From Evansella cellulosilytica DSM 2522 (lineage in GTDB: Bacteria; Bacillota; Bacilli; Bacillales; Salisediminibacteriaceae): 64,000 nucleotides of DNA. Under the pieces are notes generated by a model, which saw only the letters and a list, made by a program, of their open reading frames with translations, had not been told where the DNA came from and did no database searches. Shown here piece after piece: positions 1 through 64,000 of the stretch; positions within the stretch are counted from its first letter, which is position 1; each line of letters starts with the position of its first letter. The stretch is taken from assembly GCF_000177235.2 (NCBI RefSeq), contig NC_014829.1, positions 3,286,001 through 3,350,000 on the forward strand. The letters are read 5' to 3'. The translations under genes and the position numbers were made by a program.

Positions 1-863
1 GCTAAAATCTTCATTGCACTAGATAATTGTGTATACGCATCTGTATTTTGTGTTGCGTCTACTAAGTCTTCTGCGCGATGTAACGGCATACTTGTCATCG
101 CCGCTAAGTGCTCTGTGACTTTTTCAATGTATTCAGGCATCGCATTTAAACCTGTTCCTACAGCTGTTGCCCCCATATTTACTTCGTACAATAGGTCAAC
201 CGATCGTTTAATACGACCTAAATCTCGACTTAATAATCTCCTGTAAGAGCCAAATTCTTGTCCTAAACGAATCGGAACTGCATCTTGAAGATGAGTACGT
301 CCCATTTTTATCACATCATCAAACTCACGCTCTTTTTTTCTCATTGACTCTATTAAGTCATTTAATGATCTAATAAGACCAGAGGACAAGTGTAAACATG
401 CGATATGTATCGCTGTTGGGAAAGTATCGTTTGTCGACTGTGCCATATTTACGTGTGTATTTGGACTTACCTTTATATAATCTCCTTTTTTTCCTCCTAA
501 AATTTCAATCGCTCGATTAGCAATGACTTCATTTGCATTCATGTTAAACGATGTTCCTGCCCCACCTTGAATGCTATCGACGATAAAATGGTCATTCAGT
601 TTTCCCTCTATTACCTCATCAGATGCTTTTATTATTGCTTCAGCAATGTTTTTGTTTAGGACACCGACGTCCGCATTTGCCTTTGCTGCGGCTTTTTTCA
701 CATAGCCAAATGCACGAATCAACTCTTTATGTGGTGGATACCCTGTTATAGGAAAATTCTCCTTTGCACGAACCGTTTGAATGCCATAATAGGCATCAGC
801 CGGTATTTCCTTCTCCCCCATCAAATCACGTTCCGTACGAGTAGACATCCCTTTTAGTGACAT
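1..863 (-). CDS. aspA: Aspartate ammonia-lyase, 5' part
   Basis: Cytoplasmic enzyme that reversibly splits L-aspartate into fumarate and ammonia. Only the first 287 codons are in the window; the gene runs off the left edge toward its C-terminus. Visible family motifs are AYYGIQT near residue 25, GGAGTSFNMNANE at 100-112 and NMAQSTNDTFPTA at 139-151. The FNMNANE form fits aspartase better than class II fumarase, which usually has a QSNMN version. The C-terminal GSSxMPxKxN loop lies outside the window. The ATG at 861-863 follows an AAGGAAGG ribosome-binding site. The gene reads toward the edge as a separate unit from spoIIB. Confidence 0.9.
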   Translation of the reverse strand, partial: MSLKGMSTRTERDLMGEKEIPADAYYGIQTVRAKENFPITGYPPHKELIRAFGYVKKAAAKANADVGVLNKNIAEAIIKASDEVIEGKLNDHFIVDSIQGGAGTSFNMNANEVIANRAIEILGGKKGDYIKVSPNTHVNMAQSTNDTFPTAIHIACLHLSSGLIRSLNDLIESMRKKEREFDDVIKMGRTHLQDAVPIRLGQEFGSYRRLLSRDLGRIKRSVDLLYEVNMGATAVGTGLNAMPEYIEKVTEHLAAMTSMPLHRAEDLVDATQNTDAYTQLSSAMKIL

Positions 864-984
864 GACTTTACCTTCCTTTCTATTACATTCCATAGTATTA
901 TCATTTTACTTCTATGTATGAAACAATCATTACAAATATTAATAACTACCGTTATTATATTGGAAACGATTGAAAACAAAAACA

Positions 985-1026
985 AGGTTGACTCAAAAGG
1001 TCAATTTTCACCTTTTGAATCAACCT
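985..1026 (-). terminator. Hairpin terminator after spoIIB
   Basis: Inverted repeat AGGTTGACTCAAAAGGT / ACCTTTTGAATCAACCT with a short loop. On the minus strand it is followed by a T-rich tract, as expected for an intrinsic terminator of the spoIIB gene ending at 1111. It belongs to a family of GACTCAAAAGG-stem hairpins seen again at 14218, 26294, 43257, 46527, 55642 and 61581. Confidence 0.75.
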
Positions 1027-1110
1027 GCTTTTGGTACAAGACTAGCAGTCGAATTTCGTCGTACCTCTAATACAATTTTCACCTCTTCATTGCCCTACTA
1101 CTATCACTTT

Positions 1111-2205
1111 TCAATTCATTTCTTCGACGAATTGCTCGTACATATGGATGGTGCTTAGTAATGTGTTTTGTATATCCCAAGCAATGCTTCTGGAAAAAGA
1201 AGTAAGTGTGTAAACTGGTTCTCCTTCTTTTAGCCATGCCTCCGCAAGCTCTGCTATATCTTCATCCATATCCTCATCCGTTAGTGCTTTGTAAGACTCC
1301 TCCCATTGCTTTGCTAGATCAATCATATCAAGTACATCTTGTTCAGAAACTTCCTCCCGTGCAATGGCGCGTGCAGATAAGCTAGCTGCGTCCTCCATCC
1401 ACGTTATACCGTTTTCTATAAAGTCTATCATTTCATCAGTAGCAGCTTTCCCTTCACCTAATACTGCAAATGATTTTACGTAAGGCTCTTCTCCCTTCTC
1501 TCTATACGCATCTGCAATTTTATCCGTAACATCACGATCTCCACCTAAACCAATATATAAATAGATTAATTCCTCTCCACCGTCCGATAAAAATGCAGGT
1601 AATCCATCATTACTATAAGAAGAAGCAACCTCATCTCCTTTATCCATAGTAGAATAGGCTCCTTGCTGCACAACGAAAAACTCCATCGTTGGTACTCCAG
1701 TTAGCTCCTCATCATCTCCGATAGCAGCAACAGGTACTCCATCGTCTTGTGGTGCCGTTGTTCCGTTACTTAGTCCATTCGAACCGTTAGAAGATGTTTC
1801 TTCTCCTGTAAACATGCTAAGTAAAATATAGCCGAATACACTTCCGACAACGATTGCTGAAATGATAGAAATAAATAAAGAATCCTGCATAAATCGCAAT
1901 GAAAAATGGAGACGTCCTTTTTTCTTTCTACCAAATGGTGGTAGCTTAGGTCCTTTTTCACTTTTCCCATCATCCCAAAACGGCTCTACTGGCTCATGCT
2001 TTTTCTTCCTTTTATCTCCAAAATCTATTACATTTTTTTCTTTCTTGCTCTCATTGTCATGCTCAAATAATACCCAATCACTTGTGTGTTCTGTTGCCGC
2101 AGCTACTTCATCTACTGTTTTCGTATAAAATTCATCTTTTTTTCTTTCATAATATTCTTTTTCCTCACCGTTGAGACGGATCGATACGTCATTTTTTTTC
2201 CCCAC
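1111..2205 (-). CDS. spoIIB: SpoIIB-like sporulation protein with SPOR domain
   Basis: Probable membrane protein of asymmetric-septum processing during engulfment. The 364 residues comprise a charged cytoplasmic N-terminus (1-105), one transmembrane helix at about 109-131, a Ser/Gly/Asn-rich linker, a SPOR-like peptidoglycan-binding region at about 174-248 (EFFVVQQGAYST start) and a helical C-terminal part. B. subtilis SpoIIB has the same order and similar length (about 330 residues). Position supports it: in B. subtilis spoIIB follows comC, and here it follows the pilus locus holding the prepilin peptidase. The start is a GTG at 2203-2205 preceded by AGGAGGAAGGAG. Sequence similarity outside the SPOR region is low in this family, so the name rests partly on synteny. 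Confidence 0.8.
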   Translation of the reverse strand: MGKKNDVSIRLNGEEKEYYERKKDEFYTKTVDEVAAATEHTSDWVLFEHDNESKKEKNVIDFGDKRKKKHEPVEPFWDDGKSEKGPKLPPFGRKKKGRLHFSLRFMQDSLFISIISAIVVGSVFGYILLSMFTGEETSSNGSNGLSNGTTAPQDDGVPVAAIGDDEELTGVPTMEFFVVQQGAYSTMDKGDEVASSYSNDGLPAFLSDGGEELIYLYIGLGGDRDVTDKIADAYREKGEEPYVKSFAVLGEGKAATDEMIDFIENGITWMEDAASLSARAIAREEVSEQDVLDMIDLAKQWEESYKALTDEDMDEDIAELAEAWLKEGEPVYTLTSFSRSIAWDIQNTLLSTIHMYEQFVEEMN

Positions 2206-2483
2206 TTCGACCTGACTCCTTCCTCCTCAAACTCTTTACTAGTATTCTATTAACAAGGGTGAAATGATAGAACTATTTTATAAACTATTTTTATCTTATT
2301 TTACTAGATGCGATGTCATTAGTAGTAGATAGACAGTTTATGTATTGAGATAGTCCAATATGCTGATAACAAGACACAGAAGTGTTGTAGCATAGAATGA
2401 TAGATGGATACTTCCGGAACCAGTGAAAAAGTACTTATACTTTAAGTATAGACTAATAAATATAAAGTTATTTGAATATAGAA

Positions 2484-2693
2484 GTTGATGAGACCTGTGC
2501 AAACTCGCTTTCCGCGGGCGGCTGGTAAGCCTCCTCAATGCTGCGCATCTGCGGGGTCTTACCTCTGCCTTTGTTCCCGCAGGAACGAACGTCGCTTCGT
2601 CGCTAATGCTACGAGTTGTCTCGACGGATACGCTTCAAAGCTTATGCTCGTAGAGGAAGAGACAGTTACCTCGCTTGCTCCGGTCTCATCAAC
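2484..2693. repeat. Long palindromic intergenic repeat, about 210 bp
   Basis: Bounded by perfect inverted ends GTTGATGAGACC (2484) and GGTCTCATCAAC (to 2693), with TATAGAA/TTCTATA just outside. The GC-rich interior contains TTTCCGCGGGCGGCTGG and CCCGCAGGAACG blocks. From memory it resembles a palindromic intergenic element abundant in Bacillaceae genomes. Frames across it are not credible genes. A 25-nt stretch at 2609-2633 occurs exactly, inverted, at 58917-58941 and again one 148-bp period later. Confidence 0.7.
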
Positions 2694-2905
2694 CTATTCT
2701 ATAATTAGATATATTGAATATTAATACAATAAAATATCAAGATTTCTACTTTTTCAGCGGCTCATACTTCCCCCTTTGCCGATAGCGTAATCAACGTAAT
2801 AGAGTGGGCTTTTAAATGGATGGTGAAAACTAGAATTCTTCAAGGTATCCATTAACCTTTTCACCTGAACTCCGTTCCTTGAATCGCTCTTTCTAAGCGA
2901 TGGAA
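2694..2905. other. Intergenic stretch without recognised gene
   Basis: Between the 210-bp repeat and the secreted-protein gene. I see scattered short inverted repeats (for example GGTGAAAA near 2821 against TTTTCACC near 2858) but no credible ORF with a ribosome-binding site. Confidence 0.4.
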
Positions 2906-3469
2906 TCACGTACTGGTGCACTGTATCATAGATGTTGCAATTTGCACCAATTCCTCTTTCGTTAACACTTGGGTATGAAATTCAATATACGTATCATCCT
3001 CAATCCACCATAAAATACCACCTAAACTATTTTCCCCCGCTAATTTTTCGAATCTTCCTTCATGTCCATTTATGGTAACCTTTTCTCCAGTATTGTAATT
3101 AGGTTTAAACTCTTCCTCTTTTACAAACTCTTTTACTTCTCCATCAGGTTCTATTAATACTATATCTATCTTTTGTTTGTAGTTAAAAGCTTTATGCTGT
3201 GTAATAGACAATATGAAAGAATCATCATGAGGATCAATATAATGAAGTGCAACTAATGATATTTTCTCATCATGTTCTAATTGTAGTGTATCAGGATCTT
3301 TAATAATCACTTTTGACTGATCTAAAAATGGATTATTTGGAACATATAATTGAAAATCTGATTTTTCATTTAATAAAGCTATTTTATTATTTGACTCTGC
3401 TGCTTTCGTACTACCTATTATTAAAAAAATAAAAATAAAGAAGAACGGAATTAATTTAAAATATTTCAT
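2906..3469 (-). CDS. Secreted protein of unknown function, DUF4367-like
   Basis: 187 residues with a clear signal peptide (MKYFKLIPFFFIFIFLIIG, cleavage probably after TKA-A at about 24), then a beta-rich extracellular domain. The C-terminal pattern (GHEGRF..., LGGILWWIEDDTYIEFHTQ, then a helix ending IATSMI) looks like the DUF4367 fold often found in secreted or lipoprotein partners of sigma factors. There is no lipobox Cys, so it should be released or wall-associated. The start has AAAGGAG eight bases upstream. It stands alone, not in an operon. Function unknown. Confidence 0.7.
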   Translation of the reverse strand: MKYFKLIPFFFIFIFLIIGSTKAAESNNKIALLNEKSDFQLYVPNNPFLDQSKVIIKDPDTLQLEHDEKISLVALHYIDPHDDSFILSITQHKAFNYKQKIDIVLIEPDGEVKEFVKEEEFKPNYNTGEKVTINGHEGRFEKLAGENSLGGILWWIEDDTYIEFHTQVLTKEELVQIATSMIQCTST

Positions 3470-3586
3470 ATTAAATTGCTCCTTTATATCACTTTTCTCT
3501 AACTTTAGTTTGTTTATTAAAGATAATTTTTATTAGTAAATATAACAAAAGAGAGATACAGAACGACGGTAGTAGGGGTGAAATTT

Positions 3587-3625
3587 ATGAAAAGAAACGT
3601 ATTTATGTGGAATTATCTTAGTTAA
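3587..3625 (+). other. Mini-ORF of 12 codons with strong SD
   Basis: Encodes MKRNVFMWNYLS behind AGTAGGGGTG, ending about 50 nt before the hairpin at 3678-3719. It could be a translated short peptide, a decayed gene start or chance. The rest of 3470-3677 is AT-rich and shows nothing else. Confidence 0.25.
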
Positions 3626-3677
3626 TGGACGCGAAGCTTAAGAATACAACTTACAATGGTAAAACATTTTTCCATAG

Positions 3678-3719
3678 AAAAAGCCTGCATCGTAGATTGT
3701 TTTACGATACAGGCTTTTT
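3678..3719 (-). terminator. Terminator downstream of the pilus operon
   Basis: Stem AAAAAGCCTGcATCGTA / TACGATaCAGGCTTTTT. The T-tracts on both sides suit bidirectional use. On the minus strand it follows pilO (ends 3861) by about 140 nt. Confidence 0.8.
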
Positions 3720-3860
3720 ATTTTTTCCAGAATTATAATGTTCGTTCTTATTATAGAGGTTGGATTTTTTAGGTTGGATATATGCCACATCTTATTTGCT
3801 TATGTTACCTGTGAAATATATTTTGCCTTCGATCGATGCCCCGAAAGCATGTATGACTCA

Positions 3861-4550
3861 TTAAAAAGGTTGCTCTTTTCCGCTTGGTATGATGAAGAAC
3901 TCCGTCAACTCATAATGCTCTAATTCCTCTTTTAGTTCTGGTAAATAATAAGTTGTTATCGTCATCTGAAATGACAGTATTTGTCCTTCCTCTTCGCCTG
4001 ACGGCTCGCCAAAGCTTAATGCAGAGACTTTTGTTATTCTATTTAGATCTTCAACTTTTTCTATAAATGTATACATATCAGCAAATCTATTTGCCGTAAC
4101 GGTCAAGGACGCATTAATATAATGAACTGTTTGCTCATGGCTAGTATTTACTTGCTCCTCTTCCGTGGCGTCACTTGCCTCGTCACTTTCCACTGCTTCC
4201 TCCTGGATTGAAAAACTCGTTTCTCCTTGTGAGAAGCTATAATTGCTAATGGATGTGTTAGATGCCGTCTCCGCTCTCTCTAAATCAACCATCCAGTTTT
4301 CAATTAACGGCATAACTGGTACCTTTTGTATGTATGCCATTATTTCTTCTACACCTAGATCTGGCTCGACGTCATTATTTTGTTGTAACGTCTCTAAGAG
4401 CTGTTCTTCGAAATGGAGCTCATTTCTAGCACTTTCTACCTCTTTTTGCAGCGGTGAAATCATCAGAAAATAGGCAGCAACAACAGACAGTACGACGACG
4501 ATAACAAAGGCAATAATAAGTTTTTGAATTCTACTCGTTTCTAACTTCAT
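3861..4550 (-). CDS. pilO: PilO-like type IV pilus inner-membrane protein
   Basis: Bitopic membrane protein of the PilM-PilN-PilO alignment complex linking the cytoplasmic pilus motor with the membrane platform. 229 residues: short cytoplasmic N-terminus, one transmembrane helix at about 11-32, a coiled-coil stretch at about 33-60, an acidic linker near 115-135 and a ferredoxin-like C-terminal domain (TVTANRFADMYTFIEKVEDL). It overlaps pilN by 4 nt (ATGA) and ends the minus-strand pilus operon. Family proteins are about 200 residues; the longer C-terminus is not unusual in Gram-positive versions. No PilP or PilQ follows, as expected without an outer membrane. Confidence 0.85.
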   Translation of the reverse strand: MKLETSRIQKLIIAFVIVVVLSVVAAYFLMISPLQKEVESARNELHFEEQLLETLQQNNDVEPDLGVEEIMAYIQKVPVMPLIENWMVDLERAETASNTSISNYSFSQGETSFSIQEEAVESDEASDATEEEQVNTSHEQTVHYINASLTVTANRFADMYTFIEKVEDLNRITKVSALSFGEPSGEEEGQILSFQMTITTYYLPELKEELEHYELTEFFIIPSGKEQPF

Positions 4551-5140
4551 TCGTTACCCTCCTCATCAGTCAAGTTACTCTCATCGAGTAACTTCGCTTG
4601 TTCCTCTTGGAAGGCAATTGAATACGAGGCTACAAAGCGCTCTGTTCCAGTTTCACCGTCAGTGCCCGTTGCCCCTTCTGCTCGAACATCATTAATCATG
4701 ACATTATTTACAAACGGCAACCTGTTTAGGTGATGAAGGTAACTAGCTGTCTCATTTTGTGAAGAAAATTGTGCCGTAATTTGAACGGTACCACCTTCAT
4801 TATATTGATAGTTCAAAAACTGACCACCTTCTGGTAACTGAGCAATGAATTGATCAAGAACAAGAACTGAAGATACATAGCCTTCCTCTAAATACGAAAC
4901 TGTCTTTTCAAGCTGCTGGGTTTCCGGCATTGCTAATTCCTGTAAGCTTGCTATTTCTTGTAGCTGCTGTACGGTTTGAATGTTAGCTCGGAGGAAAGCT
5001 TGCTCTCGCTGTAACGCTTGGTAATAAAAAATTCCAGCAATTAATATAACCATTGCAACACCATAAGTGATTCCAATGACAGTAATAAGCATATAATTTT
5101 TTTTAGGCTTTTTTGGCAATAAATTAATTTCAATTGTCAT
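4547..5140 (-). CDS. pilN: PilN-like type IV pilus assembly protein
   Basis: Bitopic protein whose short N-terminal tail (IEINLLPKKPKK) is the conserved PilN motif that docks into the groove of PilM. One transmembrane helix at about 16-40, then a coiled coil and a ferredoxin-like fold (INDVRAEGA... VASYSIAFQ). 197 residues is normal for the family. It lies 3 nt downstream of pilM and overlaps pilO by 4 nt, so translational coupling is likely. Together with PilM and PilO it forms the static alignment ring around the PilB/PilT motor. Confidence 0.88.
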   Translation of the reverse strand: MTIEINLLPKKPKKNYMLITVIGITYGVAMVILIAGIFYYQALQREQAFLRANIQTVQQLQEIASLQELAMPETQQLEKTVSYLEEGYVSSVLVLDQFIAQLPEGGQFLNYQYNEGGTVQITAQFSSQNETASYLHHLNRLPFVNNVMINDVRAEGATGTDGETGTERFVASYSIAFQEEQAKLLDESNLTDEEGNE

Positions 5141-5143
5141 TGG

Positions 5144-6115
5144 TTACACCTCTTTTAAGCATAGGCTCAACGGTAATATATAATGAGGGTGAAGCTCTAC
5201 TTGAAGATCTTCTATCACTTTTAAAGATGAATTTGTATTTATTTCAGCAAGCCTATCTTTAATTAATGTGGCGAGCTTTGGGTGGTCACCAGTTAAAACA
5301 ATATTCGTAATTTCCTTTTGTCCTTGATTCATGGAGTATTTATAGAAATTGAGTACACGTTCAACCTCAAGTATGTGGTCACTAATTTCTCCGTCGATTT
5401 TCACATCATTTTTGCACACTAATGTCGTATGATCTTCTCCAATTTTCACATCCCAATCTGTTTCTTCCAAAATTTGAGGAATATGACGCATAAACACTGG
5501 GATATCATCGTGGAAAATGGAAAGGTTAATCGATGTGACGTCCCATTCTATAAATAAGAAGTGATCGCGATCTCCAGCCTCACTGTTTTGTTGAAAAAAA
5601 CGATATAGTGATAAGCCCGATATATCTGCTGCAATTGGCTTTAACTTGACACTTTCTAGCCGTTTTGCGTAATCCTTTATTAATAGTTCTGGCGTAGCAA
5701 AGAATAATATTTGTCTTTTTTCATCGGCTTCGTTCGTCTCCAAAACGTGGTAATCAAAATATGCTTCGTCAAAGGGCAGATGGATGGAGGCACCAATCTC
5801 AAAATTCAAATACCCTCTAATCTCTTCTTCCTTTATGTCAGCAGGTATGGAAAGCTTTCGAAAAAATACAGACGAATCTGGTACGAAAAACATCACTTCT
5901 TTATTTTTTAAGTTCCACTTTTTCACACAATCTAGCATCATTTCCTCAAACACATCAGCTTGCACGATCTTTCCTTTTTCAATGACGCCTTTAGGTAAAT
6001 ATTTTTCCCCAAAGCTTTCTACGTTTGCTAAAGAAGACCCCCTCATCGAAACGAAACGAATGACGTGGTCCTTAATATGTATCCCAACAGAAGGTTTCGT
6101 CGTAAATTTGAACAA
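5144..6115 (-). CDS. pilM: PilM, actin-like pilus assembly ATPase
   Basis: Cytoplasmic actin/FtsA-fold protein that binds the PilN tail and scaffolds the pilus motor. I start it at the TTG at 6113-6115 because a strong site (AAAGGAGGGGG) sits just upstream and the N-terminus then reads MFKFTTKPSVGIHIKDHVI, the usual PilM opening with phosphate-1 loop VGIHI. An in-frame ATG farther upstream (6154) would overlap pilD and place the ribosome-binding site inside the gene. 323 residues match the family. Further actin-fold segments are LFIEWDVTSINLSIF (phosphate-2) and NIVLTGDHPKLATL (adenosine region). Confidence 0.9.
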   Translation of the reverse strand: MFKFTTKPSVGIHIKDHVIRFVSMRGSSLANVESFGEKYLPKGVIEKGKIVQADVFEEMMLDCVKKWNLKNKEVMFFVPDSSVFFRKLSIPADIKEEEIRGYLNFEIGASIHLPFDEAYFDYHVLETNEADEKRQILFFATPELLIKDYAKRLESVKLKPIAADISGLSLYRFFQQNSEAGDRDHFLFIEWDVTSINLSIFHDDIPVFMRHIPQILEETDWDVKIGEDHTTLVCKNDVKIDGEISDHILEVERVLNFYKYSMNQGQKEITNIVLTGDHPKLATLIKDRLAEINTNSSLKVIEDLQVELHPHYILPLSLCLKEV

Positions 6116-6132
6116 GTAAGCCCCCTCCTTTC

Positions 6133-6885
6133 TTAAAGTAAATGTATATACCACTCAATCATTGATTGATGAAAAAAATAGCTAATGATTGCACCGACAG
6201 CAATAAACGGTCCGAAAGGGATTGGATTCCCCCTTCTTACTTTCTTTGTTACAAGACCAATACCACCAACGATCGCACCAATAAAGCTAGCTAAAAACAA
6301 CGTCACTAATACACCGTAAAAGCCTAAAATGATACCGATAACGCCAAAAAGCTTAATATCTCCGCCCCCCATACCACCTTTACTTACAATAGCAAGGAGC
6401 AAAAGTACTCCGAAGCCAACGGAAGCACCTAAGAGACTATCCCACCAAGGTGTAAGCGGATGGACAAGTCTTAATACGATAAAAATAACGAGAAATATGA
6501 TGAGTACTTTATCCGGTATGAGCATTGTTTTCAAATCAGATACTGTAATAATCATTAACAAAGAAATAAATGCTAAAGCAATTGGCAATTCCTTTGACCA
6601 TCCCACCAATAAAGGTGAAATCGTAAAAAGACATGCTGTTACCGTTTCAAAGAAAGGATATATCGGAGAAATCTTCGTTGCGCATTTACGGCAGCGACCT
6701 CTTTGAATGAAAAAAGAAATGACTGGGATTAACTCTAACCAAGATAATGACTTTTTACATGTAGGGCAGTGGGAGCCCGGGGAGACAATCGATTCTCCCG
6801 CGGGCACCCGCAAACCAACTACATTATAGAAGGAGCCTAAAATGGCACCAAATACGAATAAGTAAACGTGTAAGAATAGTGTCAT
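6133..6885 (-). CDS. pilD: Prepilin peptidase / N-methyltransferase (A24 family)
   Basis: Membrane aspartyl protease that removes the leader of prepilins and methylates the new N-terminus. 250 residues, about 7-8 membrane helices. The N-terminal domain has the zinc tetracysteine (CPTCKKS... CRKCATK). Catalytic aspartates are in SDLKTMLIPD and in the GGGDIKL motif (GxGD class). In B. subtilis the equivalent ComC gene occupies this place between folC and spoIIB and serves the competence pseudopilus. Here it is embedded in a pilus operon, so it may serve both systems. SD GGAG 8 nt before the ATG. Confidence 0.93.
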   Translation of the reverse strand: MTLFLHVYLFVFGAILGSFYNVVGLRVPAGESIVSPGSHCPTCKKSLSWLELIPVISFFIQRGRCRKCATKISPIYPFFETVTACLFTISPLLVGWSKELPIALAFISLLMIITVSDLKTMLIPDKVLIIFLVIFIVLRLVHPLTPWWDSLLGASVGFGVLLLLAIVSKGGMGGGDIKLFGVIGIILGFYGVLVTLFLASFIGAIVGGIGLVTKKVRRGNPIPFGPFIAVGAIISYFFHQSMIEWYIHLL

Positions 6886-6923
6886 GATGGGCTCCTTTCA
6901 GAATATAACCTTATTTTTTATGA

Positions 6924-7346
6924 TTAATTATCATGAACTGCACTTCTATCAAGGTCAGATTGATTGATTGCTCCACCTGCTGCAGTACCAACATATCTTT
7001 CTTGCCCCTCTAAATAGACAGAATATCGACCATCGCCCAATGCATTTACGGTGCCTTCTTCATAATTTTCATCATTATCATCCGGGTCTACCATAGGATC
7101 TAAATAATTCTCATTTTCTAATTCCTCTAATGTGACAGATGTTTCATCAGGAAAAGCTGTAAAATAGATCCTTGCAGAGTTTACCATCTGCTGTGCATTC
7201 CCTACGTGTGCATCTTTCTTCGCGTTATCAATTAACCCACCGATACTTGGAATTGCAATTGCTGCGATTATTCCTAGTATAACAACGACAACTAGTAGCT
7301 CGATTAGTGTTAAACCTTTTTCGTTTTTAACCATTCTTTTTAACAT
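6924..7346 (-). CDS. pilA: Major type IV pilin-like prepilin
   Basis: 140 residues. Leader MLKRMVKNEKG is followed by LTLIELLVVVVILGIIAAI, the class III signal with cleavage after Gly11 and the conserved Glu5 of the mature protein. The remaining globular part is acidic (many Asp/Glu) and ends TAAGGAINQSDLDRSAVHDN. Mature size of about 129 residues suits a Gram-positive major pilin. It sits between pilC and pilD. A 258-nt spacer upstream could hold its own promoter, common for the most abundant subunit. Confidence 0.9.
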   Translation of the reverse strand: MLKRMVKNEKGLTLIELLVVVVILGIIAAIAIPSIGGLIDNAKKDAHVGNAQQMVNSARIYFTAFPDETSVTLEELENENYLDPMVDPDDNDENYEEGTVNALGDGRYSVYLEGQERYVGTAAGGAINQSDLDRSAVHDN

Positions 7347-7395
7347 GTTTTTTTCTCTCCTTTTATATGTTTTTTCTGTAAATCTTGTTTGTTGA

Positions 7396-7581
7396 TTATC
7401 GCTTCATTTGTTCGTTTTCACTGGCCAGGCTACTGTTTCCCCCTCTTCTTGATGAGGCTACAACGATTGCTATACCCACTGGACACGTACAACTTCCGCT
7501 CAAATCAACTTAAATAATTTATATATAAAGTCCGGTTGCACTACTCGCTCCTAATGATCCAAGTGCCCACATGTAGATCAT
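7396..7581 (-). pseudogene. Short ORF or decayed gene in the pilC-pilA spacer
   Basis: ATG at 7579-7581 behind AAGGAG opens a 20-codon hydrophobic ORF (MIYMWALGSLGASSATGLYI) ending in TAA at 7519-7521. In the same frame, after a second TAA at 7510-7512, there are 37 further open codons containing VGIAIVVASSRRGG and ending at 7396. The open frame on both sides of two stops suggests a decayed small gene. The first 20 codons could still be translated. I recognise no family. Confidence 0.4.
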
Positions 7582-7604
7582 TTTTCATCGCTCCTTAATA
7601 TAAC

Positions 7605-8819
7605 TTAAATCTCTGAATAGATTTGGAACATTGGTACGATGATGGAAATGACAATGACTCCAACAGCTGCTGCAAGTATCACGATGAGTAATGGCTCAAT
7701 AAGTGCTTTTAATCTATCGGTTGCATACTCTACTTCTTTTTCATAAAAGTCTGCGACCTTTCCTAGCATTTGATCTAATGAGCCTGTTTCCTCGCCGATG
7801 CTAATCATTTGAACGACTAGTGGCGGAAATACCCAATTATCCTTCATTGGTTCTGTGAGGCGTTTTCCTTCTTCTAATGAATCACGTGACTGTTTTAATG
7901 TACGTGCTATCACCTCATTGCCGATGACCTTTTCTACAATTTTTAATGATTGTAAAATTGGTACGGAGCTGCTAAATAAAGAGCTTAGCGTCCTACTCAT
8001 TCTAGCTAATGCCGCCTTCTGCAACAAGAGGCCAAATATCGGTAATTTTAAGAGAAAGTAGTCTAAATAATACTTCGTATCATCGTTTTTCCTCATAATC
8101 CAAATCGCGACCGCTAACAGTATGACAGCAATAAGAATTAACCACCATAATGTTGACACGATATTACTTACAGTTAAAACAAAGACAGTAATTGCAGGCA
8201 GCTCACCTCCTAAGTCAGATAACATCGATGCAAACATTGGCACAACAGACGTTAATAAGAAAATAACAACGACAGTAGCAACAATTGCGATAATGATTGG
8301 ATAAGCTAATGCAGATTTTACCTTTTGCTTCGTATCATGCTGCTTTTCAAATTGTACAGCTAATTGCTCAAGCGCTTCGTCTAAAGACCCAGTAGCTTCA
8401 CCAGCACGAACCATATTGACGAAAATCGGTGGGAATATATTTTTCTGCTTTTCAGCAGCTTCAGAAAATGACATTCCCGATAAAAGCTCTTCCTCTACAT
8501 TTTCTAGCGCTCGCATTAACGGCTTACTGCTCGTCTGCTTTGACAAAATGTTCGTAGCATCTACAATAGAGACACCCGATTTTAATAGAGTGGCGAATTG
8601 CCTTAAAAATAGAACAAAATCTCCAAGCTTTACAGGGTTACCAAAAGTAATCTCTTTATTTAAAAAGGTCGGTTGGACTTCGTCTAGTGTTGCTTGTGCA
8701 ACACCTTGGTCTCTTAACTTTTGTATCGCTTTTTTACGAGATTGTCCTGAAATCGTCCCTTCCTTCGGTAATCCTGTATTTGTTCTTCCTTTATAGCGAA
8801 ATTGTGGCAAACCATTCAC
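7605..8819 (-). CDS. pilC: PilC, type IV pilus membrane platform protein
   Basis: Polytopic inner-membrane protein at the base of the pilus that transmits motor motion to pilin subunits. 404 residues with two GspF/PilC repeats. FLRQFATLLKSGVSI and later LSSLFSSSVPILQSL mark the repeat starts; GEATGSLDEAL and GEETGSLDQML are the paired GE-TG signatures. Three hydrophobic helices lie near 170, 225 and 380. Its start overlaps the end of pilT by 4 nt. Confidence 0.94.
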   Translation of the reverse strand: MNGLPQFRYKGRTNTGLPKEGTISGQSRKKAIQKLRDQGVAQATLDEVQPTFLNKEITFGNPVKLGDFVLFLRQFATLLKSGVSIVDATNILSKQTSSKPLMRALENVEEELLSGMSFSEAAEKQKNIFPPIFVNMVRAGEATGSLDEALEQLAVQFEKQHDTKQKVKSALAYPIIIAIVATVVVIFLLTSVVPMFASMLSDLGGELPAITVFVLTVSNIVSTLWWLILIAVILLAVAIWIMRKNDDTKYYLDYFLLKLPIFGLLLQKAALARMSRTLSSLFSSSVPILQSLKIVEKVIGNEVIARTLKQSRDSLEEGKRLTEPMKDNWVFPPLVVQMISIGEETGSLDQMLGKVADFYEKEVEYATDRLKALIEPLLIVILAAAVGVIVISIIVPMFQIYSEI

Positions 8820-9850
8820 CTCTCTTTTATATAATGTTTTGCCTCTTCATAATCGATTAAGCGATCCGTTAAAAGCTGTCTTATGCTCATTTCTAGCGTA
8901 TGCATTCCTTCTGAACGACTCGTTTGAAGTACATTTTCGATTTGATGTATTTTTTCGTTTCTAATTAAATTCGCTATCGCATAATTGTTCACAAGTATTT
9001 CTGTTGCCGCTTTTCGTCCACGACGATCGACCGTCGTTAATAAACGTTGGGAAATGACAGCTGCTAAAACAGAAGCGAGCTGAATTCTAATTTGTGCTTG
9101 CTGACTTGGCTGGAATACATCGATAATACGATCAATTGTTGCAGCAGCGCTAGATGTGTGTAGCGTGCCTAAAACGAGATGACCCGTTTCTGCTGCTGTA
9201 ATGGCTGTAGCAATCGTGTCTAAATCTCGCATTTCCCCTACTAAAATAACGTCTGGATCTTGTCGAAGTGCCGACCTCAATCCTGTAGAGAAGCTCTTCG
9301 TATCAGATCCAACCTCTCTTTGATCAATAATACAGTTTCTATGCTTGTGCAAATACTCGATTGGGTCTTCGAGCGTAATAATGTGCTTCTTTACATTTTC
9401 GTTCATGTGCTTAATCATAGCGGCTAAAGTCGTCGATTTCCCGCTACCAGTAGGACCTGTCACTAACACTAACCCTTGCTTTTTCTCTGCAATTGTCTTT
9501 AACACACTCGGCATCGCTAAGTCTTCTAAACTCGGGATTTGCACTTGAATGACACGAATCGCCATGCTTAAGTGCGACCTTTGGTAATATGCATTTAAAC
9601 GAAAACGCGAAACACCTGGAATTCCATATGAAAAGTCGACTTCACGATTTGTTTCTAGCTGTTCCTTTAACGCTTCTGGTAATACCTCTTCTACCATCTC
9701 TTTAATGTCCTCAGGTTTTAAACTTTCCTGATCGAGTGTTATTAATTCACCATGAATCCTTAGTACTGGCGGTTTCCCAATCGTTAAGTGTATATCCGAG
9801 GCTTCGAGATAAATAGCTTCTGATAATAATTTTTTTAAGCTTCGACCCAC
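8816..9850 (-). CDS. pilT: PilT, pilus retraction ATPase
   Basis: Hexameric cytoplasmic ATPase that powers pilus depolymerisation and twitching. 344 residues. Walker A GPTGSGKSTTLAAM at about 132, Asp box DPIEYLH, Walker B-type ILVGEMRD and His box LGTLHTSSA. The C-terminal AIANLIRNEK matches the AIRNLIRE motif that distinguishes retraction ATPases from assembly ATPases. PilT is absent from the standard Bacillus competence (ComG) system, so a dynamic pilus is implied. 10 nt after pilB, overlapping pilC. Confidence 0.95.
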   Translation of the reverse strand: MGRSLKKLLSEAIYLEASDIHLTIGKPPVLRIHGELITLDQESLKPEDIKEMVEEVLPEALKEQLETNREVDFSYGIPGVSRFRLNAYYQRSHLSMAIRVIQVQIPSLEDLAMPSVLKTIAEKKQGLVLVTGPTGSGKSTTLAAMIKHMNENVKKHIITLEDPIEYLHKHRNCIIDQREVGSDTKSFSTGLRSALRQDPDVILVGEMRDLDTIATAITAAETGHLVLGTLHTSSAAATIDRIIDVFQPSQQAQIRIQLASVLAAVISQRLLTTVDRRGRKAATEILVNNYAIANLIRNEKIHQIENVLQTSRSEGMHTLEMSIRQLLTDRLIDYEEAKHYIKER

Positions 9851-9860
9851 GTCTTTTCAC

Positions 9861-11531
9861 CTACTTGTCGGTTGCTACTCGTAAAACTTCTTCTGTCGTT
9901 GTTAAACCTAGCTTCACTTTTTCTAAGCCATCATCGACTAAAAAGGACATTCCTTTTTTTAGCGCATACTCTTTAATTGCATGGCTAGATTTTTCATTCA
10001 TAATCATGTGCTTTATCTCATCATCTAGTACAAGCATTTCATGTATCGCAATTCGATCCCGATAGCCTGTCATATTGCATGTTGGGCAGCCTTCGCCTCG
10101 ATACACTTTATCTACTTCAATACCTCTTTTAGAAAAAATTGCTTTTTCTCTCAATGTTAATTCATGTTCTTTCTTACAATCTCGGCAAATCTTTCTGACA
10201 AGACGTTGTGAAACAATACCAGACAATGATGCAGCTAAGAGAAAAGGTTCAATTTTCATATCAACTAATCGGTTGATCGTACTGATTGAGTCGTTCGTAT
10301 GAATTGTACTTAATACTAAGTGGCCTGTTAGTGATGCACGGACAGCAATTTCTGCCGTTTCTGAGTCTCTTATTTCTCCGACCATGATAATATCTGGATC
10401 TTGTCTCAATATGGAGCGGAGTCCACTAGCAAATGTCATCCCGACCTTCGTATTCACTTGAATTTGATTAATCCCTTCAAGCTGATATTCCACAGGGTCC
10501 TCTACCGTAATGATGTTCACTTGTTCCGAATTTAAGCGGTTTAAGCTTGCATATAACGTCGATGATTTACCAGATCCAGTTGGTCCTGTAATTAAAACAA
10601 TACCGTTTGGCATGTCCAACATCTCTGTTAACTGTTCATAATGCTTCTCACTAAAGCCAAGCTTTTCTAAATCGTTGAGTGAATTGCCTAAGTCTAAAAT
10701 ACGCATTACGATTTTTTCTCCGTATACTGTCGGTAAAGTGGAGATTCTTAAATCAATAGGATGAAAATCAATATTCACTTTAATTCTTCCATCCTGTGGA
10801 ATACGTGATTCTGTTATATCTAAATTGCCCATAATTTTAATTCGAGCAATTAGCATATTTTGCATGTGCTTTGGAAGTGTTCGTTCAGTTTTTAACACGC
10901 CATCTACACGATAACGAATGATGACTTTACTTTCTTGTGTATCTATATGAATGTCACTAGCTCTCTCTTGAACTGCTCTAAGTAAAAGCTGGTTTACTAG
11001 CTTGACCATGGGTGAATCATTTTCAATTAATGTTTCCATTTCTTTATCATCTGTAGAAGGCATTTCCTCAAATAGTTCTTCTACAGTATCCTCAAGCTCG
11101 TAATATTTATGGATTGCTTTTAAAATATCGTCTTTCGTAGCGATAGCGACTTCTACCTCAAATCCAGTGGAAAGACGTATATCATCGATAGCAAAAAAGT
11201 CCATCGGATCTGCCATTGCAATGAAAAGCTTATCTCCTTCAAGCTTTAGTGGCATTAAGTTTCTCGTATTAGCAATTTCCTTAGGTACTAGATTTGTCAT
11301 CTTTGGATCAATCGGGTAACGATATAAACTAACATGTGGAATTCCAAGCTGATATTCAAGTACTTCTATTAATTGCTGCTCAGTAATATAGCCTTGTTGA
11401 AGTAATACATCACCAAGCTTTTGGTTACTTGTCTTTTGTTCTAGTGCCTCTTCTAACTGTTCTTTACTAATAAGGCCTGTCTCAACTAATAAGTCACCTA
11501 ATCGCTTTCGACTTTGATTCAAAACGTTCAC
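9861..11531 (-). CDS. pilB: PilB, pilus assembly ATPase with MshEN N-terminus
   Basis: Hexameric ATPase that drives pilin polymerisation. 556 residues. The N-terminal 61 residues hold two tandem copies of the RLGxxLxxxGxI...LxxxL motif (from residues 10 and 38), the MshEN signature known to bind cyclic-di-GMP in MshE/PilB relatives. Deviations are Lys33 where the first copy usually has Gln, and Lys38 where the second has Arg. The catalytic part has Walker A GPTGSGKSSTLYASL, Asp box DPVEYQL, Walker B IIMVGEIRD and His box LSTIHTNDS, then a zinc tetracysteine (CRDC... CPTC). First gene of the minus-strand pilus operon. Confidence 0.95.
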   Translation of the reverse strand: MNVLNQSRKRLGDLLVETGLISKEQLEEALEQKTSNQKLGDVLLQQGYITEQQLIEVLEYQLGIPHVSLYRYPIDPKMTNLVPKEIANTRNLMPLKLEGDKLFIAMADPMDFFAIDDIRLSTGFEVEVAIATKDDILKAIHKYYELEDTVEELFEEMPSTDDKEMETLIENDSPMVKLVNQLLLRAVQERASDIHIDTQESKVIIRYRVDGVLKTERTLPKHMQNMLIARIKIMGNLDITESRIPQDGRIKVNIDFHPIDLRISTLPTVYGEKIVMRILDLGNSLNDLEKLGFSEKHYEQLTEMLDMPNGIVLITGPTGSGKSSTLYASLNRLNSEQVNIITVEDPVEYQLEGINQIQVNTKVGMTFASGLRSILRQDPDIIMVGEIRDSETAEIAVRASLTGHLVLSTIHTNDSISTINRLVDMKIEPFLLAASLSGIVSQRLVRKICRDCKKEHELTLREKAIFSKRGIEVDKVYRGEGCPTCNMTGYRDRIAIHEMLVLDDEIKHMIMNEKSSHAIKEYALKKGMSFLVDDGLEKVKLGLTTTEEVLRVATDK

Positions 11532-11820
11532 CTACCTTTTAGTATGTGATGTTCTCTATAGTTAACGATAACGCATCGCGGATACATAGTAAATAAGTAC
11601 CATGTCAATCAGCAGAAAAAATAAAATCCTGTCATGTACTATATTACTCATTATAATGTATAATAGGACTAAATAAATAGAATTTTTTTACCAAAAGCAA
11701 AAAAATATATAGGACTATTCACTTATCATTTGTTCAATATAGTGAATTTCACATGTGTACAGTTCTTATTACCAATATTATTATAGGCTTAAACTTAAAA
11801 ATTAAGGTGGTGATATTATA
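11532..11820. promoter_or_regulatory. Divergent spacer between the two pilus units
   Basis: 289 AT-rich bases separate pilB (minus) from the minor pilin genes (plus), so both promoters should lie here. I cannot assign -35/-10 boxes with confidence. The plus-strand unit begins with AAGGTGGTGA upstream of a GTG start at 11821. Confidence 0.5.
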
Positions 11821-12249
11821 GTGCTAAAAGACCTCTCTCGTAAAATATTTGTTGAAGATGGTAGAACATTAGTAGAAATTCTAATCTCTATCACGATATT
11901 AGCTATTGTTACTGTACCGATTGCATCGATGTTTGTTCAGTCTGCTCGCTCTATTAATGTTGCCGAAGAGCTGATGGACGCCACCTACGTAGCACAAACA
12001 GTTATGGAGGAAATTTATCATATAAGTGATGGTTCATTAGCTAGTTTTGATGCGCTACATGAAGCAGAAGGATTCGATTATTCTCCCATTGATTTAGAAG
12101 AGCCAGATTATATTTTTCAGCAAATTAAAAATGGTTATGAAATAGAGGTTATTTTATCAAACGAAAATGATCTCGTAAATGTATTAGTTAAAGTGATCGA
12201 ACAAGGAAAGTTATCAGCACAAATGGAAACGTATTTAGATTGGAAGTAG
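11821..12249 (+). CDS. Minor pilin-like protein (PilV type)
   Basis: 142 residues. Prepilin-type N-terminus: a 14-residue leader ending DG, then RTLVEILISITILAIVTVPIASMF with Glu5 conserved; +1 is Arg instead of the common Phe/Met. The short C-terminal part ends in EVILSNENDLVNVLVKVIEQ, typical of PilV/GspI-like minor pilins that help to initiate the fibre. GTG start with AAGGTGGTGA. First of three genes transcribed together away from pilB. Confidence 0.8.
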   Translation: MLKDLSRKIFVEDGRTLVEILISITILAIVTVPIASMFVQSARSINVAEELMDATYVAQTVMEEIYHISDGSLASFDALHEAEGFDYSPIDLEEPDYIFQQIKNGYEIEVILSNENDLVNVLVKVIEQGKLSAQMETYLDWK

Positions 12250-12259
12250 AGGTGGTCAT

Positions 12260-12733
12260 ATGATTAAAAATGAAAAAGGTTTAACGTTAGTCGAGCTACT
12301 CATTTCAGTAGCTTTAATATCAATGATTGCTATTTTAATCACCTCAATTCAGATTTTTGGACAAAATCAATACACAAATCAATCAAAGCAAATTGATAAT
12401 CAAGCAAATGTTCGATTAGCAATGAATGTGTTAACGAAAGAAATTAGAAGTGGGAGTTCAGCCGAACTTAGTGCAGATTTTACTGAATTGAAGATCGAAA
12501 AGGTCGGTGGCGAATCTACTATATTTTCATTTATTGATAATCAAATTATACAAAATAACTCAAACATCATCGCAGAAAATGTTCAAGTCGATCATCCTAT
12601 CTTCATAAAAAATGAAGCGCATGAGAGTATTGGAGTGAAATTAACGATCCATAGTCAAGGTGAACTTAATTACCAAACAACATCACTGTCTAGCACAATA
12701 TTTTTAAGAGGAAGAGGCGGTGATTCTGAATGA
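12260..12733 (+). CDS. Minor pilin-like protein (PilW/GspJ type)
   Basis: 157 residues. Leader MIKNEKG then LTLVELLISVALISMIAIL, a class III prepilin signal with Glu5. The following helix (QANVRLAMNVLTKEIRSGSS) and beta-rich end match the PilW/GspJ pattern. SD AGGTGG, starting 10 nt after the preceding gene and overlapping the next by 4 nt. Likely one of the initiating or priming subunits, processed by PilD. Confidence 0.8.
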   Translation: MIKNEKGLTLVELLISVALISMIAILITSIQIFGQNQYTNQSKQIDNQANVRLAMNVLTKEIRSGSSAELSADFTELKIEKVGGESTIFSFIDNQIIQNNSNIIAENVQVDHPIFIKNEAHESIGVKLTIHSQGELNYQTTSLSSTIFLRGRGGDSE

Positions 12734-14184
12734 AGCTAAGTTTAGATGTGAAAAAATACATGACGAATGAAAAAGGTATCACATTAATTCTCGTGTTGAT
12801 TTTAATCGTTGTCATGTCCGTTTTAACTGTTAGCCTTATCGGTGTCACAGCAACAAACTTGAAAGTGAGTTCTGGGGAAAGAGATAATCAATCTGCCTAT
12901 TATATTGCAGAGTCAGGGATTAACCTTCATATTAATAGTATAAAAGAAAATCTAGATAAAGAGAGTGTAGACGAAATTATTGGGCCTCTTCCTAATGAAA
13001 CTATCTATTCAAATTTTGAGCCTCAGCAAGGCATTGAACCTAGGGCGATAGTAACCATCGATGAGACTAACATGGATGGTGTTTACAAAATCACATCAAT
13101 TGGAGAGATAGGAAATCGTTCAAGGGTAGTAGAAGTGACCTTTACCTTACCAATGAGTGAGGGAGAAAGTGGTCCACCTATATTTATTCCATCTGACATG
13201 GCGGTATTTTCCAACAGTACAATAAAACTAGATGGTAGCACGTCCATTAATGGTTCTGTTGGAACTGTCTCTGATAACCCTGGAAGTATAACGATTGCCG
13301 GCGGTGGTGGAAATAGAATTACAGGTGATATTTTTGTAGGTGGGAATTTGAATAATGTTATTTCAAAACCGAATGGTGTAACATTAAGAGATCCAAAAGT
13401 GATACAAAATAGTTTTGATTATACATTACCTCAATTCCCAAATTTCCCTGAATTAACTACACCTGCAAATGGTGGCCCTATTTCAAATGGAAATTTACAC
13501 GTCGGTCCTTGGCCATTTCAAGGCTATACTTTCTCAGAAGATGCACATTTTAATACGATCATCGTTGATTCAAATACAACTTTGACCATTGATGTTGGTG
13601 GTGAAAATGAGCATCGAAAAATAAGAGTGAATAATTTACATCTAAGACAAGGCCATATTCGTTTAGTAGGAGAAGGAAAGTTGACTTTATATATAGAAAA
13701 TCAATTTACTTTCCAGAGTACCAATCGCATAAATGTCACGCATTCAGGTGATCAAAATGAGATTAAAGACGTAACTGATCAGTTAAATATATTTTATAGC
13801 GGATCTAACAAACTAGAAGTAGGCGGCCAATCGCAAATTTTTGGTTCGATATATATTAATCATGCTGACCTAGATATAGGTGCTTCTGCTACCTTTACTG
13901 GACATATTATTTCTGGAGGTAATAAGGTTGAGATTTCTGGAGATTCTAAAAATAATACAAGAGTACTGTTTGCACCATTAGCAAAAGTTGAGATGACTGG
14001 TTCTAGTCAAGTAAGAGGAACTATTATCTCAAAGGAATATGAAGCTTCTGGTGGAGGAATTAGAGTCGATTACCAAGAGATTGATCAAGACAGCTTAATT
14101 CCTTTCTTCCCTGGAAATGGTTCCGGAGATGAAGAAACTCCTACATTTAACTTTGAGTTACAGACACCAACTGTTGAAAAATAA
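12730..14184 (+). CDS. PilX N-terminal domain protein with long beta-rich region
   Basis: 484 residues. The N-terminus (KYMTNEKG then ITLILVLILIVVMSVLTVSLI) is a prepilin-like signal but has Leu where Glu5 is expected, as in PilX/GspK-type tip subunits. YYIAESGIN at about 58 is the PilX_N hallmark. Residues of about 155-450 are rich in Gly/Asn with repeated beta segments (STSINGSVGTV, SQIFGSIYINHADLD, GSSQVRGTIISKE), resembling the parallel-beta region common in Gram-positive PilX-like proteins. The size suggests a tip or adhesion-related minor pilin. Translationally coupled to the preceding gene. Confidence 0.8.
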   Translation: MKLSLDVKKYMTNEKGITLILVLILIVVMSVLTVSLIGVTATNLKVSSGERDNQSAYYIAESGINLHINSIKENLDKESVDEIIGPLPNETIYSNFEPQQGIEPRAIVTIDETNMDGVYKITSIGEIGNRSRVVEVTFTLPMSEGESGPPIFIPSDMAVFSNSTIKLDGSTSINGSVGTVSDNPGSITIAGGGGNRITGDIFVGGNLNNVISKPNGVTLRDPKVIQNSFDYTLPQFPNFPELTTPANGGPISNGNLHVGPWPFQGYTFSEDAHFNTIIVDSNTTLTIDVGGENEHRKIRVNNLHLRQGHIRLVGEGKLTLYIENQFTFQSTNRINVTHSGDQNEIKDVTDQLNIFYSGSNKLEVGGQSQIFGSIYINHADLDIGASATFTGHIISGGNKVEISGDSKNNTRVLFAPLAKVEMTGSSQVRGTIISKEYEASGGGIRVDYQEIDQDSLIPFFPGNGSGDEETPTFNFELQTPTVEK

Positions 14185-14217
14185 GATTATAAAGAAAGCT
14201 CATAGACTGTTATATTC

Positions 14218-14265
14218 AAAGAGGGACTCGAAAAGGTGAAAGTACACCTTTTCGAGTCCCTCTTT
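14218..14265 (+). terminator. Terminator of the minor pilin operon
   Basis: Perfect 21-bp arms (AAAGAGGGACTCGAAAAGGTG, 14218-14238) around a 6-nt loop, followed by a short T-run. A second hairpin (GATTGAAAAAGG / CCTTTTCAATGCCC) lies at 14274-14311. Together they separate this operon from the convergent GGDEF gene. Confidence 0.85.
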
Positions 14266-14345
14266 AATATTAGGGATTGAAAAAGGCAAACATCATCCCT
14301 TTTCAATGCCCTCATTTTACACTTTTGAAGTCAAGTAACCAACAG

Positions 14346-16046
14346 TTAATAATACGCTACTTTATTTCTCCCTTGCTGCTTAGCTCCTGTATACATCGCA
14401 CGGTCGGCGTTACGTAAAACAGACATGCCTGTTTCATCATTTTCTAGCTTTGTTGCAACACCTATACTAGCGGTAATTCTAACTAGCTTACCATCGCCAC
14501 TGTTTAAATCATCGGAAACTTTAAATAGCTGTGATTCAATGTTTTGACGCAGCGTCTCAGCCATATCTTCAGCGTATTGAGCAGTATCACCTTCTAAAAG
14601 CACTACAAACTCTTCTCCCCCATAACGCGCTAGTACTCCAGATGTCCCTACACTCTCTTGTAACAAATGGGCAACTTGGCATAAAATATCGTTTCCACTT
14701 TGATGTCCATAATTATCATTGATTTTCTTAAAGTGATCGAGGTCTAGAAGTATGATCGCAAATTGATCGTCTTTCTCTGGAACATCGTATTTTTCCAAAA
14801 GTCTATTTTCAAAATAACGAAAGTTAAACAAGTTTGTTAATGCACAACGTTCACTATCTTTTTTCGTTTTTTCATAGTTTCTTGCATTTTGGGCCGCGAC
14901 GGCGATGTAGTTAGCCATTATTTGCAATATCATGAGATGACTTTTTTCAAATGCACGCTTCTTGTTAGCAACAATTGTAATGACACCTACTATTTCATTA
15001 TTCCTTACCGAGGGTACAGACATAATGGAGTGTGCATGAGGAAAGTGTTCTTTATTAACAAACGGCTTCCACTGCTTTGCTTCTGTATAGAGTACTGATT
15101 CCCCTGTTTGTGAGACATTTATACTAATATTATCACCGGACAATAGTCCAATATTATTTTGGTTATTTGTCGTGTACATTTCAATCGCTTGTAGCTTTCC
15201 ATCCTTTAACGTATCAAACACATAAACATAATTAACGTCAAAGATTGATTTTACCTTTTTTACAAACAATGAACATATATCATTTACCGATAAGTTTTCA
15301 TTTATTTCAGAACCAAAAGCACTCACTTTTTTTAATAATTTCCCTGTTCTTTCACTCTCATTATAAAGCTTTAAAAAGAGAGAAAGAAAAACGAGTGGTA
15401 TTCCAATTAATAGTACAGCTAAATATCCTATTTCTTGATACAAAGCTACTAATGAAATCCCAATAGGTATAATCATTATTGCGGAAACTGCTTCCCACGC
15501 TAACGCTTCATCAAAAAACTTTATTCCTTTTAGCTTCACTATATATTTTCTTAAAATAAATATGAACCAATTATTTAAGAAAAAGTAAACTGTTGCGTAT
15601 GTAATGATAGGGAAAATCATGCTTATTATAGATATTTCGGAAAAATTCCCCGTAATCCCACCCATTAAATAAAATACACTCCCTGAAACGAACGAGACTA
15701 ATAAAAAAACGATAGAGTTAATTGGTAATCGATAAATCTCATTTCTAGAGAGCTTTAAGCTTAATAGCGTGACGATAATAGCTAGCTGCATTACCACCAT
15801 TTCTATTAATAACCCGAACTGTAGGAATATCGCTAGTGATATTCCGTGTAATGGAACGATATTAGCGTGACGAAACCGAATAGGAAACCTTGAGGCAAAT
15901 AAAACAAGACTTAAGAAGAAAAGAATAGCGTGCCATTCTTCTAGAAAAATAGGTAAACCGTTTTTAATAAAGAAATAAATAAAAATCGGATATAATAGAA
16001 GCCAAGTGGCCCATACTATATATTTTTTCTTAGCCGTCATCGCCAC
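14346..16046 (-). CDS. Membrane GAF-GGDEF diguanylate cyclase
   Basis: Makes cyclic-di-GMP from two GTP. 566 residues: about 6-7 N-terminal membrane helices (to about 225), a GAF-like sensor domain at about 240-375 (SVNDICSLFVKKV... ISVLYTEA region), then GGDEF from about 390. DLDHFKKINDNYGH and RYGGEEF are intact, so it should be active. The four residues five positions before GGEEF are GTSG, not RxxD, so the inhibitory I-site is missing. It stands convergent to the pilus minor-subunit operon and next to PilB with an MshEN domain, suggesting a local c-di-GMP circuit; that link is inference. Confidence 0.9.
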   Translation of the reverse strand: MAMTAKKKYIVWATWLLLYPIFIYFFIKNGLPIFLEEWHAILFFLSLVLFASRFPIRFRHANIVPLHGISLAIFLQFGLLIEMVVMQLAIIVTLLSLKLSRNEIYRLPINSIVFLLVSFVSGSVFYLMGGITGNFSEISIISMIFPIITYATVYFFLNNWFIFILRKYIVKLKGIKFFDEALAWEAVSAIMIIPIGISLVALYQEIGYLAVLLIGIPLVFLSLFLKLYNESERTGKLLKKVSAFGSEINENLSVNDICSLFVKKVKSIFDVNYVYVFDTLKDGKLQAIEMYTTNNQNNIGLLSGDNISINVSQTGESVLYTEAKQWKPFVNKEHFPHAHSIMSVPSVRNNEIVGVITIVANKKRAFEKSHLMILQIMANYIAVAAQNARNYEKTKKDSERCALTNLFNFRYFENRLLEKYDVPEKDDQFAIILLDLDHFKKINDNYGHQSGNDILCQVAHLLQESVGTSGVLARYGGEEFVVLLEGDTAQYAEDMAETLRQNIESQLFKVSDDLNSGDGKLVRITASIGVATKLENDETGMSVLRNADRAMYTGAKQQGRNKVAYY

Positions 16047-16294
16047 ACCTCCAACTCATGTAAGTAAAAAACGATACGATATAGTCTCTATAATGCTACA
16101 ACATTGCTTATGTCGAATTTTCTGAAAAATCATTATAATAATGAAACTATTTTACCATGCTTACTACTAATATGTTAAGGAAAAAATGTCCATTTTTGGT
16201 ACATAATCAGACTTTCGAACCATAAGAAATAACTAAAAACATTATTGCACCAATACGGTAACCGTTTACATAAAGTGTATATTTTTTTATAAAG

Positions 16295-16343
16295 ATAGGA
16301 GATTAGTCTTATAAAACTATCTTATATAAGGCTAATCTCCTAT
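16295..16343 (-). terminator. Terminator after folC
   Basis: ATAGGAGATTAGtCTTATA paired with TATATAAGgCTAATCTCCTAT, with T-runs on both sides. It lies directly behind the folC stop codon on the minus strand. The rest of 16047-16294 is AT-rich and without a gene. Confidence 0.85.
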
Positions 16344-16346
16344 TTT

Positions 16347-17627
16347 TTAATGAAAGCTTCGTTTCATATCATTTATAAATTGGTGTGAGCCTGTAATTAA
16401 TACTATGTTTGATTCATTATTTATTACATAATCTTTCATCCATGCTTTTGGATGCTCAACAAGCTGGTTTTCATGGATGCCGAATTGCTCGAAATCTGAT
16501 AGTGGTAAAGCCCTTGGCGAGGAAAAGGTTGTCACAAATAGCTTTGATGTAGCTCCTTCTAGCTGTTCAATCATCGTTTTTATTTCTTTATCCTTCATTG
16601 CAGCAAACAACACGGTTATTTCCTTTTCTCGGAATCTTTTTTTTACTGTTTCAAGCGTTTTTTCTATCGCTGGAGGATTATGTGCAGTGTCTAATACGAT
16701 CACTGGGATAGTATCTATTATTTCAAATCTCCCTGCTAGTTGTGCCTTAGATAAGCCGGCAACAGCTTGTTCATCTGTGACCATCAGCGCATAAAATTGG
16801 TGTAAGTAGTCTATCGTCATAAGTGCTAAGGCAGCATTTTTCCCTTGATGGTCCCCTAATAGCTTTAACGGAACATGTTTTAATTTCCGATACGCTGCTT
16901 CGTACGAAAGTGTTTGTGTATCTGCTTCCAAACTCGTTTCATAAGTAATTCGACTTTGTAGCGCGTATAATGAAGACCTTTTTTCCTTTGCTTCCTCTTC
17001 AAATACAAATTGTATATTAGAATCACAGGCTGTCATCACAGCCACCCCTGGTTTAATAATACCTGCCTTTTCTTTGGCAATTTCCTTTAATGAATCTCCT
17101 AAATATTCTTGATGGTCATAGCCTACATTAGTAATTACTGATACGAGTGGGAAAATGACATTGGTCGCATCATTTCTCCCCCCCATTCCTGCTTCAATGA
17201 CTGCGATATCAACCGGGCTTTTAAAAGAGAAATAATATAATGCAAGTGCCGTTATGAGCTCAAACTCGCTAATAAGCTCGTCCATTTCTTGCTCAACTAC
17301 CGCAACTGTTGGTGCAATTTCACTTATCATTGTCGTAAATTGTGATTCAGACATTGGCTCTCCATTAATCGCAATTTGCTCCCTGACGTCACCAAATGAA
17401 GGGGTCATATATGTACCTACAAAAAAACCTGCTTCTTGAAGCATAGAGCGTAGAAAGGTAACGGTCGATCCTTTTCCATTCGTCCCTGCTACATGAATCG
17501 TCTTTACTTTTCGTTCTGGATGATTTAATGCCTCCATGAGCTTTTCCATTCGCTTTAAATCATATCTAATTCCGGCAACTCGTTTAGAGTTGACATAATC
17601 TATCGCATTTTTATATGTCGTAATCAT
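16347..17627 (-). CDS. folC: Folylpolyglutamate synthase / dihydrofolate synthase
   Basis: Cytoplasmic Mur-ligase-family enzyme that adds glutamate to dihydropteroate and tetrahydrofolates. 426 residues. ATP-binding loop HVAGTNGKGSTV at about 45-56, the EAGMGGRNDATN motif at about 150 and the C-terminal-domain signature IVLDTAHNPPAIE at about 302. Conserved position next to the comC/pilD-spoIIB region and, farther right, valS as in B. subtilis. Divergent from the ATP-grasp pair. ATG at 17625-17627 behind GGAGGC. Confidence 0.94.
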   Translation of the reverse strand: MITTYKNAIDYVNSKRVAGIRYDLKRMEKLMEALNHPERKVKTIHVAGTNGKGSTVTFLRSMLQEAGFFVGTYMTPSFGDVREQIAINGEPMSESQFTTMISEIAPTVAVVEQEMDELISEFELITALALYYFSFKSPVDIAVIEAGMGGRNDATNVIFPLVSVITNVGYDHQEYLGDSLKEIAKEKAGIIKPGVAVMTACDSNIQFVFEEEAKEKRSSLYALQSRITYETSLEADTQTLSYEAAYRKLKHVPLKLLGDHQGKNAALALMTIDYLHQFYALMVTDEQAVAGLSKAQLAGRFEIIDTIPVIVLDTAHNPPAIEKTLETVKKRFREKEITVLFAAMKDKEIKTMIEQLEGATSKLFVTTFSSPRALPLSDFEQFGIHENQLVEHPKAWMKDYVINNESNIVLITGSHQFINDMKRSFH

Positions 17628-17774
17628 TTTTTATAAGCCTCCATGATATGAATAATTGCAATTTTGTTTCATTACTGCCATGATAATCTCGAGGAACGGC
17701 GATCATGCTTAAACATATCTGTTCCGAATATAACTTTATCATATATTTTTATAGTTCTGAAAGGAGTTGCACCT

Positions 17775-18689
17775 ATGAATCCGCTTTATGGCTGGTTAAT
17801 ATATAACGGAAATTTAAAGACAGATAAATTTATAGATTACGTTCGTTGGTTCCAAAAGGTAGCAAAAGAGCACGACGTCTATGTCGATGCCATTGCGAAT
17901 AATGAACTTCTCGTCACTATAGAACGAAGTGGAGAGGCTAGCTTCACATCAAAAAAAGTAGATATGAGTAGGAAACGTCCCGATTTCGTTCATTTTGCCG
18001 ATAAGGACCTTCACCTTGCAAGACATTTAGAGAATGCTGGCATCCCTGTATTTAATTCATCAAGCGCTATTGAGCTATGTGATAATAAAGCATATATGCA
18101 TCAAGTGTTGTCATCTAAGCACATACCGATGCCGAAAACAATCATTTCACCAAAGGTTTATCCAGGGTTACCGTTGACCGACGAATCCCATGTAGAAATG
18201 ATTAAAGAAACATTGAATTTTCCATTAATTTTGAAGGAGGCTTATGGCTCCTTCGGACAACAAGTCTATTGGATTAACAATGAAAAGGAATTAATACAAA
18301 AAGTAACTGAACTTAAAGGAAGGGAACTCGTTTTTCAAGAACCTGTCATGACAAGTCTAGGTACGGATATTCGTTTAAATGTTGTCGGTGAACGGGTAGT
18401 AGCTGCAATGAAGCGCACGTCAGAAACAGATTTCAGAGCAAATGTCACTGCTGGAGGTAAAACGATACGATATAAGCCAACTGCAAATGAAGAAGCATTG
18501 GCAATCGCAAGTGCGAAAGCCGTAGGAGCTGTGTTTGCTGGGGTTGACTTACTCATTGGAGAAGATGGACCTGTTCTTTGCGAAGTAAATTCAAACCCTC
18601 ACCTTAGAAGTATTTATGAATGCACAGGGGTAGATGTAGCGGTTGAAATGGTTGAATTTATTAAAGTGGCTTGCAGGAAGGGAGAATAA
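17775..18689 (+). CDS. RimK-like ATP-grasp ligase, first copy
   Basis: Probable carboxylate-amine ligase (ATP-dependent amide bond formation); substrate unknown. 304 residues from the ATG at 17775, chosen for AAAGGAG nine bases before it; frames open farther upstream lack such a site. ATP-grasp features: LILKEAYGSFGQQVYW (ATP-binding loop), GTDIRLNVVGERVVAAMKR, DFRANVTAGG and the metal-binding VLCEVNSNPHLRS, all as in RimK-type glutamate ligases. One base separates its stop from the second copy. Not part of the B. subtilis folC neighbourhood as I know it. Confidence 0.8.
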   Translation: MNPLYGWLIYNGNLKTDKFIDYVRWFQKVAKEHDVYVDAIANNELLVTIERSGEASFTSKKVDMSRKRPDFVHFADKDLHLARHLENAGIPVFNSSSAIELCDNKAYMHQVLSSKHIPMPKTIISPKVYPGLPLTDESHVEMIKETLNFPLILKEAYGSFGQQVYWINNEKELIQKVTELKGRELVFQEPVMTSLGTDIRLNVVGERVVAAMKRTSETDFRANVTAGGKTIRYKPTANEEALAIASAKAVGAVFAGVDLLIGEDGPVLCEVNSNPHLRSIYECTGVDVAVEMVEFIKVACRKGE

Positions 18690-18690
18690 A

Positions 18691-19548
18691 ATGGTGGATA
18701 AACGTCTTGGTTGGCTGATTTATCGTAATGAAGATATACATAAGAATGAACGTTTCATCAACTTCCTTCACGAGGCAGCAGAACAATATGACCTTGTCCT
18801 TTCTTTAGTCTCGTATGAGGATTTAGTGTATCAGCTAGCAAATGGTACTACATCCTTTACTGACAAGGAAAAGCCTTCCTTTGTGATAAACCGATCCGTT
18901 TCTCCTTGGCTAAATGAAGTGATAGCGCTTAATGGCATTCGCGTATTTAACAATGCTACTGTTGCGCGCTTAGCAAACGACAAAAGACTAACGCATGCTT
19001 ATTTTCAACATAAAGGTATTAGAATGCTTCCTACTGTTTCAACGACAAAGTTACAGCTCGTTAAACAACCACCTCTTTCTTTCCCATTTGTCGTAAAGGA
19101 CCCGTTAAGTCGTGGCGGTGTAGGTGTATTTCACGTCAAAACTGAGAAGGAACTAGTCGAATTAGCGCCATCCTTCAGTGACGATTGCATCGTACAACCA
19201 GTATGTGATAGCCCTGGAAAAGATTTGAGGGTGTATATCATGAATAATGAAATAGTCGCTGCGATATTACGTGAAAGTGAAACTAGTACTGAAATTCGTG
19301 CGAACATTTCAACAGGAGGAACATCACGGCTATATGACTTGTCTCACCGTGAGAAAATGCTTATTACAAAAATGTGTGAAGAAATCACGATTGATTTCGC
19401 CGGAATAGACTTTTTATTTGATAAAAACGGCGATCTTTTATTTAACGAAATGGAGGATGCTGTAGGCTGTAGAAGCTTGTATATGAATAGTGAAATCAAT
19501 ATTGCCGCGCTATTTATGAAGCATGTGAAGGAAACACTGTTATCGTAA
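18691..19548 (+). CDS. RimK-like ATP-grasp ligase, second, diverged copy
   Basis: 285 residues from the ATG at 18691 (GGAAGGGAG upstream). Opens DKRLGWLIYRNEDI, parallel to PLYGWLIYNGNL in the first copy, so the pair probably arose by duplication. It keeps FVVKDPLSRGGVGVF, GKDLRVYIMNNEIVAAILR and EIRANISTGG, but the metal-binding end reads LLFNEMEDAVGCRSLY, with Glu in place of the Asn usual in CEVNSN. It may act as a partner of altered specificity or reduced activity. Terminator at 19683. Confidence 0.75.
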   Translation: MVDKRLGWLIYRNEDIHKNERFINFLHEAAEQYDLVLSLVSYEDLVYQLANGTTSFTDKEKPSFVINRSVSPWLNEVIALNGIRVFNNATVARLANDKRLTHAYFQHKGIRMLPTVSTTKLQLVKQPPLSFPFVVKDPLSRGGVGVFHVKTEKELVELAPSFSDDCIVQPVCDSPGKDLRVYIMNNEIVAAILRESETSTEIRANISTGGTSRLYDLSHREKMLITKMCEEITIDFAGIDFLFDKNGDLLFNEMEDAVGCRSLYMNSEINIAALFMKHVKETLLS

Positions 19549-19596
19549 GAAAGGGGCTCAAAAGCGGTGATTGTTGAGGGATTGTAGTTTATATTG

Positions 19597-19682
19597 TAAT
19601 GGCTACGCTCGTCGCTCGCCTGATAGGAGAACCCCATTCCTATCAGGCTTTTTAACGTTTGCGACGACTACGCACATTACTT
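19597..19682 (+). repeat. Composite palindromic repeat, copy A
   Basis: About 85 nt: outer GGCTACGCTCGTCGC / GCGACGACTACGC, inner CCTGATAGGAG / CTCCTATCAGG-type stem, ending in the GGGCACTGAAAAAG hairpin. An inverted, nearly identical copy lies at 23342-23428 and a diverged copy at 55553-55641. Confidence 0.75.
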
Positions 19683-19727
19683 AGGGGCACTGAAAAAGTG
19701 AAAGAACACCACTTTTTCTGTGCCCTC
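19683..19727. terminator. Bidirectional terminator, ATP-grasp pair / liaR
   Basis: AGGGGCACTGAAAAAGTG paired with CACTTTTTCTGTGCCCT, followed by TTTTT on the plus strand. It lies between two convergent units. Confidence 0.85.
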
Positions 19728-19761
19728 TTTTTATCTATTGAGTCCTTTAAAGTGAAGGAGT

Positions 19762-20394
19762 CTACCTAATTAAATTATTTTTAAATGCATAAATAACAGC
19801 TTGGGTGCGATCATGTACTTCGAGTTTATTTAAAATATTACTCACATGTACCTTCACCGTTTTGAGGGCAATATAAAGCTCATCAGCTATTTCTTGGTTT
19901 GCTTTCCCTTCTGTCATGAGCTTCAACACTTCCATTTCCCGCTCCGTGAGTTGATCATGCAAATGAGCCTCTTGTTTTTTTCTCATTTGACTCATGATTT
20001 TCCCCGTAACCTCGGGCTCTAAAATCGATTGGCCACCATATGTAGCACGTATCGCATCAGCTATATCCTTCGCTTTAGACGTTTTTAACATATAACTTGT
20101 TGCTCCTGCCTCAAGAGCTGGATAAACTTTTTCGTCATCAAGGAAGCTCGTAACGATAATGATTTTCGCCTCTGGCCATTTCTCAATGATGTTTTTAGTT
20201 GCTTCGATTCCATCCATCCTTTTCATTACTAAATCCATTAATATAATATCTGGCTTTAACTGTAGTGCTAAGTCGACTGCTTCATCTCCATCATTTGCTT
20301 CGGCAACAACATCAATATCCTTTTGCGCTGATAAATAGGAGGATACGCCAATGCGTACCATTTCATGATCATCAGCAAATAAAACTTTAATCAC
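19762..20394 (-). CDS. liaR: LiaR response regulator (NarL/FixJ family)
   Basis: DNA-binding regulator of cell-envelope stress. 210 residues: receiver domain (acidic pocket DDHEMVR, phospho-acceptor Asp in DIILMDLVMKRMDG at about 54, Lys in MLKTS) and a LuxR-type helix-turn-helix (LTEREMEVLKLMTEGKANQEIADELYI split over about 145-190). One base downstream of liaS; the order liaI-liaF-liaS-liaR identifies the system. Confidence 0.93.
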   Translation of the reverse strand: MIKVLFADDHEMVRIGVSSYLSAQKDIDVVAEANDGDEAVDLALQLKPDIILMDLVMKRMDGIEATKNIIEKWPEAKIIIVTSFLDDEKVYPALEAGATSYMLKTSKAKDIADAIRATYGGQSILEPEVTGKIMSQMRKKQEAHLHDQLTEREMEVLKLMTEGKANQEIADELYIALKTVKVHVSNILNKLEVHDRTQAVIYAFKNNLIR

Positions 20395-20395
20395 G

Positions 20396-21436
20396 TTACT
20401 TGCCCCCTTTTCTACGGTATGGGATCTTCACTTCTAAGCGTGTTCCTTCTTGTTCAACACTTACTACTTTTAATGTACCACCAATTTCAAGCGCACGCTC
20501 CTGCATATTTAGTAATCCGTATGAACTATTCGTTTTTGCCTCTTCAACATTAAAGCCAATACCATCATCAGACACGCGCAATATCACAAATTCATCTCGC
20601 TCTATTAGCATTATATGTAGTCGTCCGGCTTTAGAGTGACGTAGTGCGTTGGAGACGGACTCTTGTAATATTCTAAATAAATGGTCCTCTACACCTTTTT
20701 CTAGCTCAAGCGTTTCTATTTTACACTCTATTTCCATTGGTACCTTTTGTTTTAATTCCGTGAGTAGCTCGTTCATTCCTTCCGAAAGCGTTTTTTCTTT
20801 TAACGCGATTGGACGTAAATGTAATAATAGAGCTCTCATTTCTAATTGTGATTGCTCAATCATCCGTTCAACTAGCCCTAACTGATTTTTTACTGCAGGG
20901 TCCTCAGGCGGGTCACCTTCGTTAATCGCTGACATCATCATGGAAGCCGCAAAAAGCTGTTGACTTACTGAGTCATGAAGTTCTCGTGCAAGGCGATTAC
21001 GCTCTTGTAAAATAACTTCTTGTAAGCTTTTTTCGCGCTCCTCGGTTCGTTCTGTTGCTAACCTCTGAGAAAGTTCTGCTTGTTTTTCAAGCTTTTCTTC
21101 CAACAACAATAACTGCTTTTGTATCGGTATAATATCCTTACTTTTTTCCAAAGCAACGTCGGAAACTTTTCTTCCCTTCACGACGTCCTCCAGTTGATCG
21201 TGTACATATGTGAGCTTTTTAGAAAAATAAATACTATATGAAGCACCAACAATGATTCCGGTCATAACGATAAGACCACCTAATAATATGAGGTAATTCA
21301 CATCATAAATTTTAGTAGTAAATAGTAAACGCCATTCCTCTAATGGAAATATAAGAAAAGTTGTTCCGACAATAATGATAGTAAATATGAGTGCTCCCAC
21401 GACGCCGACAATGATCTGTTTTAGCATGAGGTTCAT
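20396..21436 (-). CDS. liaS: LiaS sensor histidine kinase
   Basis: Membrane histidine kinase sensing lipid-II-interfering antibiotics, controlled by LiaF. 346 residues: two N-terminal transmembrane helices (about 10-32 and 48-70) with little extracellular sequence (intramembrane-sensing type), a HAMP-like linker, HisKA_3 motif NRLARELHDSVSQQL with the phospho-His, and an HATPase domain (EQLFRILQ..., VSDDGIGFN, YGLLNMQERA). Overlaps liaF by 4 nt and is directly followed by liaR. Confidence 0.93.
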   Translation of the reverse strand: MNLMLKQIIVGVVGALIFTIIIVGTTFLIFPLEEWRLLFTTKIYDVNYLILLGGLIVMTGIIVGASYSIYFSKKLTYVHDQLEDVVKGRKVSDVALEKSKDIIPIQKQLLLLEEKLEKQAELSQRLATERTEEREKSLQEVILQERNRLARELHDSVSQQLFAASMMMSAINEGDPPEDPAVKNQLGLVERMIEQSQLEMRALLLHLRPIALKEKTLSEGMNELLTELKQKVPMEIECKIETLELEKGVEDHLFRILQESVSNALRHSKAGRLHIMLIERDEFVILRVSDDGIGFNVEEAKTNSSYGLLNMQERALEIGGTLKVVSVEQEGTRLEVKIPYRRKGGK

Positions 21437-22167
21437 ATTCGCTTCACCTCAATATCACCTGAAACAACAGACGTCACTATTTTAACTCTCGGTGTATTCA
21501 CGCCGTAGCCTTCTGTATAATAGGAAATACTCTCGTTAAATAATTTCGTGTGACGCTTATGAAATATCGTTGCTCGTCCTAATAGGGAGCTATGATGAAC
21601 GTGAACTTCTACTTCATACGGTACATAGATTTTTATATTACCGACAATATGTCTGATCGATATGACTGCATCCTCTGGTAAAACGGTATTACTAAGGTCT
21701 ATGACGCGATCGCCAACACCACCATGGATATTAATATCGCGCCATTGGTATGGTGACTCACTCGTTTGTTGATTCCCAAAAAATTTATTTTGAAAGAGAG
21801 GTTCTACTTTTACAATGGGTTCTGGTAATGCATTGATATTTTCATCACCGAACTGAGGAGATAAATATTCAGGCTCCTCTTTAGATTTTTGATAATGGAT
21901 AAAAAATAGAATGACAAGCGCGATGGCTAAAAATCGAAATGCAAACATATTTAATACAGTAAAAAATAATACGATGCAGCCGAACCCAAAAAGAATTTTC
22001 CCGAAAGTAGACTCATATTGTTTTCTTCCTATAAAAATAAGGAAAGAGAAAAATATGAGCGTAAAAACTAATCCACTATTAAAAAAGAATAGTTCTATAA
22101 ATAAAAGGGCGACACCTATTAACAATAACAAACTCAATGTGTTTGTTGAAAAGCGTTGAAACATCAA
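21433..22167 (-). CDS. liaF: LiaF, negative regulator of LiaS
   Basis: Membrane protein that keeps LiaS inactive without stress. 244 residues: four hydrophobic helices within about 1-95, a charged linker, and a C-terminal cytoplasmic beta-helix domain (DINIHGGVGDRVIDLSNTV, ISIRHIVGNIKIYVP) typical of the LiaF/DUF2154 family. SD AGGAGGG before the ATG. A 150-nt gap separates it from the upstream small membrane gene. Confidence 0.92.
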   Translation of the reverse strand: MMFQRFSTNTLSLLLLIGVALLFIELFFFNSGLVFTLIFFSFLIFIGRKQYESTFGKILFGFGCIVLFFTVLNMFAFRFLAIALVILFFIHYQKSKEEPEYLSPQFGDENINALPEPIVKVEPLFQNKFFGNQQTSESPYQWRDINIHGGVGDRVIDLSNTVLPEDAVISIRHIVGNIKIYVPYEVEVHVHHSSLLGRATIFHKRHTKLFNESISYYTEGYGVNTPRVKIVTSVVSGDIEVKRI

Positions 22168-22317
22168 TTAGGCCCTCCTGTCTGTTTTAATAGTAGTTTT
22201 TTAGAATATATCATGTAACATGATCATGACTTCGAAAAGACGCAGCTACGCGCGCCCTTTCTATCATACACCTATTTACATTTCTACTTCCATAAATTTC
22301 GCATGTTTGACATTTTT

Positions 22318-22608
22318 TCATACCGTTTTCACTTCTTTTTCTTCTTGCCAATGCTTATAAAGAACATATAGTAAATATAATGCTGCAACACCAATCACCG
22401 CGAAAATATTAGATAATCCAATGCTTAAAACGATAAGCCCTGCGATGATCCAGCCAATTTTCCCAGTCGTTGACTCCGCTTTCCCAAACTGCTTTAAGAT
22501 GATATAAAGTAAATATATGCTAACACCAAGGACAATCATCGGTCCTATGTTGACAATTAAAATAATTAGAGCAACTATTCCTAACACAAACATCCATATT
22601 TTATTCAT
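22318..22608 (-). CDS. liaI: LiaI-like small membrane protein
   Basis: 96 residues with about four hydrophobic segments: IWMFVLGIVALIILIV, IVLGVSIYLLYIIL, IGWIIAGLIVLSIGL and an IFAVIGVAALYLLYVL helix, followed by a charged tail. Size, topology and position as first gene of the lia operon match LiaI, a membrane anchor of envelope stress defence. No liaH (PspA-like) gene is present between it and liaF, as in B. cereus-type lia operons. Strong GAGGAGG site. Named by position more than by sequence. Confidence 0.65.
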   Translation of the reverse strand: MNKIWMFVLGIVALIILIVNIGPMIVLGVSIYLLYIILKQFGKAESTTGKIGWIIAGLIVLSIGLSNIFAVIGVAALYLLYVLYKHWQEEKEVKTV

Positions 22609-22731
22609 TCTTTATTCCTCCTCATTTACTTCTTGTCTATATATTACCTATAAAAAAGTTTTTTCATAATGAACTTGAGAAATATTTCAACTAAGACTTA
22701 AGGAGTATTTAACGAAAAAATTACCTTATCC

Positions 22732-22761
22732 TAATAGTCAAATACTATTTTTTGACTATTA
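22732..22761. promoter_or_regulatory. Perfect inverted repeat upstream of liaI
   Basis: TAATAGTCAAA / TTTGACTATTA, 11-bp arms with an 8-nt AT loop and no T-tract. It lies about 125 nt before liaI and 115 nt before the divergent DCC gene. Could be an operator (a LiaR site is possible) or a weak terminator. Confidence 0.45.
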
Positions 22762-22876
22762 GAATAAGAAATAAGACAATTAGTATATAACCGAATGACG
22801 ATATATCGTTCAAGTCGTTCGGAGCGCACCGGTGTCTAAATGGATAAAAAAAATACATAGATTTGAGGGATGGCTA

Positions 22877-23269
22877 ATGAAAAGCATCATTTTATTTGAT
22901 GGCGTTTGTAATTTTTGCGTTGGAAGTGTGCAATTTATTATTAAAAGAGATAAGAATGCGCGTTACCAATTTGCTTCCCTTCAAAGTGAAATAGGAAACA
23001 AATTAAAAGCAGAGTATCAAATCCCTGAAAACATAAATAGTTTCATTTTAATCGAAGATAACCAAGTTTTTTATAAATCAACAGCAGCATTGCGAGTATG
23101 TAAAGGGTTAGATCGTGGGTGGAGGGCGTTTTATCCACTTATTATCGTTCCACGTCCTATTAGAGACTTGTTTTATTCTCTCATCTCGAACAATCGATAT
23201 AAATGGTTTGGAAAAAAGGAGTCATGTATGATCCCTTCCCGAGACATTCGTGAGAGATTCCTTGAATAG
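22877..23269 (+). CDS. DCC-family (DUF393) thiol-disulfide protein, YuxK-like
   Basis: 130 residues from the ATG at 22877 (GAGGGATGG site); a GTG farther upstream is in frame but gives an extension the family lacks. The N-terminal FDGVCNFC holds the DxxCxxC signature; FASLQSEIG and the C-terminal WRAFYPLIIVPRPIRDLFY follow the family pattern. Predicted small oxidoreductase-like protein; physiological role unknown. Single gene between the lia operon and a repeat. Confidence 0.85.
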   Translation: MKSIILFDGVCNFCVGSVQFIIKRDKNARYQFASLQSEIGNKLKAEYQIPENINSFILIEDNQVFYKSTAALRVCKGLDRGWRAFYPLIIVPRPIRDLFYSLISNNRYKWFGKKESCMIPSRDIRERFLE

Positions 23270-23297
23270 TTCATGTGGACACAACTGGTGATTTTAG

Positions 23298-23428
23298 AGG
23301 GCACTGAAAAAGTGGCTTTCTTTCACTTTTTAAGTGCCTTTAAGCAATGTGCGTAGCCGTCGCAATCGTTTAAAAGCCTGATAGGAGTGGGTTTCTCCTA
23401 TCAGGCGAGCGACGAGCGTAGCCATTGC
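23298..23428 (-). repeat. Composite palindromic repeat, copy B (inverted)
   Basis: Hairpin AGGGCACTGAAAAAGTG / CACTTTTTAAGTGCCTT at 23298-23340 (probable terminator of the DCC gene) joined to an 85-nt palindrome. In reverse it matches 19597-19727 almost base for base. A further AGGCACTGAAAA...TTTTTCTGTGGCCT relic follows at 23450-23488. The remainder to 23756 has a weak hairpin at 23569-23602 and no gene. Confidence 0.75.
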
Positions 23429-23756
23429 AACACAAATAAAAGGCACTGAAAATTTGCTTTGTACTTTTTCTGTGGCCTCTGGTCTTTACCTAATTCAGTT
23501 CCCTCTGCTTGTTCAGTCACCACTAAATTTTCTTTCGTTGTAGAAGCCACTTCAAAAAAAATAGACTTAAAACTTTGTGAAGATAGTTTCAAGTCTTTTT
23601 TATAAGTCTTATCCTTTAAAAGCCCCGCTATAAGTGTTTTTTATATTGCGCGTTCGGCGAGAGTAGCAATGCCAGGACTTTTATTAGCTTGTGGGTAAGC
23701 AGCTCACATACCATTTTCAGTACTTTTACTAGCTTTTTGAACATTCTCATTTGTTT

Positions 23757-24596
23757 TTACTTCATAGCGTGATGATGATATAGCTTCACAAATTCTTCCA
23801 CTAACATACTACTTATTGGTCTATCAACAGGTAACACCGTATCATCAATCGTATGTATTGGCATTACTTCAGCACTTGTACTCGTAATAAAAGCTTCATC
23901 TGCATTTTTTAGAAAATCAGTTGTAAACTCCTTTTCCACTAATGGTATACGAAGCTCTTTTGCTAATTGCATCACCTTGGCACGAGTGATTCCGTGTAGT
24001 ATTCTTTTAGTCGCAGGGTGAGTATAAAGTTTACCATCCTTCACTGCAAACACATTACTACTAGAGCCTTCGGTGACGATACCTTCACGAACAAGGATTG
24101 CTTCACCATGCCCATTTTTTAGTGCTTTTTGTTTCGCGATGATATTCGGGAGTAGATTAAGTGATTTAATGTAACAATTTAACCACCGTTCGTCTTCGAG
24201 AGTAATAACTGAAATACCTTTTTCTCGATTAGATATTGGACGAGCTTTACGAACTGTCATTGAAAACACCGCAGGACATTCAGGATAATTGTGCTGCCTT
24301 GGAGCAATTCCACGTGTTAATTGAAAATAAACGTCGGCTTCTTTCATTTCCGAACGAGTGATGCCCTCATCAATAATCGCCGTTATTTTCTCTTTAGGAA
24401 AAGGCAATACCAATTCAATAGCATCTGCACTTTTTTGAAACCTTTCTAAATGCTCCTCTAGCAAAAATGGTTGTCCGTTATACACTCGTACAACTTCATA
24501 AATTCCGTCTCCAAATTGATGTCCACGTTCTTGAATTGGTACTACTTTTTCATTAATATCTACAAATTTGTTTTCATAAAATGCGATTTCTGCCAT
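23757..24596 (-). CDS. dat: D-amino-acid transaminase
   Basis: PLP-dependent class IV aminotransferase that makes D-alanine and D-glutamate from D-amino-acid donors, feeding peptidoglycan. 279 residues from the ATG at 24594-24596, after GGTGATAG; a start seven codons upstream is less likely because family members begin at this Met. PLP Lys in YIKSLNLLPN (about 146), GDGIYEVVRVYNG near 33 and the phosphate site VTEGSSSNVF near 178. Isolated gene, no operon partner. Confidence 0.9.
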   Translation of the reverse strand: MAEIAFYENKFVDINEKVVPIQERGHQFGDGIYEVVRVYNGQPFLLEEHLERFQKSADAIELVLPFPKEKITAIIDEGITRSEMKEADVYFQLTRGIAPRQHNYPECPAVFSMTVRKARPISNREKGISVITLEDERWLNCYIKSLNLLPNIIAKQKALKNGHGEAILVREGIVTEGSSSNVFAVKDGKLYTHPATKRILHGITRAKVMQLAKELRIPLVEKEFTTDFLKNADEAFITSTSAEVMPIHTIDDTVLPVDRPISSMLVEEFVKLYHHHAMK

Positions 24597-24744
24597 ATCT
24601 ATCACCCACTCTAGCACTTTTTCTTCATTATGACATGCAGATTTTTCTCTGTAAATGAATGTTTATCAATCTTAAAATAGAAATCATGTAAAACATGAGA
24701 TTGTTCCTTTTGGATATTGGCTTCATTTAAAAGTGTATTGAATG

Positions 24745-25170
24745 TTTATTCTACCTTCACACGATTCTCCACGTCATGATGGGACTTTAAAACATGGTTC
24801 TTACCCCTTCAGACCGGGGCGTTCACTCTAAAAGGATATTAAATCGTTTTATTCTACCTTCACACGATTCTCCCCGTCATGACGGGAATTTAAAACATGG
24901 TTCTTACCCCTTCAGACCGGGGCGTTCACTCTAAAAGGATATTAAATCGTTTTATTCTACCTTCACACGATTCTCAGCGCCATGACGGGACTTTAAAACA
25001 TGGTTCTTCTCCCTTCAGATCAGCACTTTCACTCTAAAAGGATATTAAATCGTTTTATTCTACCTTCACACGATTCTCAGCGCCATGACGGGATTTTAAA
25101 ACATGGTTCTTCTCCCTTCAGAACGGCACATTCCTTCTGAAGGGATATTAAATTTATTCTACCTTCACTA
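24745..25170. repeat. Tandem repeat array, 103-bp unit, four copies plus partial
   Basis: Units start at 24745, 24848, 24951 and 25054; a partial fifth starts at 25153. Each begins TTTATTCTACCTTCACACGA and contains TTTAAAACATGGTTCTT and CCCTTCAGA. Copies 1-2 share ACCGGGGCGTTC, copies 3-4 a changed version. The unit is not a multiple of 3 and has no ORF. It is not CRISPR-like because there are no unique spacers. It fills most of the 590-nt gap between the dat and P1 peptidase genes. Confidence 0.9.
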
Positions 25171-25185
25171 CCTAGTCTAAAGATA

Positions 25186-26244
25186 TTATAAATCAAGCTC
25201 CGATAAATAATCAGCTAAAGAATGCAGCGTAGTTCCGCTTCTTCCAACTGTTTTTTCGGCAGTGATCATAGAGTTGATAATTGCCTCTTCAGTCGCTTCA
25301 GCGATGGCATGAAAGGCTAGGTCTATTTCTTCCTCGTGAATACATGTTTGTGTTAATAGTTTCTTTGGACGCTTATGCGGAATGGTTGCAGCTGTACTAA
25401 AGCCAATAACTATGTCACCACTACCGTGTGCCATCTTGGAACCTGTCCTACTTAAACCTACACCACAGCGTTTTATTATTCTTTCAAGTTGTCTTTCAGA
25501 AACAGGCAAGTCTGTAGCTACAATAATGATGACTGAGCCTTTATCTTTATTATCTATTTTGTCATTTACCTTCATCTTTTCAAGCTTAGTTCCGACGTTT
25601 TTCCCGTTAATAATGAGATCATGAAGTTTACCGAAGTTCGTTAAGACGAGAACACCTAGTGTATATGTTTTATTTAACACTTCTATTTCCCTTGATGCTG
25701 AGCCAATACCCCCTTTTAATCCGAAGCATTTCATTCCGGTTCCTGCTCCTACTGCTCCTTCTGGAAAATCTTGCTTCGCGTCTTTAATCGCGGTAAAAAC
25801 ATCCTCCTCATGAATGACTTGCTGGCGAATATCATTAAAATGCATATCATTACACTCTGCCACAATCGGGTTAATTGTACCTGTCGTTCGTCCAATATCC
25901 GGATTATCTTTCAGCATATATTTAATTAAGCTTGCTGAGACATTTCCTACACTTAACGTGTTTGTTAGTAATATAGGCGTTTCAATCGTTCCTAGTTCAT
26001 CAATTTGAATTGTACCTGCTGTTTTACCAAATCCATTTAATACATGGCTTGCAGCAACTACTTTTTCCTGAAATATGTTCCCTTGGTGAGGGAGGATAGA
26101 GGTAACTCCAGTATGTATTTCACCATCTCGGATTGTTTTATGTCCTACTGTTACCCCTTTTACGTCCGTAATTTTGTTTAGTGGCCCAGTCGGGAGGGTA
26201 CCAATATTAATATTCCAATCTCTTGCTCTTTTCAACACTGTCAT
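25186..26244 (-). CDS. P1 family peptidase (DmpA/BapA type)
   Basis: Self-processing Ntn-hydrolase related to L-aminopeptidase D-Ala-esterase. 352 residues from the ATG at 26242-26244 with GGGGGAAAG upstream. Opening NINIGTLPTGPLNKITDVKGVTVGH is split around the usual GxxN-DVxGVxVGH pattern. The catalytic Ser follows Gly in GGIGSASRE at about 207, the autocleavage point giving alpha and beta chains. FGLKGG and GDIVIGFSTA also match. Probably cytoplasmic, since no signal peptide is seen. Natural substrate unknown; may act on D-amino-acid or beta-peptides. Confidence 0.88.
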   Translation of the reverse strand: MTVLKRARDWNINIGTLPTGPLNKITDVKGVTVGHKTIRDGEIHTGVTSILPHQGNIFQEKVVAASHVLNGFGKTAGTIQIDELGTIETPILLTNTLSVGNVSASLIKYMLKDNPDIGRTTGTINPIVAECNDMHFNDIRQQVIHEEDVFTAIKDAKQDFPEGAVGAGTGMKCFGLKGGIGSASREIEVLNKTYTLGVLVLTNFGKLHDLIINGKNVGTKLEKMKVNDKIDNKDKGSVIIIVATDLPVSERQLERIIKRCGVGLSRTGSKMAHGSGDIVIGFSTAATIPHKRPKKLLTQTCIHEEEIDLAFHAIAEATEEAIINSMITAEKTVGRSGTTLHSLADYLSELDL

Positions 26245-26293
26245 TTGCTTTCCCCCTTTTTGTCTGACTGTTATTTTAACCAATTTATTGAGC

Positions 26294-26330
26294 TTGACTC
26301 AAAAGGTCAAAATTTTTACCTTTTAGTCAA
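26294..26330. terminator. GACTC-family hairpin upstream of the P1 peptidase gene
   Basis: TTGACTcAAAAGGT / ACCTTTTAGTCAA around an A/T loop. It lies between valS (upstream on the minus strand) and the peptidase gene. Same family as 985, 14218, 43257, 46527, 55642 and 61581. Confidence 0.6.
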
Positions 26331-26471
26331 CCACTAAAGCTTGTTATAGCTTTTTTGACAGCCTCAAGCGTGGCATTTCCCGGTATTTCTTAAGTTTATA
26401 ATTAATGCTCTTCACGCTAGTAGCACGGCGGACAATATCCACTGCCAAGTTTCATTTTCTTATTCCTCAAG

Positions 26472-26503
26472 AAAACCAAGGATCAGTAGCAATCCTTGGT
26501 TTT
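26472..26503 (-). terminator. Terminator of valS
   Basis: AAAACCAAGGAT / ATCCTTGGTTTT with an 8-nt loop, directly after the valS stop on the minus strand. Confidence 0.85.
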
Positions 26504-26513
26504 ACTTTACAAG

Positions 26514-29156
26514 CTATTTTTTTAATTCTTCTAATCGCGCTGCTACTTTATCTCGTTGTTCTAAATAATCCTTTTCCTTTTCTCGCTCAGCTTCTACTAC
26601 ATTTTCTGGAGCTTTCGCAATAAAACCGTCGTTTGACAGCTTCTTCTGAACGCGAGTCACTTCTCCATCTAGTCGTTTCCATTCACCTTCAAGACGCTTT
26701 ATTTCTGCATCTAAATCAAGAAGTCCTGCTAAAGGTAAATATAGCTCCACTCCGGATAAAACAGAACTCATCGATTTTTCTGGTGCCGTTAAACCTGTGC
26801 CCATTTTTAGCTCACTTGGTCGGCAGAAGCGTTCGATATACGCTTGACCGCGGTTTAACTGATCAAGAATTGACTCAGAATCAGCATTTATGTGAAGGGT
26901 AATTTCACGACTCATCGGTACATTTAACTCTGCTCGTGTATTACGAACGGAGCGAATGATTTCTTGAAGCAGCTGCATATCCTTAACTGCTTGTTGATCC
27001 ATAAGTTCATCGTCACGTGTTGGCCAAGCTGCTACTGTGATCGACTCGCCTTCGTGCGGAAGGTATTGCCATACCTCTTCTGTAATAAAAGGCATAAACG
27101 GATGTAATAAACGCATCGTTTGGTCTAAAACGTAAGCGAGTACCGAGCGCGTAGTTAACTTCGCCTCTTCGTCATCCCCATTTAATGGTAGCTTTGCCAT
27201 TTCAATGTACCAATCACAGAAGTCATCCCAAATGAAGTTATAAAGAGCTCTTCCTACTTCTCCAAACTCATACGTATCAATGAGCTTTGTTACTTGCGTG
27301 ATCGTATCTTGTAAACGAGTTAAGATCCACTTATCGGCAATTGACTTTTTACCAGTTAAATCAATTTCCTCATATTTTAATCCTTCCATATTCATTAAAG
27401 CAAAGCGAGAAGCGTTCCAAATTTTATTTCCAAAATTCCAGTTCGATTCAACTTTTTCCCAATAAAAACGAAGGTCCTGCCCTGGTGAACTGCCTGTTGA
27501 AAGGAAGAAACGAAGAGCATCTGCTCCGTACTTATCAATAACATCCATCGGGTCTACACCGTTTCCAAGAGATTTACTCATTTTTCTACCTTCAGCATCT
27601 CGAACAAGCCCGTGTATGAGTACGTCTTTAAATGGTCTTTCGTTAGTAAAGTGTAATCCTTGGAAAATCATGCGTGCTACCCAAAAATATATAATGTCGT
27701 AACCTGTAACTAATACATCTGTAGAGTAGTAACGTTTGAAGTCAGGAGCTTCTTGATTTGGCCAGCCCATCGTTGAAAATGGCCATAGTGCAGAGCTAAA
27801 CCAAGTATCTAAAACATCCTCATCCTGCTCCCAATTTTCGATATCCTCTGGTGCTGTACGACCTACATAAAGCTCCCCTGTTTCTTTATGGAACCACGCT
27901 GGAATTCGATGCCCCCACCACAGTTGACGAGAAATACACCAATCACGAATATTTTCTATCCAATGTAAATATGTCTTCTCAAAGCGATCAGGAACGAAGT
28001 CTACTTTACCTTCTGATTGTTGAAGCTTTATTGCTTCCTCTGCCAATGGCTTCATCTTTACGAACCACTGTGTTGAAAGATAAGGCTCTACAACTGCTCC
28101 ACTACGCTCTGAATGACCAACGCTATGCATATGATCTTCAATTTTGAAAAGAATTCCTTCCTCTTGCAAGTCCTTTACGATTTGCTTTCGGCATTCAAAA
28201 CGATCCATCCCTTGATATTTACCCGCATTTTCATTCATTTTTCCCGCTTCATCCATGACAAGCACACGCTCAAGGTCATGACGATTTCCAATTTCAAAAT
28301 CATTAGGGTCATGAGCAGGTGTGATTTTTACAGCACCAGATCCGAAGTCCATATCTACGTAATCGTCCGCAACAATAGCAATTTCCCGGCCGACAATAGG
28401 TAGCTTTACTTTTTTTCCAATGAGATGTTGATATCGTTCGTCTTTAGGGTGTACCGCAACTGCTGTATCACCTAGCATCGTTTCCGGGCGAGTTGTCGCA
28501 ACTTCTATATGACAGCTTCCATCTGCTAATGGATATTTCATATGATAAAATGCACCTTGTACGTCTTTATAAATAACCTCAATATCGGATAATGCAGTTT
28601 TCGTTTGTGGGTCCCAGTTAATAATATATTCACCACGGTAAATCAAGCCTTCTTCGTATAAACGTACAAACACTTCTTTTACTGCATCAGATAAACCTTC
28701 ATCAAGTGTGAAACGCTCTCGTGAATAATCTAATGATAGTCCTAGCTTAGACCACTGTTGACGAATGGTCTCCGCATACTCTTCCTTCCATTCCCATGAC
28801 TTTTCAATGAATTTCTCTCTTCCTAAATCATAACGAGAAACGCCTTCTTCGCGAAGTTTACCTTCTACCTTCGCTTGTGTCGCTATCCCCGCATGATCCA
28901 TACCAGGTAACCATAATGCATCATACCCTTGCATTCTTTTCACTCGAATAAGAATATCTTGTAGTGTTGTATCCCAAGCATGACCTAAATGCAGCTTTCC
29001 CGTAACATTTGGTGGTGGGATAACAATTGTGTACGGCTTTTTATTTTCATCTCCTGTTGCTTCAAAAAACTTACCATTCACCCAGAAAGGATACCACTTT
29101 GCTTCAGTTGATTGTGGATCATACTTTGGTGGCATTGATATTTCTTTATTTTCCAT
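26514..29156 (-). CDS. valS: Valyl-tRNA synthetase
   Basis: Charges tRNA-Val in the cytoplasm and edits mischarged threonine. 880 residues from the ATG at 29154-29156, which has AAGGAGGAAG upstream; in-frame starts before it fall in the leader. HIGH motif as GKLHLGHAW at about 50, KMSKS in [11 protein letters not shown] at about 525, editing domain between ([13 protein letters not shown]), anticodon-binding domain and a C-terminal coiled coil ([14 protein letters not shown]). Family-normal length. Regulated by the T-box in its leader. Confidence 0.97.
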
Positions 29157-29239
29157 TTTTTCTTCCTCCTTAAATCTTAGGGTAATCCCTTTTATGTAAT
29201 AATTGATTAACATTGATTGTAACTATGCTAAAAAAACGC

Positions 29240-29500
29240 ATAAAAAAAACTCCTCACGTCAAAGGACGAAGGGAGTTATATTCCTCGCGGTACCACCTTT
29301 GTTTACAATCAAAATAGTGGGCATTAATTAAAACCCCGTCTATAGATTGTACACTCACGGCTTTAACGGTGCTGAACCGGCTATCGCTAATGACAATGTG
29401 TTCACGATAACAACTCAAGGGCGACCTTCCACCTCTACCTCCAAGGAAACCTTTCAGCATCGATATTTCGATGGTTTCCCTCTCTGATGGGCTCAAGATG
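29240..29500 (-). promoter_or_regulatory. T-box leader of valS
   Basis: On the minus strand: stem I region with AGAGAGGGAAACC and pairing segments, the T-box core AAGGTGGTACCGCG at about 29282-29295, then a terminator hairpin (AACTCC...GGAGTT followed by eight T). A GTC triplet at 29423-29425, in AAGGTCGCCC, sits where the specifier loop is expected and would read valine. Uncharged tRNA-Val should stabilise the antiterminator and allow valS transcription. Confidence 0.92.
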
Positions 29501-29722
29501 TACTCTTCCCTATCTTCGTTTTTAATAGAGTCAATTTATGTACACGTTATTTTACCTTTTATTGACTTTATAATCAATAGGCAGCTTTGAATTTTCACAT
29601 TTTTCATTACTTCTACTATTTTCACCAAAAACTTTTCAACTTAAACAAAGACTATTTTTAGTACACAACTGAATTAGCCGTGCATATGAATAAAGTAAGA
29701 GCGCATAGAGAGGAGGATTACG

Positions 29723-29929
29723 TTGTTTAGAAGACGTAGAAGCTTCAGACAATTTCGTTGGCCTCGATGGTTTCAGCGTGGGATAGACGTATTGTATCAA
29801 ATTTTATTACCTTTAATTATTTTACAATTTTTACGTATTCTCTTTTTGCCTACGACCTTTGACATTATATTATTAGGTGCCCTTGTAATCCTTTATCTTT
29901 CGCATCAAATGGGATGGTTTTCGAAGTGA
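29723..29929 (+). CDS. Small basic membrane protein, unknown function
   Basis: 68 residues: an Arg/Trp-rich cytoplasmic N-terminus (FRRRRSFRQFRWPRWFQR) followed by two hydrophobic helices at about 22-42 and 45-60. GAGGAGG upstream of a TTG start. It diverges from valS. The composition shows a translated membrane protein but I do not recognise a family. Confidence 0.6.
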   Translation: MFRRRRSFRQFRWPRWFQRGIDVLYQILLPLIILQFLRILFLPTTFDIILLGALVILYLSHQMGWFSK

Positions 29930-30024
29930 ATGCTTTTCGTTAAAAGATCTATATTTAATGTGGGTTACTTTGATAGAACATATTTGCTATTCCCACTTAA
30001 AATTTAGAACGGGCATTGTTTTTT

Positions 30025-30090
30025 AAAAGGCAACCAACCATTACAAAACTGCAGTTACTAGCGCAGGTTTATACTGGAGGTTGCCTTTTT
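30025..30090 (-). terminator. Terminator after ysxE
   Basis: Outer stem AAAAGGCAACC / GGTTGCCTTTT with a long loop that can form an inner stem (CTGCAG...CTGCGC-type). T-run on both sides. Convergent with the small membrane protein gene. Confidence 0.7.
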
Positions 30091-30093
30091 TAG

Positions 30094-31110
30094 TTATTCA
30101 TTTTCTTTTTTCTCAAACAAGCTTGTCATAAATCGTTGTACGCGATTCATAGTCAATATTTTCCTCTCTAATTGAGTCACTGCTTGGAGCTCAGTCATTG
30201 CATTATCTTTTTTCTTATAAGCATCTACAGCTTGGTAAATACTTTCTGGAAATGCTAAATAGCTTATAAATAAATGCTTCTCTTCTTCAAACAATGCAAA
30301 GTGTCGTTCATATAAGTGTAACCAATGCTGACCTTCTTGCTCATCCCAAGGTCTTGATTGGAAAAAATGACGGAATAATAATGCTAAATCTCTTGATGGC
30401 GTGTCTAATACTGCCTTTTCAAAGTTTAATAAATACGCAGTTCCATATTTATCAAAGCAAGCGTGCTTTCGACTCGGCTTTCCATGACATAAAACACTTC
30501 TGAAGCTTTTTTTATGTTTTGCTCCTTCTATCCATGAACTCAAATGCTTCTCTGCTTCATCGGCCATGTATAAACTTCGTTGGAAGTGCGTTAAAAAAGT
30601 AAGTTCGAATGGTGATAAGTATACATTCCCTTCTATTTGATCAGCATACCTCTCCATTTCAAGCCTTCTGTACCCCCATCGTCTTTTTAACGTTTCATAT
30701 GATTCCTCTAACACTTCTTCTGAATACTCTTGTGTTCTTTCTGTTAAGCCATGGAGCCTTGCCAATTCTTCCACCATTACTTCTTCAGGGTGTACTGGGT
30801 GACGAAACTCTGTATTGTCCTCATACCAAGGCATCATATAATATGCTTGCTCATTGTACCGAACGATGTAATCCCCATATTTTGTAGGTAAAATGGGGAC
30901 GACGTAATGGAAACCAATACGCTCCAATCGCCTTATGACATGAACGAACCAATCCGCTTCCTCTTGATTCATTTTTGCCTCTTTTAATGCATATACACCA
31001 TTTGCAGAGAAAACTTTTTTTACTTTTCCTACAGTTTCTATTTTTTCTGGATAAATATCGTATTGAAATAGTACTGCACCTATAGGCTTTTGCTGAACTT
31101 GTATGTTCAT
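30094..31110 (-). CDS. ysxE: YsxE, CotS-type spore coat kinase-like protein
   Basis: 338 residues from the ATG at 31108-31110 (the ATGA overlap with the preceding stop supports it over a start 11 codons upstream). Aminoglycoside-kinase-like fold: ALKEAKM (Lys of the N-lobe), YYMMPWYED hinge and VLCHGKPSRKHACF in the catalytic-loop position, where a canonical HGDxxxxN is altered (HGKPSRKH), then LLNFEKAVLDTPSRDLALLFR. Known in B. subtilis as the spore coat protein gene downstream of spoVID, with the same position here. Probably a structural or pseudo-kinase coat component made in the mother cell. Confidence 0.85.
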   Translation of the reverse strand: MNIQVQQKPIGAVLFQYDIYPEKIETVGKVKKVFSANGVYALKEAKMNQEEADWFVHVIRRLERIGFHYVVPILPTKYGDYIVRYNEQAYYMMPWYEDNTEFRHPVHPEEVMVEELARLHGLTERTQEYSEEVLEESYETLKRRWGYRRLEMERYADQIEGNVYLSPFELTFLTHFQRSLYMADEAEKHLSSWIEGAKHKKSFRSVLCHGKPSRKHACFDKYGTAYLLNFEKAVLDTPSRDLALLFRHFFQSRPWDEQEGQHWLHLYERHFALFEEEKHLFISYLAFPESIYQAVDAYKKKDNAMTELQAVTQLERKILTMNRVQRFMTSLFEKKENE

Positions 31111-32027
31111 ACAGTCACCCTCTCCCGTGTGACGTCCAACCATTCAACAATTGCCTTCACTAACTTTCTAGAACTCTCCCATTGGTAGCTTAATTTCTCT
31201 TTCCACATTGCCATTTCTTCTGCATCGTCTACATTTTTCACAGAACTCAAAAACGTAATGAATTCCCAAGGTATAAGGCAATCTACTAGCAAGTTTTGTC
31301 CATGCTTATTATTGAGAGGAAAATAGTTGTCCACTTCGTCTAGCAACTTAAATAAGGATGCTTGCCCATAGCGCTCCAACCATTCTGATAGTATCAATCG
31401 TAAGGAGCGATAACCTTGTTCTGGCTTTCCATTATTATGAGTCCAATGTAGCCCTTCAAATACAATTTTCCCTTGATCTAACGAGTGAACTGGTGCTACA
31501 ACAGGTTCAATAACGTTATCACCTTGCTCCTTTAAACTATTTGCCTTTGATAACCTTAGTAGGGATTCTTTCCTAATCGCCTCTAAAAATCTAGCATCCT
31601 TGTTATCTTTATAATGTGGAATTTGCATATATAACTTCTTTTTTGTTTCTTCCGTCACTATTGGCTCTTCAAAGTCAATATGAAACTCATCCATCTCCAA
31701 AGTGAAATATTGACCTAGAAAGAAACCGAATTGTTTTTCTTGATCTTGGAAGGAGTAGAGGCTGGTCACTTCATCATGAAGTGTAATCCAGCCTGCCTCT
31801 GTAAGTAAAATCCTTTCTCCTTGTGCGGTTTGAATCATTCGATTCGTTAAAACGCCTGTTTTTTCAGCAAGTCGATCTCGCCATTGTGCATGCCACCGTG
31901 CAAGCTTCTCGTCTGGCCATAGCGTAACCCGTTTCATTCCTTTTTCAGTCGACAGTAGCTCCCCATTTACTTTCCATTGTGCTTGATTAAAACCGTAGCT
32001 TTGTTGTATATCATGTAAACTAACCAT
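31107..32027 (-). CDS. Uncharacterised kinase-like protein in the spoVID operon
   Basis: 306 residues, located between spoVID and ysxE, where B. subtilis has no gene as far as I know. The N-lobe resembles CotS/YutH-type proteins: IQQSYGFN, TEKGMKRVTLWPDEKL, IQTAQGERILLTEAGW. A typical HGD catalytic loop is not visible; the C-terminal half (GYRSLRLILSEWLERYG, LLVDCLIPWEFITFL) matches the helical end of such proteins. I infer a degenerate, CotS-related coat protein. SD GGGGGAG before the ATG. Stop overlaps the ysxE start. Confidence 0.6.
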   Translation of the reverse strand: MVSLHDIQQSYGFNQAQWKVNGELLSTEKGMKRVTLWPDEKLARWHAQWRDRLAEKTGVLTNRMIQTAQGERILLTEAGWITLHDEVTSLYSFQDQEKQFGFFLGQYFTLEMDEFHIDFEEPIVTEETKKKLYMQIPHYKDNKDARFLEAIRKESLLRLSKANSLKEQGDNVIEPVVAPVHSLDQGKIVFEGLHWTHNNGKPEQGYRSLRLILSEWLERYGQASLFKLLDEVDNYFPLNNKHGQNLLVDCLIPWEFITFLSSVKNVDDAEEMAMWKEKLSYQWESSRKLVKAIVEWLDVTRERVTV

Positions 32028-32042
32028 TTATACTCCCCCCGA

Positions 32043-33281
32043 TCACGAACTGGATGTAGGAGTCTGCCTTACGGGAATGTAAAGAATCTGTCCCTCTGAA
32101 ACTCTTTCTTCACTTAATCTATTTACTGAGATGAGACTACTCACTTGCATTTCATACCGATCAGCAATCGTTTCTAATGATTCTCCTTCTTGCACAATAC
32201 ACATTTTAAGCTTCGAGTACTGTTCTTCACCTTTAGTAAGCATCTTCGTTAAGTAAAGTGCATTTTCTTCCTTTCTTTCACTCGCCTTCGATGTCTCTCC
32301 ATCTTCATCAACTCTTCCAGCTTCGCTATTTTCTCCACTGAGATCCTTTGAATCAGCCTTAAATGATACTTTTGGTTCCTGTGAAGTAAACGATACGATA
32401 GGCTCAGCTGACGCATCTGTTCTATCTACCGACTCGGATTCCTCTTTTAACGGCTCTACAGACTCTGAACGAACTTCACTTACCTCTTCTTCTGACTCAG
32501 AATTTACTTTAATGACCTCCTCTTCATTTTGATCCTCTACAACATTTTTTTCTATATCTTCATCTCTATTAATCTCATTATCTGGCTGTTCATCTACTTC
32601 ATTTACCGGCGTAGGATCAATATTTGCTTCTACATCTTCAACCTCATCTTGTTCTGATTGTCGATACGCCTCAAAGTGAAAACTTCGATCATTTTGGTTG
32701 TTGTCATTCCTGCTCATTTCAAATTCTACAGTTTGCTCTTCTATAGGAGAATTATCAAATGTATATTGAGGAGGACTATATTGTTCTTCTTCCTCAACAT
32801 TACGATATAAACTATCCCCTACACTCTCGGCTTGTCGCTCTACTTCTCTCTCACTTTTTATTCCACTAACAGATACGCTAGCTTCTAACTCAATACAACC
32901 TTTGTTAGGCATCTCATAATCAAAGGTGTCGACAGTGACATATAAGTCCTCTAAACGGTGTATTCTCTCACGAGGAATCGTTACATCTAAAGGGAATGAA
33001 TGCCTAATCATTCCTATTCCATCGTCAGTCATAGAAACTTCTTCAATCGACCTAAAAGAAAGTTGGTCTGAAAAAGAGCCTCCGCTTGAATCTTCTTCCT
33101 TTGGCTTATACTCTCCAAATAGTAAGAGGTTTCCTCTTACGTTCACCTGATCCTCCTCTTCCTGAATAGAGATATCTGGCTCTAATGCTAGTGATAACAG
33201 TTCATCGATTTCATTGCCTTGGCTTAACCAAACTGATTCCTTAATAGTGAATGCCAAGGATGACGGTTGTTCGTTAGTCAA
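32043..33281 (-). CDS. spoVID: Spore coat morphogenetic protein SpoVID
   Basis: Mother-cell protein required for coat encasement. 412 residues: conserved N-terminal domain (AFTIKESVWL, LEPDISIQEE, GNLLLFGEY; about 1-150), a long acidic low-complexity middle (about 150-345, Glu/Ser/Asp/Val-rich) and a C-terminal LysM domain (VQEGESLETIADRYEM... LISVNRLS... GQILYIPV; about 360-405). This layout and the position after hemL-side genes are those of SpoVID. TTG start behind AAGGGGG. A SigE-type promoter lies upstream. Confidence 0.93.
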   Translation of the reverse strand: MTNEQPSSLAFTIKESVWLSQGNEIDELLSLALEPDISIQEEEDQVNVRGNLLLFGEYKPKEEDSSGGSFSDQLSFRSIEEVSMTDDGIGMIRHSFPLDVTIPRERIHRLEDLYVTVDTFDYEMPNKGCIELEASVSVSGIKSEREVERQAESVGDSLYRNVEEEEQYSPPQYTFDNSPIEEQTVEFEMSRNDNNQNDRSFHFEAYRQSEQDEVEDVEANIDPTPVNEVDEQPDNEINRDEDIEKNVVEDQNEEEVIKVNSESEEEVSEVRSESVEPLKEESESVDRTDASAEPIVSFTSQEPKVSFKADSKDLSGENSEAGRVDEDGETSKASERKEENALYLTKMLTKGEEQYSKLKMCIVQEGESLETIADRYEMQVSSLISVNRLSEERVSEGQILYIPVRQTPTSSS

Positions 33282-33375
33282 CGTGATTCCCCCTTTATTT
33301 TAAACTCGCCCATTCGCTTAGTTGCTCTACGGTGTTTGTCTTTGCTAGCTTACTTAAAGTGACTCATACGTTACA

Positions 33376-33404
33376 CATGTATGATTCAAGCTTTAAAAAT
33401 ATGC
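33376..33404 (-). promoter_or_regulatory. Candidate SigE promoter of spoVID
   Basis: On the minus strand: GCATATT (33398-33404), 14-nt spacer, CATACATG (33376-33383). This fits the SigE pattern GHATATD-N12-14-CATACAHT with one mismatch. It sits about 95 nt before the spoVID start. B. subtilis spoVID is SigE-dependent, which agrees. Confidence 0.65.
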
Positions 33405-33537
33405 CTATTCGTAAAAAAACAAGCATATGTCGACACGTTCTTTTAAGTAATCATTATTCGTCCTACTTAATGTTTGATTTTCTCACACAATGAGTTCATA
33501 ATAGTTAGAATATTAATACATAAAGGAGTTGTTTGTT

Positions 33538-34494
33538 ATGCAAACTATCCAATCTATTAGTCAATTTGTGAGTAAATATTTTGCGTTCTTTGTCATTATT
33601 ATTGCAGTTATCGCTTTTTCAGCACCAGAAGGCTTTACATGGATTGCTCCTCACATAACGATACTATTAGGTATCATCATGTTTGGAATGGGATTAACGA
33701 TGAAGCTATCTGATTTTTCCGCAGTTGCTAAAAAACCTATACCTGTATTTTTCGGAGTCATTGCTCAATTCGTCATTATGCCATTAGTAGCTTTTGGAAT
33801 AGCGAAACTATTAGGACTACCTCCTGAATTAGCTGCTGGTTTAGTATTAGTAGGAGCATGTCCTGGTGGAACCGCATCAAATGTAATGGTTTATTTAGCA
33901 AAAGGCGATCTTCCAGTTTCCGTTGCGATGACTTCCGTATCTACTTTATTAGCACCACTATTAACACCTGCAATCTTATTATTATTAGCAGGTCAATGGC
34001 TTCCAGTAGATGCAGGAGCTATGTTCTTCTCTATCATTGAAGTCATTATTGTTCCGATCGCATTAGGGATTATCGTGCGGAAGCTATTACCGAATATAGT
34101 GGAAAAAGGTACAGAGGCACTCCCTGTCATATCTATTGTCGCTATACTCGGTATTGTTGCTGCTGTTGTTGGAGTAAATCAGGAAAATTTAGCATCTGCT
34201 GCTTTGTTATTGTTTACGGCTGTCATTCTTCATAACGTTTTCGGTCTCTTACTAGGCTATGTTGCCGCAAAGGCTGTTGGTCTTGACGAAACGAAACGTC
34301 GTGCAATTTCTATTGAAGTAGGGATGCAAAACTCAGGACTTGGCGCTACATTAGCTAGCGTTCATTTTTCTCCACTTGCTGCACTACCAAGCGCTATATT
34401 TTCTGTATGGCACAACATTTCTGGACCAATTCTCGTTTCTTTATGGTCAAGAAAAAAAGTAGATAATGAGGATGACAATAAGAAGGCGAGTTAA
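33538..34494 (+). CDS. Bile acid:sodium symporter (BASS) family transporter
   Basis: 318 residues from the ATG at 33538 (AAAGGAG upstream). About nine to ten transmembrane helices; the signature GLVLVGACPGGTASNVMVYLA is split across about 97-118, and EVGMQNSGLGATLA at about 263-276 is the second conserved sodium-site region. Family members move organic anions such as pantoate, pyruvate or bile acids with sodium. The substrate cannot be read from sequence; it resembles the YocS group of Bacillus. Monocistronic. Confidence 0.9.
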   Translation: MQTIQSISQFVSKYFAFFVIIIAVIAFSAPEGFTWIAPHITILLGIIMFGMGLTMKLSDFSAVAKKPIPVFFGVIAQFVIMPLVAFGIAKLLGLPPELAAGLVLVGACPGGTASNVMVYLAKGDLPVSVAMTSVSTLLAPLLTPAILLLLAGQWLPVDAGAMFFSIIEVIIVPIALGIIVRKLLPNIVEKGTEALPVISIVAILGIVAAVVGVNQENLASAALLLFTAVILHNVFGLLLGYVAAKAVGLDETKRRAISIEVGMQNSGLGATLASVHFSPLAALPSAIFSVWHNISGPILVSLWSRKKVDNEDDNKKAS

Positions 34495-34541
34495 AAAAAT
34501 AGCTTCGAAATCGAGTAAACTATCTGAGATTTCTAGAATAT

Positions 34542-34682
34542 AAGCGGTGAAGGCTGCTAATTTGCCAACTGCTTATATTGTAGTGCTTCTATCTGAAGGT
34601 AGATGGCGTGTGGTCCCATCTTACCTTCACTCTTCTTTTTCTTTGCTCAAGGGCAGATTGTGGCATCATTTCTTCACCGCTT
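34542..34682. repeat. Inverted-repeat bounded 141-bp element
   Basis: Ends AAGCGGTGAAG (34542-34552) and CTTCACCGCTT (34672-34682) are perfect inverted repeats. The interior has no coding capacity. MITE-like or a long hairpin. The insertion sequence begins 10 nt to the right. Confidence 0.5.
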
Positions 34683-34692
34683 CTAAAAAAAA

Positions 34693-36073
34693 GGTTCTAA
34701 GTCAAATGTTGGGGTGGGAGAATAATTCTCCTGCCCCTTTATCCTACTTGAATTGTCTTTCCTTTTAATTGATGATGTAATAACACTCGCATTCGCAATC
34801 TGTCATAACGCTTAAATCCAAAGGCATTACGTTTTATGACCTTCGTTTGGTTGTTAAGCCCCTCAATTGGACCATTGGTGTAGCCAAAAGTAAAACTATT
34901 AATTATCTCATTCTCCCAGTTCTTAAACGTTTCAATCGCTTTTATAAACTCCTTCATCCCTGAATTTTTAACCAATTCATAGAAGTTATTAAGACCTTGT
35001 TTTACTCGTAAGCCATCTTTGGAACCTATCTCTTTTGCCTTATCAAACCACAATCGGAAGGCTTCCTTAAGTTCATATGCCCTTCTTAATTCACTGGAGA
35101 GATTTAAATACCTTTCCAAATACCAGTGCTGCTTCTCTGTTAAATCCTCATGGCGTTTATTAAATACATGCTTCATTCGTTTGCACTTTTTTCGGTCGTA
35201 ATCATGAAAGTCTTTTTGAACTCTTCTTCTTACTTGATCTAATGACCAATATATATAGCGACAGAAGTGGAAACGATCCGCAATAATCACAGGACTACCC
35301 AGGGCTTTTTCTACAGCTGACTTGAAGGAATAACTCATATCCATGACTACCATTTTTACATTGTCACCTTTTTTTCGGAGGTAGGACTTAACAGTTTTCA
35401 CCGAACGATCCGGAAGGATGTCCAGCGGCTCTCCTGTCTTTCCATTCGCTATGATAACCTGGAACTTTCCTTTGTTTGTATCTCCTTTATATTCATCAAT
35501 CGCAATTACTTCAGGTAATTCCTCCACTTCCTTAAACATCGGTGTTGAAATTTTATCAAATCGTCTTATTACAGTGGTTGGAGATGTTCGAAACTGGCTA
35601 GCTGTATCTTTAAAGTTCTTTCCTTGAATGACACGCAATCCCAATGCCTGATTCCATTCCACTGTATGGCGCTGATACTTTTCTATCACTTTCGTCTTTT
35701 CAGGAAAACTCTTACCACAGGAACACTTATAGCGTCTCTTTCGATAAAACAAATATGTGTTTCTTTCAAACATCTTCAGATGTTGGATCTTCTGAATTCG
35801 ATAGTCATGAACTTGCTTCGTTTTCCCCTCACATACGGGACATCGATGTGTTTTACGCTCCATCTCTACATGGATATGAAACGAATCTGCCACTACTTCT
35901 GTTTTTGTTACAGTCAACTCTTCTAAACCAGGAAAATTCATGATAAAATGCATATGCACGCAACTCCTATCCTTTTCTTGTTTCTTCGACAATTCAAGTT
36001 TAAAGGATATTGGAGATTGCGTGTTTTTATATGCTCAGAATTTTCTTATTACCCCAACATATATTTTAGAGCC
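34693..36073 (-). mobile_element. ISL3-family insertion sequence, complete
   Basis: 1381 bp. Inverted ends: GGTTCTAAGTCAAATGTTGG at 34693 and, inverted from 36073, GGCTCTAAAATATATGTTGG; both continue GGT. The flanking 8-bp direct repeats are AAAAAAAA at 34685-34692 and 36074-36081, the target-duplication length typical of ISL3. One transposase gene, uninterrupted. An internal hairpin GGGGtGGGAGAATAATTCTCC at 34711-34737 acts as the transposase terminator. Confidence 0.92.
34739..35953 (-). CDS. tnp: ISL3-family transposase
   Basis: 404 residues from the ATG at 35951-35953 (GGATAGGAG upstream). N-terminal zinc-finger region (CPVCEGKT... CSCGKSF), helix-turn-helix FKDTASQFRTSPTTVIRRF, then a DDE catalytic domain: first Asp in AIDEYKGD (about 170), second in VVMDMSYSF (about 220), with ADRFHFCRYI after it, and Glu in NGPIEGLNNQTKVIKR near 372. 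No frameshift or stop, so potentially active. Confidence 0.95.
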   Translation of the reverse strand: MHFIMNFPGLEELTVTKTEVVADSFHIHVEMERKTHRCPVCEGKTKQVHDYRIQKIQHLKMFERNTYLFYRKRRYKCSCGKSFPEKTKVIEKYQRHTVEWNQALGLRVIQGKNFKDTASQFRTSPTTVIRRFDKISTPMFKEVEELPEVIAIDEYKGDTNKGKFQVIIANGKTGEPLDILPDRSVKTVKSYLRKKGDNVKMVVMDMSYSFKSAVEKALGSPVIIADRFHFCRYIYWSLDQVRRRVQKDFHDYDRKKCKRMKHVFNKRHEDLTEKQHWYLERYLNLSSELRRAYELKEAFRLWFDKAKEIGSKDGLRVKQGLNNFYELVKNSGMKEFIKAIETFKNWENEIINSFTFGYTNGPIEGLNNQTKVIKRNAFGFKRYDRLRMRVLLHHQLKGKTIQVG

Positions 36074-36079
36074 AAAAAA

Positions 36080-36115
36080 AACGAAGAACGAGCTTTACTA
36101 AGCTCGTTCTTCGTT
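36080..36115 (-). terminator. Terminator of hemL
   Basis: Perfect 16-bp arms AACGAAGAACGAGCTT / AAGCTCGTTCTTCGTT with loop TACT. The minus-strand T-run is the very A8/T8 duplicated by the IS, so the terminator keeps its T-tract after insertion. Confidence 0.9.
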
Positions 36116-36117
36116 TT

Positions 36118-37401
36118 TTATTTTATTTTTGCAAATGCCTGCTTTGCCGCTTCAATTGTGCGGTCAATATCCTCATCAGTATGCTTTGTAGATAAGAACA
36201 TTCCTTCGAATTGAGAAGGCGGTATAGATATGCCTTGGTCTAGCATTAACTTGAAGTATTGTGTGAACATAGATAAATCTGATGAAGATGCTTTTTCATA
36301 ATTAGTTACTTTTTCGTTAGTAAAGAAAAAGCCTACCATTGATCCGGCACGATTGATATGGTGTGGAATACCATAGTTCTTTGCAGCTGCTGACAAGCCT
36401 TCAGCAAGACGTTTTCCTAATCGCTCAAATTCTTCATAGCTTTCAGGCGTAAGCTGACGGAGCGTTTCATAACCAGCTGTCATCGCTAATGGGTTTCCTG
36501 ACAACGTACCTGCTTGATAGATTGGACCAGCTGGAGCAATTTTTTCCATTATTTCACGCTTCCCACCGTAAGCACCTACTGGTAATCCACCACCAATAAC
36601 TTTTCCTAAACAAGTTAAATCTGGTGTAACACCAAACTTCCCTTGGGCACATTCGTAGCCTACACGGAAACCTGTCATAACCTCGTCAAATATCATTAGA
36701 GTTCCATTATCTTCAGTTATTTTGCGGACACCTTCTAAGAATCCTTCCTCTGGAGGGACAACGCCCATGTTTCCTGCTACTGGCTCTAATATTACTGCAG
36801 CGATATCGTCCCCAAACTCACTAAATGCTAATTTTAAGCTTTCTAGGTCGTTATATGGTACTGTTAACGTATTTTGTGCAACGGATTCAGGTACACCAGG
36901 ACTATCGGGTAACCCTAACGTTGCTACACCGGAACCAGCTTTAATAAGTAAAGAATCTCCATGACCGTGGTAGCAGCCTTCAAATTTCACAATTTTATTA
37001 CGGCCAGTGTAGCCTCTTGCTAATCGTAGGGCACTCATTGTAGCCTCTGTTCCTGAGTTAACCATTCGAACAACTTCAATTGAAGGTACACGTTCTACAA
37101 CTAGCTCAGCTAACGTCGTTTCGATTTCACTAGGGGCACCGAAGCTAGTTCCTTTTTCCGTTACAGCTTTTAATGCTTCTACGACTTGATCATCAGCATG
37201 ACCTAATACTAGCGGACCCCAAGAAAGCACGTAATCAATATACTCATTTCCATCAATGTCCCATATGGTTGACCCTTTACCTTTTTCCATAAAAACAGGG
37301 TCTAAGTTTACTGATTTAAAAGCACGTACAGGACTATTGACTCCACCTGGCATAACCTTCTTTGCATGTTTAAATGCTTCTATTGACTTATTTCGGTTCA
37401 T
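36118..37401 (-). CDS. hemL: Glutamate-1-semialdehyde 2,1-aminomutase
   Basis: PLP enzyme that converts glutamate-1-semialdehyde to 5-aminolevulinate in the C5 haem pathway. 427 residues. [11 protein letters not shown] near the N-terminus, [16 protein letters not shown] at about 120, [12 protein letters not shown] and the PLP Lys in [16 protein letters not shown] at about 267. Last gene of hemAXCDBL, 26 nt after hemB. Confidence 0.97.
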
Positions 37402-37427
37402 TAGAAAATAAGCCCCCTTCTATGTAT

Positions 37428-38405
37428 TTATTGTTCTAACCACTTTACAACATCTTTTGCAAAATAAGTTAAAATTAAATCGGCTCCCGCTCGCTTCATA
37501 CTTACTAATTTTTCTAAAACGATACCTTTTTCATCTACCCAGCCATTTTGAGCAGCAGCTTTTATCATTGAGTATTCACCACTAACGTTATAGGCAACGA
37601 CAGGAAGTGGAAAACGGTCTTTCACATCTCTCATAATGTCTAAATATGAAAGTGCAGGCTTAACTATGAGGAAATCTGCTCCTTCCTCGACATCTGATTG
37701 TGCCTCTCTTAAAGCATCTAGTCGATTGGCAGGATCCATTTGATATGTTTTACGATCACCAAATTGAGGTGAACTATGGGCTGCATCTCGGAATGGACCG
37801 TAAAAAGATGATGCAAACTTCACTGCATAACTCATAATTGGAATATCGTGATATCCCGCATCGTCTAATCCATGACGGATCGCTGCTACAAAGCCGTCCA
37901 TCATATTTGACGGCGCAATAATATCAGCTCCAGCTTTTGCTTGCGACACTGCAGTTTTCACAAGAAGCTCAAGAGTAGGGTCATTTAACACTTGTCCATC
38001 TTCAATCACACCACAATGACCATGGTCAGTAAACTGACATAAGCAAGTATCAGCAATGACTGTTAAGTGAGGAAACTTTTCTTTAACTAAGCGTGTCGCC
38101 TGCTGCACTATTCCGTCTTCAGCATAAGCAGATGTTCCACACTCGTCCTTTTCATGAGGTATACCGAATAAGATAATTGATGGTATACCGAGATCAACAA
38201 CTTCCTTCACCTCTTGCTCTACTAGATCTAATGACCATTGATAAATACCTGGCATTGAAGCAATTTCATTTTTGATGTTTGTACCTTCTTTAACGAAAAT
38301 AGGATAGATTAAATCTTCTTTATGTAAGTGTGTTTCTCTCACCATATTACGAATACCTTCTGTTCTACGTAACCGTCTATGGCGACGAAAATCAATTGTT
38401 GACAT
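37428..38405 (-). CDS. hemB: Delta-aminolevulinic acid dehydratase (porphobilinogen synthase)
   Basis: Condenses two 5-aminolevulinates to porphobilinogen. 325 residues. Zinc cysteines in [14 protein letters not shown] at about 122-135, Schiff-base lysines in [17 protein letters not shown] (about 198) and [12 protein letters not shown] (about 250). Third Cys present, so it should be the zinc-dependent form. Operon spacing 18 nt to hemD, 26 nt to hemL. Confidence 0.97.
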
Positions 38406-38423
38406 AAATAAACCTCCTTAACT

Positions 38424-39197
38424 TTATTTAATATGCTTCATGATTGCATGGACTAAAGCTTCTGTCGTAAATTCCTTAGGGATGATCATCTCTTCAATTC
38501 CTTCATCCTTTAATGCACGACTAGTGACTGACCCTATTACCGCAAAATGGAGCTTGTCCACATTGTTCATCACCACTTCTTTATCGACTTGCGAGAAAAA
38601 AGAATGCACTGTTGATGGACTAGTAAAAATAATAATATGTATTAAGTTCTTTTTTATAAGTTCATTTAATTTTGCCTTATCATCGATACGAAACACTGTT
38701 TCATAAACAGACGGATCATCGATCTGAATACCAACCTTATGTAATTCTCTAGTTAAGACATCTCTAGCAAGATCGCTTTTCGGATAGAGTACTTTCTCTC
38801 CGGCTGACAGTTCTGTTTTTAATGCAGATGCTAAATGCTCTGCATCAAAAATTGGCGGTATAATATCAGCGTCGAAGCCTTCTTTATTTAAGCTTCTTAA
38901 CGTACTTTTCCCTACAACTGCAAATTTCATGTTACATATTTCACGCTTACTCAGACCTTGTTCTTTAAGGATTTCTAGAAAAAAGGAGATACTATTCGTG
39001 CTCGTAAAAACAATGTAATCATACGTATGTATCATTTTTATCGCTTCTTTTATTTTTGGGTCAGACGTTTTTTTCATGGAAATAAGGGGAATTTCTACGA
39101 CATTCCCCCCATGCTTTTCCAAGTATTTCGTTAAAGGCGCGGCTTGGTGAATCGCCCTCGTGTTTAATAAAGTATAGCCTTGAAGTGGTGAAGTCAT
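38424..39197 (-). CDS. hemD: Uroporphyrinogen-III synthase
   Basis: Closes hydroxymethylbilane to uroporphyrinogen III. 257 residues, two Rossmann-like lobes. The family is poorly conserved; YDYIVFTSTNSISFFLEIL near 58 and IIIFTSPSTVHSFFSQV near 175 are the characteristic T-S/N-V segments, and FAVIGSVTSRALKDEGI near 215 the late TG/SxxTA-type motif. Identity is secured by its place between hemC and hemB. Confidence 0.92.
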   Translation of the reverse strand: MTSPLQGYTLLNTRAIHQAAPLTKYLEKHGGNVVEIPLISMKKTSDPKIKEAIKMIHTYDYIVFTSTNSISFFLEILKEQGLSKREICNMKFAVVGKSTLRSLNKEGFDADIIPPIFDAEHLASALKTELSAGEKVLYPKSDLARDVLTRELHKVGIQIDDPSVYETVFRIDDKAKLNELIKKNLIHIIIFTSPSTVHSFFSQVDKEVVMNNVDKLHFAVIGSVTSRALKDEGIEEMIIPKEFTTEALVHAIMKHIK

Positions 39198-39213
39198 GAT
39201 TATATCAAGCTCC

Positions 39214-40146
39214 TTATTGATCGAGGTCAGCTTTCACTTCGTCTAACACTTTCTTTGCACCAGCTTTAAGCATTCGCTGTGCAACTTCCTTTCCAATAGC
39301 AACTGGGTCAGTCCCAGCAATTGATTCGCGGAAGATTTGCTGACCATCTGGTGAACCAACAAGTGCAGTTAATGCAATTTCACCATTATCTTGGAGTGTC
39401 GCATAGCCTGCTACTGGTACTTGGCATCCACCTTCTACCGTATGGAGAAAAGCGCGTTCAGCAGTTACTGTTTTTTCTGTATCACTATCATTTATTTTAG
39501 CTAAAAGCGCTAGTACTTCTTTATCATCTGCACGGCATTCTATACCTAATGCACCTTGTCCTACAGCTGGTAAACATACTTCTGGCTCTAAAAATTCTGT
39601 CACAATATCACTTGTCCATCCAACTCGCTCTATACCGGCTGCTGCTAAAATAATCGCATCAAAGTTTTCTTCCCGGCATTTACGTAGTCTTGTATCAATA
39701 TTTCCTCTAATCCATTGAATCTCTAAATCTGGTCGTTTCGCTAACACTTGTGCTGAACGACGAAGGCTACTCGTACCAACAATGGACCCTGCAGGCAAAT
39801 CCATTAACCCTTTTCCACTGTTAGAAATGAATGCATCTCTTGGATCTACTCTTTTCGGAATAGCGCCGACCGCCATACCGTCAGCAATTTCGGCAGGTAA
39901 GTCTTTCATACTATGAACAGCAATATCAATTTCACCATCATACATTGCTTTTTCTATCTCTTTTACGAAAAGACCTTTTCCCCCAACTTTTGATAACGTT
40001 ACGTCTAATATTTTATCGCCTTTTGTCACAATTTCCTTAATTTCAAACTCGTAATTTAATCCTAGTGATTTTAATTGTTCTATAACCCACTTCGTTTGTG
40101 TCATTGCCAAGTTACTTTTACGTGAGCCAACTATTATTTTTCTCAT
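39214..40146 (-). CDS. hemC: Porphobilinogen deaminase (hydroxymethylbilane synthase)
   Basis: Polymerises four porphobilinogens. 310 residues from the ATG at 40144-40146, with GGAGG upstream; a TTG four codons earlier would overlap that site. [32 protein letters not shown] and the dipyrromethane-cofactor Cys in [12 protein letters not shown] at about 240. An 87-nt gap separates it from hemX; 16 nt to hemD. Confidence 0.97.
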
Positions 40147-40232
40147 GCTTACCTCCAACTGATATCAATACACTTATTGTAAAGAATCATATCATTATTT
40201 TCAAATAATCCCTTTAATACTACGCTTACACT

Positions 40233-41051
40233 TTACCAAATATGAAAGTTAGAAAATGAGCTAGATAAAAAGTAATTAATTAAAAGAAGCAAAAATGCTG
40301 CAATATTAAAAAGTGCTAATCCGTATCCACGCTGCTTTTTTACAGCCCATTGAAATAAATATACGCTATAGGCAATCATCACCAAAAATGAGCTAATGAC
40401 CTTTAAGTCTAACCACGGTATTTGGTCAAACTCTAACCACGTCCATACAATCCCTTGAATTACCCCTAAAAGCATCAGTGGAAGCCCTATGAGTGTAAAA
40501 ATATAAGAAAAACGCTCTAGAACAGAAAGGTTACCAATCCTCACCATCTTTTTTCCCCATCTCTTCTGCTTTAACAAATGATGTTGAACCGCATATAAAA
40601 CAGATAGTGAAAAGGATAGTGTTAATAAACCATATGCCAATAAAAGCAGTGTCACATGAATAACTAAAAGCTCTAATATAAGTAAGTCAGAAAGCCTCGG
40701 TGATATATCATCCGTTGGTGCAAATATACTAATTGTTAAAATGACAAAGCCGATAATATTTACTACTAATAGTAAAAAATCTAACTTTGAAAAACGACTA
40801 ATGACTAAAGAAAAGATCACAAGAATCCAAGCATATATAAACATGCCTTCGAATATCGTCATGAGTGGTAGCCGGTTATATTCGACAGTTCTAATTATAA
40901 TAAATATCGTTTGTAATATGGCAACAATCGAAAGCAACCAGAAGGCAAGTTTATTTACCTTCTGGTTGTTTTGAATGAAGTCAACAAAATATCCTAACAC
41001 ACTCAACGCGTATATAATGATAATTGAGATGTACAAAAGGTTTAGTAGCAT
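40233..41051 (-). CDS. hemX: HemX membrane protein
   Basis: 272 residues with eight predicted membrane helices and the CcsA/CcmC-like assembly-protein fold (ILELLVIHVTLLLLAYGLL, LSVLERFSYIFTLIGLPLM, IVWTWLEFDQIPWLDLK, VISSFLVMIAY). In B. subtilis HemX lowers the level of HemA protein and is encoded at this position. 15 nt after hemA. Confidence 0.92.
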   Translation of the reverse strand: MLLNLLYISIIIIYALSVLGYFVDFIQNNQKVNKLAFWLLSIVAILQTIFIIIRTVEYNRLPLMTIFEGMFIYAWILVIFSLVISRFSKLDFLLLVVNIIGFVILTISIFAPTDDISPRLSDLLILELLVIHVTLLLLAYGLLTLSFSLSVLYAVQHHLLKQKRWGKKMVRIGNLSVLERFSYIFTLIGLPLMLLGVIQGIVWTWLEFDQIPWLDLKVISSFLVMIAYSVYLFQWAVKKQRGYGLALFNIAAFLLLLINYFLSSSFSNFHIW

Positions 41052-41066
41052 ACACTTTTCCCCTCT

Positions 41067-42455
41067 CTATATAGAGCGGGCAACCACTTTATTATTACTA
41101 GCTAGCTTTGCCTTCCGTTTTTCCACATTCCACTGACGTTCTATTTTATTTATTTGTATTTGAGAGGAAGGAAGTTGCTCTTGCTCTTTCAGTTGTTCAT
41201 CTATAGCAAATACCTTTGTAATAAACTTTAATAATTCCTCTGAATTTTCCTGTTCTGGTAGTTCCTTTACTGCTGAAATAGGGTCTCTTAAAAACTGGTT
41301 GACAATGCTTTTCATATGTTTGCGAATAACCTTCTTTTCTCTATCAGATAAGCCCGTTAACTTCCTTTCAAGACTTTCCATCGTATCCGCTTGGATCGTT
41401 ACAGCCTTTTTTCTAAGAGCCGAAATAACTGGTACAACGCCTAAAGTGTCTAACCATTCACTAAAGCCGATTAATTCTTCTTCAATCATTAACTCTATTT
41501 TCTCAGCTTCCTTCTTACGATCTTCAAGATTAGCAGCAACTATCCCTTGTAAGTCATCTATATCATATAAATAGACGTTTTCAATGTCTGCTAAAGAAGG
41601 GTCTAAATCACGTGGGACAGCGATATCAACAAGAAATAAAGGACGGCCTTTTCTTTTTTTCGCTAGGCTTTCTACTCGAGACTTTGTTACAACATAGTCT
41701 CGCGAACCCGTTGAGCTAATTAATATATCTGTAGCTACAAGAGAACTATCCATCTCATCCATACTTAACGCTTTCCCATTAAACTTTTCAGCAAGCATAA
41801 TCGCTTTTTCTTTCGTACGGTTCATTACTGTAATATCATTAACACCACTTGATGTTAAATGCTTAGCCGTTAACTCACTCATTTTTCCAGCACCTAATAC
41901 AAGTACCTTTTTATTGTCAAAGTCTCCAAATATCTTTTTCCCTAATTCAACTGCAGCATAGCTTACTGAGACCGCATTTTCACCGATATTCGTTTCAGAG
42001 TGTGCGCGTTTTGCTAGCGTTATAGCTTGCTTAAACAAATGGTTAAATATTGTCCCTGTTGTTTCTTTTTCCTGCGCAAGTATAAAGCTATCTCTTACTT
42101 GACCTAATATTTGCGTTTCTCCTAAAATCATCGAGTCTAAGCCACACGTAACACGAAATAAATGCTCGATAGCATGTTCATCTTCCCTAATATCTAGATA
42201 ACGAGAGAAGTCTTCCTTCTGAATATTAAACCATTCAGATAAAAATACTTTCGTATAATAACGACCTGTATGCAGCTGGTCAGCTACTACGTATACTTCC
42301 GTACGATTACAGGTTGAGATAATGGCACATTCTAGAACACTTTTCGATTGGCGAAGCTTCAATAATGCACGACCTAAATCATCTTGAAAGCTAAATTGTT
42401 CTCGAATTTCAACTGGAGTTGTTTTATAATTCAAACTAACGACTAGGATGTGCAT
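41067..42455 (-). CDS. hemA: Glutamyl-tRNA reductase
   Basis: NADPH-dependent reduction of glutamyl-tRNA to glutamate-1-semialdehyde, the committed step of haem synthesis. 462 residues. Catalytic Cys in [11 protein letters not shown] at about 50, [17 protein letters not shown] at about 108, NADPH loop [15 protein letters not shown] at about 190 and a C-terminal dimerisation helix region. First gene of the hem operon; leader of about 120 nt with a PerR-like box. Confidence 0.97.
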
Positions 42456-42556
42456 GCTTTCACCCCCATAAATTTTAGAAATTCATCATCTGTCTTGCAC
42501 AATTTTATTTATTATCGTCATAACAACTGGAAAATTTATGAATAATTTATATTTCA

Positions 42557-42571
42557 TAAGAATTATTATCA
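42557..42571 (-). promoter_or_regulatory. PerR-like box at the hemA promoter
   Basis: Minus strand TGATAATAATTCTTA matches the palindrome TTATAATNATTATAA at 12 of 14 defined positions. A TATAAT (42585-42590) lies just upstream, so the box would cover the transcription start. B. subtilis hemA is PerR-repressed, which supports it. Confidence 0.55.
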
Positions 42572-42748
42572 AAACTCGTCTTACATTATAACATTTTTAT
42601 AGTGAATAACATAAAAAAAGGTATTGAGAAATTATGAACAATTTGTGTCCTTGTGGGTATTTTTTGGTAACATGTGTATTATTGTACCCTATTAACCATA
42701 TTTTACAAAAAAATTATGATAAAAAACAATTTATAGGAGTTGTGATGA

Positions 42749-43237
42749 GTGAAAAATAATAATAACCTTTTTCCTGGAATTATATTAATCTCTGTTGGAC
42801 TTTATTTTCTTTTAAGACAATTTAACATTTCATTTCCTTTTTCGGACACAGTCTTTACTTGGCCTAGTATTTTAGTTGTTATTGGAATTGTTCTTGCGTT
42901 TCAAGGCTTCTCGAATCGAGATGACACTAAGATGTTTTCTGGATCAGTGTTACTCGGCTTAGGGGTGTTTTTTCATGGCGCTCATACATTTTCTAGCTGG
43001 GGCTATCATTGGGGATACTTTACACTAATCATTAGCATTGCTTTCTTTATGAAATACTTTGTTCATAAAAAAGATGGATTAACTCCTGCTATTGTATTAC
43101 TCATTATATCTGGATTTGCGCTTTATTCTGATAAGGTATTTTCTTGGTTAAACAACCTCACTTCTAGCTTTGACCTGATTTGGCCAATTGCGTTAGTTGT
43201 CGTTGGTATTTATGTGTTGTTTTTTAAGAAGAGATAA
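42749..43237 (+). CDS. Membrane protein with LiaI/LiaF-like N-terminal region (DUF5668-like)
   Basis: 162 residues, about six short hydrophobic helices in repeated hairpins (FPGIILISVGLYFLLRQF, WPSILVVIGIVLAFQGF, TPAIVLLIISGFALY, FDLIWPIALVVVGIYVLFF). The WP-x-ILVVIG pattern is that of the transmembrane part of LiaF-type proteins. GTG start at 42749 after ATAGGAG; an ATG four bases earlier is immediately followed by a stop in its frame. Divergent from hemA. Function unknown. Confidence 0.75.
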   Translation: MKNNNNLFPGIILISVGLYFLLRQFNISFPFSDTVFTWPSILVVIGIVLAFQGFSNRDDTKMFSGSVLLGLGVFFHGAHTFSSWGYHWGYFTLIISIAFFMKYFVHKKDGLTPAIVLLIISGFALYSDKVFSWLNNLTSSFDLIWPIALVVVGIYVLFFKKR

Positions 43238-43256
43238 TCACAAGAGTATGAACAAT

Positions 43257-43297
43257 AAAGGGCGACTCAAATTGATAGAATCTTCGAGTCACCCTTT
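43257..43297. terminator. Bidirectional terminator
   Basis: AAAGGGcGACTC / GAGTCaCCCTTT between convergent genes; member of the GACTC hairpin family. Confidence 0.75.
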
Positions 43298-43323
43298 GAA
43301 ATATACTCTTTTCTTCTGTACTA

Positions 43324-43917
43324 TTACTTTTCCCCAAAAAGGAGATTACTCATCTCTTTCCAAGCTTTCTCTTTTCCTTGACCAGTTTCTGATGAAAAAA
43401 CGACGATTTTATCTTCTGTATGAAGCTCTAAATGCTCCTTTATTTGCTTGACATGCTTGTCCCATTTTCCACGAGGGATTTTGTCAGCCTTTGTTGCAAC
43501 AATTAACACAGGATGCTCGTGATGCTTTAACCAATCGTACATCATGACATCATCTTCTGTTGGCTTATGCCTAATATCAATTAATTGCACAACACCTTTT
43601 AGTTGCTCTCTTTCTTGAAAATATGTCTCCATTACACGTCCCCACGCCTCACGTTCCGACTTGGATACCTTTGCATATCCATAGCCTGGTACGTCGACAA
43701 AATGAAAACGTTCATTAATAAAATACCAATTTAGCGTTTGTGTTTTCCCAGGACGTTGCGATGTTCTCGCGAGGCCTTTCCTTGCGAGCATCGTATTGAT
43801 GAAGGATGACTTTCCAACATTTGAACGTCCAGACAGAGCCACTTCTGGAAAGGGCCCTGCTGGAAATTGATGTGGTTTTGCTGCACTTATAATAATTTCT
43901 GCACTGTTAATTTTCAT
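43324..43917 (-). CDS. ysxC: GTP-binding protein YsxC/EngB
   Basis: Essential small GTPase needed for assembly of the large ribosomal subunit. 197 residues. G1 [10 protein letters not shown] at about 31, G2 [11 protein letters not shown]3 [13 protein letters not shown]4 VATKADK and G5 FSSETGQGK. One base after lonA, the order known from B. subtilis. Confidence 0.96.
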
Positions 43918-43918
43918 A

Positions 43919-46237
43919 TTACTCTCCTACTAAAGCTTCCTTTAATACTTCATCCAAGTGTGACACTGGAATAAAGGTTAAATCCTTTCTAACACTTTCT
44001 GGAATATCCTCTAAATCCTTTTCATTATCCTTAGGCATGATAATATGTGTAATTCCTGCTCTATGCGCACTCATCGACTTTTCTTTTAAACCTCCGATAG
44101 GTAATACGCGTCCTCTTAAAGTAATTTCACCTGTCATGCCTACCTCTTTACGTACCGCACGCCCAGTTAAAGCTGAGATGAGAGCAGTTGCAATCGTTAT
44201 TCCTGCTGATGGTCCATCCTTCGGCACTGCACCTTCTGGAACATGGATATGAATATCATTCGTCTCATGAAAGTCGGAATCAATTGATAATTCCTCTGAC
44301 TTAGAGCGTATATAGCTAAATGCAGCCTGAGCCGACTCCTTCATAACATCTCCTAATTTCCCTGTAAGTGTCAGTTTGCCTTTTCCTGGTGCTAGAGATA
44401 CTTCAATTTGCAAAGTATCACCACCTGCTGTCGTATATGCTAGTCCAGTAGCAGCACCTATTTGATCCTCTAGTTCAGCTTTTCCGTAACGGAATTTAGG
44501 TTTACCTAATAAATCTTCAATCGTTTTATCAGTTACAATAACTTTCTTTTTCTCTCCTGAAACAATAATTTTCGCAGCTTTACGGCAAATTGTTGCCATT
44601 TGACGCTCTAGTCCACGGACACCTGCTTCACGAGTATAATAGCGTACAACTTTTAGAATCGCCTCTTCTTTAACTTGAAGCTTCCCTTTCGTTAAGCCAT
44701 GCTCTTTTACTTGCTTCGGTAGTAAATATTCTTGGGCTATATTTAGTTTTTCAACTTCTGTATAGCCAGCAATATTGATAATTTCCATACGGTCCATGAG
44801 TGGAGCTGGGATAGCACCAATGTTATTTGCTGTCATAATGAACATAACCTTTGATAAGTCATAAGGCTCTTCTATATAATGGTCGCTAAAGCTGTTGTTC
44901 TGTTCAGGATCTAACACTTCTAGCATTGCAGCAGAAGGATCACCACGGAAGTCACTCGCCATTTTATCGATTTCATCTAGTAAAAACACAGGATTAATCG
45001 TCTCTGCTTTCTTCATCCCTTGGATGATTCGACCAGGCATCGCTCCGACATACGTACGACGGTGTCCGCGAATTTCCGCTTCGTCACGTACACCACCTAA
45101 CGATATTCTCACAAAATTTCTTCCTAAAGATCTGGCAATTGAACGTGCTAATGACGTTTTTCCTACCCCTGGTGGTCCGGCAAGACAAAGGATAGGACCT
45201 TTTAATTCACGAGTTAGCTGCTGAACCGCTAAGTACTCAAGTACTCTTTCTTTCACTTTTTCTAATCCGTAATGATCTTCATCCAGTATTTTTTCGGAAT
45301 GGTGTATATCAAGTAAATCCTCTGTTTCCTTTGACCAAGGCACTTGTGTTAACCATTCAACATAGTTCCTTATTACAGAGCTTTCGGCAGAACTTGCCGG
45401 CATCTTTTCATAACGAGCCAACTCTTTAATTGCTTTTTCTTGTACTGATTCTGGCATATCAGCGGCTGCTATTTTTTTACGAAACTCCTCAATTTCACTT
45501 TCTTTTCCATCTTTATCTCCAAGTTCCTTTTGAATAGCTTTCATTTGCTCACGCAAGTAATATTCTTTTTGCGTTTTCTCCATCGATTTCTTCACACGTT
45601 GTCCAATTTTTTTCTCAAGACCTAATACTTCTTTTTCATTACTCAATATTTGAAGTATTAAAGTTAAGCGCTCCTTTAATGAAAAAGTTTCTAGCACTTC
45701 TTGTTTTTGAACTATTTTTAATGGCAAGTGCGATGAGATAATATCAGCTAATCGACCAGGTTCAATAATATCTGAAACTGTGGCAAGCGTTTCTTGCGAG
45801 ATTTTCTTTGAAATTTGAATATATTGCTCAAACTGCTCTAAAACATTACGCATTAATGCTTGTTCTTCAACGGTTGCCTCCTGTCTTTCTTCAAGGAGTT
45901 CAACTTCAACTTCGAAGTACTCTTCTTTATCCTCAAACGTCAATACATTCCCTCTTTGTAGGCCTTCAACGAGCACACGAATCGTTCCATTAGGTAACTT
46001 TAGCATCTGGTTTATTTTTGCTAACGTCCCTACTGAATAAATATCAGTTTCATCTGGTTCATCAATTGCTATTTCCTTTTGGGTAACGAGAAAAATTTCT
46101 TTCTCGTCAACCATAGCACGTTCCAGTGCTTGAACCGATTTATCTCGACCTACATCTAAATGAAGCACCATTGTTGGATATACTAATAAGCCTCTCAATG
46201 GCAGTAAAGGGAGTTTTCTTTGAGTATGCTCACCCAT
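43919..46237 (-). CDS. lonA: ATP-dependent protease LonA
   Basis: Cytosolic AAA+ serine protease degrading damaged and regulatory proteins. 772 residues: N-terminal substrate-binding domain ([12 protein letters not shown]), coiled coil, AAA+ module with Walker [12 protein letters not shown] at about 353 and Walker [11 protein letters not shown], then the protease domain with Ser in [10 protein letters not shown] (about 676) and Lys in [14 protein letters not shown] (about 719). Full length. Directly followed by ysxC. Confidence 0.97.
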
Positions 46238-46664
46238 ATAAACATCTCCACCTTATCTATACTATTTAAGAAAAAAACATCATGGCTACAATGTTATTTT
46301 TCTTAGTTTTCCTCATAAATATGACTTTTACTTCGCATTGAATTCAGAAAAGGTTATAAAAACAGACGTCATTCACAGAATAACGCCAGTAATATCATGA
46401 AGTCTCGTTCAATTTTATCTTATTAAGCATAGTTTTGTCTAACATGAACACACATACTTTTTATTCTTGTAAAGAAAAAAAGCGATAATATGCTTTATGT
46501 ATGTAGTTCTTCCCAAACATAATGAGAGGTTGACTCAAAAGGTTGATATCCACCTATTGAGTCAACCTTAGGCAAAGCGTTTGATTCGTTTCAGACGATG
46601 AAAAGACCATTAAAAAATTTCCTTATCATTGAACACTCGGTCGGTGATCGGATTTTTTTTCCCC
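46238..46664. other. lonB-lonA intergenic region
   Basis: 427 nt holding the lonA promoter, a GACTC-family hairpin at 46527-46568 (AGGTTGACTC / GAGTCAACCT, the likely lonB terminator) and no credible ORF. I could not identify a CtsR site. Confidence 0.6.
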
Positions 46665-48344
46665 TTAGGTTTGTCCAAGTGCAAATGAAGCTGCCTCAGG
46701 TAAAGCTCCATTCCCTTCTATTTCTTCTTGTTTTGCTTCGCTTACGAAGGCTAATCGGAATACTTCCTCTAATGTATCGACAGCGTGAATACGAATACCT
46801 TTGAACTCTTGAAGAATAGATTGGAAATTTCCTTTAGGGATTATTACATCCGTAGCTCCAGCTTGAATTGCAGCCTCCACTTTTGCTACAACTCCACCGA
46901 TCGGCTTAACATGACCGTGTATTCCTAATTCTCCTGTCATTGCAATGGAATGAGCGACTGGAATTTGGTGAATTGCTGAATAAATTGCCGTAGCCATTGA
47001 AATACCCGCTGAAGGACCATCTACTGGAATGCCCCCAGGAAAATTCACATGAATATCATAATCAAATGTATTAACCCCCATATTTCTTAAAACCGTTAAC
47101 ACATTTTCAGCGGAGCCTTTTGCCATACTTTTTCTTTTTACTTGCTTCATTTGATTCCCGCTACTTTCCTCTTCTGCAATACCAGTTACGTTAATTGTAC
47201 CTTTTCCTTTATTTTCGATGACACTTACTTCAATGTCTAATAGAGCACCCATATTCGGGCCAAAAACACCTAAGCCATTAACAAAACCGACCTTATCCTC
47301 TTGATGGACTTTCTTTTCTGGTCTTGGTGCTCTTTGACTTGAGTGAATAACCCATTCTACATCTTTTTTTGAAATGAGATCTCTACTTGCACTTGTAGCC
47401 ATTCCTGCTGCTAGTTGTATAATATTTACCGCTTCACGACCGTTCGTTGCATACTTTGCAGTTAATTCAAGAACGCCTTCTTCCGCGCCTATACCTATAC
47501 GCTTTAGAGACTTCTCTGCAACTGTACATATTTCTGATGGCTTCAGTGGGCGGAAATAAACTTCCATACAACGAGACCGAATCGCTGGCGGTATTTCTTC
47601 CGGCTGTCTTGTAGTAGCACTAATTAGACGGAAATCTGCCGGCAATCCGTTTTTAAAAATATCATGAATATGATCAGGAATTTGGGTGTTTTCTTCACTA
47701 TAATAAGCACTTTCTAAAAATACTTTTCGATCTTCTAATACTTTTAATAGCTTATTTAATTGAATGGAATGTAGTTCGCCAATTTCATCAATAAAAAGAA
47801 TTCCACCGTGTGCCTTTGTTACAGCACCTTGCTTCGGTTGCGGTATCCCTGCTTGTCCCATGGCACCAGCACCTTGATATATAGGATCATGTACAGAACC
47901 TATTAGTGGATCAGCAATACCTCGTTCATCAAATCTTGCTGTCGCACCATCTAATTCTACAAAAGTTGATTTTTCTTTAAATGGAGATAGCGGATTTCGT
48001 TTCGCTTCATTTAATACGAGTCGCGCTGCTGCAGTTTTCCCTACACCAGGTGGACCGTAAATAATGACATGTTGAGGATTAGGACCACATAACGCAGCCT
48101 TCAATGAACGAATGCCATCCTCTTGCCCTACAATATCAGAAAAAGATTGTGGCCTAATTTTTTCAGATAAAGGTTGACTTAATCTAATCGAACGCAACTT
48201 TCTTAGTTGCTCAAGTTCTTTTTTTGACTCTTTGTCTACAGAAACCTTTTGTGTCCGTTGACTTCTTAACATATTCCAAAAATACAGCCCAATAACGATA
48301 CCGAAAAATAACTGTATAAAGAAAGCTATTCCTGTCAGATTCAT
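46665..48344 (-). CDS. lonB: ATP-dependent protease LonB, membrane-tethered
   Basis: Lon-like protease of the forespore in B. subtilis. 559 residues from the ATG at 48342-48344, with GGAGGG upstream; farther starts lie before that site. Transmembrane helix at about 5-22, AAA+ Walker [12 protein letters not shown] at about 98, Walker B ILFIDEIGEL, protease Ser in PVDGPSAGIS and Lys in GGVVAKVEAAIQAG. Ends in a short Ala/Gly tail. A SigF-like -10 (GGAAATACTA, 48381-48390) fits the known forespore expression, but I see no good -35. Confidence 0.94.
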   Translation of the reverse strand: MNLTGIAFFIQLFFGIVIGLYFWNMLRSQRTQKVSVDKESKKELEQLRKLRSIRLSQPLSEKIRPQSFSDIVGQEDGIRSLKAALCGPNPQHVIIYGPPGVGKTAAARLVLNEAKRNPLSPFKEKSTFVELDGATARFDERGIADPLIGSVHDPIYQGAGAMGQAGIPQPKQGAVTKAHGGILFIDEIGELHSIQLNKLLKVLEDRKVFLESAYYSEENTQIPDHIHDIFKNGLPADFRLISATTRQPEEIPPAIRSRCMEVYFRPLKPSEICTVAEKSLKRIGIGAEEGVLELTAKYATNGREAVNIIQLAAGMATSASRDLISKKDVEWVIHSSQRAPRPEKKVHQEDKVGFVNGLGVFGPNMGALLDIEVSVIENKGKGTINVTGIAEEESSGNQMKQVKRKSMAKGSAENVLTVLRNMGVNTFDYDIHVNFPGGIPVDGPSAGISMATAIYSAIHQIPVAHSIAMTGELGIHGHVKPIGGVVAKVEAAIQAGATDVIIPKGNFQSILQEFKGIRIHAVDTLEEVFRLAFVSEAKQEEIEGNGALPEAASFALGQT

Positions 48345-48487
48345 TTTTTTCCCTCCCTGACTAATCTTCTTTGTGAAGTTTAGTATTTCCTTAACATGCA
48401 ACTATAATCTTTAAAAAACAAGGAGGTAATATTTAACATGAGATTAAATCAAAAGGTCTTTTTTGTATGTAACTTTAATGCTAGTAA

Positions 48488-48623
48488 GGGTACTGAAAAA
48501 GTGATTCTTTAATTTCAGTACCCCGATGGAAGCTTTTCATCATAGCTGGTACATTCGCGTAATGCCTACTATAATTGGACTTCGCGTAGTCGCAGTACAG
48601 CGAGGCATTACTGTTCACTCCAG
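48488..48623 (-). repeat. Composite repeat, diverged copy
   Basis: Hairpin GGGTACTGAAA / TTTCAGTACCC at 48488-48523 followed by a palindromic part with GTAATGCCT (48560) / AGGCATTAC (48603). The same hairpin-plus-palindrome arrangement occurs at 19597-19727, 23298-23428 and 55553-55686. Confidence 0.55.
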
Positions 48624-48665
48624 TATGATGGGACTTTGGATTTTATTTTATTGACCTTCATCCGG

Positions 48666-48864
48666 CTTTAGCAACTCTATTGGAGTTTTAAACATTGTTT
48701 CTTAGTCCTTTAGTCTGCTTTAGCAACTATAATGGGATTTTAAACATTGTTTCTTAGCCCTTCAGTCTGCTTTAGCAACTCTATTGGGATTTTAAACATT
48801 GTTTCTTAGCCCTTCAGTCTGCTTTAGCAACTCTATTGGGATTTTAAACATTGTTTCTTATACG
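48666..48864. repeat. Tandem repeat array, 52-bp unit, four copies
   Basis: Units start at 48666, 48718, 48770 and 48822 (last one incomplete). Each reads CTTTAGCAACTCTATTGGGA, then TTTTAAACATTGTTTCTTAG and CCCTTCAGTCTG. The second half resembles part of the 103-bp unit at 24745-25170. No ORF and no spacers. It fills the gap between lonB and the VOC gene. Confidence 0.9.
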
Positions 48865-48888
48865 GCTTTTGCATAAGACGTGTGAATA

Positions 48889-49287
48889 TTAATACACCAT
48901 TGATGTGTCTTGATAATACTTAAACTCTAGAAGATTATTCGATGGATCAATAAGAAAAAATGTTTCATGTTCCTCTTGTCTACCTTCAAATCTCATCATT
49001 GGCTCTTGGAAAAAAGGAAGACATCTTTCCTCCGCCAATGTCAAACACTGATCAAACTCTTCTTTCTTAGTAAAGGTAATGCCAAAATGTCTCGGGTACA
49101 TTTTTGGCTTAGTGTCAATTTTATCTGGATTCAAATGACATACAACTTGATCACCAAAAAAATTAAAAGTCACACGGTCGTCATAACGACGTGCCAGCTG
49201 ACAACCTAATTTTTCATAAAAATCTACTGTCTCATCTAAGCTTTTACAAGGTATCGCTAAATGAAAAACTTTATTTTTGTCCCTCAC
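48889..49287 (-). CDS. VOC-superfamily (glyoxalase-like) protein
   Basis: 132 residues from a GTG at 49285-49287 with GGGGGAG just upstream; its start overlaps the end of the preceding gene by 17 nt. Two beta-alpha-beta-beta-beta units: VFHLAIPCKSLDETVDFYEKLGC opening split across 5-27, and PRHFGITF, with a terminal FLIDPSNNLLEFKYY containing the metal-site Glu. Similar proteins lie beside YitD-like genes. Enzymatic substrate unknown; pairing suggests a role around sulfolactate metabolism. Confidence 0.75.
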   Translation of the reverse strand: MRDKNKVFHLAIPCKSLDETVDFYEKLGCQLARRYDDRVTFNFFGDQVVCHLNPDKIDTKPKMYPRHFGITFTKKEEFDQCLTLAEERCLPFFQEPMMRFEGRQEEHETFFLIDPSNNLLEFKYYQDTSMVY

Positions 49288-50068
49288 GAATGCTCCCCCA
49301 ATCAAAATTAACTAAATAAAAAGTATCTGAACGTAAACCTAACCTTAACGTTTCTAATGGAATGGTATCTGAAAACGAAATGTTAGCTAAGTTGACATTT
49401 GATCCTACATATTTAATGAATAATGATTGCATTGTTTTATTTGGTGCTTCAAAAATTACATCCTTTATATTGATAGAGGAAGTTAAAATATCCTCCACTA
49501 TTTTCATTCGTACTTCTCCTGTTGCCTTACACAATCCACTTGTACCACTTTCCCGTGCTTCAGTAATCACCTTTGTAGCACCTGCTTCAAAGTCTTCTTT
49601 AATAAATTCTATCCAGTCACTTGAGGTTGTCTCATCCGCTTTGTCTGCATCCTTTTGTCCAACCTCACTAAACACATTGAATTCTTCTGAAAATTCCGAA
49701 ATAAAGTTTGCTTTTTCTTTATTTGTCAATTCCATCGTTCCGTTAGAGATTTCTATATACTTACAATCAAATTTTTTACAGTACAAATAGTATTGATCTA
49801 ATTTCCCCTGACTTAAAAACTTTTCAAATAAAGTGCCACCGAAGAAATAATCTATGTTATTCTCTTTTAAGCATTCAATTTTTTCAATCAGTTTCCCTGT
49901 GACAATAGACGTTCCCCAGCCAAATTTGATAAAGTCTATAAATTCAGCAGAACTGTTAACCATATCTTTAAAGTATTCGATTGGTAGTCCATTATCGATT
50001 AGCACTGTAAGTCCATGCTGTCTCGGCTTCTCATCTCTTAATGGTAAATTCAACCCTGAAATATTCAT
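49271..50068 (-). CDS. Phosphosulfolactate synthase, ComA/YitD family
   Basis: TIM-barrel enzyme that adds sulfite to phosphoenolpyruvate giving phosphosulfolactate, first step to 3-sulfolactate, a compound stored in Bacillus spores. 265 residues. DFIKFGWGTS near 45, FFGGTLFEKFL near 75, KYIEISNGTMEL at about 103 and GATKVITEARESGTSGL near 165 match the family. No comB phosphatase or sulfate-reduction genes are in the window. ATG at 50066-50068. Probably expressed in sporulation, but no promoter was recognised. Confidence 0.88.
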   Translation of the reverse strand: MNISGLNLPLRDEKPRQHGLTVLIDNGLPIEYFKDMVNSSAEFIDFIKFGWGTSIVTGKLIEKIECLKENNIDYFFGGTLFEKFLSQGKLDQYYLYCKKFDCKYIEISNGTMELTNKEKANFISEFSEEFNVFSEVGQKDADKADETTSSDWIEFIKEDFEAGATKVITEARESGTSGLCKATGEVRMKIVEDILTSSINIKDVIFEAPNKTMQSLFIKYVGSNVNLANISFSDTIPLETLRLGLRSDTFYLVNFDWGSIREGQK

Positions 50069-50329
50069 GTCTTAACCTCTCAATCATAAGTAATTCTATG
50101 CAGTTTTATTAATTATAGGTTTATGAGGGTTTTTAATACCTCTCAGCTACTTTTTATGATCATTAAAAGTTTGTAGTTAAACCTCCTCCATTTCATTAAT
50201 AACTTATCTTCACTATACATATTCACCTATTAATTCGAACGTGACTGACATAAAATATCGACCTGTATATTTATTTAATATATTTTTCCATCAGCTATCT
50301 TATTGCGTTCAAAATTACGCGAAAAAAAA
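50069..50329. other. Spacer upstream of the YitD-like gene
   Basis: AT-rich, contains that gene's promoter; no ORF or clear operator seen. Confidence 0.4.
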
Positions 50330-50374
50330 GAGGGTACCCGTAAAGGTCACTTTTGCAACCTGATGGGTACCCTC
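50330..50374 (-). terminator. Terminator of clpX
   Basis: GAGGGTACCC / GGGTACCCTC with internal GGT/ACC pairing; the minus-strand side continues into CTTTTTTTTC. Confidence 0.85.
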
Positions 50375-50381
50375 TTACCTT

Positions 50382-51653
50382 TTATGCACTTTCCTTAGGT
50401 TCTTGCTTATCCTTAATTACTTTTCCGTCTGATGTTTCTAACACTGGACGCTTATGTCCTTTTACAGATTCGTCAGTAATGATACATTTAGCTATATCCG
50501 TTCTGGAAGGTAAATCATACATGACATCCAACATGATTCCTTCTATGATAGAACGAAGTCCACGTGCCCCAGTTTTTCGCTCAATCGCTTGTTTAGCCAC
50601 TTCTTTCAATGCGTCATCACTGAATTCTAATTCGACATCATCAAGTTCGAGTAACTTTTTATATTGCTTAACTAACGCGTTTTTAGGCTTTGTAAGAATT
50701 TCAACTAAGGCTGCTTCGTCTAACGGCTCAAGGCTAGAGATAACCGGCAAACGACCAATAAACTCAGGAATAAGTCCGTAACGCAGCAGATCCTCTGGTA
50801 ATATTTTTGATAGGTATTGACCTTCTTTTAAATCTTCACTTGTCGTTTCAGATCCAAAACCAATTACTTTCTTCCCTAAACGACGCTTAATGATTTGCTC
50901 GATACCATCAAATGCTCCACCTACAACAAAGAGTACATTTGTTGTATCAATTTGAATGAACTCTTGGTGTGGATGCTTACGTCCACCTTGTGGAGGAACA
51001 CTTGCAGTTGTACCTTCTAAGATTTTAAGTAGCGCTTGCTGTACACCTTCACCTGATACGTCACGTGTAATAGAAGGATTTTCAGATTTTCTAGCTACTT
51101 TATCAATTTCATCAATATAAATGATACCTCGCTCTGCTTTTTCAACATCGTAATCAGCAGCTTGAATTAATTTAAGCAAGATGTTTTCTACATCTTCCCC
51201 TACGTAGCCTGCTTCTGTTAACGATGTTGCATCTGCGATTGCGAAAGGAACATTAAGTATTCGCGCTAATGTTTGTGCTAGTAATGTTTTACCACTACCT
51301 GTTGGCCCAATTAAACAAATGTTACTTTTCGCAAGTTCTACCTCATCATTTTTCTTCGTAGAGTTAACACGCTTATAATGATTATAAACTGCAACAGACA
51401 GTGTTTTCTTTGCCTGATCTTGCCCAATGACGTAATCATTAAGGATTTCTCGGATTTCCTGTGGCTTTGGAATATCTTCCATTTCCACTTCTTCTTCCGT
51501 TCCTAATTCCTCCTCAACGATTTCCGTACAAAGCTCAATACACTCATCACATATATAAACACCAGGTCCAGCAACAAGCTTCCTCACTTGATCCTGTGTT
51601 TTTCCACAAAACGAACATTTTAACTGTCCCTTTTCTTCGTTGAATTTAAACAT
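50382..51653 (-). CDS. clpX: ClpX, ATPase subunit of ClpXP protease
   Basis: AAA+ unfoldase that feeds substrates to ClpP. 423 residues from the ATG at 51651-51653 (AAGGGGTG upstream). N-terminal zinc domain (CSFCGKT... [10 protein letters not shown]), Walker [13 protein letters not shown] at about 117, Walker [16 protein letters not shown]-like loop VIGFGSE at about 267 for ClpP docking and sensor-2 GARGLRS. Family-standard length. Between tig and lonB as in B. subtilis. Confidence 0.97.
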
Positions 51654-52200
51654 ACCGTTCACCCCTTACAATAAAATTAAGAAACGCAACAGAGCTTTTA
51701 TCTAGATTGGTTACTCCAAATAAATCTTCTCTTCATCATTTACATTTTACGTTGCAGTTTCATTTTTTAATCACAACGATGTTCGTATTCAATAGCCATC
51801 CTTCAAACTCCAACGTGACAAAAGGATTCGTACGTTCTATAAAGAAAGTATTAACTACATAGATGCATTGTACCATAATAATGAAAGTGACCTGAAATAG
51901 AAACCCTTACTTATAAAAGAAGCTAAGTTATATAAAGCTATCCGTACTTTTATGTCTCACAAGGATAAAGCACGACAAGTTACCTGTCAAACAAAGTGAT
52001 TATGAGAATTTCCAATTTCCATATGGATAATATTCCTAACAGCCGTCTCTTTGTTAACAAACATCCGTTGTTTTTTTAAGACTTATTCTATCGTATCAAT
52101 ATTAGGCTTATTTTATTACCATACAACAAAGAGTTTTAAATTCCCTTTAAATAATAAAAAAGAAAATTCTCCATTATTCGCAAATTTTACTGTTATGTAT
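51654..52200. other. tig-clpX intergenic region
   Basis: About 550 AT-rich bases. It must contain the clpX promoter. I see no ORF with a convincing ribosome-binding site and no repeat shared with other parts of the window. Confidence 0.4.
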
Positions 52201-52233
52201 AAGGCAAGGCATGAAATATTCATGCCTTGCCTT
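52201..52233 (-). terminator. Hairpin downstream of tig
   Basis: Perfect AAGGCAAGGCATG / CATGCCTTGCCTT with a 7-nt loop; T-tract weak. 110 nt after the tig stop. Confidence 0.65.
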
Positions 52234-52343
52234 TGTCCTTCGTTAACCGAAAGCTCAAATAAGAGGATATAATGTCGAATTATTCACTTTTGTCAGTTAA
52301 AATCCCTTTACAGAATCCCTCTTATTTTTACCTAAATGGTTAA

Positions 52344-53639
52344 TTACTCAACTTCTTTACTATTTTCTACTAAAAGGTCAATTGCTTTTCTTACTTTTAG
52401 ATCACCTTTTAGCGTATTTACGCCACCTTGCATAGCAAGGATTTGCTTAATTTCATCTGCAGAACGCTTATATGTCTCTGCCATTTCTCCAATTTCTTTG
52501 TCCACATCTTCGTCTGAAACTTCTACATTCTCTGCTTCAGCAATCGCTTCTAGAGTTAAGTTTGCACGCACTCTTTTTTCTGCATCATCGTGGAATTGTG
52601 CCTTCATGCCTTCCTCATCAGTTTGTGAGAATTGATAGTACATATCTAAAGACATACCTTGAGCTTGTAGACGTTGTCCAAATTCTTGAAGCATGCGGTC
52701 CGTTTCTGTTGTAATCATTGCTTCAGGAACATCGATCTCTGCATTTTCTGTTGCTTTTTGGACTAACTCATCTCTAGTAGTTGCTTCTGCTTGTTGCTTT
52801 TTAGAAGTTTCCATTTTTTCACGAAGATCTTTTTTCAAATCTTCTAACGTTTCCACGTCTTCATTTACATCTTTAGCGAATTCATCATCAAGTTCCGGTA
52901 GCTCTTTACGCTTAATATCGTGAACCTTTACTTTGAATGTCGCTGGCTTACCAGCAAGCTCCTCTGAATGATACTCTGCAGGAAACTCAACATTTACTTC
53001 TTTTTCTTCTCCAGTTTTCACACCAACTAGCTGGTCTTCAAAGCCAGGAATAAATTGACCCGAGCCGATTTCAAGTGAATAATTATCGGCTTGACCACCT
53101 TCAAATGGCTCTCCATCAACAAATCCTTCAAAGTCCATTACTACTGTATCACCAGTTTGAACTTCTCCATCCTCGATTGCTACTAAGTCAGCATGACGCT
53201 CTTGAAGTTGTTTTAGTTCTGCATCAATATCTTCATCTGTAACTTCTGATTCTTGTGCTTGAACTTCTAGACCTTTATATTCGCCTAGCTTTACTTCTGG
53301 TTTTACTGTAACGGTCGCTTTAAAAACAAGATTTTGACCTTGTTCCATTGTTTCGATATCAATATCTGGACGATCTACTGGTTCAATCCCAGACTCTTCG
53401 ATTGCTTCTGAATAAGCTTGTGGTAATAAAATATCTAATGCATCTTGGTATAGCGATTCCACTCCAAAACGTTGCTCAAACATTTTACGTGGAATTTTCC
53501 CTTTACGGAATCCTGGTACGTTTACCTTTTTTACAACTTTTTTAAATGCTTCATCTAAAGCTGTATCAACGCGACTACTGTCAACTTCCACAGTAAGTAC
53601 GCCGGAGTTACCTTCTAATTTTTCCCATTTTGCAGTCAT
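52344..53639 (-). CDS. tig: Trigger factor, ribosome-associated chaperone and PPIase
   Basis: First chaperone to meet nascent chains. 431 residues: N-terminal ribosome-binding domain with [19 protein letters not shown] (signature GFRxGKxP) at about 40, FKBP-type PPIase domain ([19 protein letters not shown]... [11 protein letters not shown]) at about 163-240, then a long helical C-terminal domain rich in Glu/Asp. Normal length. Followed by clpX on the same strand after a 690-nt gap. Confidence 0.97.
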
Positions 53640-53747
53640 GTATACTTTCCCTCCAACATTTTAAAGAAATATTACTGATAATCTGACAAATTAAACAACC
53701 CTTTTATTATATACTACTAAACAGAACGATTTCAATCATTTTCATTG

Positions 53748-54806
53748 TTATGTATGTTTACTATTTAAATCGAATATATTGAGCTCTATTTTTTTCATAT
53801 GTTCTACAGCTTGATAAACGTCCTGTTCTCTAACTCGATAGCTACTAACTACATCTTTCACCTCCTGCTGTCCACCCATTAATTCTAGCCCAAGAACATG
53901 GAGTGCTGCTGCCCATAAATTCCCTATAGGTGGTGACGGTGACTTCGGATAAAGTGCAAATAAGTAGTGCCACCACATTTGTTGTACCATCTCAAATAAG
54001 GAAGGACTTTCTTGACCCAAGTTTTTCTCAAGCTCTTTTAAAACGAGTGTTCCGAATTCTTCTTGAAAAACATCTTCTAATTCTTCTATGTTTACAATAA
54101 AAGTTTCACCAAATTTATGTACTTCAATCGAATCTTGTATGTTTAATTCCTTTAGCATTTGTAATAAGTAGCTTTTAAGTACCGGATTGTTTTGCTCCCC
54201 TTTTAAGAAAGTTCTATAAGCATGCTGGACAACTTCCGAATCCATTTGACTTAGCTTTTGCAAAGCCCCCCACTGCTGCTCAGGTTCGCCTTGTTCTAAT
54301 AAGTATAACCAATCAGAAACATCTTTTTTTGTTATGTCTTCAATATTTTCGTCATGGATTTCTTCATTTAAACTTTCAACTGGTGGTGAGATCATTTGCC
54401 TTGAGAATTCTAATAGCTGATAAAACGATTCTGCCATTTTGGGAGGTAGTTTTTCTTCCGACATAACTCCTTCCAATAAGCTTTCCACCTTTTGATAATC
54501 TCCGAGTTGGACTAACAATGACACATACACTTGCAGTACTTCATAATATTGTCCAATTCCTTCATGGAGCATTGATTCACAATGATCTTTCGCTTCATCT
54601 AGTCTTTCTAACTCAATGTTTGTAATGACTAAGCCATATCTCGCCTGTGGATGTTCAGACTCAAGTTCTGTTGATTGTTCAAAATACTTTAAAGCATCAT
54701 AATATTTTTTTTCTTTCAATGATGCCATCCCTTTTTCAACAAGCCTAGTCACAAGACCAGGAAAAAGGATAACATTATTCTCATGACTATCGACTTGTTT
54801 CCCCAT
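53748..54806 (-). CDS. ysoA: YsoA-like TPR-repeat protein
   Basis: 352 residues. N-terminal tetratricopeptide units (EKGMASLKEKKYYDALKYF, EHPQARYGLVITNIELERLDEA, LLVQLGDYQKVESLLEGV), then a helical C-terminal domain. The position immediately before tig is that of B. subtilis ysoA. Predicted cytosolic scaffold; function not known. ATG with AAAGGTGG upstream. Confidence 0.85.
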   Translation of the reverse strand: MGKQVDSHENNVILFPGLVTRLVEKGMASLKEKKYYDALKYFEQSTELESEHPQARYGLVITNIELERLDEAKDHCESMLHEGIGQYYEVLQVYVSLLVQLGDYQKVESLLEGVMSEEKLPPKMAESFYQLLEFSRQMISPPVESLNEEIHDENIEDITKKDVSDWLYLLEQGEPEQQWGALQKLSQMDSEVVQHAYRTFLKGEQNNPVLKSYLLQMLKELNIQDSIEVHKFGETFIVNIEELEDVFQEEFGTLVLKELEKNLGQESPSLFEMVQQMWWHYLFALYPKSPSPPIGNLWAAALHVLGLELMGGQQEVKDVVSSYRVREQDVYQAVEHMKKIELNIFDLNSKHT

Positions 54807-55103
54807 AGTATTACCACCTTTGTCCTCATTTCAAGGTCTAATTAGATGAACAGATAAAACTTAGTTTTTTGAATTCAATTTAACAAAACGAAACATTCGA
54901 GGCATAATTTAATTATTTATTACTTTTATTCAGTTTACCAATTCAAATAATGAAAAACAAATAGTTATCTCTGAAATAGACAGGTAATATGATCTCCCGA
55001 AGAGTATGTCCTTTTGAAAGAAGATAAAAATTAAAATTACTAAGTTTTTAATGATAAGTATTTGTTAATGATGTTAGTACACATCTGAAGGGGTGATGTA
55101 CAT
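54807..55103. other. Divergent spacer ysoA / 55104 gene
   Basis: 297 AT-rich bases; promoters for both genes must lie here but none is clear. Confidence 0.3.
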
Positions 55104-55493
55104 ATGACAACTTTTTTCTTATTAGCATCATTCATTTACGCAATTGCTAGAAAAAAAATAACATTAACACCTGTAAAAAAGGAAGTACCACCATTATCAA
55201 AGAGCACACGTGCTATTTATGATTATATTACAGGAAAGGGATACTATGTCAGTTGTTCATTGAAGTATGGTTTATTAACAATCCCTTTATGTTTAAGACC
55301 ATTCAAGATAGCCTTATTAAAAAGAAGTACTTTTTCAAAAATAAAAAAGTGGTATTTATCCTTATTAGGTTGGAAGGTGTTTGTTGTTGCATTTGAAGAT
55401 TATGAAAAAGATGAGGAATTAAAAAGATTATTACAAATAGTAGAAAGGAGAAAAAGTTTCTTTAAAAGTGACCATTATAAACAAACCCCGTAA
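55104..55493 (+). CDS. Hypothetical protein, basic, possible membrane anchor
   Basis: 129 residues. N-terminal hydrophobic stretch TTFFLLASFIYAIA, then a Lys-rich region and YDYITGKGYYVSCSLKYGLLTIPLCL, GWKVFVVAFEDYEKDEELKRLL. The mid part (GKGYYV..., YGLLTIPL) reads like a small alpha/beta fold with nuclease-like strands, but I cannot place it in a family. GAAGGGGTG seven to eight bases before the ATG. Followed by a repeat and terminator. Confidence 0.55.
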   Translation: MTTFFLLASFIYAIARKKITLTPVKKEVPPLSKSTRAIYDYITGKGYYVSCSLKYGLLTIPLCLRPFKIALLKRSTFSKIKKWYLSLLGWKVFVVAFEDYEKDEELKRLLQIVERRKSFFKSDHYKQTP

Positions 55494-55552
55494 ATTTCCT
55501 TTGCATAGCGGGTAGTTATAAAGAGCTGGCTGTCCCAAAAGCTATTATATTT

Positions 55553-55641
55553 TCTAACAATGCTCGATTCGCCGCGTGCCTACTATAAGAAATCCACTTA
55601 TAATGGGCTTTAAGAGATTGCGGCGGCACCGCACATTGCAT
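55553..55641 (+). repeat. Composite palindromic repeat, copy C (diverged)
   Basis: AATGCTCGATTCGCCGCG...GGGCTTTAAGAG...GCGGCGGCACCGCACATTGC, aligned along its length with 19597-19682 (shared GGCTTTaA, GCACATTgC) and followed, as there, by a terminator-like hairpin. Confidence 0.65.
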
Positions 55642-55686
55642 AGAGGATGACTCATAAGGCAAAATTCGACTTTTGAGTCATCCTCT
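55642..55686. terminator. GACTC-family terminator
   Basis: AGAGGATGACTCA / TGAGTCATCCTCT between the convergent 55104 gene and the 45-codon gene. Confidence 0.75.
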
Positions 55687-55701
55687 TGAATTTTCCAGAC
55701 A

Positions 55702-55839
55702 TCATTCAGAAGGTCTATTAGGACCGTCTAACTTTTTGTCACCATAACCAGGTGCATTTTCTCGCTCTGTACGCTTGTTTGATTGGCGTCCTCTTTCGAT
55801 AGCTTTATTTTTCGTATTTTTTTCATGCATGTCTGCCAT
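55702..55839 (-). CDS. Small hydrophilic protein, 45 residues
   Basis: Starts MADMHEKNTKNKAIERGRQS and ends LDGPNRPSE. Very hydrophilic, rich in Lys/Arg/Asn/Glu, with no Cys or Trp. A strong site (GGAGGG, six bases before the ATG at 55837-55839) and a terminator 15 nt after the stop argue for a real gene. The composition recalls minor small acid-soluble spore proteins, but no known motif is present, so the product is unassigned. Confidence 0.65.
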   Translation of the reverse strand: MADMHEKNTKNKAIERGRQSNKRTERENAPGYGDKKLDGPNRPSE

Positions 55840-56164
55840 TCTAAACCCTCCATTTTATGTAGATCAAATTTGATTACGTTTTTACTATTCCATAGGAATT
55901 AAAAAATATGTACATCTTTCATATGAAATGATTAGTACTAAACACACTACTCTTGCTCTATTTGTTCTTAAAAATTCTGACACCGGAAGATTTTTCTTAT
56001 ATATCTATATGCTTTGAATTATTCTATCGGTACTTACTCTTCTTCATGTCTTTCCTATCTGCTCTGAGAAGCGTGCTATCGGCACTTGATCTACTTTCGT
56101 TCTCTACTATCTGTTCTGAGAAATGTGAACGGTATTAAGATTTCAACAAAAAAAAGAAAGCAAT
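55840..56164. other. Intergenic region with degenerate 52-bp duplication
   Basis: 56025-56076 and 56077-56129 are imperfect tandem copies (TATCGGTACTT / TATCGGCACTT; CTATCTGCTCTGAGAAGCGTG / CTATCTGTTCTGAGAAATGTG, shown in parts). No ORF with a ribosome-binding site. Confidence 0.5.
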
Positions 56165-56194
56165 AATACCACTTCTTTGTGAAGAAGTGGTATT
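56165..56194 (-). terminator. Terminator of the sigma/SpoIIP-domain operon
   Basis: Perfect AATACCACTTCTT / AAGAAGTGGTATT with loop TGTG. The minus-strand side runs into TTTCTTTTTTTT. 94 nt after the operon's last stop. Confidence 0.85.
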
Positions 56195-56287
56195 AACTAA
56201 TTTACTAAGAAATAAAACTTTTCTTTTATTAACATTTTAAGTACTACTATAAGTTTTCAAAACAACAATTAATCTGCAGTATTATCC

Positions 56288-57163
56288 TTAATTATTATCA
56301 TTTAGAATTTCACTAATTATCTCCGCTAAGTATTCAGCAGACTGCTTAACTTCCTCTAACGTGTTATATACGCCACCAATATCAATAAGGATAGATTTAT
56401 CATGTAAATCTTGATTATAATTGCGATCAGTAGAAGCTAGTAAAAGGACTCCTCTTGATAGTTCAGGATAACGTTCCTCAAGAAGTTCATGGAGTTGTTT
56501 AGCAAACTCTGCATTTTTTTCATAGTTGAAATGATTTTCACTAACTATAAAACCTATTTTTGCAACTTCCTCATCATTAATTGTGGTAGTTGTTATATTA
56601 CGTGGGAGACTATCACGATGAATATCTAATAACATTTTTATACTGTGATGATTATTTAAAACAGTGTTTATATTTTCCCTAGCTACATTATAGGATTCAG
56701 TATATTCAAGATTTTGTTCTTCAAGCATTTTCGTGTAATCTGTATCATCCCATAATACTGGAATACCTTTACTTTCTAATGTTTCCCCTAAATGTTTTCC
56801 TAATAAAGTAACATTAACTGTTTTATCATAAGCTGTGGCAAGGGCGTTATCATCCTTCCAATCTAATTCTGGAAAAAACGATTCGTGTGTGTGGGTATGG
56901 TAAATATACACTAATGGCTCTTCAGTATTTGTTAACGTCTGTTGTTCTTCAAATACATTGTCACTACTTATAACTAATAAAAAGAAAACAATACTAGCAA
57001 CTATCGTCACTATACCAGGTACAAGTAATTTGTTTTTGTTTTTTCGTGTAAAGCGGTGAACTAGGTTTTCTTCTAACTCTTTTTCAAAACCTTTTCGAAT
57101 TAAAATAGAATCTTTATTTCTTCTTAAACTATCTATTATATCTTTATCATCTTTACTTCCCAT
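56288..57163 (-). CDS. Membrane protein with SpoIIP domain, putative anti-sigma partner
   Basis: 291 residues: a 45-residue charged cytoplasmic N-terminus (SLRRNKDSILIRKGFEKEL), one transmembrane helix at about 46-66, and an extracellular SpoIIP/amidase-like domain at about 84-288. Conserved SpoIIP elements: YIYHTHTHESFFP (His89, His91, Glu94), LLDIHRDSLPR (about 179) and the C-terminal IDIGGVYNTLEE, where Asp261 replaces the Glu usual in such amidases. Not the sporulation SpoIIP itself: it is shorter and overlaps an ECF sigma gene by 11 nt, the place normally held by an anti-sigma factor. I infer a wall-sensing or wall-cleaving regulator. Confidence 0.8.
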   Translation of the reverse strand: MGSKDDKDIIDSLRRNKDSILIRKGFEKELEENLVHRFTRKNKNKLLVPGIVTIVASIVFFLLVISSDNVFEEQQTLTNTEEPLVYIYHTHTHESFFPELDWKDDNALATAYDKTVNVTLLGKHLGETLESKGIPVLWDDTDYTKMLEEQNLEYTESYNVARENINTVLNNHHSIKMLLDIHRDSLPRNITTTTINDEEVAKIGFIVSENHFNYEKNAEFAKQLHELLEERYPELSRGVLLLASTDRNYNQDLHDKSILIDIGGVYNTLEEVKQSAEYLAEIISEILNDNN

Positions 57164-57704
57164 TATTAAGCCACCCTTCTCCTTTAGAATCTCCTTCTGT
57201 AACCATCTTTTGTCTAAGTAGCTTCAGTGCCCTATGATAAGAAACTTTAATATTTGTTTCTGAACAATTTAAGATTGTAGCGGTTTCTTTTATGGAAAAC
57301 TCATTTATCCCTCTAAGAATAACGATCATTCTATAACTAGGTTTTAATTCCTGTAAATAGTTATAGACCTTTGATATAGATTCCTTATGTTCCACAATCT
57401 CTTCTGTAGATTTGTTATTTGATGGAACAAAATTTAAGAATAAATCCCCTAAAATCATTCTCCTTTTTATTTTACGATAATGGTCAACCGCAACATTTCT
57501 CGCAATAGAAAATATAAATGTTTTTAATTCTGATTCTCCTTTAAACTTAGAAATAGATTTAAATAACCTAATAAAAACTTCTTGAGTTAAATCTTCGGCT
57601 TCATCATGATTATTTGTAAATGAAACAATAAAATGGTAAACCTCTTTAAAATATTGCCGATAGATTAGACGAATTTCTTCCTCTGTATTTATTTGTTCGT
57701 TCAA
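57153..57704 (-). CDS. ECF-type RNA polymerase sigma factor
   Basis: 183 residues. Sigma region 2 (FKEVYHFIVSFTNNHDEAEDLTQEVFIRLF, listed here as the segment 18-47: VYHFI... DEAEDLTQEVF) and region 4 (YRMIVILRGINEFSIKETA, ILNCSETNIKVSYHRALKLL). TTG start behind GGGAGGGG. Resembles SigX/SigW-group envelope-stress sigmas. It has a matching promoter of its own at 57738-57763, so positive autoregulation is likely. The downstream overlapping gene encodes a membrane SpoIIP-domain protein instead of a classical zinc anti-sigma factor. Confidence 0.9.
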   Translation of the reverse strand: MNEQINTEEEIRLIYRQYFKEVYHFIVSFTNNHDEAEDLTQEVFIRLFKSISKFKGESELKTFIFSIARNVAVDHYRKIKRRMILGDLFLNFVPSNNKSTEEIVEHKESISKVYNYLQELKPSYRMIVILRGINEFSIKETATILNCSETNIKVSYHRALKLLRQKMVTEGDSKGEGWLNNGK

Positions 57705-57737
57705 ATTTTCCCCTCCCTTAAATTCAATTTCTAATTA

Positions 57738-57763
57738 GTCGTACCAGCTAGGAAAAGGTTACA
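57738..57763 (-). promoter_or_regulatory. Candidate ECF autoregulatory promoter
   Basis: Minus strand TGTAAC (57758-57763), 16-nt spacer beginning CTTTTCC, then CGAC (57738-57741). B. subtilis SigX-type promoters are TGTAAC-N16/17-CGAC. It ends 33 nt before the sigma start codon. Confidence 0.7.
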
Positions 57764-57984
57764 ATGTTTTTTTACATTTAACTGATATTAATTAACACTA
57801 CACTCTCAATCAATACCCATTTTTTATATTAATACAAAATTATCAATACTCTTATTGTAATTGTATATTAGGTTCGGACGCTATATAAGGACAAGCTGTA
57901 GCTGAGGATGTACTCTCACAATATGCTAATAATTCATTTACAATTTAACTGTAAATTACCCCCTACTAACTAAATAAAGCTAAA

Positions 57985-58010
57985 GACACTCACCGTGATA
58001 AGTGAGTGCC
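57985..58010 (-). terminator. Hairpin after the recombinase remnant
   Basis: GACACTCAC / GTGAGTGcC with loop CGTGATAA; the minus strand continues TTTAGCTTTATTTAG. The rest of 57770-57984 shows no gene. Confidence 0.55.
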
Positions 58011-58025
58011 TACATAATCTCTTAT

Positions 58026-58180
58026 TTACTTTTCCACTTTCCATATCTCTCTATATAATGTAGCTTTAAAAACTTGTGTCATTCCTCTATTTCCTTTACT
58101 GTGAAGTGTTCAGTGTCATATAGCTTCAAAGCCTTCTCAATTTCCTTTTAGGTCTTCCACCACTTCTCCCTCTTGCCCTA
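58026..58180 (-). pseudogene. Serine recombinase (resolvase) C-terminal remnant
   Basis: Frameshifted reading gives GRSGGRPKRKL, then KALKLYDTEHFTVKEIEE and, after another shift, TQVFKATLYREIWKVEK. This matches the linker and helix-turn-helix tail of resolvase-type recombinases (GR-GGRPK..., V-KATLYR). Catalytic domain absent. It abuts the integrase remnant, consistent with a deletion joining two mobile-element genes. Confidence 0.6.
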
Positions 58181-58569
58181 TATTGTTTTCCAAAACTTAA
58201 CTTCAATCCACCAATTATCAAAGCAAAGTGATAAGAAGGCTTTTAAACATTTTAATCGTGTAAGTTTAGTTTGGTTACTTCCATTCACGCTATATTTTTT
58301 CTGAATTAATATCAGATACATAAGCAATTTGTATTAGTATTATAAAATGTTTTACATGATGTATAATCATTTATAGTTCGACTTCTATTCCCACTCACTT
58401 TCATTTGCCTAGTAATAACTTCTAAAGCCTTTGGAATAGTAATTGAATCATTTAATACTTTTTGTAAGATTCCGCCTTCAGTGGCAACGTTATAGCGTGG
58501 AGCGGGTATTTCTCCAATTATCTTTCTTATGTCCACATCAACATCTAAAATACCTTTTCTTTTCGTCAT
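58178..58569 (-). pseudogene. Tyrosine recombinase (integrase) N-terminal remnant
   Basis: The start is intact: ATG at 58567-58569 behind AGGAGG, reading MTKRKGILDVDVDIRKIIGE. It stays open for 85 codons (QMKVSGNRSRTINDY is the SAM-like core-binding start), then a frameshift near 58314; the next frame continues NGSNQTKLTRLKCLKAFLSL and CFDNWWIEVKFWKTI before a stop at 58178. The catalytic domain with the R-H-R-Y residues is missing. It lies 128 nt from tRNA-Arg, a usual integration target. Confidence 0.7.
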
Positions 58570-58697
58570 ACAAAAAACCTCCTATACCGAAAGTGTATAA
58601 GTCGATATACGGTGTAATTTCTTACATGACCGTTATACTGACCGTTTCACTAAATGATATAGAAGGCTTATATGATGCTATTTATTCATTATGTAAA

Positions 58698-58774
<77 letters not shown>

Positions 58775-58775
58775 A

Positions 58776-58849
58776 TGGAGCGGGTGATGAGAATCGAACT
58801 CACGACATCAGCTTGGAAGGCTGAGGTTTTACCACTAAACTACACCCGC
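58776..58849 (-). tRNA. trnG-UCC: tRNA-Gly (anticodon UCC)
   Basis: 74 nt including CCA. Acceptor GCGGGTG / CACCCGC, D-arm with AGTTTAGTGGTAAAACC, anticodon arm TCAGC-CTTCCAA-GCTGA and T-arm GTTCGATTC. Reads GGA codons. Its first 31 nt are repeated twice upstream (58967-58997 and 59115-59145). Confidence 0.96.
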
Positions 58850-59207
58850 ATATTTTTTTATTCTGTTTTTTTTAATCCGCCTTACAGTCTCTTCCTCTAC
58901 TTGCTTTTGCTTCGATGCGTATCCGTCGAGACAACTCGTAGATCATTCGACGATGTAAACGCTCGTGGCTGAGGTTTTACCACTAAACTACACCCGCATA
59001 TTTTTTATTCTGTTTTTTTTAATCCGCCTTACATGTCTCTTCCTCTACTTGCTTTTGCTTCGATGCGTATCCGTCGAGACAACTCGTAGATCATTCGACG
59101 ATGTAAACGCTCGTGGCTGAGGTTTTACCACTAAACTACATCCGCATATTTTTTATTCTGTTTTTTTAATCCGCCTTACATGTTTCTTCCTCTACTTGCT
59201 TTTGCTT
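58819..59207 (-). repeat. 148-bp tandem array containing tRNA-Gly 5' halves
   Basis: The unit starts at 58819 (inside the tRNA gene), 58967 and 59115; the last copy is shortened at about 59207. Each unit carries the 31-nt tRNA-Gly 5' part (one mismatch in the outermost copy), a T-rich stretch, CTTCCTCTACTTGCTTTTGC and, in the first two units, a piece of the 210-bp palindromic repeat of 2484-2693. This occupies the gap between tRNA-Gly and ysnB. Confidence 0.92.
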
Positions 59208-59294
59208 CAAAGTTATCTCTTTTTTCTGTGAATGAGGATCGTATTAAATCAGCGACATATATTAATATATACAATCCTCATTCAAATGTCAACC

Positions 59295-59804
59295 TTATTT
59301 CAAAAAAGTTTTATTTAATTTTTCCTGAGGCATCCCATCTACAGAATAGTAGTTCACAGAAGTGCCTTCATCACTCGTTTCAACTATCACGTATGTACCT
59401 AAGGGGTACTGTCTCGGTAGCCTTATGCTACCAGGATTTATAATTATAACACCATTTTGCTCAAATGCAACTGGTATATGCGTATGCCCAAAGCATACAA
59501 TATTTGCACCTGTTTCTTGGCTTTTATAAATGAGATTCATCTCATTCATTTTTACATTGAGCAAGTGTCCATGTGCAACGAATACTTTCGTCCCTTGAAC
59601 ATCGATCGTTAGTTCTTCAGGGAAGTCTCCTCCGAAGTCACAGTTCCCTTTCACTATATGAACGTTCTTTAATAATGGAGAGCTTTTTGAAAGCTCCGAA
59701 TCTCCACAATGAATGATTGCATCTACTTTTTTTTCATGACGATCAATCACTGCTTGCATTTCTTGCTCCCAGCCATGGCTATCACTCATAATTAGTGCAC
59801 GCAT
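59295..59804 (-). CDS. ysnB: YsnB, metallophosphoesterase (YfcE/MJ0936 type)
   Basis: 169 residues from the ATG at 59802-59804 with GAAGGTG upstream. Metal-binding motifs of the calcineurin-like family: MSDSHG (about 6), HCGDSE, VKGNCD, VAHGHLL and CFGHTHIP. Predicted phosphodiesterase; physiological substrate unknown. Last gene of the rph-ysnA-ysnB group. Confidence 0.92.
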   Translation of the reverse strand: MRALIMSDSHGWEQEMQAVIDRHEKKVDAIIHCGDSELSKSSPLLKNVHIVKGNCDFGGDFPEELTIDVQGTKVFVAHGHLLNVKMNEMNLIYKSQETGANIVCFGHTHIPVAFEQNGVIIINPGSIRLPRQYPLGTYVIVETSDEGTSVNYYSVDGMPQEKLNKTFLK

Positions 59805-59854
59805 GTTATTCACCTTCAAACAAATTAATTATATTAATATAGATAATTGCAACC

Positions 59855-60454
59855 TTATAACGACCACTTATCCCACTGTTGCTGCAGTAGAAGCATTGCA
59901 TTCGCACGATGACTTAGTTTGTTTTTTTCTTCTCTACTAAGTTCGGCCATCGTTTTTTTCAGATGTGGTAAATAGAAAACCGGATCATAACCGAAACCAG
60001 AATTCCCACGGGGGGCCGTTGCAATAATTCCTTTACATGTACCTCTAATCGTTCTTGTCTCTTGGCCGGGTATATAAACGGCAATAACACAAACAAATTG
60101 AGCTGTTCTATTGTTATCTGATATTCCTTCTAGCTCTTTTAAAAGCTTTGCATTGTTTGCAGCATCATTTTTTTCTTGACCAGCATATCTTGCTGAATAT
60201 ACTCCCGGTCTACCGTCTAATGCATCTACCTCTAACCCAGAGTCATCTGATATCACGATTTGTCCTATTTTTTTACCGATTGTTTCTGCTTTTTTTATTG
60301 CGTTGTCCTCGAATGTATCCCCATCTTCAAGAACGTCAATATCTTCTTCAAGATCTAATAATGATTTAACCTCGATTCCCCTTTCTTGAAAAAATGCAGT
60401 AAACTCCTTCACTTTCCCTTCATTTTTTGTAGCAACAAACAAGCTCGTACTCAT
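59855..60454 (-). CDS. ysnA: dITP/XTP pyrophosphatase (RdgB/HAM1 family)
   Basis: Removes deaminated purine nucleoside triphosphates. 199 residues. ATKNEGKVKEF at the N-terminus, the SDDSGLEVDALDGRPGVYSAR core at about 67 (quoted in parts: DDSGLEVDAL, PGVYSARYAG) and GNSGFGYDPVF at about 150. Starts directly next to the rph stop (no gap), so co-translated. Confidence 0.96.
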   Translation of the reverse strand: MSTSLFVATKNEGKVKEFTAFFQERGIEVKSLLDLEEDIDVLEDGDTFEDNAIKKAETIGKKIGQIVISDDSGLEVDALDGRPGVYSARYAGQEKNDAANNAKLLKELEGISDNNRTAQFVCVIAVYIPGQETRTIRGTCKGIIATAPRGNSGFGYDPVFYLPHLKKTMAELSREEKNKLSHRANAMLLLQQQWDKWSL

Positions 60455-61222
60455 TTATTTCTCCCCTTCTACTAATAGATGAGGCGTTTGTATATAGTCA
60501 GAAATAGGACCGAGTGCTTCTTTTTGGTGGAGGAACAACTCGTTAATGCCTAACTCAGCTAAATCAAGCATTTCATTTAATTGCTTACGTGAAAATGTTG
60601 CCTCTTCCCCTGTACCTTGAATTTCTACAAATTCACTATTTCCTGTCATAATAATATTCATATCAACATTCGCCTTTGAATCCTCTATGTAATCTAAATC
60701 AAGTATCGCTATATTCCCTTCATTTACACCAACTGATATTGCTGCTAAAAAATGTTTTATAGGAAACTTTTTAATTTGCTTAGCTTCCTTTAATTTATGT
60801 AGAGCTAAAGCCATGGCAACAAATGCCCCCGTTACAGACGCCGTACGCGTACCGCCATCCGCTTGTATGACATCACAGTCAATCCAAATTGTTCTCTCAC
60901 CGATTGCATCGAGATCTACTACTGACCGTAGTGCTCTACCGATAAGACGCTGAATTTCCATCGTTCTCCCACTTAATTTCCCTTTTGCTGACTCTCGAAT
61001 ATTTCTTTGCTCTGTCGCACGTGGAAGCATAGAGTATTCTGCTGTAATCCAGCCTTTTCCTTGCCCTCTCATAAAAGGAGGAACTCTATCTTCAATGCTT
61101 GCGGCACAAATAACTTTCGTTTCTCCGAAAGAGATTAAAACCGAACCTTCAGGGTGTTTTATGTAATGAGGAATAATGTCAACTTTTCTAATATCATCTG
61201 TTTTACGACCGTCGTGGCGCAT
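60455..61222 (-). CDS. rph: Ribonuclease PH
   Basis: Phosphorolytic 3'-5' exoribonuclease trimming tRNA and rRNA ends. 255 residues. [12 protein letters not shown] start, [10 protein letters not shown], the phosphate-site ISGR-type region [21 protein letters not shown] (parts [20 protein letters not shown]) and [18 protein letters not shown] at about 117. Normal length, full domain. First of the rph-ysnA-ysnB transcript. Confidence 0.97.
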
Positions 61223-61580
61223 CGTATCACTCCTTTTTTATAAATCGTAGTTCACGAAATTCATATTGTCATACCTATGCTATTTTAACCTAAAAAAGCA
61301 TAGAACTAACGCTCCAATCCCGTTTTCTTATGAAAAACGTTATAACAGATTCACAAAAGCTGTTATTATTGTCTTTCCCAAAAAATAAAGGTAGCTTTTT
61401 TGCTACCTCTTTTATAGTAATCGTTTATTCTCTCTTTTTCAAATAAAGCTAAAAATAAATCACATAGGGAAAAATTTATCACTATTTTTGTTTAAAACGG
61501 TGGAATCCCGCACCTCTAAAAACTAGTTAGTCTATTAAATTTCACTGCTAATTTTATACTTACTTTTTGAGAAATTGAAT
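61223..61580. other. gerM-rph intergenic region
   Basis: Contains a small hairpin AGGTAGC-TTTTTT-GCTACCT (61389-61408) and the rph promoter region. No ORF with a good ribosome-binding site was seen. Confidence 0.4.
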
Positions 61581-61619
61581 AGGGTGACCCAATTGTTTTT
61601 CATCATTTGAGTCACCCTT
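61581..61619 (-). terminator. Terminator of gerM
   Basis: AGGGTGACcCAA / TTtGAGTCACCCTT; member of the GACTC hairpin family, about 30 nt after the gerM stop. Confidence 0.75.
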
Positions 61620-61650
61620 TATAGATTATTACGAGTCTTTATTTATTTCT

Positions 61651-62781
61651 TTAATATTCTCCAGTATTGACCATATTCGGTCTTGCAACTGGTTCAGTAA
61701 GCGTCTCACCAGAGTTTACTTCGATTGATGATTCTGAATCGACTTGAAGTGAGACATTTTCAACAGTCGGTTGTTCCGTTAGTGAATAAACAATCATATT
61801 CAATACATACTCTGAAAGGGCTGTTCCTTCAGACATATTTAAAAGTGCCTCGTTGAAATTTAGTGTAAGCGTGCCGTTCGCAAGCTGAGGAGCATCTAAC
61901 AGCTCAACACCATTAGAAAATTCAGTTAAAAGCGGTGACATCATTCCTGGACCTTTTATTAACTCTCCTACCACTGCTTCGTATAAATCGTCGTCTTGAT
62001 TTACTCGACGAGTTACAGGCACATAGTATGTTTGATCATCTGTTTGAGATAAGAAATAAAGAACAACTGATTTTGTATTGACTAAGTCTGCTTGATCACT
62101 CATCTCTAGGTTAATACCATGATTCCTTGTATAACCGGAAGAAGATATCGGAGTACCATTTTGAGGCATCATAGATAATTCTTCTCCATCTAATTGCAGC
62201 TTCAAGCTATCAACACCGTCTAGCTGTGTCACAGTCCAAGTGAGCGCTTGTAATATTTGCATTTCCTGTTGTGGATGATATTCAGTAAATTGCTCAGAAA
62301 GATTTAATGTAGCTGTTCCTTGTTGTACCTCTGCATTTAATATTTCTGTACCTGATGGGAGTACAGCTTGAAATCCATTTGGCAATAATTCAGTAACCGG
62401 ACCACCTTGAACTAAGTATTGTACAATCCCCTCTAATTCACTATCTCCCCTAGGAAGATTTACACTTTGAGGAGCAACTAAGCCATTGCTATCCACTAAG
62501 TACAATTCTCTCATAACAGTTTCACTGACAGTTCCACCTTTTTCTTCGGCCTCGTCAGCAACCCCGTCTCCATCCATGTCTGTAGTACTAGAGGATTGAT
62601 CACCATCTTCCTCTACCACTAGATCAACTTCAAGTCCTTCCTCTTCATCCACAAAGTTTATTTGTTGTGGAGGATCGATCTCTTGTAAAACATCATCAAC
62701 TGGATCCGAACCACAAGCTGTGAGTGTAACAGCAGCCGCAACGATTAGCAACCACCCTGATTTTAATTTTAGGCGACGCAT
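61651..62781 (-). CDS. gerM: GerM lipoprotein, spore germination/sporulation
   Basis: 376 residues. Lipoprotein signal with lipobox LTAC at about 20-23, an acidic linker, then two GerMN domains (about 95-215 and 235-350; each with a LPxG-TL-V/N-L-NLSE... core: TATLNLSEQFTEY and TLTLNFNEALLNM). In B. subtilis GerM helps SpoIIQ localise in the intercellular space and affects germination. AGGAGGGA before the ATG. Between racE and rph, as expected. Confidence 0.94.
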   Translation of the reverse strand: MRRLKLKSGWLLIVAAAVTLTACGSDPVDDVLQEIDPPQQINFVDEEEGLEVDLVVEEDGDQSSSTTDMDGDGVADEAEEKGGTVSETVMRELYLVDSNGLVAPQSVNLPRGDSELEGIVQYLVQGGPVTELLPNGFQAVLPSGTEILNAEVQQGTATLNLSEQFTEYHPQQEMQILQALTWTVTQLDGVDSLKLQLDGEELSMMPQNGTPISSSGYTRNHGINLEMSDQADLVNTKSVVLYFLSQTDDQTYYVPVTRRVNQDDDLYEAVVGELIKGPGMMSPLLTEFSNGVELLDAPQLANGTLTLNFNEALLNMSEGTALSEYVLNMIVYSLTEQPTVENVSLQVDSESSIEVNSGETLTEPVARPNMVNTGEY

Positions 62782-62878
62782 ACTATTCCCTCCTTGACAG
62801 TTTGTACTAACATATATACGAGCTTATCTAAAATTTAGACCAATATAATTGAACAACCTTAAAAAATCTTTTTAACTC

Positions 62879-62911
62879 AAAAAAGGCTGCACTTTACGTG
62901 CAGCCTTTTTT
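62879..62911 (-). terminator. Terminator of racE
   Basis: AAAAAAGGCTGCAC / GTGCAGCCTTTTTT with loop TTTAC; symmetric T-runs. 20 nt after the racE stop. Confidence 0.9.
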
Positions 62912-62931
62912 CAAACCGTTAACTATACTAT

Positions 62932-63792
62932 TTATTTTTTATTAAGTTTTATAAAAAAACTATTTTTAGGCTTTTCATGAAGATGAATTTTTTGTACATC
63001 TATATCTTCCATCAGCAACCACTGTTTAGCTATTTGCTCAAACATATCACTCGATCCTGTAGAATAAAAGGCATGTTTCGGAATACGTTCTTCTTTAAAA
63101 AGGAGCTCTTGATGATATAATAATGCACTTACCTCTCTTGCAGTTTCATCCCCTGAACAAATGATCTCTACTTTTTCACCAGCTATTTCTCTAATAACAG
63201 GTGCTAGTAATGGATAATGGGTACATCCAAGAATTAAGCTGTCAATCCTCGTACTTAAGATTGGTGCTAACGATTCTTTAACAATCTCACTCGCCTCATC
63301 ACTAGAAAATAACCCTCTCTCGACAAGAGGAACTAAGTTTGGACATGCCAAACTCTCCACTTTCACTTCGTGATTAATCATCGTCAGCTCACGCTCGTAC
63401 GCTCCACTATTAATCGTACCTTCTGTACCAATTACACCTACATGGTCCGTTTTAGTTACCTTCAACGCAGCAATTGTCCCTGGGTGAATGACACCAACAA
63501 CAGGAATTGGCAATTGTTGTTTCGCTTCTTCTAACACAACAGCTGTAGCAGTGTTACATGCGATCACTAGCATCTTTATATCTTTTAATAGTAGATAATC
63601 AATCATTTCCCATGTATATTTACGCACTTCAGACTCTGGTCTAGGCCCATACGGACAACGTGCAGTATCACCAATATAGATGATTTCTTCCTTCGGTAGT
63701 TGACGGATTAATTCAGACACTACAGTAAGACCACCTACACCTGAATCAATCACTCCTATTGGTCTATCCAATGGTATACTTCCTCTTTCCAT
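62932..63792 (-). CDS. racE: Glutamate racemase
   Basis: Cofactor-independent racemase supplying D-glutamate for peptidoglycan. 286 residues. First catalytic Cys in [13 protein letters not shown] at about 82, second in [13 protein letters not shown] at about 195; substrate-binding [13 protein letters not shown] at about 13. ATG at 63790-63792. Place between the MarR gene and gerM is the racE position. Confidence 0.96.
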
Positions 63793-63801
63793 TATATATA
63801 T

Positions 63802-64000
63802 TTACTCTGACTTCCATGTTTCGGAGTCACGTTTCATTTCATCGTTCAAGAAACTCAAGCTTTTCTCAAGGAAATCAATTTCCTCTTTGGAAAAGTTTTC
63901 TAATATTCCTTGTAAATATGTTTGTCGCTGATGAATCACTTCCCGAATGATTGTAGCACCTTTATCTAAAAGGTGAATTCTAACAACACGACGGTCTTTC
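63802..64000 (-). CDS. ysmB: MarR-family regulator, C-terminal part
   Basis: The last 65-66 codons of a minus-strand gene entering from the right edge. Reads RRVVRIHLLDKGATIIREVI, then HQRQTYLQGILENFSKEE and KSLSFLNDEMKRDSE. The first segment is the wing end (DRR-hRhxLTxxG pattern) of a winged-helix MarR domain, followed by the dimerisation helices. In B. subtilis ysmB lies directly before racE, 9 nt apart here. Confidence 0.85.
   Translation of the reverse strand, partial: KDRRVVRIHLLDKGATIIREVIHQRQTYLQGILENFSKEEIDFLEKSLSFLNDEMKRDSETWKSE

Follow-up and report, generated by a model that had tools for sequence, protein, structure and literature searches.

Why does the gene for a membrane protein with an outer SpoIIP domain overlap the gene for an ECF sigma factor in Evansella cellulosilytica DSM 2522? 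The two genes lie in the window, i.e., the entire stretch of 64,000 nucleotides that was analyzed (NC_014829.1, positions 3,286,001 to 3,350,000). We consider it probable that the SpoIIP-domain protein acts as an anti-sigma factor in the membrane, and that a peptidoglycan amidase domain, repurposed and often weakened, serves as its outer part; the protein's sigma binding, ligand and activation are predicted. The gene order and its conservation, the gene overlap, the promoter, a shared tail, an amidase fold and a putative catalytic Glu that 10 of 24 family members have lost were established computationally and are described below. Features of the window are on the minus strand unless stated otherwise.

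The ECF sigma gene and its membrane partner

The ECF sigma factor gene (57153..57704) encodes 183 amino acids from a TTG start codon, and a Pfam search of the protein revealed the domains Sigma70_r2 (E=9.7e-19) and Sigma70_r4_2 (E=2.8e-13). Direct reading of the sequence places a ribosome-binding site, GGGAGGGG, at 57710..57717, with the TTG start downstream. The gene of the membrane protein, the proposed anti-sigma factor, was defined by its ORF and by family searches (56288..57163; 291 amino acids, ATG start). According to the first-pass annotation of this DNA, the two genes overlap by 11 nt, and the ORF coordinates agree (57153..57163). A perfect inverted repeat followed by a T run on the same strand, found by eye at 56165..56194, is likely the terminator of a two-gene operon. 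Both genes are intact. Outside this operon, a plus-strand ORF of 129 amino acids in the window (55104-55493) matches the RAP domain weakly, at 19.7 bits where the cut-off is 24.2.

The claim that the membrane protein carries an outer SpoIIP domain was confirmed by two profiles above their curated cut-offs. PF07454 matched residues 73-284 (E=8.3e-67, 226 bits against a cut-off of 24.4) and TIGR02867 scored 212 bits (cut-off 123). Pfam, the structure model and Foldseek together assign the outer SpoIIP/amidase domain to residues 81-291 (56288..56923). A transmembrane helix at about residues 48-72 (56948..57022) is predicted from the model helix and the translation, with K/R-rich residues before it, on the inside. 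Residues 1-47 (57023..57163) would form a cytoplasmic tail, the proposed sigma-binding domain, for which the model predicts helices at residues 4-15 and 26-43 in a region of low confidence. We infer an architecture of an inside domain, one span and an outer domain. The 47-residue tail is basic and has no Cys; no anti-sigma domain was recognized in it in Pfam or NCBIfam, and the Cys residues of the zinc type are absent. Pfam found no match in the window protein to DUF3298/DUF4163, the domains carried by RsiV, and neither Pfam nor NCBIfam found an RsgI domain in the window proteins. Positions 1-70 of the SpoIIP profile, corresponding to the canonical N-terminus, were unmatched in the window protein, and a sequence search of solved structures with this protein returned 0 matches.

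Sequence reading and a pattern scan identified a predicted autoregulatory promoter, with the -35 element TGTAAC at 57758..57763 and the -10 element CGACTAAT at 57734..57741 (TGTAAC-N16-CGACTAAT, 57734-57763, minus strand). The shorter form that had been annotated earlier, TGTAAC-N16-CGAC, is present at 57738-57763, 33 nt before the sigma start codon. TGTAAC[C/T]T was found upstream of the sigma gene in all 22 intact ECF-SpoIIP pairs that we collected (see below). The strict pattern TGTAAC-N14-18-[CA]GA[ACT]N[AT]AT occurs in 19 of these 22; at the remaining three, TGTAACTTTT is accompanied by a -10 element that has diverged. Such a conserved promoter before the sigma gene is the expected signature of an autoregulated ECF gene.

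The genome search for this promoter, suggested as a check in the first-pass annotation, recovered the sigma factor's own promoter, while no wider regulon stood out. The best promoter match is the sigma factor's own operon. A loose pattern gave 5 sites in the E. cellulosilytica genome compared to 4 in the reversed control. A stricter pattern, applied to 20 pair-bearing genomes, gave 43 sites compared to 18 in the control. Eighteen of these 43 sites lie before sigma genes of the same family (16 pairs, the locus L138 with a different partner, described below, and an interrupted gene in genome G375), and 8 precede other ECF genes by their coordinates. The leftover 17 are at control level, so that no wider regulon is visible in the 20 genomes at the stringency of this pattern. 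With up to 3 mismatches to the window promoter, its own genome contains 11 sites compared to 1 in the control; plausible candidate targets among them, named from reading their translations, are a GerM-like lipoprotein, another ECF gene and a small lipoprotein. The copy before the GerM-like lipoprotein gene (G000:C1:341022-341051, L189) has 2 mismatches and lies 18 nt before this candidate target. The regulon may be small, or it may use looser promoters.

Recurrence of the pair

An ECF gene combined with a tail-bearing SpoIIP gene was found at 24 loci, and the neighborhood survey for ECF-SpoIIP pairs that had been proposed earlier thus returned the same gene order many times over. The loci come from at least 20 of 397 genomes of the order (among the matches listed; more divergent cases may be missing), from one more genome of the genus (G014), from two genomes of another order of the same class (G645 and G588) and from Niallia taxi, where the locus is on the megaplasmid pMEGANia. 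The ECF gene lies directly upstream and is intact in 22 of the 24, and these intact pairs represent 11 family groups and Niallia. A chance neighborhood is ruled out by this conservation. The overlap of the genes is again 11 nt at 10 of the 21 other intact pairs and 0-50 nt at the remainder, given the start codons as used. The sigma orthologues upstream of the SpoIIP partner scored 265-309 bits in the window genome and 17 other pair-bearing genomes (18 pair sigmas; G408, G196, G367 and Niallia were left out of this comparison). Among related bacteria, only a minority carries the pair, and these carriers are scattered.

In two of the 24 loci the sigma gene is interrupted. The gene in G375 is split over two contigs, probably as a result of an insertion: its promoter half is on C183, and region 4 is on C185 (L038 / L156), where unrelated DNA precedes it. 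The sigma gene of G084 (L053, about 2676-2852) contains an insert of ~180 bp with inverted ends like GGCACTGAAAAAG, and the SpoIIP gene there is intact.

A profile of the short, tail-bearing form matched over its full length, including the tail, in 18 genomes of the order (E<1e-87). G196 and G367 have divergent full-length matches with scores within the range of canonical SpoIIPs; canonical SpoIIPs themselves match this profile only from about position 66 onward. None of the 67 loci with a distinct canonical-length SpoIIP had an ECF match nearby, within flanks whose median length was 981 nt on the upstream side and 1467 nt on the downstream side. These 67 are mostly the best-scoring loci per search and not a random sample, and the upstream stretch examined was at least 801 nt at all of them but one (L059, 66 nt). 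SpoIIP genes without a sigma partner, which the first-pass annotation had named as potential evidence against its reading, were confined to these 67 canonical genes and one short, tail-less gene. The latter (L231, 1714-2679, in G243) encodes 321 amino acids with a hydrophobic N-terminal stretch, has no ECF neighbor and represents a separate kind. A scan of genome contigs gave one match, a distant SpoIIP with 28% identity and no ECF match nearby.

Two further observations concern the distribution of SpoIIP in general. Genomes of family group f68 (e.g., G436, G528 and G651) contain several SpoIIP matches each, some in frames of ~600-700 amino acids, far beyond the canonical length. Of the 35 genomes of family f1, 11 were not matched by the SpoIIP query; they point to a loss of sporulation in genera g2 and g7.

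The window gene might have been an unusual copy of the sporulation gene spoIIP. This candidate was ruled out, as the canonical copy is located elsewhere in the genome. The genome (4.68 Mb, one contig) contains two SpoIIP matches, the window copy and a canonical one at G000:C1:1775034 that adjoins a gpr-like gene, named from reading the neighbor's translation. The window gene has neither the gpr neighborhood nor the full canonical N-terminus, in agreement with the earlier statement that it is distinct from the usual spoIIP at the gpr locus. Furthermore, all 23 pair-bearing genomes that were searched (Niallia left out) have one or more SpoIIP matches besides the short form, and the short form is therefore probably not the sporulation SpoIIP in these genomes.

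The outer domain and its active site

The AlphaFold model of the membrane protein has a mean pLDDT of 79, with blocks from residue 121 on mostly at 87-98. The model is weak in the tail, where block means are 45-64, and around His91 (57-70 for residues 91-120). Ten Foldseek matches had E<=0.001; the titles of nine name an amidase and that of the tenth a phage 'EAD'. The matched structures are of the amidase_3 type (CwlD, AmiB, Ami1 and others), with modest TM-scores of 0.37-0.48 by query length.

For Clostridioides difficile SpoIIP, PMC6221140 describes two His residues that are required for cutting, and reports that no bound zinc was found. By motif order, His91 (56891..56893) and His182 (56618..56620) are the putative counterparts of these catalytic His residues. 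In the alignment, both are invariant in all 24 members of the short family, and so is Glu94, another putative active-site residue. In CwlD, zinc is bound via His49, Glu65 and His133, and Glu199 is described as the putative catalytic residue (PMC8496864). A profile-profile comparison with two amidase_3 proteins of the E. cellulosilytica genome lined up LI[D/E]IGG with LVEVGF at a probability of only ~2%. Because this match is weak, the assignment of the Glu in the canonical LIEIGG motif as the equivalent of CwlD Glu199 rests on motif order, the fold and the CwlD paper, and we call it putative.

This putative catalytic Glu is kept in 67 of 67 canonical SpoIIPs. In the short family, 14 of the 24 members have Glu at the corresponding position 261, 6 have Asn, 3 have Asp and 1 has Gln; the window protein belongs to the Asp group (Asp261, 56381..56383). 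On one quick tree, at least 7 changes are needed to explain this pattern, and reversals could be among them. With Asp in place of the putative catalytic Glu, catalysis by the window protein is doubtful, and the E-to-D change could leave some activity. The Glu kept in 14 members indicates that catalysis may matter in many of them, while the pattern in the other ten suggests that binding was kept and catalysis is dispensable.

These data also bear on a rival reading, in which the anti-sigma factor is at the same time a working amidase. The released or induced protein would cut peptidoglycan and so alter the wall that it senses, acting as sensor and effector. The invariance of His91, Glu94 and His182 and the Glu present in 14 members speak for it, as does the finding that the best promoter of the sigma factor is that of its own operon, so that activation would yield more SpoIIP protein. 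Against this stand the replacement of the putative catalytic Glu in ten members, including the window protein, and the at least 7 changes on the tree. We regard a dual function as rather unlikely, and prefer the reading of an anti-sigma factor with an often weakened amidase domain. A more specific version of this preferred reading is put forward tentatively, as we give it somewhat less than an even chance. A sporulation amidase domain would have been captured as the ectodomain of an ECF anti-sigma factor. Repeated loss of the catalytic Glu, with the rest of the active site retained, would then have turned it into a dedicated pseudo-amidase receptor for peptidoglycan, in a direct cell-wall-to-sigma signaling pathway scattered in bacilli and found once on a megaplasmid.

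The tail, related systems and a proposed mechanism

Genome G163 contains a SpoIIP pair and, at L138, a second sigma gene of the same family, which scored 270-271 bits (265-309 for the scored pair sigmas) and has the same strict promoter as the SpoIIP pairs. A sigma tree placed it among the SpoIIP-linked sigmas (SH-aLRT 87, not decisive). The overlapping partner at L138 has the same tail and span and an outer domain that is not SpoIIP. A profile built from the tails of 20 SpoIIP partners was searched against 284 ORFs (first 90 residues) from 33 ECF stretches without a SpoIIP pair, among which L139 and L154 are one place. Ranks 1-3 of 284 were the ECF partners at L138 (3.5e-15), L149 (2.4e-5) and L139 (2.9e-4), all of which adjoin related ECF genes and have outer domains other than SpoIIP; the other ECF partners in the 33 stretches were unmatched. 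At rank 4 the profile matched not a partner but an ECF sigma gene (L113, E=0.003); reversed sequences gave 0.54 at best. Given this sigma gene at rank 4, the matches of L149 and L139 lie close to the noise and are weak. Mainly through L138, the tail looks like a module that was joined to outer domains of different kinds, and anti-sigma factors have this anatomy. The L138 partner may be a decaying gene, because its outer domain seemingly ends early via a frame change and the downstream ORF looks like its continuation. A lipoprotein encoded in the window genome is weakly similar to this outer domain (E=9e-5 in a single comparison). The affected stretches in G163 are L138 1110-1511 and L151 2576-3316, and the ORF downstream of the shortened partner seems to belong to the same lipoprotein-like family. 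A mirror-tree analysis gave a distance correlation of 0.77 between sigma and tail and of 0.73 between sigma and ectodomain; the two values hardly differ and reflect common descent.

Together, the conservation of the pair and the tail on other ECF partners support the first-pass view of an ECF sigma factor with a membrane SpoIIP partner whose tail could hold it. Its remark that ECF sigma factors normally pair with zinc-type or RsiV-like partners was too general, since the partners that the other ECF genes have in this genome are of many kinds. Judged from their translations, most of these genes are overlapped downstream by a partner built of tail, span and outer domain. This observation and the tail findings also weigh on the idea that the SpoIIP protein is merely an output of the sigma factor, a stress-induced wall hydrolase, with the true anti-sigma factor encoded elsewhere or absent. 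Operon-mates of an autoregulated sigma factor are often its targets, and the active site is kept in many members of the family. Nevertheless, some related ECF genes have partners that combine the same tail with outer domains other than SpoIIP, and the overlapping downstream slot is usually filled by a tail-span-outer-domain partner in this genome, which makes a pure output gene very unlikely. Least probable of all is a decaying relic with no present role in this genome, as the E-to-D change at position 261 and the interrupted sigma genes at two other loci might hint, since the window genes are intact with a promoter, ribosome-binding site and likely terminator, and 22 of the 24 pairs are intact across 11 family groups and Niallia.

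If the protein is an anti-sigma factor, it can be compared to several known systems. With the class I ECF anti-sigma factors (RseA/RsiW type), it shares the gene position, the inside domain and the single span that characterize them. Class I anti-sigma domains are longer than the 47-residue tail, which also differs in having no recognized anti-sigma or zinc motif. In class I proteins, helix 1 contacts sigma region 4 and helix 4 contacts region 2 (PMC7406223), and the two short helices predicted in the tail could be a minimal form of this dual contact. RsgI of Clostridium thermocellum is similar in its N-terminal inside domain, its one membrane helix and its outer sensor, a role that enzyme domains can fill (GH10 and an S1C peptidase-like domain are examples; PMC12203970). 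However, RsgI controls sigma-I and not an ECF sigma factor, its outer domains bind plant polysaccharide, and SpoIIP is not named in the available part of that paper. Since RsgI shows that enzyme domains can be anti-sigma sensors, the window protein would be a variant with a SpoIIP ectodomain on an ECF anti-sigma factor. RsiV of Bacillus subtilis, the ECF anti-sigma factor of sigma-V, is itself the sensor of lysozyme (PMC4183432), and a similar double role as anti-sigma factor and sensor of an outside ligand is proposed here. The outer domain of RsiV is unrelated, and its ligand is a wall enzyme, whereas the proposed ligand of the window protein is the wall itself. By sequence, the module belongs to neither system, although its working would resemble both. 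With SpoIIP, the engulfment amidase/endopeptidase, the window protein shares the PF07454 domain and, by motif, the active-site His pair. It differs by a tail and span in place of the ~170-180 N-terminal residues of SpoIIP, by an ECF partner in place of the gpr neighbor and by the Asp at the putative catalytic Glu position.

We propose that the two genes form an autoregulated ECF sigma/anti-sigma module. The 47-residue tail with its two short helices would keep the sigma factor inactive at the membrane, and the outer SpoIIP-type domain would be reused as a sensor that binds a wall fragment, a wall protein or other partner, or, as we infer, peptidoglycan. A change at the outer domain would lead to release or destruction of the tail, presumably by proteolysis; the signal might cross the membrane through signal peptidase, the route taken by RsiV, or through proteolysis of another kind. 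The freed sigma factor would then transcribe from TGTAACYTTT-N-CGAMTAAT promoters, its own operon first and perhaps a few others, amounting to a small regulon.

A literature search covering titles and abstract openings found no description of an ECF-SpoIIP pair; the main ECF reclassification paper possibly mentions one. The word SpoIIP is absent from the available part of PMC7406223, and the passage of PMC3426412 that was retrieved concerns SpoIISB.

The route from the state of the peptidoglycan to transcription is only partly known in Gram-positive bacteria. RsiV binds the attacking enzyme (PMC4183432), whereas here the wall-cutting domain itself would stand in the place of the sensor. The natural variants with Glu, Asp, Asn or Gln, together with the swap of the outer domain, offer material for testing binding versus cutting. 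A sporulation enzyme domain is reused away from its usual locus, and the data suggest that in these bacilli a wall-cutting domain has been reused as a cell-wall sensor.
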